Source: Pseudisothecium myosuroides (taxonomy: Eukaryota; Streptophyta; Bryopsida; Hypnales; Lembophyllaceae). From it: a DNA stretch of 64,000 nucleotides. Shown piece after piece: positions 1-64,000 of the stretch; position 1 is the stretch's first letter, and each line of letters starts with the position of its first letter. The notes beneath the pieces were generated by a model that was not told the origin of the DNA, did not search any database, and was given only the letters and a program-made list of their open reading frames with translations. Location: assembly GCA_951799445.1 (NCBI GenBank), contig OX637293.1, positions 19,406,001 through 19,470,000 on the forward strand, given 5' to 3'. Position numbers and translations under genes: made by a program.

Positions 1-918
1 AAGTTCTTTGACTACCGGTATGTTTTCACCAAAACGCTCCTAAACTGCCATTTCTAGTACAAGTACCAAATTATAGAAGAAAAAAATCATTTTTTGACAC
101 ATCTAACTATAGGATCTTGTAATACGTTGGTTTGAGAAGATGTGGAATTTGTTTTAGGAATTTCCCTCATGTGGTTTGCAAGATATTAGAGTTTCAATTG
201 ACAAAAGTCAATTTTTTGGCCCTGCAAAAAATAGGGCAGCTGCACTTCGCAAGCTCACTTTTCTATGAAAAAATATCCAAAATGGTCTTGCTTCATTGCA
301 TTCATTCTTCTAGGCAAGTTGGCTACATGCTTGAAAATTTTCAGAATTGTACAACATATAGGGAAAAAATAGTAAGTAGAAAGAAGTAGAGAATGATTCA
401 AAATACAAAACATTAAAAATTTAATTATAGAACTGAAAAATGCCAATTCCAATGATTGTGATTTTGTAATAAACAATCTACATCTTATGGTTTTATTTTT
501 TTCAAAAAATATTGAAAATTGACTGAAATAAACGACTTCAAAGTTTATTTTACAGTAGAAAATCCATAACTGCCCGCAAACTAAAAACCCTCATAACTTT
601 CATCTCCTTGATCAAAATGGGATGATTCAAAGCTTTCCATGTATATATAAATTTGGAAAATCAATTTCAAATTTTTATTTATGAGAAAAGTAATTTTTTT
701 AATCTGCTTAGACTATCTGATCGAGGAAAAAAACTACATATCATACAATAACCTATTAACCAAGTCGTCAAAATTTATGAAAATTGTTGGGCCTTAAAAG
801 AAAAATCTTGTCCACATGTTGTGTGAAGATTTCAGAGAAAAATAAATAAAAAGTCCATACACAGTGAGATGCCCCAAATCACTATGTTGCCATAAAATCC
901 AACTTGGTCCTTTAGGGG
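1..918 (-). mobile_element. TTAA-flanked non-autonomous element, family A (5'-truncated by window edge)
   Basis: The right end reads TTGGTCCTTTAGGGG followed by TTAA at 919-922. The left edge of the window starts a few bases inside the other terminus. The copy is the reverse complement of the elements at 3287-4216 and 19111-20040, sharing the inner GTTTTCACCAAAA segment, the poorly conserved centre and the GTTGCC terminal block. TTAA flanks plus CCC-starting ends are the piggyBac superfamily signature; the assignment is inferred because no transposase is present. Short ORFs inside are not believable genes. Confidence 0.7.
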
Positions 919-922
919 TTAA

Positions 923-1180
923 CCATTAGGTTGTCTTACCTCAAGAAAGTTATTTTACAAGCCATCAAAGTCAACAAATATTTCCATTTGTAGACATGGA
1001 GGTTCATGAGTTTGAATTACAACAATACCTAATTCAAAAGTGGTGCATTCTTGTATAGTAATTGTAAATATTAATATAGTGTCAAATGTCGAGAAATTAG
1101 TATGGGGCAACCTAATTTTACTATTTTGTGTAGATAACATTGTATAACTAGGCAATGGTCATTTCCATGCTTGGAAAGTA
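923..1180. repeat. Interspersed repeat, left part (interrupted by Stowaway)
   Basis: Together with 1756-1915 this matches a second copy at about 7985-8235. Shared blocks include the CATTGT..AAC..AGCAA/GGCAATGG stretch, CCCATGCT/CCATGCTTGG and, on the far side, TTATGCTTT and TTGGTAAACAATT/GTT. The two halves here are split by the Stowaway element. No coding sequence is seen. Confidence 0.5.
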
Positions 1181-1753
1181 CTCCCTCTGTCCCACTAGGA
1201 ACCTCCAAATCAAGCACAATTTTTGTCCCACTAAAAAGCTCCATTTTTAGATCTTGATTGTTGGATAAGTGTTGGCCGTGTTGAACAACCTCGTGGGGGC
1301 AAGTCAAGTGATTAGGGAGCATTCTTTGCCAAGAAAGCTTGGCCTTGCCCACATGAGACACCTTGGACTCGTTGTGCTTCTTTAGACAGCAGTATTGAAA
1401 ATGGATTTGGTGACCACTTTAGCACTTTGAAGAATTATTCTTGAAGTGGTGTAGGGATCTTTGTTGCTGGTATTTAGGTTGCAATAGATGTTTTTAGAAT
1501 CCCAATGTTGCTACCAACTTTTAAATCATCAAGAATGATGGAGTTGGCAGCATTTACAAATTTTGTCAAAAATGGTACTTTCCGCATGGATTTTGTATGC
1601 CTAAACGATGGTGCCTAAAAGTTGGAGATTTTACATAGATCTAAAGGATGGGTTGCTAGTTTTTGAATGCATGTATCACTAGCAAAAAGACTAAAAATGT
1701 AGTTAATTCCTCGTAGGGAAGTTTTTTGGAGGTTTTTAGTGGGACAGAGGGAG
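1181..1753. mobile_element. Stowaway-type MITE (Tc1/mariner superfamily)
   Basis: Both ends carry the classical Stowaway terminus CTCCCTCTGTCCCACTA in inverted orientation, with about 30 bp of terminal inverted repeat. TA dinucleotides flank it at 1179-1180 and 1754-1755. The 573-bp interior has no transposase. A related empty site exists at 8083-8084, where the flanking repeat runs straight through a single TA. This confirms the boundaries and the TA duplication from within the window. Movement in trans by a mariner-type transposase is known for the family. Confidence 0.9.
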
Positions 1754-1755
1754 TA

Positions 1756-3282
1756 TTATGCTTTGTTTAATGCCTAGATGGGACTTATCAATTAATTCAT
1801 AGATGAGGGCTAGATGAAGATCCATATAAGATACTTTTATTCACTAAAGAGGTCCCCTTTCCTAGGATGCAAAAAGGACTCCAGACTCATTTGGTAAACA
1901 ATTGGTTACGTAATACCGTATGTAAAGGTCTGATCTGGCTTTACTTTTGGCGCGCAGATGGATTCGGCAGGTCGTATATTCTAGGATATTCCATAAATTC
2001 ACTTGTAATCTTCCAAAAATTTCACTTGTAATATTTTCAAAAATTCAGACATCCCCAAAAGTACTTAATTTATGTCCGAATCTGACCTTCACGTAGGGTA
2101 TTGAGTTTGAGCAAATGCTTTGTCATATTTGGGTCCACGAGTGGTGGTGAAGAACTCTATTCTAGCGGGTGGCAAACGGATGGTGTTGCACAAGGGTAAG
2201 GACTCATTACAGAAAGAAGTCAATGGCTGCATAGTATTGGGAGATATGAGTAGTAAGTGTGTGAATTGTCAACATCTCCAAATACATGGTCCACTAACTT
2301 ACTAGTCACGACTGTTAATTAATTTGAAATTACCAGAGGCCAGGTGTTTACACGTTGAGTAGTTGATGGATAAAATAACCAATGAGCTTGGAGGACGGAG
2401 ATTGTGATGTCTCGGTAGACCACCTCTCCCCCCTTTTTTCACATAAAAATTACAATAAGATTAAAATTAAAATTAAATTGCTTGTCAAGTTGTCAACCTT
2501 GTAATTTATTTATTTATTTTTATATTATAACAATTAAGCAAAAGACTCGAAATGCTGTAGATTTGAATCTGTCTTTTTCTTATTTCATGGTAATTTTCCA
2601 ATTAACCCAGCTTCAAACGAGGGTTTCTATTTCACTTTCGGGTATTTGGTTATTCCATAAAGCAGCCTATGCGTTCGGCATCAGAGATCCAGCTAATAAA
2701 ACTTAGGCCTTATTTTGTAGTGGTTAATTTTGTATTTTTTAACTCTTGTTGCTAAATTGCGGGTCTTTGGTTCAAAATACAGACTCAAAATTTTCATTTG
2801 TGACAAAGAAAAGAATTCTCTCATTTTTATTGGGGTACAAGTTTAAGGATTTACCCTTATTTGGGTAGTAATGTAATGACATGTTTAAATCCTCAAATGT
2901 GGATGAAACTATTGAATTTAGATGAGAATCCATTTATTAATCCAAAAATATATAAATTCTTCCAAGAAGAGCGACATCATTCTAAGATTTTGTAGCAATT
3001 TTATAATGTCATGTATTAAAAAAGAAAGAATCTACCACTAAGTATTTTTTCAATATACATTTTCGTATTTAATGTGAGCAAATTCTACTTTAAAAAATGT
3101 ATTTTTGGCTAGAAATAAAATCTTATATCTTCAATTTTCAATTGAAGAACTTTAGATTTGAAGTCCACTTAATAGCATAATTCAAGGGTCCAATTGTTAA
3201 AATTCCTACACCAAAAAATACAGAACAATTAATTTTTAAAGCTATAATTTACTACTTTTTGCAAATTCTTGAAGTTCCTAGA
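1756..3282. other. Intergenic, no gene seen
   Basis: 1756-1915 is the right half of the interspersed repeat split by the Stowaway. From about 1925 to 3282 I see AT-rich sequence with only short chance ORFs, and no splice-bounded coding segment or recognisable element end. Confidence 0.5.
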
Positions 3283-3286
3283 TTAA

Positions 3287-4216
3287 CCCCTGAAGGACCA
3301 ACACGCGTTTTTTGGCAACATAGAAATTTTGGGCAAGTACGTGTGACTAGAGATTTGCATATTTTAGGTTGCAATTTTAATAGAAGGTGGAGACAAGGAA
3401 TAACTTTCATATGCACTAAATTTCATGACATTTGGAAATATGAGTCAAAAGTTATAGCCAAATATGTTACTTTTTTTCGGCAAGGCAGTCTGGGCAAATC
3501 AGAAAAAATCACTTTTTTCAAAAACAAAAATTTGAAATTGGTTCTTTAGAGTTATATATATATAGGGGGGAGCTTTTAATCATTCCATTTTGATCAATGA
3601 GTCGAAAGTTACGAGGAGATTTAGTTTGCAGACACTTGTGGATACTCTACTCTAAAATAAACTTTGATGTCTTTTGTCTTATTCAATTTTTGATATTTTT
3701 TGAAAAAAATAAAATCATAGGATGTAGATTATTTGTTATAACATTGCAAGGATTGGGATTGCCATTTTTCAATTCCATATTTCAATTCTTAACAATTTAG
3801 TATTTTCAATCATTCTCTACTTCTTTCTACTTACTATTTTCTTCCAATGTATTCTGCAACTCCAAATGATCTAAATTTTTTTAAAGCATATTGCCAACTT
3901 TTCTAGAAAAAAGAATTTAAAGAAGCACCACCATTATGGACATTTTTTCATAGAAAAGTGAGCTTGTGAAGTGCAGCTGCCCTGTTTTTTGCAGGACCAA
4001 AAAAATGATTTCAATGGATTTGAATGCTTTTATCTTGCAATCCATGATGTGGAAATTTCTGAAATTTTTACCACATGTTTTCAAGTCAACATACTACTAG
4101 AAGATCCTACAGTCACATGTGTCAAAAAAAGTTTTTTTTCAAAAATTTGGTACTCGTACTAAAAATGGCAATTTTTGAGAGTTTTTGGTGAAAATATAGT
4201 CATGGAACTTTACGGG
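3287..4216 (+). mobile_element. TTAA-flanked non-autonomous element, family A (complete copy)
   Basis: It is flanked by TTAA at 3283-3286 and 4217-4220. The left end reads CCCCTGAAGGACCAA. The right end reads GGAACTTTACGGG, a mutated ..CTTTAGGGG. Its 930-bp length equals that of the copy at 19111-20040. No transposase is encoded; only short ORFs occur. It is piggyBac-like by target site and termini (inference). Confidence 0.75.
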
Positions 4217-4220
4217 TTAA

Positions 4221-4938
4221 TAAAACTAATAATTAGTTTTACATATATTAAAAGATACTTCGTATTAGATTTTGTTTATTGTGTATAAGTCTTGATAAAG
4301 ACCAATCAGGTGGCACTTTTGGCAATTTTGGGAAACTTATTAATGTAATGTATCACCTCATCATTGTTGTAATGCTCACCTAATTTTTTGTTTCAATAAG
4401 TTTTATGTTTTAGAAAACTTTTTGGAAAATAAAAATTTCAAACTAAATTTAATAAGTATTTTTCCTTAAATTCCCTAAAGATCAAAACAAAATAAATAAT
4501 ATACGACATTTGATACTTTTGAATCTAATGAAGATTTCTAAAAATGATTGATATGATTTGGATTATTTTCATGTACATATATGGTCATGCACCTATAAAA
4601 AAATTGTTTGGCACAAAGTTTTTCTTTATGGAGTATGCAATAGGAAATTTATTTTTTAAATAATTGAAAATATGGTAGATTAGCACTTGGGGGTAACTAT
4701 TGGCAAACACATTGTTGTGTACAACATGAAATTTGTAGATCCAAGATTATATACTTGATATGTCACGTGGTTTATAAGAATCAGAGTTTTCAAAAAGAAT
4801 TTGTGACTAGGTGTATGGCATCAAATTCAAAAAGTACATGCCAAAATATCATTCATGAAATTTATAATTTTTTCATCTTTGCAAATGCATCCCTTTTCAA
4901 TAGGTTTTGATCTTAAGCATTTTGAATTTAAAAATAAA

Positions 4939-5002
<64 letters not shown>

Positions 5003-6661
5003 GTCATTGCACGCAACACTTGTACTATTTTCTGTCACATGATGCATGCTGATTAGTTTTTTGGCTATAAATTTTGCGATCTAGCTCCAAATGATTTGAA
5101 ATTTATAGAAAAGGTACTGATGACTATTATACACCTTGCATGATTTTTTAGAAATTTTGAAAAATGTTTTACTATATAAAAATAGCCCCCGATAATATGT
5201 CACACTTGCCAATTTGGAGGTTTTTAGTACTATTTAGTACCCATAAAAACGAATTTGGAGCTGAAATTTGGTAGAGATGGTCTTCTAGTAGACTTGTAGC
5301 TATTGTCCAAAGGAATTCTAAAAATAATTAATTTTGTGTCGTGTGGAAGTCCACAAAGCGAGCTTCTTTCTGCTTGCATTTAAAAATACATAAAACATTA
5401 TTTTGGTTTTTTTTTTGGTGAATGACCATCTCCATAGAGTTTTTACAAATGGAAATTTTTTTATTTTTTTATTTAATTTTATTTCCTATTTTTAACTAAT
5501 TAAAAGATCAAAGTATCTATTTTCTTGAGATTTGGCACTTTTCTAGTTCTCCAACTTAGAGAATTTTTCTATGCATTTCCTTTGGTGGTTACCTTCATCT
5601 TAAAGTTGTATACATTAGTCATATTTTTTAAAAAATTTAGAAATTATTTTTCTATTTTTAAAGTACTCCAGAAAAAAGTCATGAGTACTGTTCAAAACGC
5701 AACAAAACTGACAGGTGTTTCGTGCAATCACCCATATATATATATGGAAATGCAAGATTGCAATATCATATTTTCAAGTGCAAAAGTTATAAATTTGATG
5801 TCTAAACAAACCACCTTGGGTTTTGCCTTTGAAGCTATGTGGATTTTAGATGGTCTCTTTTGTTTGGTAGGATGGTTGGTGTCTTAATTTGGCACGACAC
5901 TATTCTTTTCTATCTTTATTTCCTTTCACTACGGAAATTTATTGATCTTTATCAATTATAGTGTTATATCTCCATTTCCATGTAAAGATAATTTCCTAAT
6001 ACCTTTTATTATACAAATTAGATTTTTTCCAATTTTGGATAGTTTCTAATATTTTTAGATTTTTATTTATTCTTTTGATTTTTTTGTTTACCTTTGGATT
6101 GTCATCTTCTTCATGTTTAGATTTGTATTCCAATCAATATTGCAATTGTTATCAAGAATTTAGTAGCGGAAGCAATTGTAAGTAGTTTCTTCCAAAAAAA
6201 GATAAGGTAATCTAAATGTATAGATAGCTTTGAATGAAATGAATATTATAAAAGATAATTAAAATATAATAAATAAATAATTATTTTATTTTACTTAGAA
6301 AAGGATATTTGAGCATAATAATTATTGAAGTTTAAATATATTTTTATACTTTCTATCAATTAAAATCTTTTTAAATGTTATCCAATTCAATTTCAAGATA
6401 CTGCACCAGGTTTATTGTTTGAGAATTAAATAACTTTATATTACCTATGTCAATCAATATGGACCTCTTTGCTATTAGTCATAGCACGTTAGTTGAAAAC
6501 CCGTATCATTAATACAAAAGAATTTCCAATATATAGACCAAATGAACCTTGAGGTCATCATTGAAAATACAACCAATATCAACAAAATAGAGAGAAGTTG
6601 TAAGAATACAAAATCAAAACCAAAAGAATTTTTAAACATTCAAATTTAGCAAATTTACAAA
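4221..6661. other. Intergenic, AT-rich, no gene seen
   Basis: It holds a long (TA)n run at about 4940-5000 and otherwise low-complexity AT-rich DNA. The 120-codon ORF at 5525-5887 has the Phe/Leu/Lys bias expected of translated AT-rich non-coding DNA, no domain, and no splice partners, so it is not called. Confidence 0.5.
4940..5000. repeat. (TA)n microsatellite
   Basis: About 60 bp of uninterrupted TA dinucleotides. Similar but shorter TA runs occur at 7738-7757, 37118-37146, 43577-43606 and 50744-50782. Confidence 0.95.
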
Positions 6662-6665
6662 TTAA

Positions 6666-7408
6666 CCCCTAAAGGACCAAGGTGCGTTTTTTTGGCAACA
6701 TAGCAATTTTGGGCAGCTCACTACGAATGGAGTTTTTATTTATTTTTCTTTGAAAATTTCACACAATATGTGCCCGAGGAGTAGCTTTAAGGCCCAACAA
6801 TTTTCATAACTTTTGACTTCATGGTTAAAAAGTTATTGCATAATATGTGATTTTTATTGCTCGGCGGGCAGCCCGGGCAACCCAAAAAACTTCTTTAAAA
6901 ATCACTTTTTTAAAAAATAAAAATTTAAAATTGGTTCTTTAGGTTTATATCTACGCGGGAAGCTTTGAATCATTCCATTTGGCTTAACGAGTCAAAAGTT
7001 ATGAGGAGTTTTAGTTTGTGGGTAGGTTTGGAGTCTTTGAAAGCCATACCTACCCGCAAACTAAAACTCCTCATAACTTTTGACTCGTTAAGCCAAATGG
7101 AATGATTCAAAGCTTCCCGCGTAGATATAAACCTAAATAACCAATTTTAAATTTTTATTTTTTAAAAAAGTGATTTTTAAAGAAGTTTTTTGGGCTGCCC
7201 GGGCTGCCCGCCGAGCAATAAAAATCACATATCATGCAATAACTTTTTAACCATGAAGTCAAAAGTTATGAAAATTGTTGGGCCTTAAAGCTACTCCTCG
7301 GGCACATATTGTGTGAAATTTTCAAAGAAAAATAAATAAAAACTCCATTCGTAGTGAGCTGCCCAAAATTGCTATGTTGCCAAAAAATGCACCTTGGTCC
7401 TTTAAGGG
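6666..7408. mobile_element. Foldback TTAA element, family B (near-perfect palindrome)
   Basis: TTAA lies at 6662-6665 and 7409-7412. The ends are CCCCTAAAGGACCAAGGTGC and its near-exact complement. The two arms of about 365 bp are almost identical and meet around 7037-7050, so a transcript would fold into one long hairpin. The arm sequence is the GGACCAAG-side portion of family A, so the element looks like an inverted duplication of a family A terminus. High arm identity suggests a young copy or ongoing arm homogenisation (inference). Confidence 0.85.
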
Positions 7409-7412
7409 TTAA

Positions 7413-8798
7413 GTTTCAAAAGGTAAGATTTCAAGATTTCAAATAGGCATGAATATCTACATATGACAGAATTTGATTTCAAAGAAATTTAACCTTTAAA
7501 TGTTCAACCATCCATTGAATGACTGATGAATATTTTGAAAAATCCTCTTCATCAAATTGATATGGAACCCTTATCTTCAAGGAATATTCAGTAGTATATC
7601 AATCAAAACACCAGAAATCATTTTTTGAGAATCAGTAGCATATATATTTTAGAAGTGTTACAATATTTTGTTGTAAAATTTTTAATTAACATTTTAATTT
7701 TAGTTCAAGCACTTGGGGGTTAATTTAAAAAAAATCAATATATATATATATATATATTTTGAGTCCAAATTGTCTAAAATTACCACTTTCCAAAGCATCA
7801 AGGAAAAAATGGAATTGGCACAAAATTATATGGAGTACTATCCTATGTGAAGGTTAGATTCAACATAAATCATTTTGGTCAAAAAGTGCCATAAATCATT
7901 TTGTAGTTGATTTACAATGACATAGACCTTTCAAAATCCAAAGTTGAAATTCAATTTTGGCACATTTTTGCCAGACTAACCTTATGTATAGTAGATTATT
8001 ATTGGAATGTGTGGAAAAAAATTTAACCTTTGATTTCATAGCATTGTCTAACCAAGCAAGGGTCTTTCCCATGCTGAAAAGGTATTATGCTTTTCTAGAT
8101 ATCTAGGAGAGATTTATTAGTTAATTCAAAGATTGGGGGTGGTTGAAGAGCTATATTATAGAATTTTGTTCCATGTAGGGGTCTCTTTTTCACAAGAATG
8201 CAAAAGGATCCCTTGCCTTGTTGGTAAACAATGTTAGAACATGGCTACTCTTACGCACAAGGAATATGACACTCTTCAAATGTGGATGAAAAGTGTTACA
8301 AGATCCTCAGGCAATACTCTCTTAAGACTCAATCCTAGCGTATCAAGGATTAGCCCCTGAAATCATTGTTCATCCTAAGTTTAGTTGCTTTATCCTTTAT
8401 TTTACTTGATGAGTGGTCACTCGACTATTTATTGGTCATATTTGGTGAGCAAGGGTGAGGAATAAGGAAATTGAGGGCGCCTCAAAAGTAAATGAAGAAT
8501 TCGAGTGTCCCAAGTTTGGCAACTAAGAGTGGCCATGCTATTACCTTATGTGTCCACTCTAATAATAAGATTTAGCGTTTGAACTGAAAAGCCAAAATTG
8601 AAAATGTGCTTCCCAACGAGTTGCTTGATGAATACTCTTGCAAGGTTGGGGTACACTCACATTCTTGACAATCCAAGTCATCAATTTGCAGTGCCCTTTA
8701 AGAAGTTCCAAAGTTTCAAACAACGCCTTTTTTTTACTATAGCTCTGGTGTTCCTAGCAACATGCCATTGAACTAAATTTGGAGGAATATGAGTGTAT
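7413..8798. other. Intergenic; includes empty-site copy of interspersed repeat
   Basis: A (TA)n run lies at 7738-7757. About 7985-8235 is the uninterrupted copy of the repeat that carries the Stowaway at 1181-1753. The TA at 8083-8084 is the empty insertion site. No gene is evident in the remainder. Confidence 0.55.
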
Positions 8799-8800
8799 TA

Positions 8801-9128
8801 AGGTAGGAGGTCCTGAAATTGCTCATTTCAGAGCTAAAACTGAATTTTGGGGAGGTAAAACGCCTCAATATATTTTTCAGTGAATTTTCCTTGAAAGACA
8901 AGAGGAATTGGCATCTAACCCAAGTCGATTCATATTTTTTGGAACTTTCTAAAATTAGTTATGAAATTTTGAAGTTGAAGTGGCATAGAGCTCTAAAATC
9001 GCCCACCCCCTAAAATGTACATTGTTTGTACATCGCTGAAGGCTATGAAAAAGCAACATGTACAAGCAGTGTACATTTGAGTAGGGTGGGCGATTTTAGA
9101 GCCTGTGCGATTTCAGGACCTCCTACCT
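8801..9128. mobile_element. TA-flanked MITE with AGGTAGGAGG ends
   Basis: The inverted termini AGGTAGGAGGTCCTGAAATT and its complement lie between TA at 8799-8800 and 9129-9130. The 328-bp interior contains two inverted TGTACATT-type motifs near the middle. The ORF inside is also found in other copies and reflects repeat sequence, not a gene. TA duplication suggests Tc1/mariner mobilisation (inference). Relatives are at 20537, 21869, 22677, 23148, 26139 and, degenerate, at 9377, 27745 and 34721. Confidence 0.8.
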
Positions 9129-9376
9129 TAGCTCCTTTATGTCAGAGCTTGCAAAATTTTGCCCGAAGAGTAGCGAAGTTCCAAATATGCCCTCTCGCCC
9201 TTTTGAATCAATTGGGTTGCATTGCATTCCCATTCAAATTTTGCAGAATCGCAAGGACAGCAAAGTCCACAGAAATCTCAGTTCCGGATTGGACCTTAAT
9301 CCCATTTTAATTGCAAAAACTGCTCATAGGGCTCCCAACAACTTAATTCAGTGGGTCCTCTTTGGACACCTAGCAA

Positions 9377-9594
9377 GGCGGGAGGTCCATAAATAGACCA
9401 GGGTCCAAAAAAGTGTCCTCTCCTGTGCAGATGTACCATAGATGTACATTTGCTTTCTTGAATACATCACCAATGTACCAATAGTGAACATATCAGCGGC
9501 TGAATGTTTATAGCAACTACTTGATTCCAACTTCAAAATTCATAACTAATAATTCCACCAAGGACCAAAAAAATATGAAACAACTTGAGTTTGA
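9377..9594. mobile_element. Degenerate AGGTAGG-family copy, truncated
   Basis: The left end reads GGCGGGAGGTCC. Inner blocks shared with 23148-23463 include GTGTACATT-like motifs, CAACTTCAAAATTCATAACT and ATATGAAACAACTTG. It stops where the family B arm begins near 9595, so the B element probably interrupted it. Confidence 0.55.
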
Positions 9595-10528
9595 TGGTTT
9601 TGAGAGACTCCATACCTACCCGCAAACTAAAACTCTTCATAACTTTTGACTCATTGATGCAAATTGAATGATTCAAAGCTTCACACTTCTATAGAAAATA
9701 AAAAAATAAAAACAAATGTTTAAGTGCCGAGGTGACATAGTAGTCAATTGTAGGGAATAGAGATATAATGGAAATAAAATATGTCATCCTCTAAAGGAGA
9801 ATTCCATGGCTATAAGGTCGAACATCATTTCTAAAGTCAATTTGGTCTATTAAATTTGGAGAGTTCACTTAGAATGTCCATTAGGAACCATGTGCAAACA
9901 AAATTTAGGACCCCATATATTATACCATAAAATTTAAATTTAAAAAAATAAAAAAAATGAATAGATTTTTATACTTTAAATGTTTATATTTTGAGTTATT
10001 TTTATTTATATTTATATTTATTAATAATAATTAACTATAAATTTTTGAAGTATTAAGATACACTGTAAAGCTGAAAAATAACTTTTACACCCCTATATTG
10101 TGTAAGAAAAAAATGTCTAAAAAATGAAAAAAATAATTCCTAAAAATAATTTTCTATTGAAAGTTCAATTTGAGTTCAATATTGCTGCAATGATAATCTA
10201 AATGTATTCTCTATAAATATTTGAGTTGAAAAACATGCCAATTTATAAAAATCTAAAGAACTAATTTCAAATTTTTATTTTAAAAAAGAATGATTTTTAA
10301 AGAAGTTTTTTTGAGCTGCCTGGGCTGCCTGCCGACCAATGAAAATTACATATCATGTAATAACTTTTTAACTATGTAGTCAAAAGTTATAAAAATTGTT
10401 GGGTCTTAAAACTACTCCTTGGGCACATGCTGTATAAAATTTTCAAAGAAAAAAAAAAAAAACTCCATTCGTAGTGACTTGGCCAAAATTGCTATGTTGC
10501 CAAAAAACGAAGTTTGGTCCTTTAGGGG
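9595..10528. mobile_element. Partial family B arm, interrupted
   Basis: 9595-9690 matches the centre-proximal part of a family B arm (CATACCTACCCGCAAACTAA). 10230-10528 matches the rest, ending TTTGGTCCTTTAGGGG with TTAA at 10529-10532. About 540 bp of AT-rich sequence separates the two blocks, and the second arm is missing. It looks like a decayed foldback copy with an insertion. Confidence 0.6.
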
Positions 10529-10532
10529 TTAA

Positions 10533-11165
10533 ATTCTTTTTTTCTAAATTCTTTTTTAGTCTACATAGAAAGATTTGATTCATTCCATATAAATAGGTGA
10601 TGTGAAAGTTATGGAGCATCTTGATTTGTGGGCAATCATAGCATTTTTTTTGAAAGAATAACATATTGGATATATACTCAATTTTTACAATTTTCAAAAA
10701 AGAAGTTTGATAGAGTTTCGTTTGTGCGGTTAGAAAATCTCATTGTTGGAATTAATGTATGTCAATTCTATTTTAGAGCTATTAATGATTTAGATTTTTC
10801 TTCTATCTCATATGTACTTAATAATTTTTTAAAGAATGATAATCAATTTTTTAAATTTTTTTAAATTCCAAACTCTCAATTAAATTCTTCAGCATAATTA
10901 TTTAAATTCAAAATCTATATCAATTTCAAACAATTTAAGTTAAAAAAATTCAAAATCTTACAACCTAGTCAAACAATGGATTTTTTTTCACTTTAAACAC
11001 AATATCTTGCAATCTATGGGGTCAAAGTATTTGAAGGTTCTTCCACACAATTACATATTAGTTTAGTGCAAAATCCTACAATTAGATATGGAAAAAAAAT
11101 TCCACTTTTGTAATAGAAGTGACAATTTTGGTGTAAAAAGGGCCTTAGTCTTATAGGATGTTAAA
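10533..11165 (-). mobile_element. Family C element fragment
   Basis: It matches the distal two thirds of the family C copy at 17831-18738: GAAAGATTTGATTCATTCCAT, GAGCTATTAATGATTTAG and the block before ACAATTTTGGTGTAAAAAGG. The proximal TTAA terminus is absent. Confidence 0.5.
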
Positions 11166-11226
11166 AAAAGTATTTCACACTTAACCCCTAATTTATTTTT
11201 GCATTAGAAGGCCTAAACTTCTTTAA

Positions 11227-11740
11227 TTCCTAAATGCCTAATGCACACCATTTGGGTTTAAACATAACTTTTAAGTTAAATTAATGCCTATGAAGTCAAT
11301 ATTTTTTAATAAGATTTTTCTATTTAAGATTTTGTGGAGAGGGATGCTATTACAAAATTTGATTTTTTAGTGGTAAGAAATCTTAGAAATGAGCCTCCAA
11401 AACACTAGATATTGGAAAAATAATTACATGCATAATCATTTAAAAAAGTTATAGAATAAATATTTAAAAACATTAAATTGATTATTCTTGTATATGTCAT
11501 GTATTTTCACCTCATATTTTTTATGACCATGATTTCAAACTTTACATGCAAAGAGTGGATCTGCAAGGCTTCAAATTACTTTTAAAAAATTTACTTTATC
11601 ATGATCAACATTATGATCTTTCAATTCAGAAATGCTATTATTGTATGTGTTTTCCTAAGAGATCTATACTAAATGTAGTTTAAGATTGTACAATTACAAT
11701 TTTTTAGCTGGTTTGGATTAGTGTCCAGGTAATTCCACCA
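11227..11740 (+). mobile_element. Family D element, degenerate third copy
   Basis: It starts at TTAA 11223-11226 followed by TTCCTAAATGCC. It shares GAAATGAGCCTC..AACACTAGAT and ATGACC..GATTTCAAA blocks with the better copies at 25403-26055 and 45898-46557. The right end is unclear. Confidence 0.45.
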
Positions 11741-12787
11741 TTTTGAAAACAATGCAAATGGTTTTTATTTTTTTATTCTTTTATAAGGTCGGACCACCCA
11801 ATATCAACCAGGAGCCAATTCCCAACCTGTAGGGTGTTCCATTTCCAACCAAGGCTTAGAATGTTTTCTTTTTCTTTTTCAAGGTTGGAACTAATAAGGT
11901 CATGACACATGTCCCAGAGTGTCATAAAATATATGGAAAATACTGAGTGGGAAAGTAGTTTTGGCTATGATTGGATTTAGAAGACTCTAGTGATTGGTAA
12001 TGGGTTCGGAACACTTTTTGGCTACCGGAATTCATAGTAATTTCAATTTTGAGGATAAAATTACACAAAACTTTAGATCCAATTTTTACATTTTTTAGCT
12101 AACTTGCTAAAATATGTTTTCTTCAAAGTAAAAATCCAACCAATGTAGAAATAAAAAACAATTAATTATTATTCCTTCTTAAATGTTTGTAATTATCTTT
12201 CAAAACTTTAGGAAAAAAGGCATGGTTTCTACAATTTCAACAATTTGTTAATAAATAGGAGAAATGAGTTGGAAATACAAAAATATTCCAAAGACAAAAA
12301 CACTTGGTTTTCATTTTTTAAATGTAATTTAGAATAAGAGACATATAATGCAAGGGACAACTAAATTTTTGTGAAATTGAATTTTGTCAAGTCCAATGGT
12401 GAGAATGCTTTAAGAAACCATTTATATTTGTGAACTTTTTTCTTAATTAATTGTGAAGATTGAGAATTTGTGGAAATTTTCATATTTTTCAAACGGATAT
12501 GAAGCTAAATTATCCAAGCTTTATTTTTTTAGTTATATATTTATATTTATACATCAAATAAAAATATATATACATTTTAAACTACAATTGAATTTGTTTT
12601 GTTATGAAGTTTTTTAGGAAATTGAATGAATGAAGTAAAAAAATGAGAAAATCAATCAAAGTTTCATTTAAGAGGGGTGAAAGAGTTTAAAAATTGAGAA
12701 GGAACCTATTTGTGAATTGTAGTTCCTTTTAATTTTTTGATAAAAGGACTTTAATTTTAGAAGGACACCAAGGACAGTTTGTAATCT
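11741..12787. other. Intergenic, nothing recognised
   Basis: AT-rich unique-looking sequence. Read on both strands, I see no coding segment, element terminus or RNA gene. Confidence 0.5.
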
Positions 12788-12791
12788 TTAA

Positions 12792-13530
12792 CCCCTAAAG
12801 GACCAAGCTGCGTTTTTTGGCAACATAGCAATTTTGGGTAGCTCACTACAAATGGATTTTTTATTTTTTTTCTTTGAAAATTTTACACAATATATGCCCA
12901 AGGAGTAGCTTTAAGGCCCAACAATTTTTATAACTTTTGACTACATAGTTAAAAAGTTATTGCATGATATGTGATTTTCTTTGAACTTAGGGCAGCTCGG
13001 GCAGCTCAAAAAAATTCTTTAAAAATGACTTTAAAAAAAAATAAAATTGAAATTGTTTCTTTAGATTTATATATTTGTGGGAAGCTTTGAATCATTCAAT
13101 TTTGATCAATGAGTCAAAAGTTATGAATATTTTAAGTTTGCGGGTAGGTATGGTTTTTAAAGACTCCATGCCTACCTGCAAACTTAAAATCCTCATAACT
13201 TTTGACTCATTGATCAAAATTGAATGATTCAAAGCTTCCCACGAATATATAAATCTAAAGAAACAATTTCAATTTCAATTTTTTTTAAAGTCATTTTTAA
13301 AGAAATTTTTTGAGCTACCCGAGCTGCCCAAAGTTCAAAGAAAATCACATATCATGTAATAACTTTTTAACTATGTAGTCAAAAGTTATGAAAATTGTTG
13401 GGCCTTAAAGCTACTCCTTGGGCACATGTTGTGTAAAATTTTCAAAGAAAAAAATAAAAACTCCATTCATAGTGAGCTGCATGCTTAAAATTGCTATGTT
13501 GCCGAAAAACGCAACTTGGTCCTTTAGGGG
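12792..13530. mobile_element. Foldback TTAA element, family B
   Basis: TTAA lies at 12788-12791 and 13531-13534, and the ends are CCCCTAAAGGACCAAGCTGC and its complement. The two ~365-bp inverted arms meet around 13155-13170, with a few substitutions and small indels between arms (for example an extra GCAT in the right terminus). It is an older copy than 6666-7408 by arm divergence. Confidence 0.82.
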
Positions 13531-13534
13531 TTAA

Positions 13535-14330
13535 CTGGTCAACCTTTGCTTATATTGAAGAATGGATGATTTTTATATGATTTTTTGTGTGCAACTTTAT
13601 TGATGCTATATCCACATCATTGAATTGAGTTCAAGACATTTTAGTTGGTTTTTGATTTTATATAGGATAGTTTATCAAAAAATGGTACCATATACTATCT
13701 AGTATATTCCAATACTTTGATTTTTTTCTTTAAAACTTGATTTTGACATTCAAAACAATTTCTTTTTGATTTTGAGGAAAAATAATAATAAAAAACGAAG
13801 CTTCTAAAGTGTAGTTTCTACTCCACTTGGAAATTATGAATAATTCCTTAAAATAAGGACTTTCGTGAAGTTTGAAGTTGAGGATCTATTACCATGTTTC
13901 TAAATATGGAGTGACACAAAAAAATTACTGTATACTACAATGTTCTACACCATAATGCATTTCTATTTTAAAAAATTTAGATCTTCTGAACACAATTTGC
14001 ATTTCATTCGCATTTTCTACTTTTTTTCTTCAAAAGTTCATGACAATTTGAATTTTTATCACAAAAAATTTAGAAATTTAATGATAAATATTAGACAACT
14101 GATTTCATTTCTAAAAAATAAAACCAAAAAACTTCACTCATAAATAGCGAAGAAATGGAGGATACATAGCAAGGGACTTTCAAGTTTGACTACTACACGG
14201 TCATACACTCTAAAGGGACTTTCAAGTTTGATTACTACACAGTTTTAGGCTTTGAAAGGACCTTCGAGTTTGACTAATGCACGGTTATAGGCTCCATCCT
14301 TTTAGGCGGTAAAGTGTTGCAAATAAGTAT
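13535..14330. other. Intergenic with a minisatellite
   Basis: Nothing gene-like is seen. The last part holds a ~42-bp tandem repeat (14171-14298) immediately before the hAT-like MITE. Confidence 0.5.
14171..14298. repeat. Minisatellite, ~42-bp unit, 3 copies
   Basis: Three consecutive diverged units each start with AAGGGACTTTCAAGTTTGA or a variant and contain TACTACACGGT/CAGTT. Confidence 0.8.
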
Positions 14331-14338
14331 GATTGCAG

Positions 14339-14614
14339 CAGGGCTTTTTTTTGGCTTTCTAGTGCAGATTGCACCAGAAAATAATAATTTGGCTAGAAAA
14401 TGATGACAAACTGTGAAGTTTTTTGCCATAAAATTTCAAACTAAAAGAAAATCTAGGATGAAATTGCCAGATTGTAGATGAAAATATAAATATGGATATG
14501 TGATATGTGCTAATGTGATATTTTTGTAGATGAATGTTGAAATTTGGAACACCACCATAACATTTTATATCGCCATTTTGGCACTTCATAAAAAATGAAA
14601 AAAAACACAAACTG
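14339..14614. mobile_element. hAT-like MITE with perfect 8-bp target duplication
   Basis: The element starts CAGGGCTTTTTTTT and ends AAAAAAAACACAAACTG. It is flanked by identical GATTGCAG at 14331-14338 and 14615-14622. CAG-starting short imperfect inverted ends plus 8-bp duplications are the hAT superfamily signature. The 276-bp interior aligns with the element in CFAP70 intron 1 (33852-34205): CTAGGATGAAATTG/TTGGATAGAATCG, GTGATAT..GCTAAT, CACTTCATAAAAAATGA. No transposase is encoded. Confidence 0.85.
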
Positions 14615-14622
14615 GATTGCAG

Positions 14623-15254
14623 TACTCAATCTGTGCTGATTAGTGTGGCCAGTTCACAAAGGGCCTCACATGGCAATCCTTTTCCATGAATCCCCAAATT
14701 GCATCTCAAAACTGCCGAATACTTCGCTGATTTCGGCTCCATAACTGTCCGTCCATCTGTTCGTCATTGGAATGGCCATGGAATGCAATTGGAACTGAAG
14801 TTTTGTCTTTGTACATTCTGCTTGAATGCCCACTCTGGTCCTTCATGAGCAAGAACATTGCATCCTCCGTCTCCACTACTTGGGCTCTTCATGATTTTTG
14901 GGGTGGGTTCTAATTGTTCTTCAACTCTTTGTAATCCTCATCTTTAGATTTGATTAAGGTTGCAAATGAATTGAAGGAGGCCCAATTGGCAACAACTAAT
15001 GGGCTGGAGTTTTAATTGTATCCTTCATTCCCAATAATAATGCTATTATGATGGCCGATGCAAGTCAAGTCGGTCCTCTTGGATTTCCAATCATCTCACG
15101 CTCAGATGGTTGGGTGATAAACTTGAAATAAACACTGTAGACAAAAGTTCCATGGCCATTTTTTTTGGTCAATATACAATCAAAACTGCCATTTTCAATG
15201 AAAAATAAATAAATAAATAAAAATTCAAAAGTTTGTTTTTTTAACAAATCCAAC
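14623..15254. other. Intergenic, moderately GC-richer, no gene assigned
   Basis: 14640-15060 has base composition closer to coding DNA than its surroundings. Frames on both strands break within about 40 codons and no splice-bounded model emerges. Confidence 0.4.
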
Positions 15255-15865
15255 TGCAAGATCTTGCACTAGAGTGATATGAGAATGTGCGGAAGAAATT
15301 TCAAAAGTTTGATTGTGTCGATTACAAGATACTAGTGTTTAAAAAGAAGAAAATGAGTTTTAGTCTCCTAGCTTAACTAGAGTATAAGGCTTTGAATCCT
15401 CTCAATTTAAATTTTTTGTATTATAGATTGTATATATATTTTTTTAGTGTTAAAGAATTGAGTTGAGAGGTTGGGATTCTTTTTTAAAAATTTTAAGACT
15501 CATAATTTTCACTCTTTAAAAAATTGTTGAGTCAAAGTAAGTACACGACAGAAAGAAGAACTAAATTGTTGATACCGTAACTCTAAGATGGAATTGGAAT
15601 ATGCTAATCCCAACAATGAGATTGAAACCAAACTAAACCATGTGCAATTTTCTTTTAAATTCTTAAAATGAGTTCATAAACGGATCCAATACATTATTTC
15701 TCAAGAATTTGCAGCAATTGCTTATGAAACAAAAAGCCTCATAACTTTCACATCACTTATCCAAATGGAACGAATCAAATCTTTCCAAATAGAAAAAATA
15801 TAATATATAAGAAATAGTTTTTTAGAAAAATATTTCAATTTTTTGGGTGGCTCTCCCTTGCTTGT
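15255..15865 (+). mobile_element. Family C element fragment
   Basis: It shares CAAGATCTTGCAC..GTGATATGAGAATGTG, AGAATTGAGTTGAGAG and AATGGAACGAATCAAA..CTTTCC with the family C copy at 16610-17541, in the same orientation. Neither TTAA terminus is preserved. Confidence 0.55.
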
Positions 15866-16605
15866 ATTGGACTTATTGTGGTATCAATTTTGCTCCCAAG
15901 CTTTGATTGAAATAAAAATATATATTCCTAATAAATTAATAAATTTTCCTATCTTGGAAAAAAATTCAAAGAATCTTGCCAAAAATTGAGATCATAGGTA
16001 CCAACCTAAAGTAGGAACCACCGTTTGGAAAGTTTTTGGAGTTGCCATGATAATTTGCCTTTCTTTTTTGTAGAAGTAGCCAAATTTTTTTCTAAGGGCA
16101 CCGGTTGTATCCTCTCCATATCAAAATCTCCAAGGTTCATTCCCTCAAGTATCAAATTCTCACTAGCTACTTTCCTTCAACTTCAAATTTGCAAAGGCTA
16201 TAGTCCTCTTTCAAAGACAAGCCGGTTTTGAAACTAAATTCCAAATTTTATTACATTGGGCAGATATAGACAACGGAATAAGGGTTGGTCACCACAACCA
16301 ACCCTAAAGCAATATCTGACCCCAACTTGTCTAAGCATTCCAAAAAATTCAATAGCCAATTTTAAAACAAAATCTGCTTCATCCAAGAATATACCTGCTT
16401 CCATAACCCGGATATAAGCCTTAGGTTCAAAATGGCAAGTGGCTAAAATTTGATAATTTTATGAAAGTGACAACTTCATACCTACCTTTTATTTTTGCAC
16501 AATAGTTGGTTGCTACTCCTACCAATTTCATGCCTATTTTTGGATCTTCCATTTTTATATTCCAAATGGTTATTTTTCCAAACTAGAGCACTGCCTCACA
16601 ATGAA
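15866..16605. other. Intergenic, nothing recognised
   Basis: No gene, element end or RNA gene could be supported. The ORFs are short and composition-driven. Confidence 0.45.
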
Positions 16606-16609
16606 TTAA

Positions 16610-17541
16610 CCCCTAAAGGCCCAAGGTCTTTTTTCTGCCAAAAAACACTGAAAACTGCCATTTCTATAGCAAAAAGTTAAAAAAAGTTAAAATTGTTTTT
16701 TTTCCACATCTAACCGTAGGATCTTACACCTAATTGGTATGAGAATGTGTGGAAAAAATTTCAGAATTTTTGACCGCACAGATTGCAAGATATCTGCGTT
16801 TAAAGTGGAAAAAACAAGTTTTTCAGCACATTGCGGGACCAGATTTTTTGTCTTTAAACATTTTTAACTTAAAATTTTTGCACTACAGCGTTTTGAGCTT
16901 TAAATCTTTATAGTAGAGAATTGAGTTGAGAGTCTAGGAAAAAAAAAGAAACTCAAAAAAACTTAATTTTCATCCTTAAAAAATTGTTAAGTAGAAGTAG
17001 GTATGAGATAGAAGGAAAACCTAAAATATTAATATCTCTTAGATGGAATTAAAATGCACTAATCCCAATGGTGAGATTATTCTAGCAAGTAAACTAAACC
17101 ATTCCAAAAAAAAAGTTTTGAAAAATTTGAAAAATTGCATTCAGAAATGAGTCCTACAGTTATTTTTTTCAAGAAGATGCTCAAACTGCCCGAAAAACAA
17201 GAATGTCCATAACTTTCTCATAACATATCCAAATGAAATGAATAAAAGCTTTCTAGATAGACAAAAATATAATCTATGAGAAAAAAAATATTAAAAAAAA
17301 AATTCAAATTTTTGTCCATTTTTTTTTTGCTGCCCGGGCTGCCCCCCGTCCCCTGTTTTGAGCTTATTTGGTCATAACTTTTTTTCCCGGGCACCGATTG
17401 AGAAAAAAATTATATTCCCACGAAGCTTATCAGTTTTTCTATCTCCAAAAAAAATTTCAAAAAATCAGAACACAATTTCAGCCCGTAGGTACCTGCCCGA
17501 AAACGCATTTGTCCCCCGAAGGGACAACGGGCTTTTAGGGG
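16610..17541 (+). mobile_element. TTAA-flanked element, family C (complete)
   Basis: TTAA lies at 16606-16609 and 17542-17545. The left end is CCCCTAAAGGCCCAAGG; the right end reads GACAACGGGCTTTTAGGGG. The 932-bp interior has no transposase. It lies head-on to another family C copy starting 290 bp downstream. GC-rich patches near the right end (GCCCGGGCTGCCC) contrast with the AT-rich body. Confidence 0.75.
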
Positions 17542-17830
17542 TTAACATGAGGTTTTTCCTAAACATTGGTAGAGACACCCAAAACTGCCACCTTTTCTAT
17601 TGTGGACAATTTTTATTAGTAGACTAGTGAAGCTTTTACATTTTTTCATTGACAAGAGATAGGAAATTTCAATGCACTAAAGAATGCATCATTTGGATAT
17701 TGTATGCAAATGTTATAAAAGGTCAATTTTTTTTTTGATAAATGTTTAAGAACTATTTCCTCAAGAGTAGGTATATATATTGACTTAGGAAATGTAATCA
17801 TTATGACCATCTCATCAAATGGCGCTTTAA

Positions 17831-18738
17831 TCCCTAAAGGCCCAAAGTCCCCTCGGAAGACACTTGGGATTTCGGGCAGGCTCGTGTGACCTGAAATTTT
17901 AAGCTGATTTTTTGAAACTCTTTTTGAAGATAGGGAATCACATTAGCTTTCTAAAAATATATTTTTTTTTTTAAATTGGTGCCTGGGAGCAAAAGTTTTG
18001 CCATCCGAAGTCTTAAAAGCAGTTCGCCGGGTAGAAAAAAAAAATGATTTAAAAAAAAAAAAATTCCTCAAAGATTATGTTTTTGTCTACATCTGAAGCT
18101 TTGATTCATTCTATTTGGACTAAAAATGAGAAAGTTATGGACAATCTTGTTTTTCGGGCAATCTAAGCGTCTTCTTCAAAAAACAACTAATAAAATTCAA
18201 TTTTGAATGCAATTTTCAAAAAAATTCAATTTTTTCTTTTTGACAAGGTTAACTTTGTTTTCAAGAACAATCCCTTGGTTGGGATTATGGTGTTTTAATT
18301 CCATGTAAGAGCTATTAAAGATTTAGTGTTTTGTTCAATTTTGGACCTACTCCTATTTAACAATTTTTTTATATGTGAAAATCAAGATTTGACATTTTGA
18401 AATTTTTTCCTCCATCTCTCAACTCAAATTTTCAATATAAAAAAATTTAACTGTGGTGTGTAGTGCAAAAAAATTCTACAAATGGCGGTCAAAGTCATCT
18501 GAAATTGCAAACCAGAGTTCAAAAAAACTTATTTTTCCAACTTCAATTGCTAATATCTTCCAATCCGTGTCATGGTGAAACTTCATGAAATTTTTACCAC
18601 ATGATTTGAAACAAGTGAAGTACAAGATCCTATGGTTAGATTCTAAAAAAATGTATTTTTTTGTTTCTTGAATGATCGTAGCAGAAATGGCAGTTTTCAG
18701 TGGTTTCGGAGCCAGAAAATGCCTTGGGCCTTTAGGGG
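17831..18738 (-). mobile_element. TTAA-flanked element, family C (complete, inverted)
   Basis: TTAA lies at 17827-17830 and 18739-18742. The ends are TCCCTAAAGGCCCAAAG and TTGGGCCTTTAGGGG. Relative to 16610-17541 it is reverse-complemented: its right end matches that copy's left end (GCAGTTTTCAGTG complement), and its left end matches that copy's right end. Confidence 0.75.
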
Positions 18739-18742
18739 TTAA

Positions 18743-19106
18743 GTCACAATGCAATTTTGGATGTCCCTATTTTAAACCCAAATAGGAAATTTAGAATGCA
18801 ATCTTCTTTTAAAACTTTGTTGTACATTTTATTGGTGATTAAAAAGGATTCAAGATTTCCTAGAAAGTGTTTTTTTGGACATTGTACAAATAAACTATGA
18901 ATCTGAATTCAAAATATATCTAAAATCAACTCTAGAGCCTAATAGTTTAGAAGTTGTACATTTTAGGCCAAGAAAATGTAGGGTTCAGTTTTGCAACAAG
19001 GTCACTTTTGTAGCACATTATCTTACATGCATTTTAATGAAATTTAGACTCTAACAAAGATATTAAGCATAAACAAACTGAAATAGAGGATACCATTCTT
19101 GCCACT
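18743..19106. other. Short intergenic gap, nothing seen
   Basis: AT-rich spacer between two TTAA elements with no feature recognised. Confidence 0.4.
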
Positions 19107-19110
19107 TTAA

Positions 19111-20040
19111 TCCCTATATGACCAAGCTGCATTTTTTGGCAACATAGGAATTTGGGGCAGCTTACTACGAATGGAGTTTTTATTTATTTTTCTTTGAAAT
19201 TTTCACACAACATGTGGACAAGGTATTTCTTTAAAGCCCAATAAATTTCATAAATTTTGACTACATGGTTAAAAAATTATTGTATGATATATAGTTTCTT
19301 TCTCAACTTGGACAATCTGGGCACAACAAAAAAAATTACCTTTTTTAGAAATATATATTTGAAATTGGTTTTCTAGGTTTATATATACGTAGAAAGCTAT
19401 GAATCATTCCATTTTGATCAATGAGATAAAAGTTACAAAGAGTTTTGGTTTACAGGAAGTTAAAGATTCTCTACTCTAAAATAAACTTTGAAGTCCTTTA
19501 TTTTACTCAATCAATTTTCAATATTTTTACAAAAAAATAAAATCAAAGGATGTAGATTGTTTATTACAACATTACAACCATTGGGATTGGCATTTTTCAA
19601 TTCCATAACTAAATTCTTAACAATTTAGTATTTTGAATCATTCTCTAATTCATTCTGCTTACTATTTGTTTCCTATATGTTGTACAATTCCAAAATGATC
19701 TAAATTTTTCAAGCATGTGGCCAAATTGCATTGAAGAATGAATCCAAAGAAGCACCACCATTTTAGACATTTTTTCATATAAATGTGAGCCTGTGAAGTG
19801 CAGCTGCTCTATTTTTTGCAAGGCCAAAACAATTTTTTTGTCAACTCAAACGCTAATATCTTGCAATCCACATGGTGAAATTTCTCTGAAATTTTTGCAC
19901 ATCTTTTCAAACCAACATACTACGAGATCCTATGGTTGCATGTGTCCAAAAATGTTTTTTTAATCAATTTTGGTACTTTGTCCTAGAAATGACAATTTTG
20001 GAGCGTTTTTGGTGAAAACATCGTCCAAAAACTTTAGGGG
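19111..20040 (+). mobile_element. TTAA-flanked element, family A (complete copy)
   Basis: TTAA lies at 19107-19110 and 20041-20044. The left end is TCCCTATATGACCAAGCTGC; the right end is GTCCAAAAACTTTAGGGG. It has the same 930-bp length and order of blocks as 3287-4216 and, reversed, 1-918. There is no coding capacity. Confidence 0.78.
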
Positions 20041-20044
20041 TTAA

Positions 20045-20534
20045 TACTAAAAGATTAATGAAGAGACATACATTTATATGTATATAAAGGTTTGTCTGTA
20101 ATTTACATACTTTCCTATATGTATATATGAGCTTACATCTATATATGTGGATGAAATGTGAAAATGTGGATGAAATTTAAATTATTCATCCAAAAGAATG
20201 TACATGCATCCCCAGAAAACAATAATATCCTTAAAATATATATCAATCAAATCAGCGATTCCATCCACTGAAAATGGGAGCATATATCACCTCATATTCC
20301 CTCAAATAAAAATTGTATTGCTTTTGAGCAAAATATCTCTCAAAAATCACACTCTGGATTCCACGCAGGCCAGGAATGGGTCAAATTATGTTTCTCAAAG
20401 ATCAATTGAAGAAGCACCCATACCAAGCAAAGAGTATTGTTCTTGAAGCTTGGAGGTGGTGATGCTCAATTTGGGGGGTCCAAGGTGACATTTTCTGGAT
20501 ATAATGTGTGTGTGCATGTAGAATCTGAGAGTCA
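20045..20534. other. Intergenic, nothing recognised
   Basis: It contains ATATGTATATAT-type low complexity and short ORFs only. Confidence 0.4.
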
Positions 20535-20536
20535 TA

Positions 20537-20762
20537 AGGTAGGTATCCCCAAACCGCCACTGAACTTAAAGCGCCATCTTCATTGTGTGTACATCTCCAA
20601 AATCACTCATGTACCTCTGTGGAAGAAACGCTTTTAGAACCAAACTTTGTTCCTTCATAACTTTTGCGTACTACTAGTATCCAAATGTTGTGTTCTTTGG
20701 GGCGTTGGAACCTCCTTTCCCTTGCCAATTAATAAGAATATAGAAGAATGGGATACCTACCT
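20537..20762. mobile_element. TA-flanked MITE, AGGTAGGTATCCC subfamily
   Basis: The inverted ends AGGTAGGTATCCC and GGGATACCTACCT are flanked by TA at 20535-20536 and 20763-20764. It is 226 bp long. The first seven terminal bases equal those of the AGGTAGGAGG family, but the interior differs, so it is treated as a sister subfamily. A diverged possible relative lies at 31036-31260. Confidence 0.72.
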
Positions 20763-20764
20763 TA

Positions 20765-21866
20765 TTTGCCTTGTACCCAGGTAGGAAGTGAGAGAGCTGA
20801 ATTGTTGCTGGGTTGTTGCAGCACTGGTGCATCAAAACGTGGTGGGCATGATATCTGAATCCCCTCACAAGCCGAGTTCCATTTTATACAATGCAATTAT
20901 TCAGTCCTTCACATATATCCCTGTACCTGAACAAAGCCAAAATCAATGTACTGTCTACTCCCGTCGGTCCGTGTTGTCTAGTCCTAGTCTTACTGTCTTG
21001 TGTGTCTTGGTTCTCCTGTCATGCCACTTGTGGCTGATGGGCTTTGTATTTTTACCTCTCTGCAATGGAACTAGTTTCTTTTGTTTCAAAAAAAATGAAA
21101 AATCAATGTACTACAAACCAAGTGGACAGAATTCAATTCCAGTTTGGGGTTCCCAAGTGCACCACATATTGCCATCCAACTGCATTTCCAACCGATTGGA
21201 GTTGTTGTTGCGTTTTTGGTGCATGTGGATGGTCTTCGCCGACCGCACAGCCGCTTGCCTTGGCTTCTTCTTCCCGTGGCTTGCTCCAGGACTGAGATCC
21301 ACATGCGAATCCAGCGTGGCTATGCAGCAGGTGTCCTCAAGTGTCGCCCACAACCATTGGGTTGGGTTGGGTTTTGGTTTGCATTTGCATGAGTGGGTCG
21401 AGGTGGGCAGGCGGGCGAGTGGGCCGACCCAATTGATGGATCCCAAACTCCCCCCCGGAGAGGGCGGGACATGTGGGGACCGATGGATGGAAGTGGAAGT
21501 GTGAGGGGACGAAACGACAACATGATGATGGCAAGTGAAGTTGAGCACAAGAAGAAAGAAAGAAAGCACTCCAGGGCACAGCCAAGGGGGTTGCAAGGCA
21601 GCAGTGGAGCAAGGGAGGCAGGCTGTCCCGGGTTGTCTGTCCTGCAGCTACTCATGAGGGAGAGGGGCACTGTCTATTGTTAGCCACTTCGGGGGTACCA
21701 CAATCCCACATGGGGGCTCGAAAGAGAAACAGTGGGTGGATGGATCTTGGAAACTGTCCCTCTCACGGGAGCAACTAAGCGCCAACACTGAACTCGGCTT
21801 TCAAAAAAAAAGAACTCAACACCTCAAGGGAGAGAACAAGAGACCATGTAAGCTTTATATATAATG
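20765..21866. other. GC-rich island with overlapping ORFs, no confirmed gene
   Basis: About 20780-21830 is markedly GC-richer than the flanks, so long frames stay open on both strands (up to 238 codons on + at 20788-21504 and 161 on -). The products share no recognisable domain, contain many Cys/Trp/His, and overlap in several frames, which argues against all of them being real. It could be a promoter or 5' exon region of an unseen gene, or a captured fragment. Confidence 0.35.
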
Positions 21867-21868
21867 TA

Positions 21869-22184
21869 AGGTAGGAGGTCCAGAAATGGAGCATCTAAGC
21901 GCTGAGACTGAATTTTGGGGAGGTAAAACACATCTTGAAATATTTTTCAGTAAATTTTCTTTGAAAGACAAGTGGAATTGAAATCTAACCCAAGTCGTTT
22001 CATATTTTTTGGACCTTTATGGAATTAGTTACAAATTTTTGAAGTTGGAAAAAAGTGTGTCATTTGTGGTCATCAAAATGGACCACCTCCTGAAATGTGC
22101 ATAGGTGGTACATTGAAGAAAGCAAAATGTACCTCTGAGTCATGTTCCATTTTAATGCCCGCTCCGTTTTACAGCCTCCTACCT
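21869..22184. mobile_element. TA-flanked MITE with AGGTAGGAGG ends
   Basis: The inverted ends AGGTAGGAGGTCC and GCCTCCTACCT lie between TA at 21867-21868 and 22185-22186. It is 316 bp long. Inner blocks GAATTTTGGGGAGGTAAAAC and TCATATTTTTTGGA are shared with 8801-9128. Confidence 0.8.
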
Positions 22185-22186
22185 TA

Positions 22187-22674
22187 TTTGGGACATGGGA
22201 CGTAGCGGGAAAGGTGACTTGGAAATGAGGTTTCTGTAATAAAAGAAATGTGTTGAATCTGCTAACAATCTAAGCGCATTTTGTCTGCTAAACTTCTGTG
22301 ACGTATGACATTTTTTTCTGCTAACGGAGGCAACCCATTTTTTTATCACTTGTGCCGATCTGACCATCTGTAGGGCAAAGTTTCTTCACTCGGTAAATTT
22401 TCCCATGTGTGGAAGTAGAGTAGGTTTTGATAATTTTTCAACTTTTTATTTCTCAAAACATAATTATTTTGAATTTTTTAGGGGAAGATTCTATTCTTCC
22501 CATACCGGTGATATGGGGCTTGCTATTTTTGACTATGGGCTGAAAAGAAAATTGACCAAGCGGTGGTTGCAATGTTGAGAGTCTTGTAGCCAATCAAAAT
22601 GTGCCACAGCTGTCTTGGGAACCACACCATAATCACTGTTCTTCTCCTCCTTCACTGAAAGAGAGCAGTCTACA
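22187..22674. other. Spacer between MITEs, nothing seen
   Basis: Unique-looking DNA. The 62-codon - strand ORF has no support. Confidence 0.4.
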
Positions 22675-22676
22675 TA

Positions 22677-23087
22677 AGGTAGGAGGTGCAGAAAGCGACC
22701 CTTTAAGGGCTGATCCGCCTTTTTCGCAGGTTTCCATGGACAAAATGATTTTTAGCTCATTTTTCAGAGAAAGAAAAATAGATTTGGAACACAAACACAA
22801 GTGGTTTCATATTTTTCTAAGCATTTTTGAATTACTTATGAATTTTCAAAGATTCAAGTTACAGGCACCTATTTGTGACCATAGGTGTCCCAAAATTTGT
22901 CCCCTTGTGACTTGTAAAGAGATGTGCGGAAACCAAAGACAATGATTGGCTCTTGCAATTAAAAAAACAAATTTTCTTGAATTCATTAAGGGACCAAAGA
23001 AGTCCATTTAAGGATCACCTTGCATCCATTCTACAAGTACCTATAGGACGGTCTGAAGAAGAGGGGCGGAATTGGAGCCACCTACCT
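22677..23087. mobile_element. TA-flanked MITE with AGGTAGGAGG ends (diverged)
   Basis: The ends AGGTAGGAGGTGC and GCCACCTACCT are flanked by TA at 22675-22676 and 23088-23089. It is 411 bp, longer and more diverged inside than its neighbours but with the same GTGGTTTCATATTTTTC-type block. Confidence 0.65.
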
Positions 23088-23147
23088 TAGCCAGAATCAC
23101 TTGGGGGGGTGATCAGGAATGGGTTGCCTCCTATACATAAATTGCTA

Positions 23148-23463
23148 AGGTAGGAGGCTCGAACTCCAACAGGGCATTTTGAACCGAACATGACACAAAA
23201 GTACATTTTGCTTTCTTCAATTTACCAAAATGTACAAAAGGTGTACATTCTAGGAGGTGGTCGCTTTTAGAGCCCTATGGCATTTCAAACTTCAAAATTT
23301 CATAACTAATTCCACAAAGCTCCAAAAAATATGAAACAACTTGGGTTAGATGCCATTTCCTCTTGTCTTTCAAGAAAAATCAACTGAAAAATATTTCAAG
23401 ATGTTTTACCTCCCCAAAATTCAGTTTCAGCGCTTAGATGGTCGTATTATGGACCTCCTACCT
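23148..23463. mobile_element. TA-flanked MITE with AGGTAGGAGG ends (inverted copy)
   Basis: The ends AGGTAGGAGGCTCG and ATGGACCTCCTACCT lie between TA at 23146-23147 and 23464-23465. At 316 bp it has the same length as 21869-22184, in opposite orientation. Confidence 0.8.
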
Positions 23464-23465
23464 TA

Positions 23466-24696
23466 CCGTTTTTTTTTTAAAATTCCACCAGCTAACCATG
23501 AACTAACCTGCGACCTGCGACTCTCCCCAAGCATTGGTTTAGATAATGCACTTGCAGAAGATGCTGATGTTAGTCTTCAAGACTTGACAGACAAACTGCT
23601 CAACATTCCATCCAAAGCAAATCAAAGGACAATGTCCGCAATCATGGGTGAAATAAGCAACAGGTCTTTCATTCATTTGTATGAAAATATTTTTTTAAAT
23701 TTTAAATTTTAAAAATAAAATTAGCAACAAGTACTACAGTACTGACTGCAGCTTTCCCCTTTCCCAGCTTTGAGTGGGTTTTGTTTTGTGAGAGTTCCAT
23801 TGTTGGTGTTTCACTTCTTGTAAGGTAACTGATCCCCTCGGCTGGACTCTTTGCCAATCTAACTTCCAGTTTTCGAAATTGGCACTCAGAGAATGCGTTG
23901 GGGGCAGGAGGTTGCCTCCACTTCTCTTACGAAACTCCCACATCTAGCACTCTTTTTCTTCATTACACCTCTACAATACTTTCTGCTTAGCGTAGCACGC
24001 CTTGACTACTAGCTTCCTGAGTGGTCAATCCAAATCATTTGTGATCTTGAGAAGCACATGGGGAACCACGTAAATAAGATGTTTGATTTTTTGGAAATAA
24101 TATGGCTTTTTTTGTTTTTATCGTATGCTTTTCTTTGTAAATTAATATAATTATTTTGAGAGGGTATGCATGATGATAAACCTCATAGACTGTGAGCAAA
24201 CAAATGAATATGCGGCTGTGGAGTCATGGACCATCAGTGAGGAGCAACTTAGTAGTACCAGAATCTTATTGGCAAATACTAACAGTCTCAATGATTTTGA
24301 AACGAGAAAACAAGCAAGTCCCTCAAACTACTTGTCCTTGTCCATAATGACATTAGGCCTTTTTGATCACATAACTTAGAGTTGTACATTTCACTTAAGA
24401 AGAAAGATTACATGGCACAAAACACTTATTAATAACTGAGATCACACTAACAACTAAGCTAATCCACCAGAATCCCGACTAAGGCGAAACAAGTTGGGAA
24501 GTTGGGATTGTGTGTCTCTGCACTGGTTGGGGTTACATTTTGATATTTGAGAGGGTCGAAACATTTGATACTAAGTAAGTTAATGAAGGAGGATCTACGA
24601 TCAATGTCGGAAAAAGGTAGTTGGATTAGAGTTAGTTCTCATGTTGAAAGATAACAGCAATATATTATCACAAAAGACATTCAAAAACCTCCACTA
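23466..24696. other. Intergenic with a possible isolated exon
   Basis: 23559-23661 looks like an internal exon. It has acceptor CACTTGCAG, an open + frame encoding a polar segment including SLQDLTDKLLNIPSKANQRT, and donor AACAG|GTCTTT. A second coding-like frame lies at 24170-24379. I cannot join them or name a product, and both may be remnants. Confidence 0.3.
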
Positions 24697-24700
24697 TTAA

Positions 24701-25077
24701 CTTCTAAAGTCCCCAGGTCTTTTTTGTTCCATCAAAAATCACTCTAAAAGTCCATTTCTATTGCAAAGAGCAAAAAAATAATTTAGAAATTGATATTTGT
24801 GCATGTTTAATTGCAAGATCTTGCATAAGACTAGCAAAAGAATGCGGGGAAGAAATCTTAGAAACTTTTACCACATAGATTGCAAGATGTTTGTGCTTAA
24901 AGTGAAGAGAACAAGTTTTTTTTAGTACATTCAATGACTAAATTGTTTGGCTTTGAATCTTCTTAACTTAGAATTTTTGCATTAAACATTTTGATTTAAA
25001 AAAGTTTCATACTGAAGAATTCAGTTGAAAGTCCAAGACAACAAGGTTCAAAAACAAAAAAACTTAACTTTCATTCT
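24701..25077 (+). mobile_element. Family C element, truncated
   Basis: The left end follows TTAA at 24697-24700 (TTAACTTCTAAAGTCCCCAGG). The body matches the first ~380 bp of 16610-17541. It is cut off at the next TTAA terminus. Confidence 0.55.
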
Positions 25078-25081
25078 TTAA

Positions 25082-25390
25082 CCCCTACAGTTCAAAGGCC
25101 ATATTTTTTGGTTAAAAACAACTAAAAATTGCTACTTTTACTATGTTCACCCAAAGAAAAAAAATAGAATCTAACCACATGCTCTTGTACTTCACTTATC
25201 TCATATTATGTGGTAAAAATTTCATAAAAATCAACCATACAAATTGGAAGATATTAGCATTCAAATTGGAAGATATTAGTTGGAATTTGAAAACAAGTTT
25301 TTTTGAATGTTGGCCTGCAACTTTAGATGACTTTGACTACTCACCTACAAATTTCAAATGACTTTTGACTGACATTTGTTAGAACTTATA
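25082..25390 (+). mobile_element. Family C element, truncated
   Basis: The left end follows TTAA at 25078-25081 and reads CCCCTACAGTTCAAAGGCC. The body matches the start of family C (CTTGTACTTCACTT..GTGGTAAAAATTTCAT). It lies between a truncated sister copy and a family D element, giving three TTAA elements in a row. Confidence 0.55.
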
Positions 25391-25402
25391 ATTTTGCCAT
25401 AA

Positions 25403-26055
25403 CCCCTAAATGCTTGAGGCACCAAATTTTGGTGTCAACATGCAAATACTTTGAAGTTAAATAAACGTAAACCAAGCTACTAATTTTAATAGTTTATATT
25501 TTTGGAAAACCCTTTTTGAAGTCAAGTTTAAGGATCAAAAATTTGATTTTGAAAATTAATGATTATGATTTTTCTATTCAAGATTTGGTGTAAGGGTGTC
25601 CATTGCAAATCTTGATTTTCTAGTGTTGAAGGCACTTGGAAATGAGCCTCAAAATACACTAGATCTTGGAGAAAAAATCACATTAGAAATTCACTTATAA
25701 AAATTGTAGAGTAGATTTTGAGAAGCCATAAATTGATTCTAGTTATGCATGTTATACACTTTAACCTCATATTATTTTGGTGACCAATTTTTTTGATTTG
25801 ACATGTGAAAAGAGGATTGAAAGACTTCAAATCACTTTCATAGTTATCAATACCCTCATAATCAAACATTATAATCTTTCATTCCATTATATATGTGTGT
25901 GTGTATGTGTGTTTTTCCCATGGAATATTTAGCATGTCTAGTTTAAATGTGTACGGTTACAATTCAAAAAAATGATAAAACTTATCAAAATGTTGTCTTT
26001 TTGTTCAATTTAGAGCATATTCTAAGAAGCTCTAAAAGGCCTGGGGCATTTAGGG
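25403..26055 (+). mobile_element. Family D TTAA-type element
   Basis: The ends CCCCTAAATGCTTGAGGCACC and GGCCTGGGGCATTTAGGG form imperfect inverted repeats. The flanking tetranucleotides have decayed to ATAA-like sequence. Its 653-bp body aligns along its length with 45898-46557 inside CFAP70. No transposase is encoded. Confidence 0.65.
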
Positions 26056-26138
26056 AATAATATATTCTAAAAAATTTGGAATGGTTATAAAAGAAAAATG
26101 TTGCCAAACAATGGAATTTGATATATGAACACCTTGTA

Positions 26139-26448
26139 AGGTAGGAGGCCCATAAATTGCTCATGCAAGAGCTGAAATTGAATTTTGGAGAGGTAAAACA
26201 TCTTAAAATATTTTTTAGTAAAATTTCCTTGAAGGACAAGTGGAATTGGCATCTAAACCAAGTTGTCTCATATTTTTTGGAGCTTTGTAGAATTAGTTAT
26301 GAAATTTTGAAGTTGAAATGGCATAGGGCTCTAAAATCGCCCACCTCCTAAAATGTGCATTGTTTGTACATTGCTCAAGGCTATGAAAAAGCAGCATGTA
26401 CAAGTAGTGTACATTTGAGGAGGTAGGCAATTTCAGAGCCTAATACCT
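26139..26448. mobile_element. TA-flanked MITE with AGGTAGGAGG ends
   Basis: The left end AGGTAGGAGGCCCATAAATT follows TA 26137-26138. The right end is mutated (AGAGCCTAATACCTT). The interior is very close to 8801-9128, including the central TGTACATTG/CAATGTACA-like arms. Confidence 0.75.
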
Positions 26449-26477
26449 TGCTCTCTAAAACTACTAACAATAGTGTA

Positions 26478-27017
26478 CATGCAATGACAACTTAAAAAGT
26501 TCATAACTACATATGTTGGTAGATTTTGAATATCTTTTTTAGTATCATTTTTTGACCTTGATGTTTGGCACACACATTATTAACATACAATTGATCTCAC
26601 GACAAAAATTTCTTGGTAAATAAACAATTTTTCAATCCTTGGGATAGTGTCAAAGTTGGTAGTAGAAAAAATGTTTCTCAAAACTACACATGTTGGTAGA
26701 TTTCAAATATCTTTTTTTTTTGTGAATCTTTTGACCTTGAAATTTGGCACACATGTTATCAACATAGAAATGACCCCGTCCCAAAAATCTCATGGTAAAA
26801 AAAATAAATTTCAGCCCTTGCGAGGGTGTCAAAGTTGGCAGTAGTGAAAATTTTCTCACAGCTACACATGTTGGTAGATTTCAAATATCTTTTTTTGAGT
26901 GAATCTTTTGACCTTGAAATTTGACACATGTATTATTAACATTGAGATGATCTTGTACCAAAATTTTCATGATAAAAGAACAAATTTTCAGCCCTTGAGA
27001 GGGTGTCAAAGTTGGTC
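26478..27017. repeat. Tandem repeat, ~178-bp unit, 3 copies
   Basis: The landmark ATGTTGGTAGATTT recurs at about 26513, 26690 and 26868. Each unit also contains TTTTGACCTTGA..TTTG and ends with GTGTCAAAGTTGG. It is a satellite-like array too short to suggest a function. Confidence 0.85.
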
Positions 27018-27019
27018 CC

Positions 27020-27744
27020 CATAAGAATGCAAAAACGCCATTTTCACTTGGACCCTACTGTACAAAATATACGTCAAATACATTTTATTTTATTTTTTAA
27101 GCATATACGGCAAATACATTAAAACGTTTGACTTTGTGAAATTCTATATTTTTCAATATAATTTCGCATTCCAGAGGCAAGGGAAAGGCCACTGACAGTG
27201 CCCTTGGGGCTTCTGTCCTGAGTGTCCTCTGCAGTGGACTTTGGTGTGCCACAACAGTTTGCAGTGTCCTCTTCACTTCTGACAATCAAATGTTTAATTA
27301 AATCACCCATTGTCCTTAACCTCTTTTTTTATGCACGCCTTCCCATTATAAAATCTCAGTCATTCATGTTCTGAGATTACAAGGTATCATGTACTGAAAA
27401 TCCCATATTAAATTCTTATCACAACTCGGGACTGAGTGAAAACCCAAGGACAAGTAATTCGGCTCAACTAGGCTTCATCCTTGCCTTGTAAGGTGAAAGA
27501 GACCTCACAAAAGAAGGGAGGGAGAATATAAGGATAAAAAAATTAGGCAAGGACGATGTAAATATCAACTTACATGTGCATTTGGTTGACTTGGGGAGTA
27601 AGTCAGCTGGCCAAGGACTCACATTCACATCACCTTCTTTCACCTTCTTTTTGTATGTTTGAATATTAATAGTAAGGAAAGGAAGGGGGGGGGTCCAATA
27701 ATAAAAGAGTACTTGGGAGTGCTCATCCGGATTTTTGGAGGGGT
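27020..27744. other. Intergenic with a coding-like - strand patch
   Basis: 27170-27310 on the - strand is GC-richer and reads as a polar peptide containing GTPKSTAEDTQDRSPKG. No splice-bounded model could be built and there is no recognisable family, so it may be an exon relic. The remainder shows nothing. Confidence 0.3.
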
Positions 27745-28014
27745 TAAAATAATGCACAGCAACAAAAACTCAAAACTTTTCTCAGTCAATTTTTCTTGGA
27801 AGAAAAAGAGAAGCTGCAACTAATGCATTTTGTTTTATATTTATCAGACTCTTTTTGAATTAGTTATGAATTTTTAAATTTGAATTGGAGGAACTATCAA
27901 AAATCATACACACTTTGAAATGTTCATTGTGAATACATTACAAAAATTCAATGTGTATCCCTATGTTAAAGGATGCTTTAAGAGTGACAAGGGTAGTTTT
28001 AGCACACCCCACCT
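27745..28014. mobile_element. Degenerate AGGTAGG-family MITE
   Basis: The right end is CCCCACCTTA with TA at 28015-28016. The inner TTTTGTTTTATATTTATCAGA..TTAGTTATGAATTTTT matches the family core. The left end is decayed. Confidence 0.4.
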
Positions 28015-28016
28015 TA

Positions 28017-28734
28017 TACAAGGTAGATGATCCTAGTGTGGGCAAAATCATGGTTGAGTTGCCTACATGGGATGTTTGATTTCTTTTTCTATATTCACCA
28101 ATAGGAATATGCAAGAATAGGAGAAAGTAATTGATTTTTTTTTATAGGAATAAGTTTCTTATGAAAATTTTGAAGTGTATTGCTCAAATACCATATTCTC
28201 AAAACATCATTGAGTATAGGCACAAAAAGCAACATTAAGTGTGTCCCAAGTAATTATGGGATCTAGTCGCTTGATATGGTCTCAATCTCTTCAAATAATG
28301 GCCACAACATCAAGTCCCTAAAACAATAACTTTCTATGACAATTTAACATCGAAGAAGGTAGGAATTCCTATTGTGATCTCTAAATTACTCCATTATTGC
28401 CACTCAGAACTTTGATGGTTTTCCACTATTATCCCATTGTGCCCCAAATCTCAACTATTTAAGAATGACGGTTCACGTTTAATAATACATGACTAAAATG
28501 ATTTGTTTAGTGGCTACCAGAATAAGGAAGGAGTGTCTATCTTCAATACCTTGAAATCACTAAAATTTTGGAAATAAAGTTTGATTCAATAGAAAATCAT
28601 GACACTCCCTCATGAAACAATTAGCGCACAAATCATTTCCCGCAATAATTTTATTATTTCAAACAGTAAGGATGACATAAAGAGGGAGGCATGATATAAG
28701 TATTAGATTTTGATCAATTTTTTTTTAAACACAA
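28017..28734. other. Intergenic, nothing recognised
   Basis: AT-rich DNA without gene or element signatures. Confidence 0.4.
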
Positions 28735-29620
28735 TTTTCGCCAATTGTTTACAACCAAACTATATTGGCGTTTCTTTGTAAAGGGAATTTTCATTTTTTT
28801 CAATCAAACTAGTTAGATTACCGTTGTATTTTAAAGGCCAATAGCCAAATTTTACCTAGGTTTCACCTAATTTTGACATAGATATCACCAAGTATCAACC
28901 AAGTATCAAATGGGTATTTGAAGAAACAACTGTCTACTTCTCCCAAATGATAAAAAAAACTGAATAGATTTTTGATATACAAGTGGATTTATAGTCATTA
29001 AGATTTATTAGATTTGAGGGGGGTGGTATGTATCTTGAGAAGATTTTGGAACACCTGGTACATTGCCCTACAAAGGACACTCTACATTCTACACACATTT
29101 GCAGAATCCAAGTGTCCAATGCAAGATTGTATTATCCTCCAATGTAAGAATTTTTTAATTTGTTTGAAATGTCCAGTTTGGTCCACTGTCCTTGCCCTCT
29201 CATTGACCCAAAATATGCTGCTTTGTGTTAATATTTAATCTGTGTATTCTTAAATTATACTTTTGTTAACTTAAAAATAATGCCCAGTTGCAAGGTCAAT
29301 CTTTGGGAAACTCTTTGCCATCGTTTTTACAAATTTTGGAAGATACAATCACCATAATACTCTTGAATGGGTACTAGTGGTTGGTAGCAGTGATTTTTTT
29401 AAATCATTTTAGAGCAGCCAGTTATTTCTTCAATACTCATGTGATACTTGGGTGATACTTGGTGATATCTATATCAAAATTAGGTGATACCTCCATAAAA
29501 TTGGGCTATTGGTCTTAAAATATAGCAATAATTTGGCTATTATAAATGAAAATTCTCTTGACAAAAAATAGCTAGCACATTTTGGTTGCAGCCAATTAGC
29601 AAAAAATCATGTATAAAAAA
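28735..29620. mobile_element. Element with ~190-bp imperfect terminal inverted repeats
   Basis: The left arm (28735-28920) and right arm (29425-29620) are inverted copies. Shared blocks include GGCCAATAGCCAAATTTTA, CACCTAATTTTGA..ATAGATATCACCAAGTATC and TGCAACCAAAA. The ~500-bp interior is unrelated to other repeats here and contains a coding-like frame at 29014-29160. Long TIRs around unrelated DNA would suit a Mutator-like (Pack-MULE) element. The target duplication could not be read, so the class is unproven. A partial copy surrounds the Tc1 element at 50.6-52.4 kb. Confidence 0.55.
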
Positions 29621-29914
29621 ACACTGGTCTTCGGCATGCACACACAAGCGTTCAATCAATAATAGTAAATCCCTTTTATTCCATGCTACGTATTGGTACA
29701 CTCTTTACATTGTCTCACACTAATTCTTTTGACAGTTACCACTAATTTATATCACCAATCACAGTATTAGATAAAAGACAAAATTCAATTTTTGGCAAGT
29801 TGTAAATACAAACATCCAACAATATTTTTTATATGTATCTCAAACTCATATGTTAGATTAGGAAGCCTAGTTCAAATATACCCTAAAGAGGCTAAGAGAG
29901 TGTACAACTTTAAC

Positions 29915-31846
29915 CTAAATTCCACATGCTGAGTTCCATGATCCGGTGTACTCCATCTTGTGCAAAGTTGGAATAAGGGACGCCGATTCCTTGCAAGTCC
30001 TTTGGATTCCAAGATGCTCATAAAAGCTCTGAAAAAGTGTTACAAAGAAGAGTTAGAAACTGTGTTTTTCGTTGACAAATCAGTATATCATACAACAATA
30101 TAAATTAATCTGTAGATAGTAACAGGGAATTTTCATGAAATGGGGATATTACTCATATAACGGCACCCTATTTAGATGCTCCATACACGTGGTTTGTAGT
30201 CTGTACAAGTAAAAATTGAAATTTCTAGCAACATTTTGTAACAGTGTGGATTGAGACTCATTAACTTGTTAGCAAGAAAACGAAGAAAATCCAGTTTAAG
30301 GTTTGACATTTAGTCATGGAATCCACTCATCAGATTCCGGCGAACTGTTTGAACACTCTGAATAAGCCTTCCAAATTCAGATTCTCACCATGTTCATCAC
30401 TTGCTTTAATCTTATTTAAATGAATCCATGAGTCACTTATTGTATATATTGTCAAGATGTTTCCAATGAGTTGTCACCCATCAAATTCCAATGAGTCAGT
30501 TGAATGAAGTGAACTTCCAAAATTCGAATTGTAACAATCCTAACAATTTGCTCAAATCTTCTTCAAATGACTCAAATGAGGAGTCTATCTTGCAACAAAA
30601 TACGAGCTTTCCAACAAAATTTCTAGCAAAATTTTGATTAGATAGAATGTGTGTTGTTAATTACATATATTATATACTTTAGTGCATTGAGAAATTCACA
30701 AGAAATTAGATAAAAAGACCCCCAAAAAAACAGAAAAGAAAGAAACCCATTCAAATATCAAGAATCATTCAAATCACTTGAAAGCGATGAAAATGAAACC
30801 CCTACCTTAGAAGTCTTAATTTCAAACTCAAGAATAGAGTTTCGACCTGATGACGCTTTGCAAGCTCTCACAACAGCCAATGCTCCCCTTTTTCTCTGCC
30901 ACAATCAAGCCAAAGCAATGAGTAACAATGTCTCCTTACTCAATGTCAAATGATAGCATTTCAAACAAAAATTACAAAAGCCCTATTTCAAAGAATATTT
31001 TTGAATGCCAATATTCAAGATGACGTAAATTGTAACAGGTAAGGAAGGACCCCATAATCACCACTGACCCCAAATTTCCATCCATTTTTTTTGAACTATG
31101 TGCATATGTTGAATAAGAGAATGTAACCACCTAAACATATCTTCAAGACTCGATTTTGGGTCAACCACGAAAACAACTGAGCCTTCGTAACTTTTGTCAG
31201 GTATACAAATGAAGCATTCTTTAGTGCATTGGATACTTCTTTCATTTGCTAACAAAAAGACCCATGTGAAACATTGACCAATCTATTCTAGAAACTATGC
31301 TCGATGCAAAAAGTAACAATTATAAAAGTCCCTAAGATACAGATTACCAATTACGACATAGAAGGGACCTTTTGACGTTTTATCAGTTTGATCTTCAACT
31401 TTAAAACATTACATGTGATACAACAGGGTTGTAGGATAGACGAATCTCTAGCAGACAGTTTTGAATCTTCAAGGGTGCACCTATATGAAATTTACAGGTC
31501 ATCTAAAAGTTCTCAGTTCTGGAAATTCACAGAAATTATAAAAAATTCTTCCCAAACCATAGTTGAATATTGGAAATGAATGAATTCCAAAAAAACCCAG
31601 AGACTCTAATTTGGACAGTAAATGTGCAAATCAGTTGAAAAGGACAATTTCAGCACACTCGACCTTACCTTCAAATCAGTTTTCTGGCCTCGTGAGAACA
31701 GAGAATTCAAGCTGTCCTGCCTTGTCCACTCGAGCTGGCGCTTCCCTTTGTCAAAGCAGAAGTTAGGGTTGCAACCGAATCCCCACTTTGAAAAACACAA
31801 ATGTTCACATGCTTGAAAATAAACTCCACGGGTGCCCACCCAAGTT
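29915..31846 (-). CDS. Putative three-exon gene of unknown function (- strand, 5' end incomplete)
   Basis: Three - strand segments join with canonical splice sites and matching phase. They are about 31846-31669 (donor AAG|GTAAGG), 30895-30806 (acceptor GTGGCAG, donor AAG|GTAGGG; exactly 30 codons) and 30028-29915 (acceptor TTTTTCAG, stop TAG). The middle exon encodes RKRGALAVVRACKASSGRN and so on. The joined Arg/Ser-rich, acid-poor N-terminal part could be an organelle transit peptide (inference). No ATG lies in frame before an upstream stop. An acceptor (GTGCAG) at 31847-31849 suggests the start lies in an upstream exon near the telo-box motifs at 31895-31925. I do not recognise the family, and it may be a non-coding transcript. 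Confidence 0.4.
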
Positions 31847-31894
31847 CTGCACAATCAGCCAGTTTCACATAGTTATGCGAAATGCTGAGATCTA

Positions 31895-31925
31895 ACAGCA
31901 AACCCTAACAGCAAACCCTAACAGA
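31895..31925. promoter_or_regulatory. Paired telo-box motifs
   Basis: Two AAACCCTAACAG units lie in direct repeat. The AAACCCTA telo-box is an established plant promoter/5' leader motif. It lies at the presumed 5' end of the - strand gene and about 1 kb upstream of CFAP70. A further AAACCCTAAACC occurs at 32140-32151. Function is inferred from motif and position only. Confidence 0.45.
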
Positions 31926-32253
31926 CTGGTAAGGTCCACACTAATAACCGAAAACGATAACGAACGGTTAGCCCCTCTAGCCCTCCTCATCCTGCACCCA
32001 CCCACCCTCTCTCACAGCAATGCCTTTACCCCAACTCCATAATCGCTAGCAATGTCACAGTAGCGATGGTGTCATGAATTCAATTCAATTTCTCACTGAG
32101 CATGTCGTCGTAAACAAGTGAGAAGAAAATGGACAAAAAAACCCTAAACCACCCGAAAGATATCCTCAGAATTAACCTCACAATTCCCATTTGCAATTTC
32201 ATAATCCTTGCGTCCCTATTGACATCCATCCTCTCACGGATACGGAGAATAAG

Positions 32254-32600
32254 AAGTAGGTCATTCATAGTTTCACAAATTAGGGTTGTCCGAGAGCGAG
32301 CTTATTCTGTTCCGCAAGAAGAGGCAATTCTCAATTCAATGTCACTTGAAAACTCAACACCAAAGGAGTTTCAAACCTCTTCTACTCAAATTTCCAGAAC
32401 CACATTCCAAACAAGGGCTAGTATGTTGACATAAGTAGGTCATTGAGTTTCATAGATTAGAAAGTGTCAGAGTGCAAGGCAATTCTCCAAATGCGACTTG
32501 AAAACTGAACACCAAAGGGATTTCAAACCTCGTCTAAATTACAGGAAATTTCAGAACCTCATTCCAAAATACCTTACGAGGGCGCCAGTACGTTGAAAAA
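32254..32600. repeat. ~170-bp tandem duplication upstream of CFAP70
   Basis: Two adjacent diverged copies share AAGTAGGTCATT..AGTTTCA, GGCAATTCTC, CTTGAAAACT.AACACCAAAGG, TTTCAAACCTC and CATTCCAAA. Both copies lie within the presumed promoter/leader between the - strand gene and CFAP70. Confidence 0.75.
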
Positions 32601-32892
32601 AGAAAAATCCGCATTGTGCCGAAAGCTGCAAATCACGGAGCAGGACTTGTGCGGGCCATAAAGTGAAAGAAATGGTGAAACCTCCAGAGTCTTTGATTAA
32701 GGAGTATAGTAAATGATTTGGCAATTCAATTTGGATCCATCACAGAAACTGAGAATCCCAGACTTCGCATCCCAGACTTCAAATTTCCGGCCATTTCATA
32801 ACACCGTAAGGACTTTTGGTCGTGCAGTACAAGTCCTTTTGGTCGTAGCCATTTCGAAGCCATTTCGTGAGAATTTGAGGAGATTCATTCCA

Positions 32893-35800
32893 ATGGCGCC
32901 CAAAGCCTCACCCAAAGCCGCTGCAGCTCCCACTCCACCCCCACCAGCGCCCCCAGTGGAAGGCGACCCCCTGGACGAGTACTCCGAAGGCGAGGAAGAA
33001 GACATCCCCAAGTCCAAAATCAAAGTGGAAATCATCTCCGCCACCGCCGTCTGGGCCATCGAATCCAGCGAGGAGAAGTCCAAAATCGCATTCGACATCC
33101 AGTTCCCTGACGAGCCTCCTCCACCCCCACCCGACCCCACAACACCCCCGGTCGAGATTCCATCTTTCCTCCCCGAAATCGAACCAATTCCCAAAGGAGT
33201 CTGGCCACTTCCTCCACCACCACCACCACCACCGCCGCCAACAGACCCTGTATCCCCACCCACAACAGATCCTGCATCCCCAGACCCTGCATCCCGACCT
33301 GCGAATTTCAAATTCTCTTTTGTCCGAGAATTCGAGCGCACCCCCTCTTACCTCCTCTGCAACAAACTCGTGCAAGAGCCCATGTTGATCACAGCCCACT
33401 GGATCTCCCCCTCGGGCTCTTCCAAAGCTCCCATCGCCACAGCCCAAGTGAACCTCGCGGAGTTGCTTCACTTGCACCAGTGCACCTTAACCACAGTCTC
33501 CCCACTCACGCCTTACATTGAGCCTCCCGTTACGGTTAAGGCTCCGTCTCCAACGCCATCATCAGGGAAAGGGGGCAAGAAGGCAGCAGCGAAGGCAGCA
33601 GCGAAGGCGGCACCTCCACCACCAGCGGCAGGGAAGAAAGGCGCCGTTGTGGCGGCAGGAGCTCCAGTGTCGGTGACGGAGCCGAAGCCTGCGCTGTTGG
33701 AGGGCGCGAGCGTGACGGTGCTGATGACGACGAGTGAGCCGCTCGTGACGGAAGCGGATCGCAAGCACGGGTTTGTTATTGAAGTGGATGTTGTGACCAT
33801 CCGTGAGCTGCCGCCCAAGGTGCAGGAGCTCGGGAGGGAGCCTGTGCAGGCCAGTGCTTTTTTTTTTTTTTTTTTTAATAAATTATAATTTATAATTTAT
33901 AATTTTATTTATTTTAATAAATTTGTCGGCCATTTGCACTAAAATAATGGGCCCTGCACTATGCCCTTGGAAAAAAATAGTACTGAAAGAGTGGAAAATT
34001 GCCGGAAAATTTCAAATTAGAAGAAAATTTTGGATAGAATCGCTAGATTGTGGATGAAAATAGAATTATGGATTTGTGATATATGCTAATATATGTGATA
34101 TTTTCTATCTAATAAGTGGATGAATCTTGGAATTTGGAGCACCACTAATAGCATTTAATATCACCACTTTTGCACTTCATAAAAAATGAGAAAAAAAGCA
34201 CCCTGGTGCAGGTGTTTGGATTTACCGTGGGGTTTACGATTCCGGGGTTTAGTGCAGACTCGGCTTGGTGGAATGCGGTGAATGAGATGGATGTGGAGGC
34301 GAAGAAGGTGTTTGGGGAGTTCCGGGCGATTGGGGGGACGGTGATGCAAGAGGAGGTGACAGTGTCCAAAGTGCAGGTAAGGTAGAAGCACCAATTCTTG
34401 TCCGTTTAAGAAATTCAGCATAGTTGGAGGCACTTTTTGTAGCATTGGCAATTGAAAATCGTGAATTTTCAAAAACAAAGTTAGAATTTTTGGATAAGGC
34501 ATCTATTTTCTGTGAATTTTCAAAGTAGGACTTTGTAGGGCACCTCAAACCGTACTCTCGTCACGGCTATCTAGATTCTGACACGATAATCTAAAAAAAT
34601 CAACAAGCACCAACCACAATTAAGCATTGGTACAGTTTTGAAGTACTTTAGCGGACACTTTTGAGAGGAGTTTACAGTAAAACAATGAATACATGAATGG
34701 GAATGGATGCTCCTACTTTAAGGTAGTCCTACAATTTTCAGCTGTAAACTTTTGTAGGAAGAAAAATGGAATTGGCATCTAACCCAAGTCGTTTTATATT
34801 CTTTGGACCTTCGTGGAATTAGTTACAAATTTTTAAAATCAAAACACAATGGTCATCGAAAGCGACAACCTCCTGAAATGTACACTATTGGTACATTGAA
34901 GAAAGTAAAGTGTACCTCTATATCATGATCGCTTTTAGGGCACCACTACCGTATCTAACTTCTAACTTAGTCCCAAAGTCCCGACGGGGGACTATTGGGA
35001 TTTTAGTTAGGCTTGTGTGATCTCAATTTTTTACCTCATTTTTTGAATTTTTTTCGAAGATAGGAAATTAGATTAGATTGCTATCAATATTTGACTTACA
35101 TTTTACTTTGCAAATAAAAAATAAAAAATAACAAAATACTACTATTCGTACTAGACCTAAACTATACAAAATTCTGCCCCCACCCCCATCCTTATACTTA
35201 CAATCTACTTAGAGTAAACATGCCAATTACTGCACAGACTCAAAAAATGGACAACAGCTGTTGACATTTACTGTACAACAACCGCACAATTCAACTATTG
35301 ATTCAATTGCAATGGGAACAAGATTTTGTATCACCACCCAATGACTGCACATTGTGCGGTAAAGGGTACAAGGAATTTTAACTAGAGTTCAGCTTTATTG
35401 CCTTTAAATTGCAATACAATTTGTAGGAAGAAATCTTTTTGCATTCTACCTTTTGAAGGTGAATCTTAACTTGACATTTGATAATCACGCCAAATTTCAA
35501 AATATGCAAGTCTCTATATTTATATGAAGAAGGTTTTGAATTTTGTTTGTCCGGTGATTGGCATGTTTAATCTACTAACTTCTTTAACCCCTTCCACCAA
35601 AACAATCCATCTCCCCCTCATTAGTTCTAAATGTGAAACCTACTTTTTAAAACTAGAAAAGAGTCTTGCTTTTAACAAAGGTATGTAGCATAAATGTCAC
35701 TAATACTAACTTCTTGAATTGAACAAATTCTCCATTAATTCCAATCCTTTATGGTGATTGGAGTTTCTCTCTTTTTCTTTGCAAGTCAATGTTTGAGAAT

Positions 35801-38800
35801 TTTTTTGAGCTTGAGGTAACTAAACCTAATTGTGGCCTCTTCCTAAAACCGGGCTCTACAAATTCTTGCCTAAAACGTATTCCCGATGTTCATGAGAGTC
35901 TAGGGTCTATCTTAGAAATGCCTTTTTTTTCAACAGTTTCAAAATACATAGGTTATTTATGTAGTGTCCAATAAAATAGAACCTAGAATACTCTTTTGAC
36001 TTCCAACAAAATCCAACCAAAAATGAGGCTATTGAATAATAAGAATAATGCTCAATTATTTATTCAAAAATTACTTTAGAGACTCCATTGACCATATATA
36101 TGAACTTTGATTTGTGATGAGAGTGAAATACTTAATATATTGAAATTTGTGATTGATTTTGAGCTTAACACATAAAAATATGTGCAAAATTTTAGATGGT
36201 GCAATTGTTTAGATTGTCGTTGAAAAATATTTAAGTTTCACTAGAGCGATAAATGGATACCTTCCTTTATTGTATATTGAATGGAGATTTTATAATTCAT
36301 GGATCTCACCAATGGAAAAAAAATTTGAATGTAAAACTTTTGATATGTGTTTTTCATAAAAATAAGATAAAAAATTTCAATTGATTTCAGTTTTTAATTT
36401 TTAATTTTTAATTTCTCAAAACATCTTCATCTAAAGGTAGATATGTGTTTTTGATGCTCAAAATGCAAAAGAGTCTTAGGGACTAATTAACCAAATCCTT
36501 GTCCATTTTAAAAAAAACTCTTTTCTAATAAGGCAAGGTATATCATTGAAGATAAAATGGGGGGATCTCCATTATAGATACTTTTGACAATGTAATTCAA
36601 AATACTTTATTCTTACTAGTTATTTTCCTTCAATTCCCATATTCATCCATTTTTTCAAGTATCCATTCTAGTGAATTTTTCTATTATAATAAATAGATTT
36701 TTTTTTAAAATTGGTGGATTTATTTTTGTGCTTTTAAAATCCAATCCAACTAGTTATTATTTCACTTTCATATACTTATTTTGTATTAATTAGCAAAAAT
36801 TTTCCAAATTCTTCTGTAGATGGGCGTAGATGAGAGCATGGGGCCGCGAGAGCTGAAGAAGTTGTTGTTTGGAGGGGAGGAGGTAAAGCCAGATTGTAGG
36901 ATTGAGAAGCTGGAGGTAGATGAATGGGGGTACCCACCCTCAATAAAGGAAAAGGAAATGCGGAATGTGGTCGTATGGAATGCAAGTGGGGTGAAGAGAT
37001 ATTTGCCGGGGCAAGCGGCCAATGAAGTGAGGGCAATAGATTGTAGATTGAGATTTTAGACCTAATATACACGGATTTTAGATATATACTTGTAGCAATG
37101 CATGAGAGAATGTGTGTTTGTATATATATATATATATATATATATAATTTGATGATAAATCAAGTATCCAACATGTTGTAATCTCTAGAATCTTTCTTTG
37201 CATTTTTTACATCTTGAATTCAAAATTTTAGATAAGGAAGCCCATGGCATCAATCTTTTCAATAGCTTTCACATAGACATTTGTGAACAAGGAATAGTAA
37301 ATTGTTGTTGCACACCTTGTTCAACAACATCAAGTGAATCCAAACTATATCTTGTTCTTTTTTAATATTTGTTAAATAAACAATAAGATAAATGGATGCA
37401 CTTATAGGAGAAACTTTGAATATAGGTAAGGGAGAATATCAAGCGGAAGAAACACATACAAGGTGCAGTGGCGCGGTATGTGACAGATGAGAGCTTCAAT
37501 AATGTCATTGATCCCTTTTTCCAGCGGTACCGGAGCACATTTGACCTAGACTTGATGCCCTTCCTTGACCATGAAGGGACCTTGTCTATTTCCATTCTAT
37601 GTCCATTGGGGGACTTTGTCGAAGCAACTGGCAATGCTTTCTGCCCTCCCGATGCTCGACCTCCTAGCAAGTCTGCAAATGTTGTAGAAGATGATAGTGG
37701 ACCTCTTCCTGTCCCTCTAGCTGCAACAAAAGGTGCACCACCTCCACCTCTGCTTCCGTCGTTGCCCAATGCATGGAAGGAAGCAAAGTCTGTGATTTAT
37801 GTGACTATTAAAACAAGCACACCTATTGAGCCAATGTGGATTCCCCCTCCGGAACCCGAGCTCAAAGTGGAGAACCTCATTCCACCTAGACCAAAATGTC
37901 CAAATTTGCATGACTCTGTGAAAGTTGCAACTGAGAAATTTAAGGAGTTTGTTCAGGTTGCTGCGCATGACATTTCCTTCCTTCATCAAAAAATGTTGCA
38001 AGGAGAAGAAATTGCACCATTGGGAACCGATGCTACTTCGGATACCAAGTCTAGGTATTTAATTACTATTAAAGTCAAATAATAGGAGTGTTAGAGTGCA
38101 AGACTTCAAAACTCCAAAAATTAAAATTCTCTTACATTTTCAAAATAGATAAGACTTCAACCTCTAAAAGCCTCCAAAGCCCAAAGTACACCTTCTAATT
38201 TATAGAGTAGTTTTCAATTTATATTGAAATTTCTATTTGTCCAATTTTATTTCTCTTACCATCAATACATGCAATGTTCTTTTTTGATTCTAGAGGATGG
38301 ATATTAATATCATTTGGATCATATTATTCAAAATTAAATAAAATAGAGTAGTCATAATAAATTAAAAATAATTTATCTTTTAGGCATTAAAACCATCCAA
38401 AGTATACTTCAAAACAATCATTTAATTAGATTTCATGATAATTCTTATACAAAACTCTTCAAAATTTTCAAACAAGACTTATAATATATATCTTCCTCAA
38501 GGGCCATTCCAATTATTCATCAAGTGAAGGCGGCAAAGTTTGGAAATGAAAGAGCCTCCAAATTTTTTAGAGGCAAACAAAATCAATGACTTGCAACCTA
38601 TGGAGATCTTTGCAAGTTATACATGAGAGCCTATGTAATTCAACATACAATCTATCACAAGGTTGTCAGCTCCCTAATTTGGATTTCATCATTATTATCC
38701 ATGTCTTCCAATGATAGTACCCAAAAGCATTGGGGTTATATTAGTACAAAAAAATTGTTATTGCACAAGTGAGTAGTGTGAACTCATCATAGATAGTGAG

Positions 38801-41800
38801 TATAAATGAGCAATTGGGATGGCCTTTAAATTTGAATTTGTATATACCAAGAGACAAATCAAGTTACTAGAGGTATTGTGTTTTGTGATCTAGAATTCAA
38901 AGCAAACAAGATGTGAGAAGAAAAGTGGTATTAGAGTTGCACCAATCTGGCGCATGGCACCAAATGCGTGATGAAATGAAGAGCCGAGTACTTCAAATTG
39001 CAGCGGAAAAGTTTAGACTTGGATCCAAAGAAGCCATTACTTCCGGCAAGTTTGAATTTTGCAATGCATTGTATGTAAAGCTGATGGAAGAAATCCATGC
39101 CTGCCTTGCAGAAATGTTCCTCAAGGTTGACATTATTATTAGTGTCTTGAATTGTCTAATGTCCCATGTTTAGTTACTAGCCATATCATTCATATCAAAG
39201 ATGAATCTTTTAAACTCTTAGAGTACAATAAAAACTTTTAAAATTTTAGAGTCAAAATAGCCCTATAGTTTCTTCAATTTCAACCATCCATCCTAGTAGA
39301 GGTGAAATATGTGAATGTATCAATAGTGTTGCTAATCATCATATTTTTCCTTGATTTCAAATACTAAAGAAGTCCTCTTGTGTTGCATTCTAAAATATTT
39401 TCTAGCTAAATCTAAATGAGTATTTGGCCCCAACAATTGTAATACATGTGTATGCAGAGACAAAATATATCCAATGCTTTGGAAGGACACATCTGCATAG
39501 AGTTGAGTAAAAAAGAAAAAAGACTAATTCTTCTTCGGCAACTTGCAAATGAATATGAGGTAGGTGATTTAATAACCTTTGGTATGTAACTAATTTGAAG
39601 AGACTAGCTATTTTGAATAATTTTTAAAGGAATAGAAGATCTTTAGGAAGAAATTCAATATATTAAGGATTATTTCTTTGAAGTTTGATGCTCTTATCCC
39701 CAAAGACAAAGGGTGTTTTTTAAGAAAAATTATTGAAAATTGCCAATTTTTGGTGCATTGACCGAATTTGAAATTTGAAATTTTTATTTGGAATTCCAAT
39801 TGTAGAAAAATATATTAGACCATTATGTAAATATGTTGAAATTTTTTAATCCCATTTGACAAATGGGATTCCAAGATTGTAACATTTGAAGTTTGAAATA
39901 ACATTTGTTTTTGATCTTGTGAGATAGAAACATGAGACTTCAAGCCCTCTTAAATTAAAATTTTCTCGAACACAAAAATGCAAATTCATAACATCCACTA
40001 ATACATCTTATTAGGTAATAGGTACAATCATGCAAAATTTTAGAATCCATAATATACCTAATTTATTCTAAATCACTATGTTGGGCTAGGAAGTCAAATA
40101 ATTCAGTAATACACTTGTAATTTTTTGATAATTTCTTATGCATTGGAGAATTTATTTGTTTGAAATTTGAATGGTAAAAACACTGAGACAAACCTTTAAA
40201 ATATATGAAGAAATTTCAAAATCTTTGACTTCACAGATTGTAGGATTATAGCATTTGGAATTAAAAGAATGTTTGTTTGTTTTCAAAATTTTCTAGCATA
40301 GTCAACAAAGTTTGACTCTTCTTGGTGTGTGATTTAAAATATTATTAATTTTTTTCTTGACAGTTTCATACTATATTATGTTATATTTCAAAAGTAAATG
40401 AAGGGGTTATCAAAAGATTTCTAAATTGTCCATACTAACTAAATTTTTTAAGCAATATAACTTTTTACTTCAATTGGGCATCCAACTGAATCATTTTTTC
40501 TTTTGGCAAAGGTCATTTGTATATACACTTTAAGTCAATTTTCAAGAATATCCATTCAAAATTGACTATGTAGGAATTGACCCAAACATTCAATTGTAAG
40601 TTCAACAGACAATTGTCCTTTAGGGAATAAGGGTTAATTCCTAATATTCATTCATGTTTAGAGACCCTAAACTACTTCAATATACTAGTCTCTAAAGCAA
40701 GGGTAAAGTCTTCATTTAGATTTACTTTTAAAAAAAATCCAACCATAAAATCCTTTAGTTAATTTGTTAGAATACATCCTCCTAAAATTTTAGAATAAAA
40801 AACCTTACCAATTGCAAGATCATGATGCTTGGACTTCAAAAAAAAGTATTTTCAGCTCTTCCTAAATGGTTAGATTTTATCTTTCAAATTTTCTATACAA
40901 AAATACAAAGATCCTATAACTGCTAATTCTCCATAATATGTTGAAAAAAGAAGTTGGAAATATATATAAAAAATTCAACAAAATACATCTCATATTCTTT
41001 TTGCAAAAAAATAGTAAAGAGAAAGAAGTAGAGAATGATTTATAATATAAAATTGTTAAGAATTTACAGTAACAAATGAAACTGAGTACTATTGTGAAAC
41101 ATTTTCATTCAAACAACCATACCGTAAGCATCAATGGACAAAGTCCAAAAGTGTATATACGAAAGTTGTAGTGTACGACATGCTACACATTACCATGGAA
41201 GTTTGAAGAAAAAATAGTTGTGATTTGAAAGAAAATCAATTTCAAAGTTAGCCATGTCTAAAACTCAGTTTTGTTCAACATGATTTGGAATTCTTTTATT
41301 TTTGTCAATTTATTTTTAGAAATCCAAAAAAAAAATTTTGTGCCTTGGCATGTTGGTATACATCATTTCAAATTGTTTTATCCAAAAATTGAAGGAAATT
41401 GCCATTTATAGAATTTAAAACACCAATAGTTTGACAAACATACAAATGATGTTTGTTCTTACAATATTTGATTTTTTTTGGAATTGAGAGCGTGGGATAG
41501 CATTAGCCATTGTAGAAAGAGCATAGGTTGCAATATGGACCATTTTTACATCTTCATGCCTTTGCATTTGAAATATTTGTTGAATTTGACAATGCATTCA
41601 ATTTATATTTCACAATTGTATAATGCGTTTTTAAATTCAACTTCTTTTGTCCAAAGACTAGAGTTCATGATGCACATAATTGATCCAACAAATCTCAAAA
41701 AAAAATTATCATTGTCAATATCATCAAAAAACTGAAAATTGCCAAAAATTATATTGACCCTCATCAAATTTTCAGTTTTTTGATGATATTGACAATGATA

Positions 41801-43569
41801 ATTTTTTTTTGAGATTTGTTGGATCAATTATGTGCATCATGAACTCTAGTCTTTGGACAAAAGAAGTTGAATTTAAAAACGCATTATACAATTGTGAAAT
41901 ATAAATTGAATGCATTGTCAAATTCAACAAATATTTCAAATGCAAAGGCATGAAGATGTAAAAATGGTCCATATTGCAACCTATGCTCTCTCTACAATGG
42001 CTAATGCTATCCCACGCTCTCAATTCCAAAAAAAATCAAATATTGTAAGAACAAACATCATTTGTATGTTTGTCAAACTATTGGTGTTTTAAATTCTATA
42101 AATGGCAATTTCCTTCAATTTTTGGATAAAACAATTTGAAATGATGTATACCAACATGCCAAGGCACAAAAGGTTTTTTCGGATTTCTAAAAAAAAATTG
42201 ACAAAAATAAAAGAATTCCAAATCATGTTGAACAAAACTAAGTTTTAGACATGGCTAACTTTGAAATTGATTTTCTTTCAAATCACAATTATTTTTTTCT
42301 TCAAACTTCCATGGTAATGTGCAGCATGTCGTACACTAAAACTTTTGTATATACACTTTTGGACTTTGTCCATTGATGCTTACGGTATGGTTGTTTGAAT
42401 GAAAACGTTTCACAATAATACTTGGTTTCATTTGTCATTGTAGTTATAGAATTGAAAAATTCCAATCCCAATGGTTGTAATGTCATATTGTAATAATCAA
42501 TCTACATCCTGTGATTTTATTTTTTTCCAAAAATATTGAAAATTGACTTAAATAAAGGACTTAAAAGGATTTTTTAGAGTAGAAATTCCATAATATCTTG
42601 CAAACTAAAACTCCTCATAACTTTCATCTCATTAATCAAAATGGAATAATTCAACGCATTCCACATGTATACAAATTTTGGAAAACCAATTTCAAATTTT
42701 TATTTAAAATAAGAAAAAAAATTCTAAGCTATCCAAGTTGCCCAAACTTCAAATGAAACTAAATATCATACAATAATTTCTTAACAATGTAATCAAAATT
42801 TATAACAATTGTTGTGCCTTAAAGCTACTCCTTGTCTACATATTGTGCAAAAATTCTAAAGAAAAATAAATAAAAAATTTGTTCATAAATGGATGACCAA
42901 AAACGCTATGTTGCCAAAAATGCTACTTGGTCTTTTAGAAGTTAATGTACACAAATTCTCCAAATTACAAACTCTTTAGAACAAAACAAACAAGATTTAA
43001 AAAAGGCTAGAATGGTTGGTTTTTCTGGATCTGATAACAAATTTACAAAACAAGGGTCCCTTAGGAGATTGACCTCATCGACCTTTGGTTCTAATAAGTA
43101 CAAATAGGGCTTTGTTTCAATCATTTTTTATAATACAATGGATGTACCCTTATGGCATAGCAAGTCCTTTATAACACTTATGTCAACAGAAACAAAAATC
43201 AATTGACAAAATTTTATAAAAAATAAGTAAAATTGTTGTTATTTCTCAAATCTTTGCAATGAATAAAAAAATTAAAATACCTTACCAAGAATCCTTTGCT
43301 CTCTCTTTTTCTCTTCAGTATGATTGCAACTACAAGACCGCCAATAGATATCACCAAGATAGACTTCTTGGAGAATCCATCTACAGTTCGGACATTTGGT
43401 TTGAATATGGCTGCTTCAACATGCGTGTAAGAATTAATTCCTTGAATCTTTTGATTATATTTAGCTTGATTTCATTCTAATAGAAAGTTTTTATTCTATA
43501 ATAAAAGTAATACAAACATGCTAATTTTAAGTAGGAAAATTCAACTCAAGCACCCAAGCATTTAGACAA

Positions 43570-43607
<38 letters not shown>

Positions 43608-46600
43608 CATAATATAATATTATTTATTTAAATTTTAAAAGCATACACCATAAAAACTCCAAATTTGTATTGGTTTGGAGTCATCTAATAGAAATTAAGA
43701 TAAATTTTAGGATCATGTATTCAAGGACCTATTGTTCAATGAATTTTAGGATTTCAAAATCTATAAGGTATAATGAAGTTGAATTCTAAACAGTAAAAAT
43801 TTCATTTCAAATGAAAAAATGTTTAAAATGAATAAAATATGGACATCTACTATTGCTATAAATCCAAAATCACGCCTTTAATATCATAAGGAGTAAAAAA
43901 TGTAAATCATCTACACATTTGTTAAAGTTTATTTATAAAAGTCAACTACTAATAAAACTTTGCAACTTGATAAATTTTGTTATCTATATCCAAATAATTC
44001 ATTTTAGTACATTTAACACAACTCTCATTTGCTAATAACATCATACAAAAATTTGGCCAATCAAAGAATAGAAACTATGCTCAATGCTATAATGGTGCTC
44101 TTCAATCCCTCTAATACATAATTAGTAGCATTCAAATACCTTTTTCTAAAAGTTAAAAATAATATACAAATATTTGACCTATGCAAAAGTGAAGGTTTGA
44201 GATTCTCTTTTCTAAATTTGTTGAAATATGGCACATTGCATTGTAGACAAAGGAGAAGGGGCGACCAAGAGATCGAGGAAAGGCAGAAGAGTGCTTTCGG
44301 GAGACTCTCACATTAGACAACAAACATTACCTGAGTCTCCTAGCACTAGCTTGCCTTATGTGGCATCGCAATTATTGCATGCAATCTGAAGTTCTCCTTC
44401 GCACAGCCATTGATCTTCATACCGAAGAAGAGTGGCTACCATGGTGCATACTTAGTCAAGTATAGTGACATTTTTCTATACTATATATAGCTAAAATGTA
44501 TTAATTTTAAAGGCAAAAATTAGACAATTATTAGTTACGGAATTTACAGAAAACTGTCTAATATGGTTTTGTGAAATAGATAATTTGACCTTAAAAAAAT
44601 TGCCATTGATGAAATGTACGATACTCAAGGGCAAATTTTTTTCCAAAAAAAAAAATATCCAAAATATATGATTTTTTCTGTCAAAGGATTATAGTTAGAC
44701 AATATTTTATAAATGAATCTATAAATTGGTGCTTGGAATCTACATAGCTATCTATAATTGTTTGATATAGCCAGCAAAATAACTAAAAATGAAAAAACAT
44801 AATTGGTCAGGTGTACAACACCGAGGGACAAAAAGAAAATGAAAAGAGTTGCATCAAAAAAGCAGAGCTCCTATATAAGTCATCACGTGATAATAGAACT
44901 ACTTATACATCCCCAAACATTCTTCTTTCACCTCTCTTACAATTCCCCTTCAGTGTTGGCTATTTGTTTTTGAGAAATAAAACTCTTCACCAAAGTACTG
45001 TCTTTGTCGAGACTAGTTTCTTTCTCTTGGATTTGTACTTGCAAAAAGAAGGGAAACAAATTTTGGATTTAGAATGTGATGTGTTTTCAACTGCTATTGA
45101 CAATAAATGGGCTCAAGCAAAAGCTCATGAACTCAACAAAGAATATACTAAAGCTGAAATCTGGATCAAGGAGAATCTATCTATCACAAGAGAAGAGCCC
45201 ATGTCGTGGTTGTGCTTGGGACGTATACGATATGTCAATCAAAAGTATGAGGAGGCCTTAGAAGCTTATGAGAAGGTTAGATCATGTCACAAGTGATCAT
45301 ACAGACCCTAAACCTCTAAACTTCACAAGATAAAGTTAGGTTTTGAAAAGATATTAATTTGAAACATTAGTGGGCTAATCTAGAATTTATTTATTTTTCC
45401 TCTAGTTTCATTATTACTTTGAATCATGAGATATTTGTATTTCAAATTTAGTAGAACTTAACAAAACTTCGACAATTGATACACCAAATTTTTTTTGCAT
45501 TCTTAATATTTCAATTACATGTTACAAGCAAGTGATCCAAAATAATATCATTTTGGATTCATTTCAATATTTTAAAACTAAAATTAATTTAAATTAAGTT
45601 GGAATATCGCTATTTGAGAGCCTACTTTGAATAAATGAAAAACCTAAATAAATTATAAAAATAAAAGGATATTTAGAAGTTTAACTATATTTTGATACAA
45701 AATACAATGCCTTATAAAATGAAATTAAGGAGATTTGAAAATGACTTTCAAAAATGTAAAACTTGACATTCTTTCAATTTTACTAGTATGTCTTGTGTCA
45801 TTGCCATACTCCTTAGTATGTCATTTGTAGTTGCCACAAAAGTGATGACCAATCCCTTCTTAAATCTCATTTTATACCCAATTTTTGATTTTTTTAAAAC
45901 TTTGAATGCCCAAGGCACCAAATTCTAATGTTGACAAGACTTTGAAGTTAAATAAAATCCAACAAAGTTACTATTTGTAATAGTTTATATATTTGAAAAA
46001 TTCTTTTTGAAGTCTTGTTTTAGCAACAAAAAAACCAATTTTGAAAATGAATGATTATGATTTTTCTGTTTTTGATTTTGTGCAAGGCAGTCCATTGCAA
46101 ATCTTGATTTTCTAGTATTAAAGACTCTTGGAAATGAGCCAATAATACACTAGATCCTGGAGAAAAAATCACATTAGGAATTCATTTAAAAAAAAATTGT
46201 AGAGTAGATTTTGAAAAGTTGTAAATTGATTGGGATTATGCATATCATGCCCTTTAACCTCATATTTTTTTGCTGACCAACTTTTTAGATTTGACATGCA
46301 AAAAGAGGATTGAAAGACTTCAAATCATTTCCACAATTTCATCACCCTCATGATCAAACATTATAATCTTTTGATCCATAAGTGATATTGTCGTGTTTTC
46401 TTTTCCCATGTGATCTCTAATATTTCTAGTTTGAATTTGTACAGTTGCAATTCAGAAAAATTGATAAATCATATCAGAATGTTGTCTTTTGGCACTCTTT
46501 TGGTTCAATTTTGAGCAAATTCCAAGAAGCTCAAAAAAGGCCTTGGGCATTCAAGGATTAAATTGTTTGTGGTACTAATGTTTACTATCATGTGTGATAA

Positions 46601-49459
46601 CAATTTTGAAACTAAGGATTCAAACATGGCATTCAAAATTTGATAAAACTTGACGCTCATTCCATCCTATATTTGCAGCACTTGCGGTACCAAGGAACGC
46701 AAGATGTGTACCCATATGTCTACTTGGACATGGGTAATTGCCACCTTCACCTCGAGAACTACGTTGCAGCCCAAAAAATGTTCCTCAAGCTCTGCCAATC
46801 GACCCCCACAATGAGCTCATGGCTGGGTGTGGGGATCGCCTTCTTCCGCACCTGTGAGTACAAGCATTGTGAGATTGCGTTGGTGGAGGCCAACCACATG
46901 GACAACAAGAATGCCAAAGTGTGGGCGTACTTGACCCTCGTGTGCCTGGCCTTGGAGCGAGTGGAGGAAGCCGAGATCTCGTTCCAACAAGTGCAGAAGG
47001 TGGAACTTTATGATGTGGCGTTGTTGCTCGAACTTGCGGATGGCTTTGCCAAGTGCGGAGACTATCGGTACGAAAGGACTCAAAACCTTATGAGGAGAAG
47101 AAATGAAATTATTCCTTAAACGACATTCACTTGTTCAAAGGGGGAATGAAAAATCTTCTTGAAGGAGGGTATGGGTCTTGTTGCTTGTCCAATTAAAGTT
47201 TTGTGCAGTTAGGGCATGCAATAGTAAATATTGAATGGTGCTTTGATTTTGCAACCTAAATGCGGTGTGTGGCAAGCCATATTCATTATTGAAGTGGATT
47301 CAATAAGGTGAAACATTCCAAAAAAAATACAAAAAATCACTTTTTGTCAACAACTCTCTCAAAATCAAGCATAAGGGATTTAGCTTGTCATTTAAGGATT
47401 AACCTCTAAGCTCTCTAACGTTCAAAAAATTAACAATGAATAGAGAAGTTCTAAGAACTTTTTTTTTTATCACAAAACTTCTCATTCATCCAAAATAGTG
47501 CTTGAGTTTTTTTTAAACTTTTTATATGATGAAATTGATGAATTTGAAGTGAATTATATATATGAAAGATAGAAATAAAAATATACAAAAATTCAAAAAA
47601 GGATTCAGGTGCTAAGGGGTTAAGACTTTGGTCCATCAATACAATAACCCCTAAACACTAGACAGTTGAATTGATTGCAATGAATTGCTAGATTGATTGA
47701 GTGCTTCATGCTTGCTATGACACTCAAGGTAGAGAAAGTGATTACAAATGATTTCAATTGTGCAACATGGGATGAAAGGTCACAATCCAACATCTTCTTG
47801 AAAGTTGCTTGAAATCAATATAATGGCATCACCAAAGATGACACTCACTACTTATATCTATGTGGCAAAGTTTGTATAACTACCTCCAATAAATTGATGT
47901 TACAAATTTTTTATTTGACATCTTACCAAAGTTTGTATCATATTTGAAACTCAAAGCCCCTTCTTGTGTAACTCGGTACCTTTGGCAAGTCTTAGCTTCT
48001 TAATTTCAATTTAATTTAATTCAATTTAATTTCAATTTAAACCATTAAAATGATTAGTTTTGAAGCAAGTCTAAATTAACAAATTATAGATTACAAAATG
48101 TAGTTTTATCCCATTTTGAGGTTCAAGGATAAAATCTAAATTTCACTACATACTATACATCTATGAAGACATACCTTGTCTCGCTCCTTTTGTACCAAAT
48201 ACACAAATAGTACCATGTTGCTTCCAAAATTGGGATTTTTAAATTTTTAGGGATTAAAAAGGTTAATACGTAGGGCAAATAGTATATTTCAACCATTATT
48301 GATAGAAGGTAAATAGTTGAAACTACCACTCCCATCATTATTGATACAATGTAGGTATATTAAATATTTAAAATCTTTGAATAATTTTACTTGTTGGTAT
48401 TCCAAAAATTAAATATCTATACAATTTGAAATATACCCTAGGGTAACTTGACCATGTAATTCACAATTCTAGGGACTTAACCTTTAAAGTCCTTTTCTCC
48501 TTCGAGGACAAAATGGATTTTGGGCAGCCAAGTTCTTATGAGTTTAGCTTTAGGTGATTTAAAAAAAAAAACTTTCTCATAAGATAGAAAAACTTATTAG
48601 AATTTTGTAAGTGTAATTTTATTTCAATTGGTATATGAAAACAAAAGTTATACTGCAACAAGTCCAAAATTAAACTTGGTGGGCAAAAGTAAAAAATCCA
48701 CAGAAACTTGAAACAAAAATTTTAAAAACTTATTTCTTATAGATTGTATTTTTGTTTACATAGAAGCTTTGTTTCTTTAACTTTTATTTTTCCTATATCC
48801 TCAACTCAATTCTTCACGATAATTTTTTTTTTTAATTCAAAATCTACAATGCAAATTTTTAAATTAAGAAGATTCAAAGTCTCATAAACCAATTTGCACA
48901 TATTATGTGATCACACAAACATGCTTTTTTCACTTTGAACGCATTTATCTTGCAATCTTTGTGGTCAAAGTGTTCAAAAAAATTTCTATACATTCTCATG
49001 CTAGTCTACTACAAGATCCTACGGTTAAATATGCCAAAAAAATACCATTTAAATTTGTTTTGCTCTTTGCAATAAAAATGGGAATTTTGAATGATTTTTG
49101 ATTTTTAAAAAACAGACATTGAGACTATAAGTGTTGAAGGTGTTCAAAATCCTGCAGAATCACTGTAAAAATTTGGATGTGTGTGTTGGAATGGATGCAA
49201 ATTTTGCAGAGATGCAGAGGCAGCAACCTTGGATGCATTGAAAGAGGAGGAAGGACAAGTGGTGGCACGATTCAAGTTGGGTGAACTCTATCACCAGCAA
49301 GGGAAACTGGAATGTGCAAAATTGGAGTATGAAAATATCATGAATTTGGAAATAGCGACATGCCCTGAGAAGAATTTGGCCGAAGAACGCTACAACCAAG
49401 TGCAGGCAGACATCATACATTCCAGTAACCCTGTCTCTGATCGCCGTGTAACAATGTGA
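32893..49459 (+). CDS. CFAP70: CFAP70 homologue, cilia- and flagella-associated TPR protein (11 exons)
   Basis: CFAP70 (Chlamydomonas FAP70) is an axonemal protein of the central apparatus/outer-dynein region needed for normal flagellar beating. Exons: 32893-33849, 34212-34376, 36820-37026, 37426-38054, 38903-39125, 39458-39559, 43319-43426, 44247-44459, 44811-45275, 46679-47067 and 49210-49459. All junction phases agree and the total is about 1235 residues (animal proteins are ~1120). The N-terminal part is Pro/Ala-rich with poly-Pro tracts and C2-like segments. The middle part carries the family's charged helical region (exons 4-6). Exons 7-11 form TPR repeats, ending with WLGVGIAFF and KVWAYLTLVCLALERVEEAE, which resemble the animal C-terminus, plus one extra TPR-like unit. 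The ATG at 32893 is chosen because MAPKASPKA begins the GC-rich coding stretch; an in-frame ATG at 32713 exists. Intron 1 uses a GC donor (CAG|GCCAGT) or a weaker GT at 33844. Exons 1, 2 and 10 are GC-rich, while others are AT-rich. Confidence 0.9.
33852..34205. mobile_element. hAT-like MITE forming CFAP70 intron 1
   Basis: It starts CAGTGCTTTTTTTTT and ends AAAAAAAGCACCCTG. It is flanked by GTGCAGGC (33844-33851) and GTGCAGGT (34206-34213), a 7/8 target duplication. The interior matches 14339-14614. Removing the element and one duplicate restores a continuous CFAP70 frame (GAG CCT GTG CAG GTG TTT). The inferred intron (33850-34211) is this element plus ten bases. The duplicate carries the acceptor GTGCAG, and the original left duplicate would have given CAG|GTCAGT, a consensus donor. 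Confidence 0.8.
34377..36819. other. CFAP70 intron 2: repeat relics, otherwise nothing
   Basis: 34721-34950 is a degenerate AGGTAGG-family MITE with TA at 34719-34720. 34965-35100 resembles the terminal part of family C (CCCAAAGTCCCGACGGGGGAC). The rest is AT-rich intron. Confidence 0.6.
37118..37146. repeat. (TA)n microsatellite in CFAP70 intron 3
   Basis: Uninterrupted TA run of about 28 bp. Confidence 0.9.
39695..40632. mobile_element. Degenerate TTAA-type element in CFAP70 intron 6
   Basis: The left end resembles TTATCCCCAAAGACAAAGGG; the right end reads TTTAGGGAATAAGGG followed by TTAA at 40633-40636. The length is close to the ~0.93 kb of families A and C. Blocks such as CATGAGACTTCAAG..CTCTTAAATTAAAATTTTC recall family C. 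The assignment is tentative. Confidence 0.4.
40637..42941 (-). mobile_element. Family A element carrying a large palindromic insertion (CFAP70 intron 6)
   Basis: TTAA lies at 40633-40636 and 42942-42945. The right end is TACTTGGTCTTTTAGAAG. 40735-41070 and 42437-42941 match the two parts of the reverse-oriented family A copy at 1-918, for example AGAAAGAAGTAGAGAATGAT on the left and ATAATCAATCTACATCCTGT on the right. Without the palindrome the element would be about 940 bp, the family A length. The insertion point corresponds to about position 425 of the window. Confidence 0.65.
41072..42435. repeat. 1.36-kb near-perfect palindrome
   Basis: Arms of about 665 bp run from ACAAATGAAAC at 41072 to GTTTCATTTGT ending at 42435. 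A ~28-bp spacer is centred near 41754. An identical 85-codon ORF appears on + in the left arm and - in the right arm, showing how similar the arms are. That ORF has no recognised domain and is not called as a gene. The palindrome interrupts a family A element. Confidence 0.9.
43569..43608. repeat. (GT)n(AT)n microsatellite in CFAP70 intron 7
   Basis: A short GT run followed by a TA run, 143 bp downstream of exon 7. Confidence 0.9.
45898..46557 (+). mobile_element. Family D TTAA-type element in CFAP70 intron 9
   Basis: TTAA lies at 45894-45897 and 46558-46561. The ends contain GAATGCCCAAGGCACCAAA and GGCCTTGGGCATTCAAGG. It aligns over its length with 25403-26055 in the same orientation, with the intact TTAA pair giving the boundaries. 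It ends 117 bp before exon 10. Confidence 0.7.
47403..47619. mobile_element. Short TTAA-flanked MITE, family E (CFAP70 intron 10)
   Basis: TTAA lies at 47399-47402 and 47620-47623. The ends CCTCTAAGCTC and GGTGCTAAGGGG are inverted repeats resembling the CCCCTAAAG termini of the other families. It is 217 bp long. Confidence 0.5.
48481..49131 (-). mobile_element. Degenerate family C element (CFAP70 intron 10)
   Basis: It begins after TTAA 48477-48480 with CCTTTAAAGTCCTTTTCTCC and shares GGATTTTGGGCAG with 17831-18738. The right end is eroded. It stops about 80 bp before exon 11. Confidence 0.5.
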
Positions 49460-50655
49460 CAAATATATAAATTATTTGCCAAATCCATCCTTACATCTAT
49501 ACCTCCTCGTGCAATTCTTTGATTGCTTTTATTTATTTTTTTCCATTCAATTTTACGTTTGTATTTAGGACTTAGGGCATTAGGATTCAGAATTTAGGGC
49601 CTTTGTTGAATTTTGAGGATGCAAGTTTACATTCCAAGTTAAAATTGAAAGAAGGAGAAATAATTCCAATTTTTTAAAGAAAGGTTGGCATGAATTAAGG
49701 TTCTGTTCATCTAAGGTCCCATGTCAAGATTCTTAGGGCAAGTGCGAGTGATTCCAAAACTTTATACTTCTTTTAGGAGGGAATTAAATATACACATACA
49801 CAAGAATTATGTTATAGAGTTCTATATAAATAAGTGAATGGATATTGATGGATATTGTGTACTTCATTAGATATACACATAAATAAGTATGCGTATATTT
49901 GAATACAAATAAGTTTGAGAATGTTGGAATCACATTAACATAGGCAAAATCATTTCTTATAATGATGTCTTAGTGTTATGGTATATTAATGAGTTGTTTA
50001 GAACTTGAATTGAAATTTTAAAGTGATTAGCATTTAGATTGAAATTTTAGATTGGGAAGTTTTCTACTTTTAACTTCAATGAATTAATAAGAGAAAAATG
50101 ACTATTGAAAATTTAGATTGAAAGTGTTTTTTTTTCATGACTTTTCTACCTTAGAGATGGAGAAAAACACACTCTAAAAGCATCTCCATTTAGTCCCCTT
50201 AGGCCATCACCTTAGCCCAACCAATTGAGGAGGACAAAGTGGCACTAGTGTCCGTGATGGGGTTGTGGTGGTGCCGCATATAGGCCACTAGCCCAGCCAC
50301 CACCTGCCAACAATGGAATGCTGCCAGCTGCCTCTTGGATGGCTAGGAAGAAATCAAGCCATCCTTAGCGGGCATCCTTGATAGGACTTGTATACTACCC
50401 TTCCAAATGAACTTCTAACTTTTACCAATTTATAATTAGAATTTGAAATTTCTATCATTTGAAGTACATTCAAAAGTACTTCAAATAGGTATGAAAAAAC
50501 TCAAATTTACACATTGGACAATGAAAATAAACCACTTCAAAAACAAGCTAAAAGACAAAATTATAGAGGCTTTGGTAAATTATATCAATGATTTCTTTTA
50601 TCAAATTGGAAAAGTAGCCAACTATATCTTCAATACTCATGTGATATTTGGATGG
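49460..50655. other. CFAP70 3' flank, no gene seen
   Basis: Presumed 3' UTR then AT-rich spacer. A short GC-richer patch at 50180-50400 has no open frame of note. From about 50590 sequence of the long-TIR repeat begins (CTTCAATACTCATGTGATA), matching 29448-29466. Confidence 0.5.
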
Positions 50656-50657
50656 TA

Positions 50658-50744
50658 AAATGACTAGAAAAATTAATCAGATGCTTGCAAATACTTCATT
50701 CAATCTTTTATGGTGGAAAAATAAATATATGAAATTGAAACTAA

Positions 50745-50783
<39 letters not shown>

Positions 50784-52218
50784 CTCAATAAAAAACTAAG
50801 AAAATTCCAAAGTTCACCCATGCATTTGATCAATTTTTCCAACCCATGAACAATGATTTTTCAATAATTTGTCCACCTCCCTTTACAACTACAATTCTAT
50901 GTGGCATACTTTCGAGAAGTCTCTTGCAATCATTTTGAATAATAGAGTGGAAAACTTCTCTCATACGGTCCTATAATTCACTCAATCTAGTTGGAGTCTC
51001 TCATATTGATTAAGTCTCTGTTTGGGAATTGACTAAATGCAATTTGTGAGATTCAAATTAAAAAATTGAACAGGCCAATGTAGAAGAGTAAAACACTATA
51101 CATTGTGAAATCCACTCTTGAAGCATTTTTGTTGTAAGAATGTGAGAATGTGAGAATGGGTCCATCTTTATGTTGTCTTATTGGAAGATGACACGAGAAG
51201 GGACTAAGTTGAATTTAGAAATGACCTTGTAGACATTTTCCTTTAGAATGTCACAATGACAAATCTAATTAATATGCCCTTCTAGCTTGCATATCAATCT
51301 AGGTCTATGAATGCACATACATCTCCAAATTATAATTTCTCCTCTTCCATGTTTTACTATTTGATTGACACTTCATATCAAAAGGGACTCCGCTTCTTGT
51401 GTCCAACATCAAACCCTTCCATATGAATTGTAATGGTTGATTTTATTTTGGTTTAAGAGGCTAACTTGACTCCAATCCTCTACAGTTTAATGTTCGTGGA
51501 TTCTAGCAAACTCTAAATAGATCTTTACATTTTTGGAAGAAGTGTAAACCAACTTTATAAAGTGCACACTTAATACTGTGAGAGCTCATTTTCATTCTCA
51601 ATACTTAATGTGCACACCTTGCTACATCTGCACAAGTTTTCGCTCTTCTCTAGACCAATTTGTAATACACACCTTCATTTTTGTGCTCTATTCAACTTTC
51701 AAGGTTAATTTGCCTCCACGCAAGCATTTGACATTAGAGAGATGTACTTGACAAAGGTCATGGGCACTTTCCACACTTATATGCAAAGTATTTGCAATTA
51801 TTTTGTGTGAACATCTTTGAAATATGGAAACTACATTATTTGAACCTGCCTAGATAATGCTTGGGGCATCTTGGAACACTAAAGAAGTAGGTCTATACAA
51901 TAGGGATAATTATCCACACAACTAAAAAAGACTAAGTCATCCAAAGCTTTGCAAGTACTAGTGGAAACTCTCTCATAACTTTGTACATGTCACTTCACAG
52001 GTTTCTACATTATAAGGGCTGTCAAAATTGTTCAAACTAGAAAGATGACTACTAGCCATCCATCTCTCATGACAAATGTATTGCCACCCGTACAATTGGT
52101 TTTCCAAAAATCTCAACTTGAAATAGAAGGTGATCTGCTTTTGAACTAGAAAATGCGACTTGTTGATTTGCAATTTATGACGGTCAAAGTTATGATTCAC
52201 TAATGGTTTGATCAATTT
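50658..52218 (-). pseudogene. Decayed Tc1-type transposon with transposase remnant
   Basis: Read on the - strand across frameshifts and stops, 51960-50820 gives the order of a Tc1-family transposase. There is an HTH piece (SSHSIKCALYKVGLHFF), a LEFARIH..TVEDWSQV stretch ahead of the catalytic region, GRGEIIIWRCM (family GGGSIMVWGCM), VIFQ.DN, and the C-terminal KRLLESMPHRIVVV..GG. Known Tc1 transposases show these same blocks in this order. TA occurs at 50656-50657 and 52219-52220, with imperfect TAAAAT-starting inverted ends, giving a 1.56-kb element of typical Tc1 size. At least four in-frame stops mean it is dead. It sits inside a copy of the long-TIR repeat. Confidence 0.75.
50744..50782. 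repeat. (TA)n microsatellite
   Basis: A run of TA inside the decayed Tc1 element. Confidence 0.9.
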
Positions 52219-52390
52219 TACCAATCACTAAACTTGGTAACATCTACATCAAAAGGAAAATTCTGGCTATCTTTTTTAATAAACAACAACAATTCGACTA
52301 TTTTGACCAAAAAAACATGAATTTTTTTTTCACAAAAAAATAGCCAAAGTCTTTTGGTTGTAGGCAATGGGCCAAAAATAGCACATATGG
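52219..52390. repeat. Right part of a long-TIR repeat interrupted by the Tc1 element
   Basis: ACTTGGTAACATCTACATCA, GGCTAT and TTTTGGTTGTAGGCAATGGG follow the order of the right arm of 28735-29620. The missing preceding block lies at 50612-50655, on the other side of the Tc1 element. Confidence 0.55.
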
Positions 52391-53040
52391 AAGGCACGAA
52401 TTGGGGCTCAACAACGTCCTCAACAAGCTTTTACCATATGGGATAGATTTGATAACATTCGGATTTTCACTCTCCGGTTCTTGCTAGTAGGCCAGACTCA
52501 TGCATTATTTGGAACAAGAAGGGCCCTCCCCTTTGTTTGTTTCAGTAGTTCTTTTGCCTTTTGTTTTGTCTCTTCTTCTTATCTCTTTAGTGTCGAGCTC
52601 TTGAGCTTGGATTGTTGTTCCTGTTTTTTTTTTAAAATGCAATGGTTCGTTCCATTTGTTTAAAAAAAAAAGAAAAAATAGAGCATAAAAAAATAGCTGA
52701 ATCACGTTTACAAAAGCAACGTTTGGCCAATTGCACTCCAAAGCACAGTACACTTGCAATTGACTTGATGAGGATGAACAGTACATTGCCTCAGAAAGCC
52801 ACGATCTTCAACCCCGTCTTACCATTTTGTGTCCTCTCGAGTTTTTTGCTGTTGCAAGCGCAGGCAATGGATTGTTAGGCTCCTTCATTTCGCAGAAAAT
52901 GGACAGAATATGCGTTTTTTCAGGCTTTCAGAAGTGGTTTCGAAGCTTGGATCTCGCACGTTTTTATTGAAGTGATTTGATTAAAAAAAGAACGAGAAAA
53001 CGTACGCAGATGCAAGCGATCCATGGTGACGAATTCCACT
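52391..53040. other. Transporter upstream region, no gene seen
   Basis: It contains pyrimidine-rich and poly(A/T) stretches and short ORFs on both strands without domain or splice support. It is probably promoter-proximal DNA of the downstream gene. Confidence 0.4.
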
Positions 53041-53044
53041 TACT

Positions 53045-53054
53045 TTGAGGTTTA
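53045..53054. promoter_or_regulatory. Telo-box-like motif upstream of transporter
   Basis: GTTTAGGGTT matches the complement of the AAACCCTAA telo-box common in plant promoters and leaders. It is 290 bp upstream of the chosen start codon. Confidence 0.35.
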
Positions 53055-53077
53055 GGGTTCTTGTATGCGAATTCCAA

Positions 53078-53179
53078 ATGGCCGACGCCGCCGGGGGTTT
53101 AGGCTTCCCGATCCTTTGCGAATTCGAGAGAATCTCACGAATCCATGGCAAGCAAGTCTTTCAGGTGTTTTCCAGATGA
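53078..53179 (+). other. Upstream ORF (34 codons) in the transporter leader
   Basis: An ATG in good context (AAATGGC) starts MADAAGGLGF.. and runs to TGA 160 bp before the transporter start. Its bias looks like real plant N-terminal coding sequence, so it may be a translated uORF or a first exon of an alternative model. Confidence 0.35.
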
Positions 53180-53339
53180 ACAAGCGCGTTCTTGAGCGGG
53201 AGGAGGCGTTTTCTTCTGCGATTATGGTGGTACTGATTTCAGATGATGCTACTACTCGGTGTGATACTACTTCAGTTGGACGTTCTTCGTGTTTGGAAAT
53301 TATTCAGACACCGATTGGTTTCTTATTATTGGACTCGCC

Positions 53340-56300
53340 ATGACGAATCCCATGAGGCGGTTTTACTCGTGGAGTCGCTCGCGGGGGGTGGACGCCGAGG
53401 GCTTGTTGAAATTCGGGAGGCCGCTTTCGGGGAATCTGGATTCGGATTCCAGAGTGATGCGGAGGTCGGCTTCGTTAGGTCAGTGGGGTGACCTAATTGC
53501 CTGAATTAGATGTAAATTGGGCATCAGGGTTCTTTTCTTAGTATTTGAGGTTATGTGGAGACTTCCTTTTGGTCAATTTTGTTTAGTTTTGGACCAATAC
53601 TTGCGATGTTCTTCACCGATTCTAGCGATCTACGATTTGGGCGACTGATTCATTTTATAATACCTTGAATTTTTGGTCTTTTAGAAGTTAACGTGCTAAA
53701 GATCCTCATGCTATAACAAATTGCATTTTCAGTGTTAACCCCAGGGTTTTAGCCCTCGAATTAGGCCTCATATATTTGTAAAGCAGTTTTGAGGTCATCA
53801 CGAAGGAACGTCTTTTAATCCAATTTCATTTGTTTTTTGCACCAATACATTTAATGTGCTTCACTTATTCTGGTGGTATCAAAACTTAGCTCCACTTGAA
53901 TTATATTTGTTCACAGTATGATAATTAAGTCGTTCATTTTAAATTCGTGAATACTTAGTACTTCAGGGGTGAAATGACTGACTATTAGCCGACGGTATCG
54001 GAGTATATCTTAGTAAAGAGAGGAGTAACAAGTGTCTCTTTTCTGGCATTCAGAATCCGGAGAGAGGAAGCGATTGCTGGACACGGAAGCGAAGGTCGCG
54101 CCACTACATGAGAATGCGGATCACATTAGGTCATTGTATTCCCAGCGTATAATGAGTGCTGCTTCTGCTATCGCTTACGGCTTAACAGGACTTCTTATGG
54201 GGTTTGTGAACAAGGTACATATCTCGGTGTGCCTTCTCCATTTGATGATGGTCTGTGAAACATATGAACAGAGTGATGCAGAAATTTCCTTAGATGAAAG
54301 GTAGCAGTCAATGGGTGATTTGTTTTTTTGAACCCCAATCGAGTTCCAAGCTTGTTCTATTTTTGCCATTTTGGCGCCAAAATAGTTAAAATACGGTAGT
54401 TCTGTTGCAATGAGCCAAAGTTTCAACAGGGTATAAATATGTTTAATCTTAACTCAGAGATGTGAGTGGTCACAAAATCACAAGAAATAAGCACATGGAT
54501 TGAATGACTACCCCATTTGGTGTGAAAAAGAATTGGAAACTCAATATAAAACATTGTATGAGTGCTACAATCTACCAAATTGTGTCGAAATGGAGGTAAT
54601 TGCTAACAGATTTGCCTTTTATACTCCTCTCCAAGAACTTTCGAAACAAAATACCGAAAATTGAAGTTGTCCAAAATCAAGCACAATGCGGTTTCTTGAA
54701 AATTCAGACTCTAAAGATTTACAATACACTCTCATAAAATAGCAACTTGGAATATGGACAATTTTTGTTGGAATGGGGATTTGAAATATGACTCTTGATG
54801 TGGTGTTTTTTGGAAACTCTCTTATTGCTTAAACCTGGAAGGACGCTGAGGTTAAAAAGTGGACGATGGATGACTTTCAAGAATGCACCTATTGGTCCAA
54901 AAATCCGATCATTTTTGGCGAAGTACCTTGATGATAGGTCTCGTCCTCTCAGGGTTAAACATATGAACTCAGTTTTCCAAGGTCAAATTTGAACCAGAAG
55001 TCAACTAAGTCAAGTTCTCATAGTTCTTTTCTCATAATTCTTATAATGTGTGACTGTAGAATAGTAGAGTAACCTTGCCAAGATCCTTGCATATTGTTTT
55101 TTCGAAAACATCTGTAAAGCCTTTAGGGATTGATATCTGGTTGAGCATGCTTGAGAATGTTCCTGTCCTCTTGATGCAGGCAGTCTTAATTCAATGGCCG
55201 TATCCGAACTCATTTCTCGCACTACAAATGGTGGCATCCATCATGGTGGTGTACACGATGAAAGCGTGGGGCCTGTCAACTGTGCAACCGTTGCACATGA
55301 AAGCTGCCAGTTCCCTTCTGCCCGTTGTTTTCTTTTACAACACAAATGTCGGTTTTGCTTTAGCAGCTGTGAGGGCCCTGAGTATTCCCGTGTATCATGT
55401 TTTGAAGCGTTTGACACCAGTGATGGTGTTGGTGGGTAAATTCCTCATGGGTGGAGGCACTCCTTCCAAACAAATCACATTGTCTGTGGTTATTGTCGTA
55501 TCAGGTAATCATGTAGCTTCTAAGACTAAACTTTTTATTCGTTTTTCTAATCCACCGAGTCATAGAGGGCTTTGGATGAAAAATGAGGAATTTTGAATTT
55601 GTTTTGATGTACTTTTGGCTAGATCACCTAACCATTTTAGTTGTTGGAATTTTTTTTCTTTGAGGGTGTAAAGTATGTGAATTCAAGGTGTATTAGAAGC
55701 TCTGAGATCGTAGTCTTTTTAGGCCCAATCAAAGTCGTTCCTCTTTACTAAGCTTCCTCTTTACTAAGCTTCATGTATTTGCTTAACTTAATAATATGCT
55801 GAATTGTCCTAATAATACTTTGAATTTTAAAGAACAAAAGAAGGATTTTTGGTATTAGCATTGAAGGAAGGCTTTTTTTGGAGCATCATGGCAGTAGGAG
55901 AATGTGAAGGTTTGATGTTGAACAATTTGCATTGCATCAGGTTGCATTATGGCTGGCTTTGGTGATTTAAGTTTTGACTTGAGGGGTTACTCTGCGGCTC
56001 TCATCAGCTGTGCTTTGCAAACGAGCTATTTACTACTAGTAGAGAGAAGTGGCACGGAGAAAGGTCAGTAAATTTTTTTTCTCAACATTTCGGTTGTGAT
56101 TCACTGCTGGGTAGAGATAAGATTTGGGGTCACTTTAGATTGCACAAGTTGAAGCAACAAGCTTGAGATAACAAGAAATCCTTCATCCTGCTACGTGGAA
56201 GAATCATTATTTGTTGATTTTGCCTTATTTTGTTTAACGTGGATACGTACGTGACTCCTCTGTAGCACTCTGATTTTTTTGAGAGAACAAGGTTTCAAGC

Positions 56301-57318
56301 TACCTCATTGAGGTGATTGGGCATTTATTACCTCATATGCTTCATAAATGCTATGGATTATTTTAAGCCCGCGTATGGTTTGTCACACTAATACCGTTGT
56401 TAATACTGCGCAGGGTTCAATTCTATGGAACTACTGCTGTACAATGGAATACTCTCATTACCGGTGCTACTCATCATCATATTAGTGACAGGGGAGGTGT
56501 GGGATTCATTTGAGAGCATGAGGAGTCAATCTCGGGAGTCTCTTGCATTTCTGCCTCTGTTGTTTGCATCGTTGCTGATGGGTTCGTTGTTGAACTACTG
56601 TTTGTTCCTCTGCACCCTCTGCAACTCGGCTCTCACTACAACCATTGTGGGCACGCTCAGGAGCGTTTTGGGCACGGCAAGTGGCTTCTTCATCCCATGT
56701 CATTCAGTTCATGTGATGCAAGACTTGTCAATATTAGTATAGTTGTGTCATCTATTGTATGATTTAACTCAAATTTTAGTCATTCTAGATCAAATCATAG
56801 TTTAAATGGTAGGCAACCATCAGGCTGTTGATAGAGTCAATCAGCTCTGAATGATTGATAAAATAACGTTTGGAAGCAATGAAAATGACTTACAAAACCC
56901 CCTGAAATTCTGCTTAAAAACATTCCAGAGATTTAATCCTTAAATTGACCATTGAAGTGATTTTTAGCCCAAGAAATACAATGAAATTTAATTTTTAAGC
57001 AAGGATTAACAAGTTGTCGATGGTCTAGACTTAGTAAAATAGTCTACAATCAGTTAAATTCGTATTCTGTAAAGCTTGGTGATTTGACTAGTGTCCTTGA
57101 CGTGCCAACTTCAGGTTATGGGTTTTTTCGTATTTGGTGGTGTGAAAGGGACCGTTTTCATCTTCCTGGGAGTAACATTCAACACGTTAGGTGGCGTCTG
57201 GTACACTTTAATCAAGTTTAAGGAGAAGCAAGACAAGGAAGGGCTGCCTCAGGAGCAGTTTAGCAAGCTTGAAATGAGTAACAGTTTTAAAGTCAAGCAT
57301 CATGCTCAAATACTTTAG
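53340..57318 (+). CDS. SLC35D-type nucleotide-sugar transporter (6 exons)
   Basis: It is predicted to exchange cytosolic nucleotide sugar for NMP across the Golgi membrane. Exons: 53340-53478, 54054-54214, 55180-55504, 55941-56063, 56414-56676 and 57115-57318. Phases agree and encode 404 residues, near the family norm plus a cytosolic N-terminal tail of about 85 residues (Arg/Ser-rich). About ten hydrophobic helices follow, beginning SAIAYGLTGLLMGFVNK. Family landmarks are LKRLTPVMVL (mid) and SALTTTIVGTLRSVLGT in a late helix, close to the SLC35D ALTTTIVG motif. The substrate cannot be deduced. Intron 5 starts GC (ACG|GCAAGT): it is the only phase-compatible donor and a good GC-AG consensus. 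The start at 53340 is chosen over an in-frame ATG at 53289, which has a weak context; either is possible. The 3' end faces the convergent RH42 gene. Confidence 0.85.
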
Positions 57319-59873
57319 ATGCTTACGAAGCAGCTCATCACTCACAAGAATGCTGGAGAACGAATTTTCGTGGTGTAATGTACCCTTCTTCCAAGATGTG
57401 GTAACAGAGCAGTTTTTTTTGGCTAGTTGTTACCACAACCAAGCTGCAGCAATAAGCAATCGGACCGACGACCCTGCGTTCTGGCAGGAGTTTTTGTTTC
57501 TCCTCATCAAGCCAGGTGATCGAGCTTGGGCTGAGGAGCTTGTCCTGGGGATTATTTGTGGTTGTTTGTGCAACGTCTTCTTCTCTTCTCCCAGGGATTT
57601 TCAAGGCCAAATGGCCTTGGAACAGTTGAGTTATCAGAACCTGTATATTTTGGTGTCTCTGAAAATTCCGATGTGTTGGATTAGAAATGTGTAATAAGTT
57701 TCTGTAGGCTTACGGTTTCTAGGTCTGAGCTTCAAATTGAAGACGAACTACGATTACTCAAGGAGCTCTGCAAGATAAATTCTTTTAGACCATTGATAGG
57801 TCATCTATAAAATTTGCCCTTCCATTTGGGCACATCATCTACCATACACTGCCAGTTATGGATCTCAGGGATGCATTGAGATTGTGGACAGCTTTTTTAT
57901 TAGGTTAGACATTATTTTAACCCTGAAAGGATTAGCGTTCTTTTGACAATTAAAGTTATGGGTGTAGACATGTGGTAAAGTTATGGCCCTCTAGTCTAGT
58001 GGTTTTGGTTCCTTTGGAGATGGAGTTTCCTGGGACTCCAATGTCTTTGCTTGCTTGTGCATAACATTTAGCTCAAAAGGCCTTGTGCATTAAGCTCAAA
58101 GTGTTACCATCCATGATTAAAGGCCGTGCAAGGTGGAGAAGGCACAGGTTGAAGAGGTAATGAGGAGTCTGATGGACAACGCATTGTAGCATCCTATTTG
58201 CGACAAAGTGGATGAGGGACTAAACAAGCTCAGAAAGATGATGTGGGTGCAATGAATGCAAATTCATTGTAGTGTTCTATTTGTGACAAAGTGGATGAGT
58301 AGCTATACAAGCTTAGAAAGATGATGTGGGTGCAATGAACAGAAGGATTTGAGTTGGAAGTCAAAAATTATGGCTTGTCAAAATTGGTAGTTTCAACGTT
58401 GTAATTACTAGCACCTATTAAGATATAGGATCAAAATTGAAGATTCTAATAGTAATTCCTCTCAAATTATGGCATTGAGCATGTGCTAAGAGCATTGCCA
58501 CCGCATCAATGTGACTAGGAAAGTAAAATGACACTACAATCCACACAACATCCCTTGACAATGCCTTATCCAACTCGTTTTACATCATCAATGACATCAT
58601 GAAAGAGAATGATTCCTCCGTTGTTAAAGGGTTGAGTCAATGCGAGAGCTCTTGGCATGGGCAGAAAAGACCTTGAAAATGGCATGAACGGAGCCTTGTA
58701 ACATTGCCCAAAAAAAACAAAAAGCTTTTTGCATTGATGCAGTGGAGCCCAGAAGTGCCACCTTCCCACAACAATTGCGTTTCCGTCTGCATTTCCATTT
58801 GTGGTGGCAATCCTCTAAGAAGATAAGGATTCCAGGTTACCAAGGCTCAACTACAACTGTTACAAGTACATATGTAAGAATTTCTCATGCAATTACAACA
58901 ATTTGTGTCTCCTACCATTCTAGGTGACATTAGAAAACCCCATTTCCATTCACAGATCAGTGGCCACACATTCCATGCTTACTCCACTTGCTAAAAACTC
59001 CACGCACTGAAAACTTCAAGCAAGCGAATAGATTTTTGGTAACAGGGGTCAGTATAAGAGACAGAATTGGGTCACCACGGCATATCTCATTCTGATGAAT
59101 TTGCAAGAAACAGACACTCCGTAGCATACATTACCCTTAATGACAACGATTGAAAAAACACCATTAAAGCAAAAGAACGTGCATTAAGAACATTCAAAAC
59201 ATTTTTAGGCTGCGCAAGTTTCAAAGAGATGCCAATACACTAGACTTTCCTCATTGCCGCGTGTATATTATAGCTCGTACAAGTACAAGTGGACGAACCA
59301 CTGACATAGCTTTCCCACTGACGAGGGCAATTGATAAATCTCCAATGTAACCAGTAACCAATTTGTAAATGCAGACTGAATGGCTCCTACTGCTGTCAAT
59401 ATACACTCCAATTCTTGCCTGAGAACAAGGATTTGGGTCGATGTATAGGACACGGGTCCAGACATGAAAGCATAATTACGTCTTGGAAGGCATCCATATC
59501 CTTGAGATACTGGTATGATCGGACAGCACATCGCCCCCAAGCATAAGCTGCAAACCGACAATAATTCGTCCAAGTCAAACTCCTGATGCACAACCCAAGT
59601 ATGTGACAAGAACCTGTATTCACGCTATTGAAACTAGTACTTCTCACGAGGACCATTGAAAGGCAAAGAACTTTTAAACAGCGTAAGTTGACCACTCATT
59701 TCAAACAAAAGCCCACTGACCAGCCCTAAAACTAGCACCTGTAACAGAAAAGGGACTTGCTGGTAAACAACGACATAAGGGGACACTTTCTGAACAACCT
59801 GAGGAACCTTGAATTGAATTTTTGATACTCCATTCTGGGCCGAGATCAGTGCTCCAAATCTGATTTCAGTGTC
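57319..59873. other. Convergent intergenic/3' UTR region
   Basis: It holds the presumed 3' UTRs of the transporter (+) and RH42 (-). ORFs at 57302-57694 and 59268-59695 lack domain or splice support and are probably UTR. A tandem duplication lies at 58182-58341. Confidence 0.5.
58182..58341. repeat. Tandem duplication, ~83-bp unit, 2 copies
   Basis: Both copies contain CATTGTAG..CTATTTG.GACAAAG, GTGGATGAG, and AGAAAGATGATGTGGGTGCA, with a few differences. Confidence 0.85.
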
Positions 59874-62800
59874 TCATAACACCGAGTATTTTCCAGGTTG
59901 GACTGGCCCTGGAAGTTGAATAGCCGCTGAGGTTGATTCCTCCAGAATGCGTTTCACCTCTGCCTTGGCCTTTTTAACAGAGGCTTCCGTAGGGCCTTCG
60001 ATAAATAGGAAAAGCTTTCGTTCTCCAGGTGCCGGGACCTTTCCGGGTGGGAAATACTGACCTCGGGTGGTGATGGCTGCTCCTGTCCATTCACTAATCT
60101 GCCCCAAAGCATCCTTATGAGTAACTTTCCAGCGTGCGTGCTGGGGGAAGTCATTAATCTCAAGCTCTATCTCGTAACTCTCAGGGGCAACATCTGCTTG
60201 GATCTTCGCCAAGCTGTTTTGAAGGTTGTAAGCAGCTGCCATAGCTGCAGCACGAGCAGCAGCTGGATTTCCATCAGGCAATCCAGTTGTTGCTGATGCG
60301 CCAGCAACCATACCCAACATTGGAGAACCTACATGGCCCATGGCACCTGCCATATTAGCCAGCGCCATTTGATTAGCAATTTGCTGCATATTTGGAACTT
60401 GACCAATATTGGACATGCCCATTGAAGCCATGATCTGTGCCATATTCGGCACCATCGGCATCCCAGGCATTCCAGACATCCCGGGCATCCCAGACATCCC
60501 GGGCATACTCATGCCTGCAAGTCCTGGCACTCCCACGCCAGGGAAGGAGATTCCAGGTAAGGCTTGAGTGGCTGCTTGATTGGCTGCAGCAGCATTAGCC
60601 ATGCTTTGTAAAGCTGCTTGTAGCTGTGGATTACCAGCTATTGCCGGGTTCATTGTTGATGGCAGGCCAGCCTTTGCAGCTGCAGCCAGAGCTGCCGCTT
60701 GCATGTTGGCCACCTGTGACATTTCTCCACCCGCTTTACGAATGCCTTCATCGTCAGATTCTGAGTCCGTTTTGTCATCCTCTTCTTCAAAACCATATTC
60801 TCTGGCTTGGGCTTTCTTTACTGCCTTGAGAGCTTCATCTTCTTCTTCATTAAATTTGAATCCACTTCCTCCATAACCACTTCCATGGGCTTGCTCACTT
60901 CCCTGCTTAACTTTCAGCATAAAATCATCCGCAAGCTTCTTTAAGTCCTCTGGAATTGGCTGCTCTGAAAGTTCTAGTGCCTTCACAAGGTCTGGCGCAT
61001 ACCTCTCCTCCTCTGGAGATATAAAGGTGACTGAACACCCTTTGCGTCCAGCACGGCCTGTGCGGCCCACACGATGCACGTAGTCCTCATAATGATTAGG
61101 AACATCGTAATTTACCACCAGCTCAAGCTCCTTGACGTCCAAACCCCGAGCAGCAATGCTTGTAGCTATCATGAGAGTACATACACTTGTCTTAAAATCT
61201 GTTATGGTAGACTCTCTATCCGTTTGATCTTTGGCCCCATGCAGTGAAAGGCATGGATAACCAGCCTTCAACAGGTCTTTGAACAAGGTGTCACACTTTT
61301 CTTGAGAATGAACGAACACAAGAATTTTTCCTTTCTCGTGCCACTCTCCAAGAAGCTCAAGTAGTCGTAAAAATCGTTCACTCTCCGGCCGAACTTCCAC
61401 AGTCTGCGCAATATCACTGTTCACAACGCTCCGTCCTCCAATCTGAATTTCCACAGGCCTGGTTAAGACTTTGCGAGCAAGAACTTCCACCTGCCTGAAA
61501 AATTCAAGAACACAGTACCTAATCAGTATAAAATAACATGAAAGAAATCTTTTCAAATTTGTTTACAAAACCGGTGCGTACTTATGCTCGAGGAATTATG
61601 AGGATAGCAGCGTATAAGAAGGTTCTGGCTGCATCTGGACTCTAAAATGTAAAAAGTGAACAGGCGACAATGTCTCAACTGCTAACAGTTGGAATCTCAA
61701 TAATCAGACTTGAGTATCTCATCCGTACAAAAAGGCAACAAGTACATAATTATAGAAACAGGTTACTGTGTCTTACCTTGGAAAAGTTGCAGAAAAAAGC
61801 ACAGTCTGCCTGTCTGGCCTCGTGTTCTGGACAATACGAGTTATCTGAGGTTCGAACCCCATGTCGAACATACGATCAGCTTCATCCATAACAAGATAAG
61901 TGACACGCCGCAAATTAGTAATTTTGCCGGCACTTGTACAAAGAATATCGATCATACGGCCAGGTGTGCACACCACAATCTCTGTCCCCCTTTTGAGGTC
62001 GCTGATCTGTTGGGCTACACCTGAACCACCGTATACTGGCACGCATGTCAAACCCACAACCTTAGAGAATTTCCTAATGTCATTATAGATTTGTTGCACA
62101 AGCTCTCTTGTGGGAGCCATAATCAATCCAATTGGCCCATCCCCTTGTTGAAGGGGTGGCTGATCCATGATGTGCCGGAGCATTGGCAGCACAAAGGCTA
62201 ACGTTTTACCAGATCCTGTCTTTGCAATGCCAATACAATCTCTTCCGCTCATAATAATTGGAATAGCCTGGGATTGAATGGGCATTGGCTTCTCGAAGCC
62301 GGCCTTTTTAATTACATCTAAAACTTTGTTATTCAATCCAGTCTGATTCCAAGTCTTCAATGGGCGAGGTGCATCCTTCCCACGAATCTTCAACTCTAAC
62401 TCTTTCCTGTAAGCAGCAGCGTCCTCTTGGGTCATTCGAGATATTTCCTTAACCTCGATGTAAAAGTTTTTACGAAAATTGGGATACTGAATCTTGGAAT
62501 GATCCACGATAGCTAATTTCTCTGCTTTGGTCTTCTTGACCCTCTTCAAAAATTCATCGTCGTCTTCGTCTCCTTCCTTTCCTGCACGCAGAGATCAAGA
62601 TTCACATGTGAGAATGTCCACAAGAAGGAAAAATGGCCAGAAAATAACCTGAATGATAGCACTGAACCACAATCGTGAACTAGAAATCTAAATAATACCA
62701 CTGATGCTGATGATCACACCGACATGATGTGGCTTAACTTATCAAATCCATCAACCTAACACGGAAGAAATATATAGAGAATTACCTTCCCCGTCATCTT

Positions 62801-64000
62801 CATCCTCAGAGGCAGAATCATCCCCAGGAATTATCCGACCGATGGTATTCCTCGTACTTCGCTTAACTGACTTGCCGTTCTCTTGCCCTTTTTTAGAACC
62901 CCGTTTAACAACAACTGGTTTAGCCTCCGGGACTTCAACAGGTTCAGCATTGCTCACCTGCATATTCAGGTACAATTAGAAGCATGAAGAAAGGAAAAAC
63001 ATGGGTTCAGCTCCTGTAACCTAATCTAATTCTCATGATTACATTCTCAACTAAAAAATTACAAAAACAACAATCATGAAGACGATGACAACTTGCAGAA
63101 GAAGAAATATGTGGATATAATGATACAGAAGACAGTTCACACACACTGCAGATACATTACATCCCATCAAAATAAATAGCAACGAAATGCACATGTACAA
63201 GCTCAAAATAACAAACTACTTCACGATTTTCGAAGGATGGTAAGTATTGTCAGCTCACCTCTGGGATGGCAATTGAGTTCATGAACGCATCAAGTGGATC
63301 AACCTCTTCTTCCTCCTCCTCCACTTCTTGTTTAACCTTGACAGTATGAATTGGTGCAGAAGCAATCTTCTCGTCGTTCTCTTCTAGCTTCGGGATGATT
63401 CCCTTCGCAACTTTTCCTTCAGAACTCCCGTTTCCATTTCCCCCTACATCGGCCATGACCAAGTCTCCATTCTCGAAGGCTGCTACTCTGGTGCCCTCAG
63501 GTTTTGGCAAAACTGCATCGTCTTCATCATCCGAATCCTCACCTTCCAAGGTCCAAGTTTTTTTCACGTTCTTAGGCGACAATACAATATCCGACTCCTC
63601 CTTCAACACTCCTCTCTTCTGTCGGTCCTCTTCCTCTTTCCGCCGACGAAGCTCTTGCCACTCCTGCACTCTCCGTCGCCTCTTATCCGCCTCGTCATCG
63701 AGCCTCTTCTGTTCCTCCTCAGGGTCTTCATCGTTGTCAGGTTGTTCCCTTTTCACTTTCAAATCCGCCTCCTCGTCCTTCCTTCTCCTCTTTCTCTCGC
63801 GATCCCTTTCCCCTTCTCGATCTCTATCCTTATCTCTCGTTCGTTCTCTATGCTTGTCCCTGCTGCTCTTCTCTTTTTCCCTCTCCCTGTCTCTCGCTTT
63901 CTCTCGCTCTCTTTCTCTCTCCTTCTCAATCTCCCACTCCCGCTCCTTCACCTTCTCCCACTCCCGCTCCTTCAACTTCTCCATCTCGCGCTCCAGCTCC
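59874..64000 (-). CDS. RH42: DEAD-box RNA helicase, Prp5/DDX46 family (RH42), N-terminus beyond window
   Basis: This ATP-dependent helicase remodels U2 snRNP during pre-spliceosome formation in the nucleus. Exons on the - strand: 64000(+)-63259, 62957-62786, 62581-61777 and 61494-59874. Junction phases agree, and the 5' part runs off the window. The first exon encodes an Arg/Glu/Asp-rich, low-complexity region ending with DPLDAFM (63280-63300), the Prp5-family motif. The third exon holds the Q motif, AKTGSGKT (near 62215), PTRELVQQ, TPGR, DEAD (near 61880) and FSAT. The last exon holds SIAARGLD and HRVGRTGR (near 61060), an Ala/Met/Gly-rich stretch with GMP repeats, and the conserved C-terminal DFPQHARWKVTHKDALGQIS domain ending GKYSVL, as in Arabidopsis RH42. 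All catalytic motifs are intact. The intron between the first two exons is bounded by a direct repeat AGGTGAGC. Confidence 0.93.

Follow-up and report, generated by a model that had tools for sequence, protein, structure and literature searches.

A hAT-like MITE in the CFAP70 coding sequence of a moss, probably spliced as intron 1 through its duplicated target site

We describe a hAT-like MITE in the coding sequence of CFAP70, which encodes a flagellar protein, in a 64-kb window of moss DNA (the window being the whole stretch that was analysed). Intron 1 of this gene is probably the insertion of a hAT-type MITE into a coding exon, spliced by way of the duplicated target. The reading draws support from the terminal inverted repeats (TIRs) and target-site duplication (TSD) of the element, a second copy elsewhere in the window, an exact agreement in length and the uninterrupted reading frames of relatives. 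Splicing of intron 1, use of its GC donor and fixation of the intron are what we infer.

The CFAP70 gene and the inserted element

In the corrected model, CFAP70 occupies 32893-49459 on the plus strand and has 11 exons, 1,238 amino acids and a single terminal stop. Of 1,206 positions aligned with P0001, a protein from a transcript-like contig of 4,395 bases of another species, 814 are identical. An intron at 44887-45048 in the first gene model was discarded, the stretch being coding according to P0001. For the TPR part of the gene, CFAP70 9ijj was the top sequence match in the PDB (E 1e-25); FAP70 7n61 also matched this part (E 3e-6), ranked behind three engineered TPR proteins, and a PDB search with the N-terminal part returned one weak, non-specific match only. 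A protein search in which 298 candidates were scored gave two matches, P0139 (646 aa, from an lgn contig of 5,210 bases) and P0140 (634 aa, from a jgi contig of 6,938 bases). The features are as follows, with their basis in brackets.

32893..33849, plus strand: CFAP70 exon 1 (MAPK.. start common to P0139 and P0140)
33844..33851, plus strand: left target-site duplicate GTGCAGGC, with CAG closing exon 1 and GC as predicted 5' splice site
33850..34211, plus strand: predicted CFAP70 intron 1, 362 bp, GC-AG, phase 0 (frame, length and junction homology)
33852..34205, plus strand: hAT-like MITE (11-nt exact inverted repeat; second copy in the window)
34206..34213, plus strand: right target-site duplicate GTGCAGGT, containing GTGCAG as predicted 3' splice acceptor
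34212..34376, plus strand: CFAP70 exon 2 (reading frame and homology)
36820-37026, 37426-38054, 38894-39125, 39458-39559 and 43319-43426, plus strand: CFAP70 exons 3-7 (intact frame)
44247-44459, 44811-45275, 46679-47067 and 49210-49459, plus strand: CFAP70 exons 8-11 (frame intact to the stop at 49459)
14331..14338, plus strand: left duplicate GATTGCAG of the second copy (flank scan)
14339..14614, plus strand: second copy of the MITE family, 276 bp (blastn match, perfect 8-bp duplicates)
14615..14622, plus strand: right duplicate GATTGCAG of the second copy (flank scan)

The element in CFAP70 is 354 bp long, starts with CAGTGC(T)n and ends with GCACCCTG. Its A+T content is 73%, and high A+T is a tendency of plant introns. 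The inverted repeat comprises 11 exact bases, GTGCTTTTTTT (33854 / 34201), lying inside CAG..CTG ends, and the left end is two G shorter than the right (CAG--TGC vs CAGGGTGC). The flanking duplicates GTGCAGGC and GTGCAGGT agree at 7 of 8 positions, the single difference being T/C. CAG..CTG ends and 8-bp duplications are features of hAT elements, whose TIRs are short and begin with CAG or TAG. Here, 8-bp duplications flank both copies (7/8 at CFAP70, 8/8 at the second copy), CAG..CTG ends accompany the 11-nt exact subterminal match, CAGGG.. is present at one end of each copy, and the two copies have different flanks within the 64-kb window. The hAT duplication motif nTnnnnAn, which is a preference and no strict rule, is half matched by each copy: GTGCAGGT carries T at position 2 and G at position 7, and GATTGCAG carries A at both. 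Because of the incomplete motif we use the label hAT-like rather than hAT, and we call the element a MITE because it is short. A plasmid collection searched with the element gave no match.

The second copy starts with CAGGGC(T)8, ends with ..CTG and has a perfect 8-bp duplication; its TIR is weaker than that of the CFAP70 element. A left end at 14375, with 7/8 flanks, had been considered for this copy and was replaced by 14339, which has the perfect duplicate and the CAGGG start. The two copies match at 78.8% over 198 positions in blastn (E 3e-44). Aligned end to end, they are identical at 199 of 272 positions, with the 5' part aligning poorly, and the 73 differences mean that the family is not new. 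A profile built from both copies detected no further copy in the window at a threshold of E 10. No recognised gene surrounds the second copy, in a region where genes were not modelled. As a control for chance, all CAG..CTG pairs in the window lying 150-600 bp apart were scanned for 8-bp flanks matching at 7 positions or more; 3 of 2,381 pairs had such flanks, and these were the CFAP70 element and the second copy, the latter with its two possible left ends. TGCAG is common to both insertion targets (33844-33851 and 14331-14338), and the chance that two random 8-mers of the window share any 5-mer is 0.024. TGCAG makes a good splice acceptor, which hints that a target containing it would hand each insertion a ready 3' splice acceptor.

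Splice sites and reading frame of intron 1

The MITE and one duplicate add up to 354 + 8 = 362 bp, exactly the length of the predicted intron 33850-34211, and their removal leaves ..GAG CCT GTG CAG GTG TTT.. in frame. The original prediction had located the element and its duplicates correctly to the base, had recognised a hAT-like MITE within CFAP70 coding sequence (now backed by TIRs, target duplication and second copy), and had described both this restored frame and an intron equal to the element plus a few bases, all of which agree with our analysis. Its proposal of an introner-type feature, a transposon in coding sequence forming a whole predicted intron, is likewise borne out by the match in length and the restored frame.

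We propose that a hAT-type MITE would have entered the first CFAP70 coding exon at ..GAGCCT[GTGCAGG(T/C)]GTTT.. in this moss lineage, duplicating 8 bp of the target. The 5' splice site would then consist of the left CAG, the following GC (or originally GT) and the CAGT of the element, and the 3' site would be the GTGCAG of the right duplicate. By removing the MITE and one duplicate, the spliceosome would leave mRNA and protein unchanged. That the duplicated target supplies the predicted acceptor and most of the donor had also been claimed beforehand, and the TIRs, the duplicates, the exact length and the frames of relatives all support it.

Three donors keep the frame, namely GC at 33850, GT at 33844 and GT at 33820, with predicted U1 pairing of -5.3, -0.6 and -5.3 kcal/mol, respectively. 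The GC site falls between the extremes of the nine other donors in the final CFAP70 model (-1.6 to -11.5). At the junction the window reads PVQ|VFGFTVGF, as against SVQ|PFAYTVGF in P0140, SIQ|PFAYTVGF in P0139 and VPQ|TFNYTVGF in P0001. All three closest relatives thus carry the Gln for which the duplicated CAG codes, and among the frame-keeping donors only GC retains it; in the alignment, the junction lacks Gln in the two more distant plant homologues compared, P0002 of Calypogeia and P0004 of Adiantum. As the original prediction had favoured, we prefer the GC donor at 33850 over GT at 33844, because of the Gln in the three closest relatives and the stronger U1 pairing (-5.3 vs -0.6).

It is unlikely that the same intron uses one of the other two donors, at the cost of two codons (33844) or ten (33820). 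Both sites are canonical GT and keep the frame, and 33820 equals the GC site in U1 pairing, at -5.3 kcal/mol. The span between the PPK-type and PGF-type motifs measures 22, 22, 22, 20 and 16 residues in five plant homologues, 22 being the value in each of the three closest relatives. In the window, the GC donor gives 19 residues, GT 33844 gives 17, which is inside the 16-22 of the homologues, and GT 33820 leaves only 9. This loop length speaks against 33820, and not decisively against 33844; the latter pairs at only -0.6 and loses the Gln of the closest relatives.

The preferred GC donor also has weak points, since it is GC and carries C at +3, and the pyrimidine tract of the acceptor is poor (6/17 Y, with 2 T; the predicted introns 3 and 8 have 5/17). 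A non-canonical donor and a weak polypyrimidine tract would suit an alternative in which the MITE is an exon insertion spliced poorly or not at all, leaving a truncated 331-aa protein and a loss-of-function or polymorphic allele. With the MITE retained, the frame indeed stops at 33886 after 331 aa, and the 1,238 codons of the 11 exons form an open frame only when intron 1 is taken out. Against such an allele, the modelled exons downstream of the insertion contain no in-frame stop or frameshift. Exons 1, 2, 3 and 4 share 57-68%, 55-58%, 60-78% and 66-75% identity, respectively, with P0001, P0139 and P0140, so that the exons past the insertion do not appear plainly decayed. Provided that the insertion is comparably old, stops would be expected in a dead gene; the family is old (73/272 differences) and the duplicates have already diverged. 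We regard this alternative as improbable.

The T/C difference between the duplicates leaves AGGT to the right of the MITE and AGGC to the left. That the donor was originally GT is an attractive idea, and the hypothetical donor CAG|GTCAGT would pair with U1 at -7.5 kcal/mol; the relatives are silent on an ancestral T or C, because they carry Pro or Thr at this codon. The full CAGGG on the 3' side suggests that GG was likewise lost from the 5' end of the MITE; the first donor would then have been CAG|GTCAGG or CAG|GCCAGG.

The splice-site repeats were also compared across the gene. In register, introns 1-10 show 7, 5, 6, 5, 4, 4, 3, 6, 5 and 4 matches of 8, respectively. The 6/8 of introns 3 and 8 lies within the control of mispaired donor and acceptor contexts of CFAP70, 5 of 90 of which reach 7 or 8 of 8. 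Because mispaired contexts match equally well, the boundary repeat was dropped as proof of duplication in its own right and counts by itself as weak evidence. The insertion reading instead gains its weight from the TIRs, from the existence of a second copy and from a length that agrees exactly (354 + 8 = 362). Two of the 10 CFAP70 introns have exact inverted repeats of at least 7 nt near both ends, of 11 nt in intron 1 and of 7 nt (CATTTTT) in intron 8; the other 8 have none.

Relatives, moss affiliation and other introns of the window

P0139 and P0140 read uninterrupted from the start Met across introns 1, 2 and 3 of the window and end a few codons beyond the donor of intron 4 (..TKSR|Y..), as an unspliced template would. 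It is likely, judging from these frames, that both are genomic DNA of relatives lacking introns 1-3. The jgi frame P0029, which has unrelated residues followed by the last exon of RH42, suggests that the jgi source contains moss-like DNA in unspliced form. On the other side, the length filter of the protein search favours frames that stop early, the P0139 contig also fits, by arithmetic, a transcript retaining intron 4, and two other frames (P0022 and P0024) read across the RH42 intron of the window. P0139 and P0140 could thus be transcripts retaining only intron 4. The gain of intron 1 does not rest on the relatives alone, because the predicted intron consists of element and duplicate only. 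Viral and genome contig scans for relatives of P0140 found none.

It is highly improbable that the MITE filled or replaced an older intron at this site: MITEs are frequent in introns, and the relatives' frames likewise lack introns 2 and 3, so that intron content varies, but without the MITE and one duplicate only coding sequence is left, P0139 and P0140 have no interruption, and a replacement must strike both splice junctions exactly.

Introns 2 (34377-36819) and 3 (37027-37425) are also absent from the frames of P0139 and P0140, and would be either further gains in this lineage or concerted losses in the relatives. Their ends have no exact inverted repeats of at least 7 nt. Dispersed repeats occur in the long CFAP70 introns 2 (at 34735-35090), 6 (39560-43318), 9 (45276-46678) and 10 (47068-49209), with several to about 10 other matches in the window, partly fragmentary.

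The genome had been described as streptophyte-like, and the RH42/PRP5 helicase gene (minus strand, 59.9-62.6 kb) narrows this to a moss. Its C-terminal 328 residues were searched, and among the best 120 of 280 matches identity was 92% to one protein, 87% to Ceratodon purpureus and 88% to Sphagnum compactum (over 42% of the stretch), compared with 55-60% over 93-100% for four liverwort proteins (Calypogeia, Marchantia and two Riccia). P0001, P0139 and P0140 are presumably from mosses as well, because their sequences are far closer to the window than is the liverwort Calypogeia (35%).

The RH42/PRP5 intron at 61495-61776 (minus strand, 282 bp) is absent from frames P0022 and P0024, and P0029 begins with unrelated, intron-like residues at its position. 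Either relatives differ in whether they have this intron or some of the public contigs represent partly spliced RNA. Elsewhere in the window, 26501-27015 is a tandem repeat with a 177-bp unit (2.9 copies, 81% matches), and an open frame at 55060-55596 has a sub-threshold Pfam match to TPT, the triose-phosphate transporter family (25.3 bits, cut-off 30). ARAGORN predicted no tRNAs in the window.

Known transposon-derived introns and meaning of the moss case

The closest parallel is maize Ds, a hAT element that Giroux et al. are said to have described in 1994 as spliced from pre-mRNA as a new intron; Dennis et al. in 1988 and Wessler in 1991 reportedly also treated Ds spliced from pre-mRNA. Removal of Ds with one 8-bp duplicate restores the reading frame and mRNA. 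These cases are recent mutant alleles in which splicing is precise and of low efficiency. As in maize, a hAT-type element lies in a plant exon of the moss, and taking out the element with one 8-bp duplicate restores the frame. Unlike maize, the moss gene looks intact and its element is non-autonomous and probably old; splicing of Ds was shown in RNA, whereas the moss intron is predicted from DNA sequence. The maize En/Spm (CACTA) elements with terminal splice sites, reportedly described by Menssen et al. in 1990, are likewise plant DNA transposons giving new introns. They belong to another superfamily and, judging by the title of that work, their splice sites lie in the element termini and not in the duplicate.

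In the AGGT-duplication model, as outlined in the parts of the article on which we draw, a duplicated AGGT target gives both donor and acceptor and leaves the coding sequence unchanged (PMC3443670). In the same parts, Yenerall and Zhou 2012 describe 35 gains by transposon insertion in Oryza, Drosophila, Oikopleura and Zea (PMC3443670). The moss intron departs from this model in that its left copy now reads AGGC, which gives a GC donor. A plant MITE review mentions, in the portion used here, alternative splicing as well as splice variants of carrot with hAT-like MITEs; the term 'introner' is absent from that portion. None of the literature matches listed, as titles and abstract openings, concerns a MITE-derived intron in a moss, which says little.

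In introners the TSD provides one splice site or both, and some introner families have GC 5' splice sites, according to the excerpted sections of Gozashti et al. 2022 (PMC9860276). The moss element resembles them as a non-autonomous DNA transposon with TSD and TIR whose splice sites would be recruited from the TSD. Introners are families of many similar introns; in the moss one intron is seen, and, unlike in introner families, the sole other copy in the window sits in no recognised gene. There is a small chance that the MITE family is a true land-plant introner, preferring TGCAG targets and making up many introns of this moss; on that doubtful supposition, CFAP70 introns 2 and 3 would be recent gains by the same or sister elements.

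The mechanism as such, although seldom observed, is known from maize Ds, the AGGT-duplication model and algal introners, and what appears to be new is a readable natural case in a moss. The case is notable because, in those same sections, the survey of 3,325 genomes reports no introners in land plants, the two groups with introners among animals and land plants both being animals (PMC9860276). If other introns of this moss are copies of the MITE, the case would be one of a land-plant introner, and otherwise an isolated accident. As a natural hAT-MITE intron whose two duplicates can still be read, and which relatives appear to lack, the moss case would support the transposon route of intron gain outside algae and protists.
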